A stretch of DNA of 15,812 nucleotides from positions 1 to 15,812 of the forward strand of contig JBKPCR010000176.1 in assembly GCA_046727435.1 (NCBI GenBank), given 5' to 3'. The DNA comes from CAVPRW01 sp046727435 [NCBI: bacterium] (lineage in GTDB: Bacteria > Tectomicrobia > Entotheonellia > J063). Made by a program: the position numbers and the translations under genes. Below, in pieces: positions 1-15,812 of the stretch; position 1 is the first letter of the stretch, and the number at the start of each line of letters is the position of its first letter. The notes under the pieces are model-generated. The model saw nothing but the letters and a program-made list of their open reading frames with translations. It made no database searches and was not told the origin of the DNA.

Positions 1-17
1 GCGTGGCCTGGTTCCTT

Positions 18-34
18 TGGCCAGCAGCTGGCCA
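18..34. repeat. 17-bp perfect odd palindrome
   Basis: The arms TGGCCAGC and GCTGGCCA flank a single central A, giving an 8+1+8 perfect inverted repeat. It could be a protein-binding site or the stem of a hairpin, but no T-run follows on either strand. The rest of 1-238 is open in two forward frames from the window edge (to about 174 and 196), but neither translation resembles a family I recognise. I therefore annotate no gene there. Confidence 0.4.
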
Positions 35-238
35 TACCGTTTGCAGACCCGTACCGGCGCCTGTCACTTGATATTCCGCTGTGCAGGTTTGTCGCAGTCG
101 GCAACCTGTGGCGTGTCCTCTCTTTATTTTGCGATGAGTGCAGAAGAAACGTGTCTGCACCACACACGTATTGAGGCTCAATCATCGTCAAGATGACGGT
201 TGCAGAGGCATCCGATCGGGTGATCCTCGGCGGCCTAG

Positions 239-694
239 ACACCTCTCTGTACCCTCTATCGTCCTACTCAAAACGATGGTATCTTCGCGGGCGCGGCTCA
301 GATCCCGGCTGGTCTCGTCCACGACCTGTGCGACATAGACCGGATCTTCGTAGATCGCCCGATACCCATCCTGCGTGACGCACGGCTGCATGAGTGCGAG
401 TACGGAAACTTTGAAGGGCGCCCGCGCACGGAAATGGAAATTGCACGCGCCGCGGCCATTCGCGTGCCATTCCCCCACGGCGAGAGTTACGAGCAGGTAG
501 CGGTGCGGATGCGCACTTTCCTGGAGGAGCTTGCCGCCGAGCGCGACGGTCAGCAGGTGCTGCTCATTGGGCACTCCGCAACGCTGTGGATGCTCGAGCA
601 CTGGTTGCGGGATCGACCGCTGGAAGCCGCAGTGGGTATGTTTCCTGAGCGGCCGTGGCGATTTGCGCTGGAACCCCAGCACTGGCACACCTGA
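239..694 (+). pseudogene. Decayed histidine phosphatase (phosphoglycerate-mutase-like) family gene
   Basis: The frame is open from just after a TAG at 236-238 to the TGA at 692-694 (151 codons). The C-terminal two thirds is clearly of the histidine phosphatase superfamily. It has a PILRDARLHECEYGNFEGRP segment, a PHGESYEQVAVRMRTFLEE helix and the second catalytic His in LLIGHSATLWMLEH. The N-terminal part is not intact. The family's RHG/RHA motif with the phospho-accepting His is absent, and only a fragment like N-x-GIFAG remains. The stretch between it and PILRD is about half the usual length, and no ATG or GTG start precedes the conserved region. An in-frame ATG at 434 would give only 86 residues without the catalytic core. 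I infer a remnant from deletions or frameshifts in the 5' half. A sequencing error or an unusual truncated protein is the alternative. Confidence 0.6.
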
Positions 695-733
695 CAAGGG
701 GGCTTGTGCCTGGCCATGCGCCGTGAAGCGGCC

Positions 734-771
734 GTAACCGGGGAGGCTGGTCAGCGCAGACCCTCGGTTAC
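734..771. terminator. Stem-loop between convergent genes, possible bidirectional terminator
   Basis: GTAACCG at 734-740 is the exact reverse complement of CGGTTAC at 765-771. Pairing can extend inwards by one G-T and two G-C pairs. It lies between the ends of the phosphatase remnant (+) and the VOC gene (-), where a terminator is expected. No T-run follows on either strand, so intrinsic termination is uncertain. Confidence 0.35.
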
Positions 772-790
772 GACCACAGCCGGTTTACCT

Positions 791-1303
791 CTAGCTGACC
801 TTGGTATAGTCAGCCTTGGGGATTTCCGGCCTTGGCGGCTCAGGTGCGGCGATGTCCATTGGTGCTGCCCCGCCGCGGGTGGACTTCATGTAAGCGAGTC
901 CTTCCTCTTCCGTAGCGAAGGTGTCGCAGAACAGCTCCATCTCAATGCCGTCGGGATCCAGGAAATAGACGCTCCGCGTCATGCCGTGATCGACGATGTG
1001 GTCAATGGTCGCGTGCGCCTCTATCAGCCGTTTGTGGGCTGCCTGCAACATCTGGTAGTTCTCTACCTTAAAGGCGAAGTGGTTCAGGCCGATGGCCCCC
1101 TTCTGAGACGGCCGGGCGTCCGCGGGCGCTTTGAACAGAGCCAGGTTGTGGTGGACGATGCCGCAGGTCAAAAAGGCACCGGTGCCATCTGGGCGAAACC
1201 GGGACACCTGGAACCCCACCACGTCGCGATAGAACTTTGTCGACCGCTCGACATCGGTAACGTTAAGCACAACATGGCCGATTTCTTTGGGTGTGTTGCT
1301 CAT
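791..1303 (-). CDS. VOC family protein, glyoxalase / extradiol dioxygenase-like
   Basis: This is a single-module vicinal-oxygen-chelate protein of 170 residues. The fold signature starts with IGHVVLNVTDVERSTKFYRD. The likely metal ligands are His10 (GHVVLNV), His75 (LNHFAFKV) and Glu123 (DPDGIEMEL), the usual H/H/E spacing of type I extradiol dioxygenases, glyoxalases and related enzymes. The last ~35 residues are a Pro/Ala-rich tail outside the core. The ATG at 1303 is chosen because GAGGGGG lies about 8 nt upstream; a longer frame to 1354 has no such signal and lacks homology-like sequence. It lies 111 nt downstream of the FAH gene on the same strand and is probably co-transcribed with it. 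Known relatives cleave catecholic rings or act on glyoxal adducts and epoxides; the substrate cannot be read from the sequence. Family call is secure, reaction is not. Confidence 0.88.
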   Translation of the reverse strand: MSNTPKEIGHVVLNVTDVERSTKFYRDVVGFQVSRFRPDGTGAFLTCGIVHHNLALFKAPADARPSQKGAIGLNHFAFKVENYQMLQAAHKRLIEAHATIDHIVDHGMTRSVYFLDPDGIEMELFCDTFATEEEGLAYMKSTRGGAAPMDIAAPEPPRPEIPKADYTKVS

Positions 1304-1368
1304 CCTGATTCCCCCTCTTTCCTGTGGCCCGTTGGCCCTCTCTGAGCAGAGCATCCATTCGTCTACAG

Positions 1369-1393
1369 GCTGAGGGTCTGCTCCTCCCTCAGC
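1369..1393 (-). other. Stem-loop in FAH-VOC spacer
   Basis: GCTGAGGG (1369-1376) and CCCTCAGC (1386-1393) form a perfect 8-bp stem with a 9-nt loop. It lies in the 111-nt spacer between the FAH stop and the VOC start. There is no following T-run on the minus strand, so it looks more like an mRNA processing or attenuation structure than a strong terminator. The role is inferred. Confidence 0.35.
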
Positions 1394-1414
1394 TTGCAGC
1401 GGCTGAGCCGTGGC

Positions 1415-2350
1415 TTAACGCCGTGGGGGTGCGTACTTGCCTTCCAGTTGCGGTGTTGTCCCTTCCAGCCCTTTCTCCTGGCGATCCAGACGCGTCTCTC
1501 TGGCCCAGGTGCGCTTCAGGTCATCTTGCACACGGAAGCGCAGTCGACCCAAACCCTCCGTCTCGATCTCGATCAAGTCCCCATTTTGGAAGGCGCTCAG
1601 GCCGCGGTGGTTCGTCCCCGTGGCGACGATATCACCCGGCTCCAGGGCGTGAATCGACGTGATCCACTCGAGGCAGCGCGGGATCTTGTGGGCCATGTCG
1701 CTGGTGTTGTAGTTCTGCTTCAACTCGCCATTCACCCACAGCCGCACCTGTAGCTTGTTGGGGTCGGGAATCTCATCGGCGGTGACCAGGAAGGGACCAA
1801 TCGGAGCAAAGGTGTCCCGCGACTTCATCTGATAGAACGTATTGCCCGCCGGCGGCAGGCCACGGGCCGAGCCATCGATGAAATTCAAGTATCCGAAGAC
1901 GTAGCTCATCGCCTCCGCGGGGCTGACGTTCGAGGCACGCTTGCCAATGACCAGCGCCATTTCCGCCTCCCCCTCGAAAATCGTGGCGGGGACGTCCGGC
2001 AGCACCATAGTATCGCCATCGCCAATGATGCTGCTGGGGGATTTGTGAAAGGCATTGATGGGTGCCGGCTCGGAGCGCGTTCCATCTTCCATGTAATTCA
2101 CTGCCATGCACTCGATATTCGTAGGCTTTGGCAGGGGTGGCCTGATCCGGACCTGACTGACGGGTACCCCCCTCCCCTGATTGGCAGCCGCCTCCAGACG
2201 CCCCTTATAGTCGGCAAAGCGCCCGATCAACCCGCTCATGAGGTCGCCCGGCCCGGTGTGTGGAATGTCACGCACCACATCCGACACGTCCACCACCGTA
2301 TCTCCCTTTAGTACGCCCAACTTGAAGTCATCGAAGAATAATAGTCGCAT
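1415..2350 (-). CDS. Fumarylacetoacetate hydrolase (FAH) family protein
   Basis: The 311-residue protein has the FAH-family layout: a variable N-terminal domain (about 1-70), then the catalytic domain. Acidic metal ligands are visible as Glu128 and Glu130 in FEGEAEMALVIGK and Asp159 in FIDGSARG. Downstream come the KSRDTFAPIGPF segment (176-187), the LEPGDIVATGTNHRG loop (237-250) and GDLIEIETEGLG near the C-terminus. Family members include FAH, 2-oxohept-4-ene-1,7-dioate hydratases, oxaloacetate decarboxylases and acylpyruvases, all acting on 2-oxo or 1,3-diketo acids. The usual second Asp of the NDxxxRD motif is Gly here (SARG), so the substrate may be non-standard. The ATG at 2350 follows GAGGAGGAGGGG, a very strong ribosome site. 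The last ~30 residues are a charged extension beyond the core. It heads a transcript with the VOC gene, which suits an extradiol-cleavage/ring-product pair; that pairing is inference. Confidence 0.9.
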   Translation of the reverse strand: MRLLFFDDFKLGVLKGDTVVDVSDVVRDIPHTGPGDLMSGLIGRFADYKGRLEAAANQGRGVPVSQVRIRPPLPKPTNIECMAVNYMEDGTRSEPAPINAFHKSPSSIIGDGDTMVLPDVPATIFEGEAEMALVIGKRASNVSPAEAMSYVFGYLNFIDGSARGLPPAGNTFYQMKSRDTFAPIGPFLVTADEIPDPNKLQVRLWVNGELKQNYNTSDMAHKIPRCLEWITSIHALEPGDIVATGTNHRGLSAFQNGDLIEIETEGLGRLRFRVQDDLKRTWARETRLDRQEKGLEGTTPQLEGKYAPPRR

Positions 2351-2392
2351 GGCTCCCCTCCTCCTCGTGATATAGGTTCTGTGAACAGGGTG

Positions 2393-2421
2393 ATTATACT
2401 CGGATAAATTTGCCACGTCTA
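2393..2421 (-). promoter_or_regulatory. sigma70-type promoter for FAH-VOC
   Basis: Read on the minus strand, TAGACG (2421-2416) is followed by a 17-nt spacer and a perfect TATAAT (2398-2393). The predicted start is near 2386, giving a leader of about 36 nt before the FAH ATG. It indicates that FAH-VOC can be transcribed separately from the upstream halogenase operon. Confidence 0.65.
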
Positions 2422-2630
2422 CGACTTACGTCCATGCGCCTCTTTTCCCCTCTGCCGCTGCATATCAGCTACGCCGGTACCGCCTCGGCAGACCTCCTCC
2501 ACGTGGCAATCGAGGCCATGCGAGAGTTGATTGGGGGCTTTCAGTTATCATGATAGCCATTGGCCGCAAAAGCAACGTAATCATTACAACTGTAGCAATT
2601 GGAGCAATTACAGCGTCCGCGGTTACTCCG
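2422..2630. other. Intergenic spacer between halogenase and FAH genes
   Basis: With the promoter at its edge this forms a 280-nt gap between two co-oriented genes. It contains an AT-richer patch at about 2540-2615 with an imperfect inverted repeat: CTGTAGCAATTG at 2590-2601, GAG, then CAATTACAG at 2605-2613. Short hydrophobic ORFs are open across it on both strands (for example + 2550-2741 and - 2695-2465). They run into the halogenase 3' end, lack convincing ribosome sites and match nothing I know. No gene is called. Confidence 0.5.
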
Positions 2631-4283
2631 TTACCACCCCCGCAAATCGGCGATGGTCCCGTCGACGTAGAGAATCTGCAAGGCTGCCAGCACATTGCGC
2701 TCGATCAGCGCGCGTTCACTCGCCTCTCGCCCGTCACCTAGCTTGGCCACCAATGCCCCGACCGAGGTGTCGCCGTCGATGAGGGATACTAACCTCTCCA
2801 CCAGACCACTACAGGGGATGCCTTCTGGATATCCGGCCGTACGCAGGACATACCCCCAGACAAACTCGCCCTCGGCCAAGATGGGCTGGCGCTCAACTTT
2901 GACTCCTGCGTCCAGGCGTGGCACCAGCCGATAGAGCTTGGTACGCTGCATGTCCGTCTGATTCAACATTGTGGCTAGCTGGGCACGGCGTGCCACTCGC
3001 TCGGATTCCACCAGCCGCACGCTGTGCACGAACTCGGCCGGTGCCTCGCCATGTTCCAACACCACACGCTCATAGCTGCGGGGCGGTTGGCCCGCGACCG
3101 CGTGCAGGAACGCCTGTCGTGGCGAAAGATGACCATGCCCGAGCAAGCGCCGCGCTTCCCAAAAATAGGAGTCGATGGTACGGTTGCTCGAGTAAAACAA
3201 CGCGGCCATGTCGTGAAAATGACTGTATTCCTTGTAGTACAGATCAGTATAGACACGTCCGGCGGTGTCGCGCATGCTTGGGTCTTTCAATGCCGTCGTG
3301 ACATATGCCGCCGCCAACACACCCGCCATCAATGCCAAATGCACACCGGACGAGAACAGCGGGTCCACAAAACAGGCCGCATCCCCTACCAGGATATAGC
3401 CATCGCCTACCACCTCGTTGGAGACGTAGGACCAGTCTTTGAGGACGAAGGGGCCATAGGCCAAATTCGCCTCCTGTAGCATCTGCTGTGTGTACGGCGC
3501 CTCGATGATCTGCTCGATCAGGAAGCGCTGCGGACTACTGTGGCGCATGCCCTCCTGGCCAGTTTGACTATCCACCACTGCTCCTACACTCATCCAGCCA
3601 TTGTGCAAGGGGATGTTCCAGAACCAACCATGCGGGTAGGATTCGACCAGGAGATTCGTTTCATCCGGAGCAGGCAGACGCTCAGCTCCGGCGAAATACC
3701 CATAGACGGCGAGATTCTGGAATGACGGATCCCAGCGGCGCAGGTCAAGCTGGCGACCCAGAAGCGCACTCTGGCCGCTGGCGTCAACGATGAAGCGGGC
3801 GCGGGCGATGCGCTCGCCGATGCCATCGACGGTAAAGCGGACACCGACCGCTCGGCCATCCTCGAAGACGACTTCACGAACGGTATGGCCTTCTCGCACC
3901 TCAACGCCATGAGCGCGACTATTGTCCAGGAGTAACTGATCGAAGTGTGGGCGCCAGACTTGGTAGGTGTGCGGATATTTCCGGTTCGTCTCGCGAAAAT
4001 ACCAGCTCCAGGGCGTTTTTTCGCGACCCCAAACCATGGTCGCACCCCATTTGAGCAGGAACCCCGCTTGCTGAAGGGCAGGCAGGACGCCAAGCTCCTC
4101 CAGCACGGGCATACTGGAGGGGAGGAGCGATTCGCCGATGTGATCGCGCGGGAAATGGGCTCGTTCCAGCAGCACGACTTGGTGACCCTTGCGCGCCAGC
4201 ATGGTGGCGGCGGTGCTGCCGCCGGGGCCGCCGCCGATCACTAGCACGTCAGAGGTAAGGTCGGGGTTGTTCGATTGGACCAT
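2631..4283 (-). CDS. FAD-dependent halogenase / oxidoreductase, variant-B halogenase-like
   Basis: This 550-residue flavoprotein opens with the Rossmann motif GGGPGG (17-22). The FPRDHIGESLLPSS segment (44-57) and a Lys in LLKWGATMVWG (Lys78) follow. The halogenase hallmark W-x-W-x-I-P is present as GWFWNIP (219-225). FAD-binding VGDAACFVDPLFSSGVHLA (299-317) resembles the loop of CmlS/CndH-type halogenases; in CmlS an Asp is linked covalently to FAD, and Asp307 may be the equivalent. A long C-terminal region (about 400-550) with a winged-helix-like end matches the extension of variant-B enzymes. Known members chlorinate aromatic groups, often bound to carrier proteins, using FADH2, O2 and halide. 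AAAGG lies 7 nt before the ATG at 4283; an ATG at 4289 is the alternative start. No flavin reductase is in the window. A hydroxylase or other flavin monooxygenase function remains possible. Confidence 0.82.
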   Translation of the reverse strand: MVQSNNPDLTSDVLVIGGGPGGSTAATMLARKGHQVVLLERAHFPRDHIGESLLPSSMPVLEELGVLPALQQAGFLLKWGATMVWGREKTPWSWYFRETNRKYPHTYQVWRPHFDQLLLDNSRAHGVEVREGHTVREVVFEDGRAVGVRFTVDGIGERIARARFIVDASGQSALLGRQLDLRRWDPSFQNLAVYGYFAGAERLPAPDETNLLVESYPHGWFWNIPLHNGWMSVGAVVDSQTGQEGMRHSSPQRFLIEQIIEAPYTQQMLQEANLAYGPFVLKDWSYVSNEVVGDGYILVGDAACFVDPLFSSGVHLALMAGVLAAAYVTTALKDPSMRDTAGRVYTDLYYKEYSHFHDMAALFYSSNRTIDSYFWEARRLLGHGHLSPRQAFLHAVAGQPPRSYERVVLEHGEAPAEFVHSVRLVESERVARRAQLATMLNQTDMQRTKLYRLVPRLDAGVKVERQPILAEGEFVWGYVLRTAGYPEGIPCSGLVERLVSLIDGDTSVGALVAKLGDGREASERALIERNVLAALQILYVDGTIADLRGW

Positions 4284-4300
4284 TGTCATACCTTTGGCTA

Positions 4301-4329
4301 GTGCCCCCTCTCCCTGTGGGCGAGGGCAC
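4301..4329. repeat. Palindromic intergenic repeat (CCCTCTCCC-type)
   Basis: GTGCCCCCTCTCCC and GGGCGAGGGCAC flank a TGT loop and form an imperfect hairpin with a 2-nt bulge and one mismatch. It resembles the CCCTCTCCC...GGGAGAGGG family of short intergenic palindromes scattered through many bacterial genomes. It lies in the 77-nt gap between the LLM stop and the halogenase start, so it would fold in the polycistronic mRNA and could affect expression of the downstream halogenase. Confidence 0.6.
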
Positions 4330-4360
4330 ATGGAGCACAAGGGGGTGCGAGAGATATGTT

Positions 4361-5662
4361 CTACGCCTTGATCTCCGGCGCTCCATTCCCAGACTCTTTG
4401 TCAGAGGCCTGGTCGGTGGTAGGAGTGGCATCGAGCCGCTTGCCGGTGGCGGGGTCCACCTCAAAGGGGCCAGGTAGGTCCAGCTCCGTTGCCATGTCGC
4501 GTATAGCCGGGATGACCTCCTCCCCCATGAGCCGCAGGCTGCGCATCGCGTCGTCATGCGTCATGGCGCCGTCACCGTCCCAAAAAAAGATGCTGCCGGG
4601 GCGGATGTACTCCAGAACGTGTCGGATTTTGGGCAGGACCGTCTTCGGCGTGCCGGAGATGATCGTATAGTCGGCGATCTGCTGCTCATAGGGTCGGCCC
4701 AGGACCCCCGCCGCTCCGCCGCGAGCCCGCGTCGCCACCACCTGTGTGGGGAGCACTCTGGTGCGCGACGTCAACCCCGGCAGGGTCGCTAGCGCTGGGT
4801 TGAAGGTGCCCTCGTTGCCCGCCAGGAAAGGGTTGCTTGGTCCCTGGACATATTTTCGTCCGGCCTGCTCGGCCAGCTCTTCCGTTTCATCGACGTGTAC
4901 CTTCCACAGGTAGCCGATGTTCTGCGGACCCGACTCATAGCCAAGCTCTTCGGCGGTATCATGATAGAGTTGAAACGCCTGCTTGGTGGGTTCCATCTCG
5001 GTGGCGAGCATGATGTAGGGGATACGTTCTTTGGCTGCCCAAAGCAGCGAATCGCGGCTCACCACGCCCGGCAGCCAGATAGGCGGGTGCGGCTTTTGAT
5101 AAGGTTTCACCCAGGGATTGACATGCCGGAAGTGATAATGCTTGCCCTCCCAGCGGAAGGGACCTGAGGTCGTCCAGGCCTTGACGATGAACTCATGGGC
5201 CTCCTGGAAGCGCTCCCAGTTGTAGTGCGGTGGGGCATTGTGCGCCACGCTCTCGCGACCGGTGCCACGCACCCACCCGGAGACCAAGCGACCGCGGGAG
5301 ATCAGGTCGATCATCGCCAGTTGCTCCACCAGCCAGAGCGGGTCGTCCCAGATGGGGATGATATTCCCCAGCAGCACGATCTTAGCCCTGTGAGTGATGC
5401 GCGCCAGAATGGACGCTTCCACGTTCATGGCGCCCCCCATGCAAAAGGGTGTGCCGTGGTGTTCGTTGAGCATCAGCCCATCGAAGCCCATGGCCTCGGC
5501 GTAGATTTTTTCATCGAGATAGCGGTTATACAGCTCCGCCCCCAGCTCCGGGTCATAAATGTCGTTGCTGACGGCCAGATCCATGATCGGCTTGCCGGTG
5601 GCGCCAAAGTAGCCCGATTTTGGGTCCTGATACGGCCGCTCGGTGAAGTATCCGATGAACAT
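4361..5662 (-). CDS. LLM class flavin-dependent oxidoreductase (luciferase-like monooxygenase), long form
   Basis: The 433-residue protein has the bacterial-luciferase TIM-barrel signature. It begins MFIGYFTERPYQ. It has GFDGLMLNEHHGTPF (59-73), where the NEHH motif sits at the flavin/substrate site, then EQLAMIDLISRGRLVSGW (113-130) and the PHPPIWLPG strand (191-199). It is longer than the ~330-350 residues typical of the family, with inserts after 200 and a hydrophilic tail from about 400. Related long-form proteins are annotated as FMN-dependent alkanal, alkanesulfonate or terpenoid-type monooxygenases. The ATG at 5662 follows AGGAGAGGG, and the gene starts 9 nt after the alpha/beta hydrolase stop, so the two are translationally close. 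It probably uses FMNH2 and O2 on an organic substrate handled by this operon; no reductase partner is nearby. Confidence 0.9.
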   Translation of the reverse strand: MFIGYFTERPYQDPKSGYFGATGKPIMDLAVSNDIYDPELGAELYNRYLDEKIYAEAMGFDGLMLNEHHGTPFCMGGAMNVEASILARITHRAKIVLLGNIIPIWDDPLWLVEQLAMIDLISRGRLVSGWVRGTGRESVAHNAPPHYNWERFQEAHEFIVKAWTTSGPFRWEGKHYHFRHVNPWVKPYQKPHPPIWLPGVVSRDSLLWAAKERIPYIMLATEMEPTKQAFQLYHDTAEELGYESGPQNIGYLWKVHVDETEELAEQAGRKYVQGPSNPFLAGNEGTFNPALATLPGLTSRTRVLPTQVVATRARGGAAGVLGRPYEQQIADYTIISGTPKTVLPKIRHVLEYIRPGSIFFWDGDGAMTHDDAMRSLRLMGEEVIPAIRDMATELDLPGPFEVDPATGKRLDATPTTDQASDKESGNGAPEIKA

Positions 5663-5671
5663 GGCCCTCTC

Positions 5672-6469
5672 CTATGACAGAAATGCCTGCACGTGCCGTA
5701 CGAACTCGTCGGCTTGTTCAATCTCTGGATGATGCCCACAGTTATCCAACACGACTAGCTGTGAGCCAGGAATCGAGGTATGATAGACCTCAGCGGCGCT
5801 CAGGGGAACGATGGCGTCTTGCCGTCCCCAGACAATGAGCGTCGGGAGCTTCCGGAGCCGGCGGAGCAGATGCGGCAACGAAGGATAATGCATATAGGGC
5901 CGCCAACCCAGACGGCAGGCTTCCTCGCGCGCCATCTCCCAGGCTTCAGCTTGCTCAGGCGTGGGGGTGTCAGGGCAGATTTTCTGAAACTCTGGCGTGT
6001 TGGCGGAGTTGAAATAGCCGACCGTCAGATATTGCTTCGCCACCTCCAGGAACATGTCATAGATTTGCCCAGAGGGCGGCCGAATGCCCATCGCACCGAC
6101 CAGTACCAACTGTTTGAACTGCCCTGGACACATCGTGGCCATCTCGGCCGCCAGCCATCCGCCGAGCGAGAAGCCAATCGCAGGCACCTGCCCCAACCCC
6201 AGCTCGTCCAGGGCATCGAGATACCAACCAGCCATATCCCGCATGTTCGTAATCCAGTCTAGTCCCTCCGACTTCCCAAAGCCGGGATGTAATGGAATAT
6301 AGAGGGTGTGCTGCTGGGCCAGGGCCTCGTGAAAGCGCAGCCAGCCTGGTTGTCCCAGCTCATCATGCAGGATCAACAATGGCACGCCGCTGCCACCCTT
6401 GACGAGCTGGAGTCTGGTACCGGCCACCTCAACGATCTCTTCAGTCCAGGGTTCGGTGCTTGTCGTCAT
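5672..6469 (-). CDS. Alpha/beta-fold hydrolase
   Basis: This is a 265-residue alpha/beta hydrolase with an intact triad. The nucleophile is Ser101 in the elbow GFSLGG, the acid is Asp218 in WGRQDAIVP, and the base is His246 in NCGHHPEIEQ. The oxyanion-hole region near LLILHDELGQPG (31-42) and the PLHPGFGKSE loop (59-68) fit the epoxide hydrolase / C-C hydrolase / esterase branch. Residues ~130-195 form the cap. Start choice: AAGGAGG lies 10 nt before the ATG at 6469. It is the first gene of the minus-strand operon and is followed after 9 nt by the LLM oxidoreductase. Next to VOC and FAH enzymes it could hydrolyse a meta-cleavage product. A thioesterase or lactonase role is equally compatible with the residues seen. 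Confidence 0.92.
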   Translation of the reverse strand: MTTSTEPWTEEIVEVAGTRLQLVKGGSGVPLLILHDELGQPGWLRFHEALAQQHTLYIPLHPGFGKSEGLDWITNMRDMAGWYLDALDELGLGQVPAIGFSLGGWLAAEMATMCPGQFKQLVLVGAMGIRPPSGQIYDMFLEVAKQYLTVGYFNSANTPEFQKICPDTPTPEQAEAWEMAREEACRLGWRPYMHYPSLPHLLRRLRKLPTLIVWGRQDAIVPLSAAEVYHTSIPGSQLVVLDNCGHHPEIEQADEFVRHVQAFLS

Positions 6470-6519
6470 CGCTATGCGTCCTCCTTCAGCAGTCTCATGT
6501 TGCCGCCAGTGGTCCGCTT

Positions 6520-6528
6520 ATTGTAACA
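6520..6528 (-). promoter_or_regulatory. Extended -10 promoter for hydrolase-LLM-halogenase operon
   Basis: On the minus strand TGTTACAAT (6528-6520) matches an extended -10 element (TGn plus TACAAT). No good -35 is found 16-18 nt upstream. The predicted start near 6513 gives a ~44-nt leader before the hydrolase ATG. Confidence 0.4.
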
Positions 6529-6884
6529 TATCGCCGGCGCTCAGCAGCGCATGCCGAGGAACTTCGTAATTCATTCAATCCCTTGCGTATGTATCGTATC
6601 GGAACCCGATATCCCTACTTCGGACTACACCAGTCATCATCGGCGGTGACCTCTGGGGCGACGACACGTCCAGCCTCGCTTTGTTTTGTGTGCAATGGCG
6701 CCGAAGGTGTTCCGACACATTTGATATGCATGATATAAATTTTTGTTGGACCAATTCACTATGAGGCTCATCATGCAGAATGAGCTTCCAAACGACCGTT
6801 AGCTTGTCGCCGCGAGACTGCCGTCCAGCATAGGGGGTTCCGCTGATCTCGCTCCCCGTTAGGCAGCGCTCAAGAGAATGTCCC
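6529..6884. other. Divergent intergenic region
   Basis: This is the spacer between the divergent hydrolase (-) and acetyltransferase (+) genes. It includes an AT-rich patch at about 6719-6745. A minus-strand frame of 125 codons runs through here into the acetyltransferase gene, but its translation has no recognisable domain and I treat it as chance. Confidence 0.5.
6712..6739 (+). promoter_or_regulatory. Possible promoter for acetyltransferase-Nudix genes
   Basis: CCGACA (6712-6717), a 16-nt spacer and TATAAA (6734-6739) preceded by TGA (an extended -10 TGn) form a plausible sigma70-type promoter. The leader to the ATG at 6885 would be long, about 140 nt. The call is tentative. Confidence 0.35.
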
Positions 6885-7355
6885 ATGGACTCCCAGCAAG
6901 GAATTGTCATCCGCTTCGATCGCCCTGACTCTGACGATGGCCGCCGCCTCATCCAGTGTCTCGACGAAGACCTCCTTCAACGCTACCCTGCCATAGCGAT
7001 TCACGGCCTGCACCCGCAGGACGTTGCCGATCCGAATCTCACGTTCCTTGTCGCCAGCGTTGACAGTCAAGCGGCTGGCTGCGGAGCCCTCCGCCATCTT
7101 GAACCCGACGTCGGAGAGGTCAAACGGATGTTCGTGCTTCCGGAGTTCCGAGGCCGTGGCATCGCGCGGCAAATTCTCATGGCGCTCGAATCTGCAGCTC
7201 GGGAGCATGGGTATTCGACTCTGCGGCTTGAGACCGGCACTCGCCAGCCAGAGGCGATCGGGCTCTACAGATCTGCTGGCTACGGTGAGATTCCATGCTT
7301 CGGGGAGTATGCGGACGATCAGTTCAGCGTTTGTTTCGAGAAGCGGTTAACTTAA
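6885..7355 (+). CDS. GNAT family N-acetyltransferase
   Basis: The 156-residue protein fits one GNAT domain. The acetyl-CoA pyrophosphate loop is visible as EFRGRGIARQIL (87-98; R89-G90-R91-G92-I93-A94). The preceding strand is VGEVKRMFVLPE (76-87). The C-terminal motif B includes LRLETGTRQPEAIGLYRSAGY (113-133), with the Tyr-x-x-x-Gly-Tyr pattern common in the family. It transfers an acetyl group from acetyl-CoA to an amine or small molecule that cannot be named. The ATG at 6885 has only a weak purine stretch (AAGAGA) upstream. A Nudix hydrolase gene follows 68 nt later in the same direction, suggesting a small two-gene unit. Confidence 0.88.
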   Translation: MDSQQGIVIRFDRPDSDDGRRLIQCLDEDLLQRYPAIAIHGLHPQDVADPNLTFLVASVDSQAAGCGALRHLEPDVGEVKRMFVLPEFRGRGIARQILMALESAAREHGYSTLRLETGTRQPEAIGLYRSAGYGEIPCFGEYADDQFSVCFEKRLT

Positions 7356-7423
7356 GGGACCATCTGCGAAAACGCCGCGCATCCCGCGGTCAGATAGGCA
7401 GTGCTGCACATCAGGGGACTCCG

Positions 7424-7906
7424 ATGGCTGTAGGCCGATTTCTCGCAATGGTTGGCGTGCTCGTCTGGAGGCAAACGGATAGCAAGTACCTCCTGCTTCA
7501 GCGGTCTGCAGCAAAGGACTTCGCTGCCGGGCAGTGGGAGTGTGTCACCGGTCGACTCGAGCAAGGTGAGAGCTTTGTGCAAGCGGTGCGGAGGGAAGCC
7601 TTCGAAGAGCTGGGTCTGGACGTGCAGGTCGAGTTTATCCTTGGGACGACGCATTTCTATCGCGGTGACGCGCTCCCCGAGAATGAAATCGTTGGTGTGC
7701 ATTATGGCTGCTCTATCCCCGGTGCAACGAGCATGCGACTGAGTGACGAGCATTGCGCGTATCAATGGGTAACCGCGGAACAGGCCCAGGCCCTCTTTCC
7801 TGCCGGGCATTGGCTGAGAGTACTGATCGCGAGAGCTGAAGCGGTTCGCGGGCTCATCCCCCAAACGTTGCTCCAGTTTTACCGTCATGAGGGGTTCGAG
7901 CCCTAA
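7424..7906 (+). CDS. Nudix hydrolase
   Basis: The 160-residue protein carries a perfect Nudix box at residues 43-65. It starts GRLEQGE and ends REAFEELGL, so GX5EX7REUXEEXGU is fully satisfied, with Glu58, Glu61 and Glu62 as metal ligands. These enzymes hydrolyse nucleoside diphosphates linked to another moiety, such as oxidised or non-canonical NTPs, dinucleoside polyphosphates or NDP-sugars. The substrate is not evident here. The KYLLLQRSAAKDFAAGQWECVTG stretch before the box resembles dATP/NTP pyrophosphohydrolase types, which is only suggestive. The ATG at 7424 is preceded by AGGGGA with 6-nt spacing. The frame is open further upstream to 7295, inside the acetyltransferase gene, but that part has no domain character. 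It converges with the winged-helix gene; the 99-nt spacer shows no clear terminator. Confidence 0.92.
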   Translation: MAVGRFLAMVGVLVWRQTDSKYLLLQRSAAKDFAAGQWECVTGRLEQGESFVQAVRREAFEELGLDVQVEFILGTTHFYRGDALPENEIVGVHYGCSIPGATSMRLSDEHCAYQWVTAEQAQALFPAGHWLRVLIARAEAVRGLIPQTLLQFYRHEGFEP

Positions 7907-8005
7907 GCCGCAGGCAAGGGATGTCTTATGAGCCTATAGCAGCCATGAGCGCAAGCTGGCCTTCCATCGGACATCGACATCCTGGGGGGAGACTCCGGTC
8001 CGTGT

Positions 8006-8218
8006 CTACTCAGGAAGCCCGTAGCGGAGGGTGTCGTAGCGGAAGAGGGGCACGATGCCAACTTTGCGGTTGAGACTCTCTAAGAAGTCCTGGGTCTGCT
8101 CGGGACTGATGCGCATGGCCCCCGCCAACCCCTTGACAGACTGCGGCCCTTGGCGCAAGAGCGTAATGAGGTCTCGTTCTTCTGCGGTCAAATCACCAAT
8201 GTCTAGGGGCTTGCCCAT
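8006..8218 (-). CDS. Small winged-helix (wHTH) DNA-binding-like protein
   Basis: This 70-residue protein resembles a lone winged helix-turn-helix. LTAEERDLITLLRQ (10-23) forms the first helix. SVKGLAGAMRISPEQTQDFLESL (27-49) gives the helix-turn-recognition helix. VPLFRYDTLRYGL (56-68) fits the beta wing. It has no sensor or oligomerisation domain, so it may act as a small regulator or part of a multi-protein complex. The ATG at 8218 is supported by GAGAGGGAGAG directly upstream. A longer frame to 8395 exists but its extra N-terminal part looks non-coding. No target site is proven; a palindrome about 200 nt upstream is listed separately. Confidence 0.65.
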   Translation of the reverse strand: MGKPLDIGDLTAEERDLITLLRQGPQSVKGLAGAMRISPEQTQDFLESLNRKVGIVPLFRYDTLRYGLPE

Positions 8219-8410
8219 AGCTCTCTCCCTCTCAATGAGTTCTGGTCTGAGGCAGGATTTCTGCCGGTCATCACAGGCTAGGGCAAAAGGTGTGCCAGGT
8301 GGTGCCGCGATGCTATCGAGGGCTATGACGTCATCATCTTCCAAGGCAGACACGCCCTGAGGGCGCGCACGCTGGAAGACACGTAGGGACGACAATCCTG
8401 GACGAAGGGA

Positions 8411-8440
8411 GCAGAATCTACCTACCGCGGTACAATCTGC
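8411..8440. repeat. Nested palindrome, operator-like
   Basis: TACCGCGGTA (8423-8432) is a perfect 10-bp palindrome. It is framed by GCAGA (8411-8415) and TCTGC (8436-8440), which are also inverted repeats. Its symmetry and its position about 200 nt upstream of the winged-helix gene make a regulator-binding site possible. Confidence 0.3.
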
Positions 8441-8667
8441 CGATTCACACGGATACCGTCCCAGGTCAACCCGGACATGCTGACGTCACGCCACGCGGCA
8501 AGATGGCACAGGGCTGTCTTATGGCCTCCAGGATCTACTCAATCCTCGTGAGCACAGGTGCCGGTGGCAATTGGTCCACTACTAGTTAGAGCAAGAGTGC
8601 GGTTTCTATAGGCCTGTTGTTGTGCGCGTGCCACCCAACCATGTCGCCCTCATGGGGGAACGCGAAG

Positions 8668-8694
8668 AAGGAGGTCATATTCATGCGGGACTGA
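8668..8694 (+). other. Consensus Shine-Dalgarno followed by a three-codon ORF
   Basis: AAGGAGGT (8668-8675) lies 7 nt before ATG at 8683, an ideal translation start. The frame reads Met-Arg-Asp and stops at TGA (8692-8694). No frame stays open for long after it. It may be the start of a decayed gene or a minimal leader ORF. Confidence 0.35.
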
Positions 8695-8754
8695 CCGTAG
8701 TGCACGGTATAGGGAAATCTCCTGCCGTTAACTTCTGATAGATAGACTTAGGGG

Positions 8755-8801
8755 ACGGAACATGCGATAAACCGCCCTAAGGGCCTAGCAAGTTCCGTTT
8801 T
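8755..8801 (+). other. Nested stem-loop with short T-run, possible terminator or structured leader
   Basis: ACGGAAC (8755-8761) pairs with GTTCCGT (8792-8798). Inside lies a short inner hairpin, GCCCTAAGGGC (8774-8784). TTTT closes the element (8798-8801). The shape suits an RNA structure on the plus strand. With no gene directly upstream, termination of a known transcript is not obvious. Confidence 0.35.
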
Positions 8802-9072
8802 GCGCTTGTGCTCTGGCACTTCTCATTCTTATTGCTTGATTTCAGGGGCTCTAGCGCCTAAAATTGAGAGGGAAAAGTGCCGATTCCCGTGTGTCTGGGA
8901 AATGCTTTTTGGGACCCTCCTGGCTGTCCTGATGGTGTGTTGGAGCTTATGGCGTCTATCGCTGCCTCCCTCCCGTAGGTCCTAGATTGCAGTTCAACAG
9001 CAAAACAGTGTGATAGATGTACAAGGGCGTGCGTTCCCTGCGGGGCGTAGGCCGTATGGGTGGGGGTATATG

Positions 9073-9480
9073 ATGACTCCGATGCGGATTCTGATCGTCG
9101 AGGATGAACGGCTCGTGGGCTTTGACCTTCGCCGACGACTGAGTCGGATAGGACATGCGGTCGTGGGTATCGCCGCCTCCGGCGAGGAGGCGATAGATCA
9201 CGCCCAGCGACTCCAGCCTGATCTCGTGCTCATGGACGTCCGCTTGCGCGGCCCCATGGATGGCATCGAGGCCGCTCAGCACATCTGGGCGCAGTTCCAG
9301 ATTCCCGTGATTTTCATGTCGGCATACACCTCGGTAGAGACCCTGGAGCACATCTGGCGCACCGTGCCAGCGGGGTATCTCTCGAAGCCCTTTTTTGAGG
9401 ACCAACTCCGCCTGGCTCTGGAGAGGGCTTTGGAGACCCGTCAGCGGCGGCTCAATCCCCCCGAGAGGCATCATCCCTAG
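9073..9480 (+). CDS. Stand-alone CheY-like response regulator
   Basis: This is a single receiver domain of 135 residues with no output domain. The key residues are present: the acidic pair Glu10-Asp11 (ILIVEDE), the phospho-acceptor Asp55 (LVLMDVRLRG), the switch Ser83 (IFMSAY) and the conserved Lys105 (YLSKPF). After phosphorylation by an unlinked sensor kinase it would signal through protein contacts, as stand-alone regulators or phosphorelay intermediates do. GGGGG lies 6 nt before the ATG at 9073; ATG codons at 9070 and 9082 are alternatives. No histidine kinase is in the window, so the partner is unknown. A short AGCGAAAGCGCT hairpin overlaps the stop region but is too weak to call a terminator. 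Confidence 0.9.
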   Translation: MTPMRILIVEDERLVGFDLRRRLSRIGHAVVGIAASGEEAIDHAQRLQPDLVLMDVRLRGPMDGIEAAQHIWAQFQIPVIFMSAYTSVETLEHIWRTVPAGYLSKPFFEDQLRLALERALETRQRRLNPPERHHP

Positions 9481-9893
9481 CGAAAGCGCTTGTAGGTCCT
9501 TCACTATCCCTAGCCGAGAGCTGCTCCGCGGAGAGTCATCTATCATAAAACCGGCGCACAGACGCTTACGTTTCCCTAAAAGTCCTTCTGCGGAGGTTGT
9601 CAAGAGCCTTGAGGGAAGAGGCGTGAGCCCCATCGCGATACATCCATTGACCCCTACCCCTATCGCTGCTCGCCTCCTCTTCCGGTTGTGCGTAACGTGG
9701 CGGCAACATGGGTGACATTTGCCAACCTTTCATGCGATGCCATGTGACGACACCTCGCCAACAGGCTTGATTTTCCTGGTACGATAGTACATGGTGGTCT
9801 CTGGCGCAATGGCCAACTCTGAATCGCGTATCGCAGGTCGATGCAAGCAAGATGGCTTGAAAAGTATGGTACGATCAGCGGGGGTTAACGGAC
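9481..9893. other. Intergenic region upstream of the PPTase operon
   Basis: No gene is supported in these 413 nt. The string TGGTACGAT occurs twice, at 9777-9785 and 9867-9875. Each copy fits an extended -10 element (TGg plus TACGAT), but neither has a convincing -35. One of them may drive the PPTase-MbtH-M16 operon. The 10-bp palindrome CTCCGCGGAG at 9524-9533 is of unclear meaning. Confidence 0.4.
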
Positions 9894-10649
9894 ATGACGA
9901 GCCTCGATCATCTCTGGTGCCGTTCACCAGCAGCGCTGACGCTGTCAAGCGCTGAGGTCCATGTCTGGCGGGCCTGCCTCGACCCAGCTGCGTCATGTGT
10001 CGAGCATCTGCGACATACCCTCTCTGTTGACGAATTACAGCGGGCTGCGCGCTTCCACTTCCCACGAGACCGCCGGCGCTTTACCGTCGCCCGGGGGGTG
10101 CTCAGAGACATCCTCAGTCGTTATTTGGGTGTGCCACCGTCTGAACTGGGATTTCGCTATAGTGCCTACGGCAAGCCAGCCCTGGCCGATGACTTTGATG
10201 CCACGAGGGTGCGCTTCAACGTCTCCCATTCCCACGAGATGGCCCTGTTTGCCGTCACATGTGGCCGGGAGGTCGGCGTCGATATCGAATACCTGGGGAG
10301 GGAGGTCCGCGGTGAAGAGATCGCCGAACACTTCTTCTCCACCCAGGAGCGCGCCAACCTCCGCGCGCTCCCTGCGGAGATGAAGCATCTGGGGTTCTTC
10401 AACTGCTGGACGCGGAAGGAGGCGTATATCAAAGCCCACGGGGAGGGGCTGTCGCTGCCGCTGGACCAGTTTGACGTGTCGCTGGCCCCCGGGGAGGCAG
10501 CGGCGCTGCTGGCCACGCGTAGCGATCCACGGGAAGCCCTGCGCTGGTCTTTACAGGCTCTCACTCCTAGGCCGGGCTATGTCGCGGCCTTGGCGGTGGA
10601 GGGCCAGGGCTGGCAACTCACCTGCTGGCAATGGAGCACGACATCGTGA
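9894..10649 (+). CDS. 4'-phosphopantetheinyl transferase, Sfp/Gsp type
   Basis: The enzyme moves the 4'-phosphopantetheine arm of coenzyme A onto the conserved Ser of carrier proteins (ACP or PCP), activating PKS, NRPS or fatty-acid synthases. At 251 residues it has the two-lobed Sfp length. Motifs are in order: YGKPAL (92-97), RFNVSHS (107-113), GREVGVDIE (124-132; Asp130 and Glu132 bind Mg2+) and FNCWTRKEAYIKAHGEGLS (169-187; Trp172, Lys175, Glu176 and Lys180 match the WxxKEAxxK motif). GGGGG lies 9 nt before the ATG. It is the first gene of an operon whose next start codon overlaps its stop as GTGA, so translation of the MbtH-like gene is likely coupled. No carrier protein or synthase is in the window. 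Confidence 0.95.
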   Translation: MTSLDHLWCRSPAALTLSSAEVHVWRACLDPAASCVEHLRHTLSVDELQRAARFHFPRDRRRFTVARGVLRDILSRYLGVPPSELGFRYSAYGKPALADDFDATRVRFNVSHSHEMALFAVTCGREVGVDIEYLGREVRGEEIAEHFFSTQERANLRALPAEMKHLGFFNCWTRKEAYIKAHGEGLSLPLDQFDVSLAPGEAAALLATRSDPREALRWSLQALTPRPGYVAALAVEGQGWQLTCWQWSTTS

Positions 10650-10858
10650 ATCGAGTCGAACAGAAAGACACCACGATCTCCAAGATCGTGGTCAATCATG
10701 AAGAACAGTACGCGAGCTGGCCTGCGAACCGCAAGAACCTGCTCGGCTGGAGGGCTGTCGGCACGCCTGGCACGGCAGCTCCCTGTATGGCATATATCAA
10801 AGGGGTATGCACCGATATGCGCCCGCTGCACTTGTACAAAGCGATGGCAGGCGTATGA
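10646..10858 (+). CDS. MbtH-like protein with Trp-to-Cys change
   Basis: MbtH proteins (about 60-75 residues) bind NRPS adenylation domains and help their folding or activity. This 70-residue protein aligns without gaps over the signature. It has VVNHEEQYASWP (15-26) for the NxExQxSxWP part, LLGW (32-35) for PxGW, and CTDMRP (55-60) for WTDxRP. Trp25 and Trp35 are kept, but the third conserved Trp is Cys55, and the Pro of PxGW is Leu32. The GTG at 10646 is chosen over an in-frame ATG at 10631. GGAG lies 9 nt upstream of it, it overlaps the PPTase stop as GTGA, and it gives the family length. The stop overlaps the next gene's ATG. The NRPS partner is not in this window. The family call rests on the motif spacing; activity with the changed residues is uncertain. 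Confidence 0.82.
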   Translation: MNRVEQKDTTISKIVVNHEEQYASWPANRKNLLGWRAVGTPGTAAPCMAYIKGVCTDMRPLHLYKAMAGV

Positions 10859-13800
10859 CGGCATGGATCTTGGTGATGAGCCTGCTGCTGTCCATCATCG
10901 GCCTGTCGACTGAGACTTTCGGGCAACAGGCCAGGGGACAGCTCTTCCGAGCGGACAAGACGCCTCCAGCGCTATTCCATATCGGGCAGCTGATTGCGGG
11001 ATTTCAGGTCGTCGCGCACTATACGAATCATACTGAGCAGGTCGTAGGTCTGCGATTGACCCACCTGGCCACTGGCCTCCCGCTGCACTTCCTCTGGATG
11101 GACACGGCTCCGCAAGCGGCGATCATGATCCGCACCTATCCCGATGCAGACCATGGAGCGGCCCATGCGTTGGAGCATCTCCTACTCGGCAAAGGTACCA
11201 CGGGGCGCGCACTCCAGACGCTGGCCGACATGCGCCTGGGTAGCATTACAGCGGGTACGGCCGAGCGGTACACCTGGTATCATTTCTACGCTGGCAGTGG
11301 TAGGACATCCTTCTATGAAGTGTTGAGGCAGCTGCTGGACGCCCTCTTCCATCCCGATTTCAGCGATGCCGAGGCACAACAGGAGGTGTACCAGATCGGC
11401 GTCGCCACCGAGCCGCAAACGGGTACGCGCTGGCTGACTGAACAGGGCACAGTTTATACCGAGATGTACAGCCAGCAGGGGATGTACGACTCCTGGTACG
11501 CCCTATTGAAGTTGGCGTTGGGCCCAGACAATCCGCTGACGTTTCAAGCTGGCGGGACGCCGGATGCCATCCGCCGCCTCACGCCGCAGGAGATACGCCG
11601 GTTCCATCGTCAGCACTATGCCCTGGGACCTAGCACGCCTCTGGTGATCGTCATAGATCGCCAGCAACCCCCTGAGCAGGTGCTTACTGCGCTCGAAAGG
11701 CTTCTGTTCGCTTTCCACCACACCGAGTCTAACGCCGCACGTGAGACCGTCGTCACATCTCACCCTCGCATCCTGCCGGCCGATCTCCGGGAGTTGCGGC
11801 TCGTGCCACGGCCCAGCAAGGATGCCACCGACCCGGCACCGATTGTGTTCGGGTGGCCTCCCGTCCATCTGCCCTCCTTCGATGATCGTCTGCGCCTCGA
11901 CGCCTTGCTGGCGGCCCTCGGACAGGGACCCCAGTCGATACTCTATCGCAGGCTTGTCGACCGCCAGACGCGGGAGATCGATCTCGGGGCGACCGGAGTG
12001 GAGAGTGCACTCCTGCCCACCTATGATCCGGCATGGCCGGCAAGTCTGGTCTGGATTGAAGGCATCCCCGGCGATCGCATCACCACCGAACGCCTCGAAG
12101 AGCTCCGCAGCCACATACAGGCCAGGCTTCGCGAGATCGCCAGCTATCCTGACGGGTCTGGTGAGTTGCTGGCGCTCAACCGCCAGATCATCGCCTATCT
12201 CACCGCCCGCCGACGGGCCCTGACCGTATGGCACGCCAGTCCGCCAGGCTTCGGCCAGCGACGCCTCGAAGCCACGTGGATCGAGCATCTGGAGTTGTTA
12301 GACCAAGAGCCGACAGGGCGTCGGCCGCTGGACTGGCAACCCTATTGGTCTCGGCTGGGGGCGGAGATCGAGTCAGGCACCAACATCTGGCGCGGTGTGA
12401 TCGAACGAGCGGGGCTCCTCGAAATACCGTATGGAACTGCCGCAATCCCCTCTCCCACGCTGCTGGAACAACTGGAGCAGGAGCGACAAGCACGCCTGGC
12501 CACCGCCCTCGCCACCATCCAGCTGCGCTACAACAGTGCTGACGACCAGGAGGCGCTGCGGAGGTTTGAAGCTGATCAGTCCGATCAGCAGGCGCAGCGC
12601 TCGGGGACGCCCCAGCTGATGGCGCTGCCCACCTTCACCATGCACCCGCCGCGCACCTTTGACGACACGCTGTCCTATGCTCGACTGACAATCGCGGGGG
12701 TGCCGGTGGTGGCCAGTTATGTCGAAGGCGCAGCCCTGACGGAGATCGGCCTCGCATTCGATCTCCAGGTCGTGCCACGCCGTCTTTACCGGTACTTACC
12801 ACTGCTGCCGGGTCTGCTGCGCTCGACCGGTGTGCATGAGGGGGAGGGGGTGACGCCGTATCGCACGTTTGAAGAGCACATACAGCGCCATCTCTATCGC
12901 CTGGAGACCCGCTACAGTGCCACTCCCGAGGCCAATCGCTACGAGCTAATGATCACGGCCTCGGGAGTAGGTCTGAAGGAATTCAGCGCCGCGCTCGAGT
13001 CCGTGCAGAGCGTTACGCAAGCCAATGCACTACGTGCCGATAACCTGTCGCGGATCGCTGATCTCCTCCAACAGCATCTCAGCATCGAGCGCACCCTGAC
13101 CCAGCGTCCAGAGGAAGAGTGGATCGAAACGCTGGCGCAGGCCTTCCGCTTTCAGGACAATCATCTATATCTCAGCCTCATGGCGCCACCGACACGCGCT
13201 CATCACTTGCATCGCCTTGCCTGGCAGTTTGCCGGGCCAGTCCCAACGGAGACGCTGCAGGATTTACAGGTGTTTGCCACCCGGCTTCTGGCGTCCCTGC
13301 GAACGGTCTCGGTCGCGGAAATAGCGCCGATGCTGGCGGACATACAGGAGACCGGATTGCGGGGGCAGCTCGTCGACTATTGGCGGGGGCAGCTACAGGC
13401 ATGGCCGCCAGCGCTCGTATGGGAGGGTTTACAGCGTCTGAGTGCGGAAGCGCTCGCCGATCTTCAGGGGGGGCCAGCCCAAGCCATCCAGGAGATGCGC
13501 GAGCTCCAGGCGCTCATCCTCAATCGGTCGCGCCTGCGACTGTGGCTAATGGGTGACCGACGCCTTCTCCAGGAGGCCCGCCCGCACGTTGAATCGCTGC
13601 TGCGATCGTTCCCTCTCCGAGACGTGAAAGCTCCCCGTGTCGACAGGACGCCTGTCGTGTGGCCGCGACTTCACAGCCGTTATCCAGAGCTGGCGATCGG
13701 CCATCCCGCCTATGTGGGGTACATCTACGAAGGTTCCTTGACAGGAAACGTGGTGGTGACGGCCAAAGGGCCAACGTATCGAGACCTCGACGAATCAGCA

Positions 13801-14379
13801 GTCATCACAGTATTGGCGGGTAAATCGCTGGCTGGAACTGGCCCGCACACCTGGTATAAAAAGACCTGGGAGGCGGGTCTGGCCTATGGCAATGGCCTGG
13901 ATGTCCGCCCCCGCGAAGGCACTATCCTCTATTATGCAGATCGCTGCCCCAGTGTGCGGGCCACGCTGGCTTTTATTCGCACCATGGCCGACGAGGCATC
14001 TCAACCCTCGCAGCCGTCTGCCGTCGACTATGCTCTCGCGCAGACCTTCGCTTTTTCGCGCACCGCCCTCTCACCATCGGCACGAGCGGAGGCCATGGCG
14101 ATTGACCTCAGGGAAGGGCTGACGCCGGAACGGATGCAGCGCTTCTCGCAACTACTCCGGCAGCTGCGCACGGACCCACAACTCCTCCAACACCTTCGCG
14201 AGGCTGTGCCCCACGTCGTTGCGACCGTCACGCTAGGGCCAGAACATCGTGCTCTCCAGTCAGCTGCGCAAGCAATTTTTTTCGTCATCGCTCCAGAATC
14301 GCAACTCGCAGAGCTCGAAAGCGATATCCCCGGCAAACTCTTGCCGCGCGTGTGGCCAAGCGATTTCTGGCTTGAGTGA
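10855..14379 (+). CDS. Exported M16 family (PreP-like) zinc metallopeptidase
   Basis: This is a 1174-residue inverzincin-type peptidase. Residues 1-24 form a signal-peptide-like start: a hydrophobic run (ILVMSLLLSIIGL) and a likely cleavage near TFG-QQ, so it should be exported. The catalytic HxxEH is intact as HALEH (His104, Glu107, His108). Glu203 in TVYTEMYSQ is the probable third zinc ligand, 95 residues on, as in presequence proteases (M16C). The remaining length fits further M16-type domains that close the peptide chamber. It is longer than the ~1000 residues typical of PreP. Family members degrade or trim unfolded peptides. The ATG at 10855 overlaps the MbtH stop as ATGA, indicating translational coupling; an upstream ATG at 10807 lies inside mbtH and would mask the signal peptide. 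Linkage to PPTase and MbtH hints at a role in peptide product maturation, export or self-protection, which is inference. Confidence 0.88.
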   Translation: MTAWILVMSLLLSIIGLSTETFGQQARGQLFRADKTPPALFHIGQLIAGFQVVAHYTNHTEQVVGLRLTHLATGLPLHFLWMDTAPQAAIMIRTYPDADHGAAHALEHLLLGKGTTGRALQTLADMRLGSITAGTAERYTWYHFYAGSGRTSFYEVLRQLLDALFHPDFSDAEAQQEVYQIGVATEPQTGTRWLTEQGTVYTEMYSQQGMYDSWYALLKLALGPDNPLTFQAGGTPDAIRRLTPQEIRRFHRQHYALGPSTPLVIVIDRQQPPEQVLTALERLLFAFHHTESNAARETVVTSHPRILPADLRELRLVPRPSKDATDPAPIVFGWPPVHLPSFDDRLRLDALLAALGQGPQSILYRRLVDRQTREIDLGATGVESALLPTYDPAWPASLVWIEGIPGDRITTERLEELRSHIQARLREIASYPDGSGELLALNRQIIAYLTARRRALTVWHASPPGFGQRRLEATWIEHLELLDQEPTGRRPLDWQPYWSRLGAEIESGTNIWRGVIERAGLLEIPYGTAAIPSPTLLEQLEQERQARLATALATIQLRYNSADDQEALRRFEADQSDQQAQRSGTPQLMALPTFTMHPPRTFDDTLSYARLTIAGVPVVASYVEGAALTEIGLAFDLQVVPRRLYRYLPLLPGLLRSTGVHEGEGVTPYRTFEEHIQRHLYRLETRYSATPEANRYELMITASGVGLKEFSAALESVQSVTQANALRADNLSRIADLLQQHLSIERTLTQRPEEEWIETLAQAFRFQDNHLYLSLMAPPTRAHHLHRLAWQFAGPVPTETLQDLQVFATRLLASLRTVSVAEIAPMLADIQETGLRGQLVDYWRGQLQAWPPALVWEGLQRLSAEALADLQGGPAQAIQEMRELQALILNRSRLRLWLMGDRRLLQEARPHVESLLRSFPLRDVKAPRVDRTPVVWPRLHSRYPELAIGHPAYVGYIYEGSLTGNVVVTAKGPTYRDLDESAVITVLAGKSLAGTGPHTWYKKTWEAGLAYGNGLDVRPREGTILYYADRCPSVRATLAFIRTMADEASQPSQPSAVDYALAQTFAFSRTALSPSARAEAMAIDLREGLTPERMQRFSQLLRQLRTDPQLLQHLREAVPHVVATVTLGPEHRALQSAAQAIFFVIAPESQLAELESDIPGKLLPRVWPSDFWLE

Positions 14380-14400
14380 GAGTGTTCAGCGTTGGCGCCT

Positions 14401-15357
14401 TTATGTGGCCACTGCTGTTCCCACCTCCGCCACCAGCTGCAACGTACGCTCCAATGATGCCGCGCGGTCGCTCCCAGCCGCCAGCGGGGACACGAGGATC
14501 TCCGCGGCGCCGAAGCTGAACAGCTCATGGAGCCGTTCGGCTACACGCGACTCATCGCCGGCCAAAACCACAGCCTCAATCATCGCGTCACTCCAGACTC
14601 CTTGGGAGGCTTCTGGGAAACCGGCTGCCGTCAGCATCTGCACATAGAAGGGCAAGCGCACATAGTTCGCCAACTGCTGCCGTGCGATCTCGCGCACTTC
14701 ATCGGGCTTGTCGTGCACGCAGATCGGTGCATGGGCCATTAACGGAGGAACCGAGCGGCCGGCCTTTTCTGCGCCAGCGCGCATAGCCGGCAGAGCAACA
14801 TCGCGGAGATATACTCCCGGACACACCCAACTGATGGCGCCGTCGGCTTCCGCTCCACACAGCTCGAACGACCTGCGTTGCAACGCCGAGGCCATCACCG
14901 GCACGTCGACCGGGGTGCGGATTTGCGCATGCGCATGATAATGCCGCCCATCGAAATCGACCGAGCCACTGTGTAGGATGGTTTTAACGATCTGTAGATA
15001 TTCGCGCAGATGTCCGAGTGGGGCGTGGAAGTCGTACCCATACATCCTTTCTACGTTGGGCCGGTGGCTGGGACCCAGGCCGAGGCGAAAACGACCGGGA
15101 GCCAACTGAGCCAGCACCTGGACTTGCTGGACCACGACCAGTGGATGACGCGGGAATGTAGGGATAATCGATGTCCCGAGACGAATACGGCTGGTCCGTA
15201 CCGCAGCGGCGGCGTACAGCGTTAACGCATCGAGCCCGACCCCGCCGGTCGTCATCCACGCTGCCGGAATCCCTAATTGTTCGGCGTGTTCGATACCCGC
15301 GACAATGCCAGGGCTATCGGGTGCCGAAACCACCACGCCGATGAGCTTCTGGGCCAT
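14401..15357 (-). CDS. LLM class oxidoreductase, probable F420-dependent (MSMEG_4879-like)
   Basis: The 318-residue TIM-barrel protein resembles the F420-dependent LLM subfamily typified by MSMEG_4879. It shows RIRLGTSIIPTFPRHP (57-72), the phosphate-site segment LAPGRFRLGLGPSHRP (85-100), then YGYDF...REYLQIVKTIL (106-128) and ADGAISWVCPG (171-181). Related enzymes transfer hydride between F420 and alcohol, aldehyde or unsaturated substrates. The actual substrate here is unknown, and FMN use cannot be excluded. A near-perfect ribosome site, AGGAGGTGA, lies 4 nt before the ATG at 15357. The gene converges on the M16 peptidase, with stops only 21 nt apart and no room for a clear terminator. 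It has its own upstream promoter and is therefore regulated apart from the PPTase operon. Confidence 0.88.
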   Translation of the reverse strand: MAQKLIGVVVSAPDSPGIVAGIEHAEQLGIPAAWMTTGGVGLDALTLYAAAAVRTSRIRLGTSIIPTFPRHPLVVVQQVQVLAQLAPGRFRLGLGPSHRPNVERMYGYDFHAPLGHLREYLQIVKTILHSGSVDFDGRHYHAHAQIRTPVDVPVMASALQRRSFELCGAEADGAISWVCPGVYLRDVALPAMRAGAEKAGRSVPPLMAHAPICVHDKPDEVREIARQQLANYVRLPFYVQMLTAAGFPEASQGVWSDAMIEAVVLAGDESRVAERLHELFSFGAAEILVSPLAAGSDRAASLERTLQLVAEVGTAVAT

Positions 15358-15442
15358 GAGTTCACCTCCTATTGTCAGGTAACCCGCCAAAGGGTTTGTA
15401 AGCTATTATCAGCGATGCCTGCGCTGCAACGACCACGGCTTG

Positions 15443-15471
15443 CTTGTACCAAGAGGCAGTCGGACTGTCAA
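15443..15471 (-). promoter_or_regulatory. sigma70-type promoter for F420-type LLM gene
   Basis: On the minus strand a perfect -35 TTGACA (15471-15466) is followed by a 17-nt spacer ending in TGG and then TACAAG (15448-15443). This gives an extended -10 arrangement. The predicted start near 15436 leaves a leader of about 79 nt before the ATG at 15357. Confidence 0.6.
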
Positions 15472-15812
15472 GCGCGGGTGCGACCAGAGGGCCAGAGAGT
15501 CCCCAGCATAGGCGCCCTGATTGTCTCGGCACGAGGAACATGGTAGATACTATCGACATGTTAATGTGTACCCGGCGTTGGGCCGCGCACGTCAAGAGTC
15601 GTGACGAGGCAGGCATATGTGGAGCACTTCACAGTGGCGCCCCAGGGACTGTTGCTGAGGGAAGCCTGGCTCGAAGAGGAACACCTGTCAAGGAGACATG
15701 GGATCGTGAGGAACTGGCCGAGAGGCCGGACAAGCGTCAGCGCACCTAGATTGCAGATATACCTGAAACCCTCTTGATACAATCGGGCGGCGCCGCCGGC
15801 GGCGTCTGATAC
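15472..15812. other. Intergenic region at window end
   Basis: No gene is supported. Open frames on both strands (for example + 15444-15749) have no domain character and lack a good ribosome site. GGCGGCGCCGCC at 15786-15797 is a perfect 12-bp GC palindrome near the window edge. Confidence 0.45.

Follow-up and report, generated by a model that had tools for sequence, protein, structure and literature searches.

Three overlapping genes, encoding a 4'-phosphopantetheinyl transferase (PPTase), an MbtH-like protein and a large M16 zinc peptidase, lie on the + strand of a 15,812-nt stretch of DNA (the whole stretch analysed, referred to here as the window), and they raise the question of whether the three products serve one process. 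Our best reading, to which we give a probability of about 0.7, is that the locus carries a free-standing helper pair for nonribosomal peptide synthetases (NRPS), made up of the PPTase and the MbtH-like protein, followed by an unrelated, probably exported and co-transcribed oligopeptidase gene without a dedicated role. The PPTase would put phosphopantetheine on the carrier domains of synthetases whose genes lie outside this locus, elsewhere in the genome, the MbtH-like protein would bind and stabilise adenylation domains, and the M16C-like chamber peptidase would most likely be a general oligopeptidase that has no dedicated task with the pair. We infer both the substrates and the existence of NRPSs in the same genome. 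As judged from the genomes examined, in which the peptidase did not accompany the helpers, the three genes probably do not form one machine.

All three ORFs were confirmed on the + strand, and Pfam agreed with all three names. The PPTase ORF (9894-10649, 251 aa) encodes a Sfp/HetI-type 4'-phosphopantetheinyl transferase. The MbtH-like ORF runs to 10858 from a GTG at 10646 or an ATG at 10631, and the M16C/PreP-like peptidase ORF runs to 14379 from an ATG at 10855 (1174 aa) or at 10807 (1190 aa). The initial annotation had joined the genes by 4-nt overlaps, and the letters behind this are present (GTGA at 10646-10649 and ATGA at 10855-10858), but these are not the only possible junctions. For the MbtH-like gene, the GTG gives a 4-nt overlap with the PPTase gene and the ATG a 19-nt overlap; we prefer the GTG since it is preceded by a GGAG ending 9 nt upstream (pairing of -5.6 versus -1.5 kcal/mol for the ATG). 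For the M16 gene, ATG 10855 gives a 4-nt and ATG 10807 a 52-nt overlap with the MbtH-like gene. Neither is clearly favoured, since ATG 10807 has the better upstream pairing (-7.5 versus -5.5 kcal/mol; background median -3.4, 5% quantile -9.0) but its site ends only 1 nt before the ATG, which is a poor spacing. The start codons of these two genes, and hence the overlap lengths, are to be taken as uncertain. The overlaps suggest that the three genes are probably co-transcribed.

The PPTase gene is preceded, at a distance of 413 nt, by a response-regulator ORF, and the M16 gene is followed by an opposite-strand gene at 14401-15390. Promoter- and terminator-like sites in 8900-14600 did not exceed those of shuffled sequence (three terminator-like sites, against 2.8 in shuffles), and Rfam gave no match in the window at gathering scores. 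A 10-pair hairpin at 10670-10692 on the - strand, inside the start of the MbtH-like gene, is terminator-like on that strand. As had been noted initially, no synthetase is in view: condensation (C), adenylation (A) and PCP domains were absent from the 14 window ORFs chosen for Pfam (out of 96 listed), in a window that stops 1.4 kb beyond the M16 gene.

The PPTase matched PF01648 at 72.9 bits (cut-off 25; E 2.7e-20) and PF22624 at E 1.1e-11. Its best NCBIfam match was HetI (NF042922), at 244.8 bits; this lies below the curated cut-off of 370, and the protein is therefore not assigned to HetI. The features of a Sfp-type PPTase were all found, that is PF01648, the N-terminal half, and intact GVDIE (10275-10289, + strand) and WTRKEA (10407-10424, + strand) sequences, which we take to be the metal and Lys/Glu motifs. 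The protein is 54-55% identical to the PPTases of the genomes G003 and G004 and breaks none of the 35 columns that are invariant in five relatives.

The MbtH-like protein matched PF03621 at 50 bits (curated cut-off 27; E 1.9e-13) and, among PDB entries, PA2412 at E 3.4e-15, while NCBIfam at E 0.01 gave it no name. The hallmark of the MbtH family is described as three fully conserved tryptophans (PMC3537567). When we examined these positions, we observed that the window protein keeps two of the three; the third is replaced by Cys (10808-10810, + strand). All three tryptophans were present at all 33 other MbtH places, and Cys was seen only in the window. Of nine columns invariant in the 33 others the protein breaks three; any other member breaks at most two of eight. 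Since the third hallmark Trp is missing, we call the protein MbtH-like and not a proven MbtH, and the loss of this residue has possibly weakened it. An MbtH-like protein lacking one hallmark Trp may serve as a natural test of the need for that residue.

As this is a single unreplicated sequence, and one base suffices to turn Trp into Cys, we also considered that part of the picture is an artefact of assembly or base calling (for example that single base, or a chimeric join). This appears extremely improbable: the frames are open across 4.5 kb, and the three genes resemble one another and nine neighbouring ORFs in codon-position G+C (a tenth neighbour, NUDIX, was left out of the comparison).

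We then compared the helper genes with those of other genomes. The window's LLM monooxygenase gene, described below, has as its top-ranked matches two loci of uncultured Candidatus Entotheonella (L001 and L002), and in the phylum of L001, from which five genomes were examined, an MbtH gene, this PPTase and condensation domains each occurred in G003 and G004 only. The other three (G001, G002 and G005, whose completeness is not stated) gave no MbtH, PPTase or condensation match at E 0.001. The relatives of the window PPTase and MbtH-like protein in G003 and G004 show 54-62% identity. In G003, which also holds a second, weak PPTase match, the PPTase gene directly adjoins the MbtH gene, with a 43-nt overlap as the ORFs were called; in G004 the two are on separate contigs. 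The G003 pair is on contig C4, and the condensation matches of that genome are on C2 and C5. These observations bear out the part of the initial annotation that saw a helper unit serving NRPSs encoded elsewhere as far as the PPTase and MbtH are concerned (in G003 and G004 both occur alongside condensation domains, and in G003 they are paired), but not as far as the M16 gene is concerned.

A wider sample gave 34 MbtH places, from one search of 386 genomes (14 with MbtH) and a second of 385 genomes (29 with MbtH). The flanks were taken for 33 of them, leaving out contig C520 of G405 (a contig end), and were scored by profile in six frames, about ten stretches being shortened by contig ends. A PPTase was found somewhere in the stretch at 21 of these 33 places, which include many close relatives (the PPTase of L188, which reads in two frames, is included in the count). 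The order MbtH, thioesterase, PPTase on one strand occurred at 19 of the 33, with gaps after MbtH of up to about 770 nt; these 19 are not independent, since the second search, which was centred on G365, supplied 17 of them and the place in G365 itself is among the remaining two. This order is seen in L150, L151, L178, L179 and L181-L195, often beside NRPS genes. A PPTase gene immediately followed by MbtH on its own strand, which is the arrangement of the window, was found at only one of the 33 places, that of G003. The initial remark that no standard module combines the three genes thus holds for the trio but not for the PPTase with MbtH, which is a common combination (the 21 of 33 stretches given above).

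The two helpers are also named jointly in a source on lipopeptide assembly, as accessory parts (PMC9113097). Sponge Entotheonella are reported to carry about 14 NRPS clusters per MAG, mostly single-module (PMC11705928), which bears on the pair only if the host is a sponge Entotheonella. The main text of a 2025 Entotheonella genome paper mentions NRPS 22 times, and MbtH, phosphopantetheinyl and peptidase not at all (PMC12858407). The open-licence papers searched included none joining Entotheonella and MbtH.

The frequent company of PPTase and MbtH with a thioesterase beside NRPS genes would also fit an origin of the pair as what remains at the margin of a lost or relocated NRPS cluster, with MbtH decaying, the PPTase kept for other carrier proteins, and the M16 gene drifted or transferred in. 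Three residues that are invariant in the 33 others, one of them the hallmark Trp, are indeed missing from the MbtH-like protein, whereas the PPTase breaks no invariant column, and none of the five genomes from the L001 phylum yielded a member of the M16 subfamily. However, the MbtH-like frame is open and scores over the Pfam cut-off, and the G003 pair, with an intact MbtH, sits on a contig apart from the condensation matches. We consider this origin unlikely.

Turning to the third gene, we observed that its product matched PF08367, PF05193 and PF00675, each barely over its cut-off (for PF08367, M16C_assoc, 29.5 bits against 25.3), in a single chain of 1174 aa. The two relatives that were scanned, L126 and L128, had no PF08367 match at E 0.01. 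NCBIfam at E 0.01 gave no name to the M16 protein. In a single-sequence search of the PDB, it matched the presequence protease 6xos at E 7.1e-14; we regard this as the fair search, since the alignment behind the PDB profile search included the ordinary PreP of G005, so that its PreP scores are inflated.

The initial annotation had described this protein as an exported PreP-like zinc peptidase with an intact active site. A hydrophobic stretch, AWILVMSLLLSIIGL (10861-10905, + strand), is by hydropathy the core of a probable signal peptide, with a mean Kyte-Doolittle value of 2.5 over 15 aa, as against at most 1.48 past residue 75. With the start at ATG 10807 the core is preceded by a charged n-region, HR...GRR, and with ATG 10855 the n-region is MTAW only. 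We infer that the peptidase is probably exported. The zinc site is complete: the HxxEH motif reads HALEH (11164-11178, + strand) and is present in all seven full-length relatives (L130 being counted by way of its open 5' end), and the distal zinc-ligand Glu (11461-11463, + strand) lies in YTEM, at the invariant column E219 of alignment A1.

The active site departs from the family elsewhere. An R/Y pair of the last domain is stated to be present in almost all M16 enzymes (PMC12731061). Its place in the window protein is WEAGLAY (13867-13887, + strand), where the Tyr is kept and the Arg is replaced by Trp (13867-13869). We found Trp six residues before this Tyr in the window protein and in all seven relatives, and Arg in the ordinary PreP of G005; the position was matched by its spacing to the Tyr, since alignment A1 has a gap there, in favour of G005. 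The corresponding stretch of human PreP also sets an Arg against the window Trp, but the stretch alone is not significant. Of the M16C features, then, HxxEH with the distal Glu and M16C_assoc with a single long chain are found, and the R/Y pair is not. With the Arg missing, we do not file the protein as a PreP; it is PreP-like at the zinc site at most, and the intact active site of the earlier description is true of HALEH and the distal Glu but not of the R/Y pair.

The distribution of the M16 relatives was examined by tblastn in the 386 genomes related to G004, with an E limit of 1e-10, where very divergent copies could be missed. Matches were found in 33 genomes, of which seven were strong (279.6-553.4 bits, best piece) and 26 weak (39.9-67.4 bits); the weaker ones score as ordinary M16 enzymes would. 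The seven strong matches form a subfamily, L126-L132, of about 1160-1220 aa (L130 being cut short), present in 7 of the 386 genomes. Signal-peptide-like starts were recognised by eye in L126, L128, L129, L131 and L132; there is none in L127, and the start of L130 is cut. The same seven relatives were recovered from a set of 386 genomes related to G138, which mostly coincides with the first. In two genomes of the phylum of G209, itself a genome of the subfamily, G209 itself matched, and in the phylum of L001, with its five genomes, the sole tblastn match was the ordinary PreP of G005. The 17 further genomes behind the LLM-gene loci gave no M16 match and neither did a plasmid search, and a search of the genome contigs with the M16 protein gave no relative (21 pattern matches, none confirmed).

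The window protein shares 25-32% identity in the alignment (at most 33% by tblastn) with its seven full-length relatives and breaks 27 of 131 columns invariant among them, whereas the other members break 0-15. The low identity and the broken columns suggest that the role of the window M16 may have changed. Decay of the M16 gene was considered on the basis of these 27 columns and rejected, since the gene keeps a complete zinc site and its product is possibly just the most distant member.

The neighbours of the seven relatives differ, and none has a PPTase or MbtH in view (the upstream side being cut in L130 and limited to 169 nt in L127 and about 450 nt in L126). None of the seven genomes is among the 14 with MbtH in the 386-genome search, the MbtH and M16 searches of the 386 G004 relatives being assumed to share one genome set. 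Each of the 14 MbtH genomes found there matched the condensation family, and six of the seven M16-subfamily genomes did not; the seventh, G209, had one weak match (E 4.2e-6) under the cut-off, as implied by the 14-genome tally. Since none of the seven genomes has MbtH or a condensation domain above the cut-off, the M16 subfamily is, by these profiles, one that lives apart from NRPS in this sample. A subfamily without the R/Y Arg, with mostly signal-peptide-like starts, in genomes without NRPS, is of possible use in itself.

These counts bear directly on the initial proposal that all three genes serve one process, such as making and trimming a nonribosomal peptide. An M16 gene was found in none of the 33 MbtH stretches and MbtH in none of the seven M16-subfamily genomes, and the proposal is not supported by this comparison. 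The order of the trio, whose absence from any related genome had been named beforehand as a refutation, was found in no other genome examined, in a comparison sample without any genome of the window's species or genus carrying this locus. A dedicated three-gene operon, in which the PPTase and MbtH help to make a nonribosomal peptide and the exported M16 trims, clears or resists it, would be consistent with the overlaps, with the probable signal peptide and with the abundance of NRPS clusters in sponge Entotheonella MAGs (PMC11705928). The absence of M16 from the MbtH stretches, the seven genomes without MbtH or an above-cut-off condensation domain, and a set of searched open-licence papers without one joining MbtH, phosphopantetheinyl transferase and M16 all argue against it, and we consider it decidedly unlikely. 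A variant, that this is a new, lineage-specific maturation or self-protection unit, in which an MbtH-derived protein short of one hallmark Trp and an exported M16 without the R/Y Arg are tied to the PPTase, and the M16 would clear or trim a nonribosomal peptide outside the cytoplasm, seems to us very improbable. If the trio did function together, this would be the first M16 peptidase known to us to be tied to a nonribosomal peptide.

What counts against our reading of a helper pair with an unrelated M16 gene is that the short overlaps at both junctions resemble those of coupled genes, that the window M16 has diverged far from its relatives, and that the phylum of the host is uncertain. Gene overlap alone, however, is not proof of shared function: the helper genes track NRPS content, and the peptidase does not.

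Elsewhere in the window, a flavin halogenase/reductase-like gene, an LLM monooxygenase gene and an alpha/beta hydrolase gene are grouped together on the - strand (2631-6469). The halogenase/reductase-like gene is CmlS-like, under the CmlS cut-off, and its best near-full match (69%) was L015, in G004 (of the same phylum as L001). The LLM protein (4364-5662) matched L001 and L002 at 85% and 84% over about 430 residues, and shared up to 89% identity, over 408 residues, with proteins from MAGs of Chloroflexota/Dehalococcoidia; the hydrolase and a second LLM gene had their best matches in Chloroflexota-labelled loci. We take the window to be probably Entotheonella-like, with kinship to Chloroflexota as the other possibility. 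Among 80 loci with the LLM gene, hydrolase relatives occurred in 54, the halogenase in 43 and both in 31, spread over MAGs labelled Chloroflexota, Entotheonella and Gammaproteobacteria. The PPTase, MbtH and M16 genes were absent from all 80 (stretches of up to 21 kb). A 129-aa ORF at 8006-8395 (- strand) has typical codon-position G+C and matches nothing in Pfam or NCBIfam at E 0.01. A short ORF at 434-694 (+ strand) has a match restricted to the C-terminal region of histidine phosphatases (108-165 of the 194 positions of PF00300) and is perhaps a broken or frameshifted gene.

Among known systems, the M16C presequence proteases (human PreP, plant PreP and falcilysin) share with the window M16 the HxxEH motif and distal Glu, M16C_assoc and a single chain of more than 1000 aa. 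The window protein differs from them in its probable signal peptide and in the Trp in place of the R/Y Arg, and it shares 20% identity with the ordinary PreP of G005. FusC and PqqL, which are periplasmic and act in iron acquisition (PMC12731061), are M16 proteins like the window's and likewise exported (probably so for the window protein). They are, however, classed as M16B, with 924-931 aa (PMC12731061), unlike the window M16. PqqL (6oft) was weakly matched by the M16 profile at E 3.6e-6 in the PDB search whose alignment included the G005 PreP, and no receptor or uptake gene was noticed in the window. M16 peptidases have also been reported in cyanobacterial bacteriocin clusters, whose products are ribosomal peptides (PMC4558948). 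As for the helpers, the NRPS accessory set of MbtH, thioesterase and Sfp-type PPTase resembles the window in having a PPTase and MbtH on one strand; the window differs in lacking the thioesterase and the synthetase, and in placing the PPTase before the MbtH-like gene. The pair of G003 resembles that of the window in order, strand and overlap, with 54% identity for the PPTase and 55% for MbtH. It is unlike the window in that the next gene is on the opposite strand (polymerase-like by eye) and is not an M16 gene, and in that its MbtH keeps all three tryptophans.
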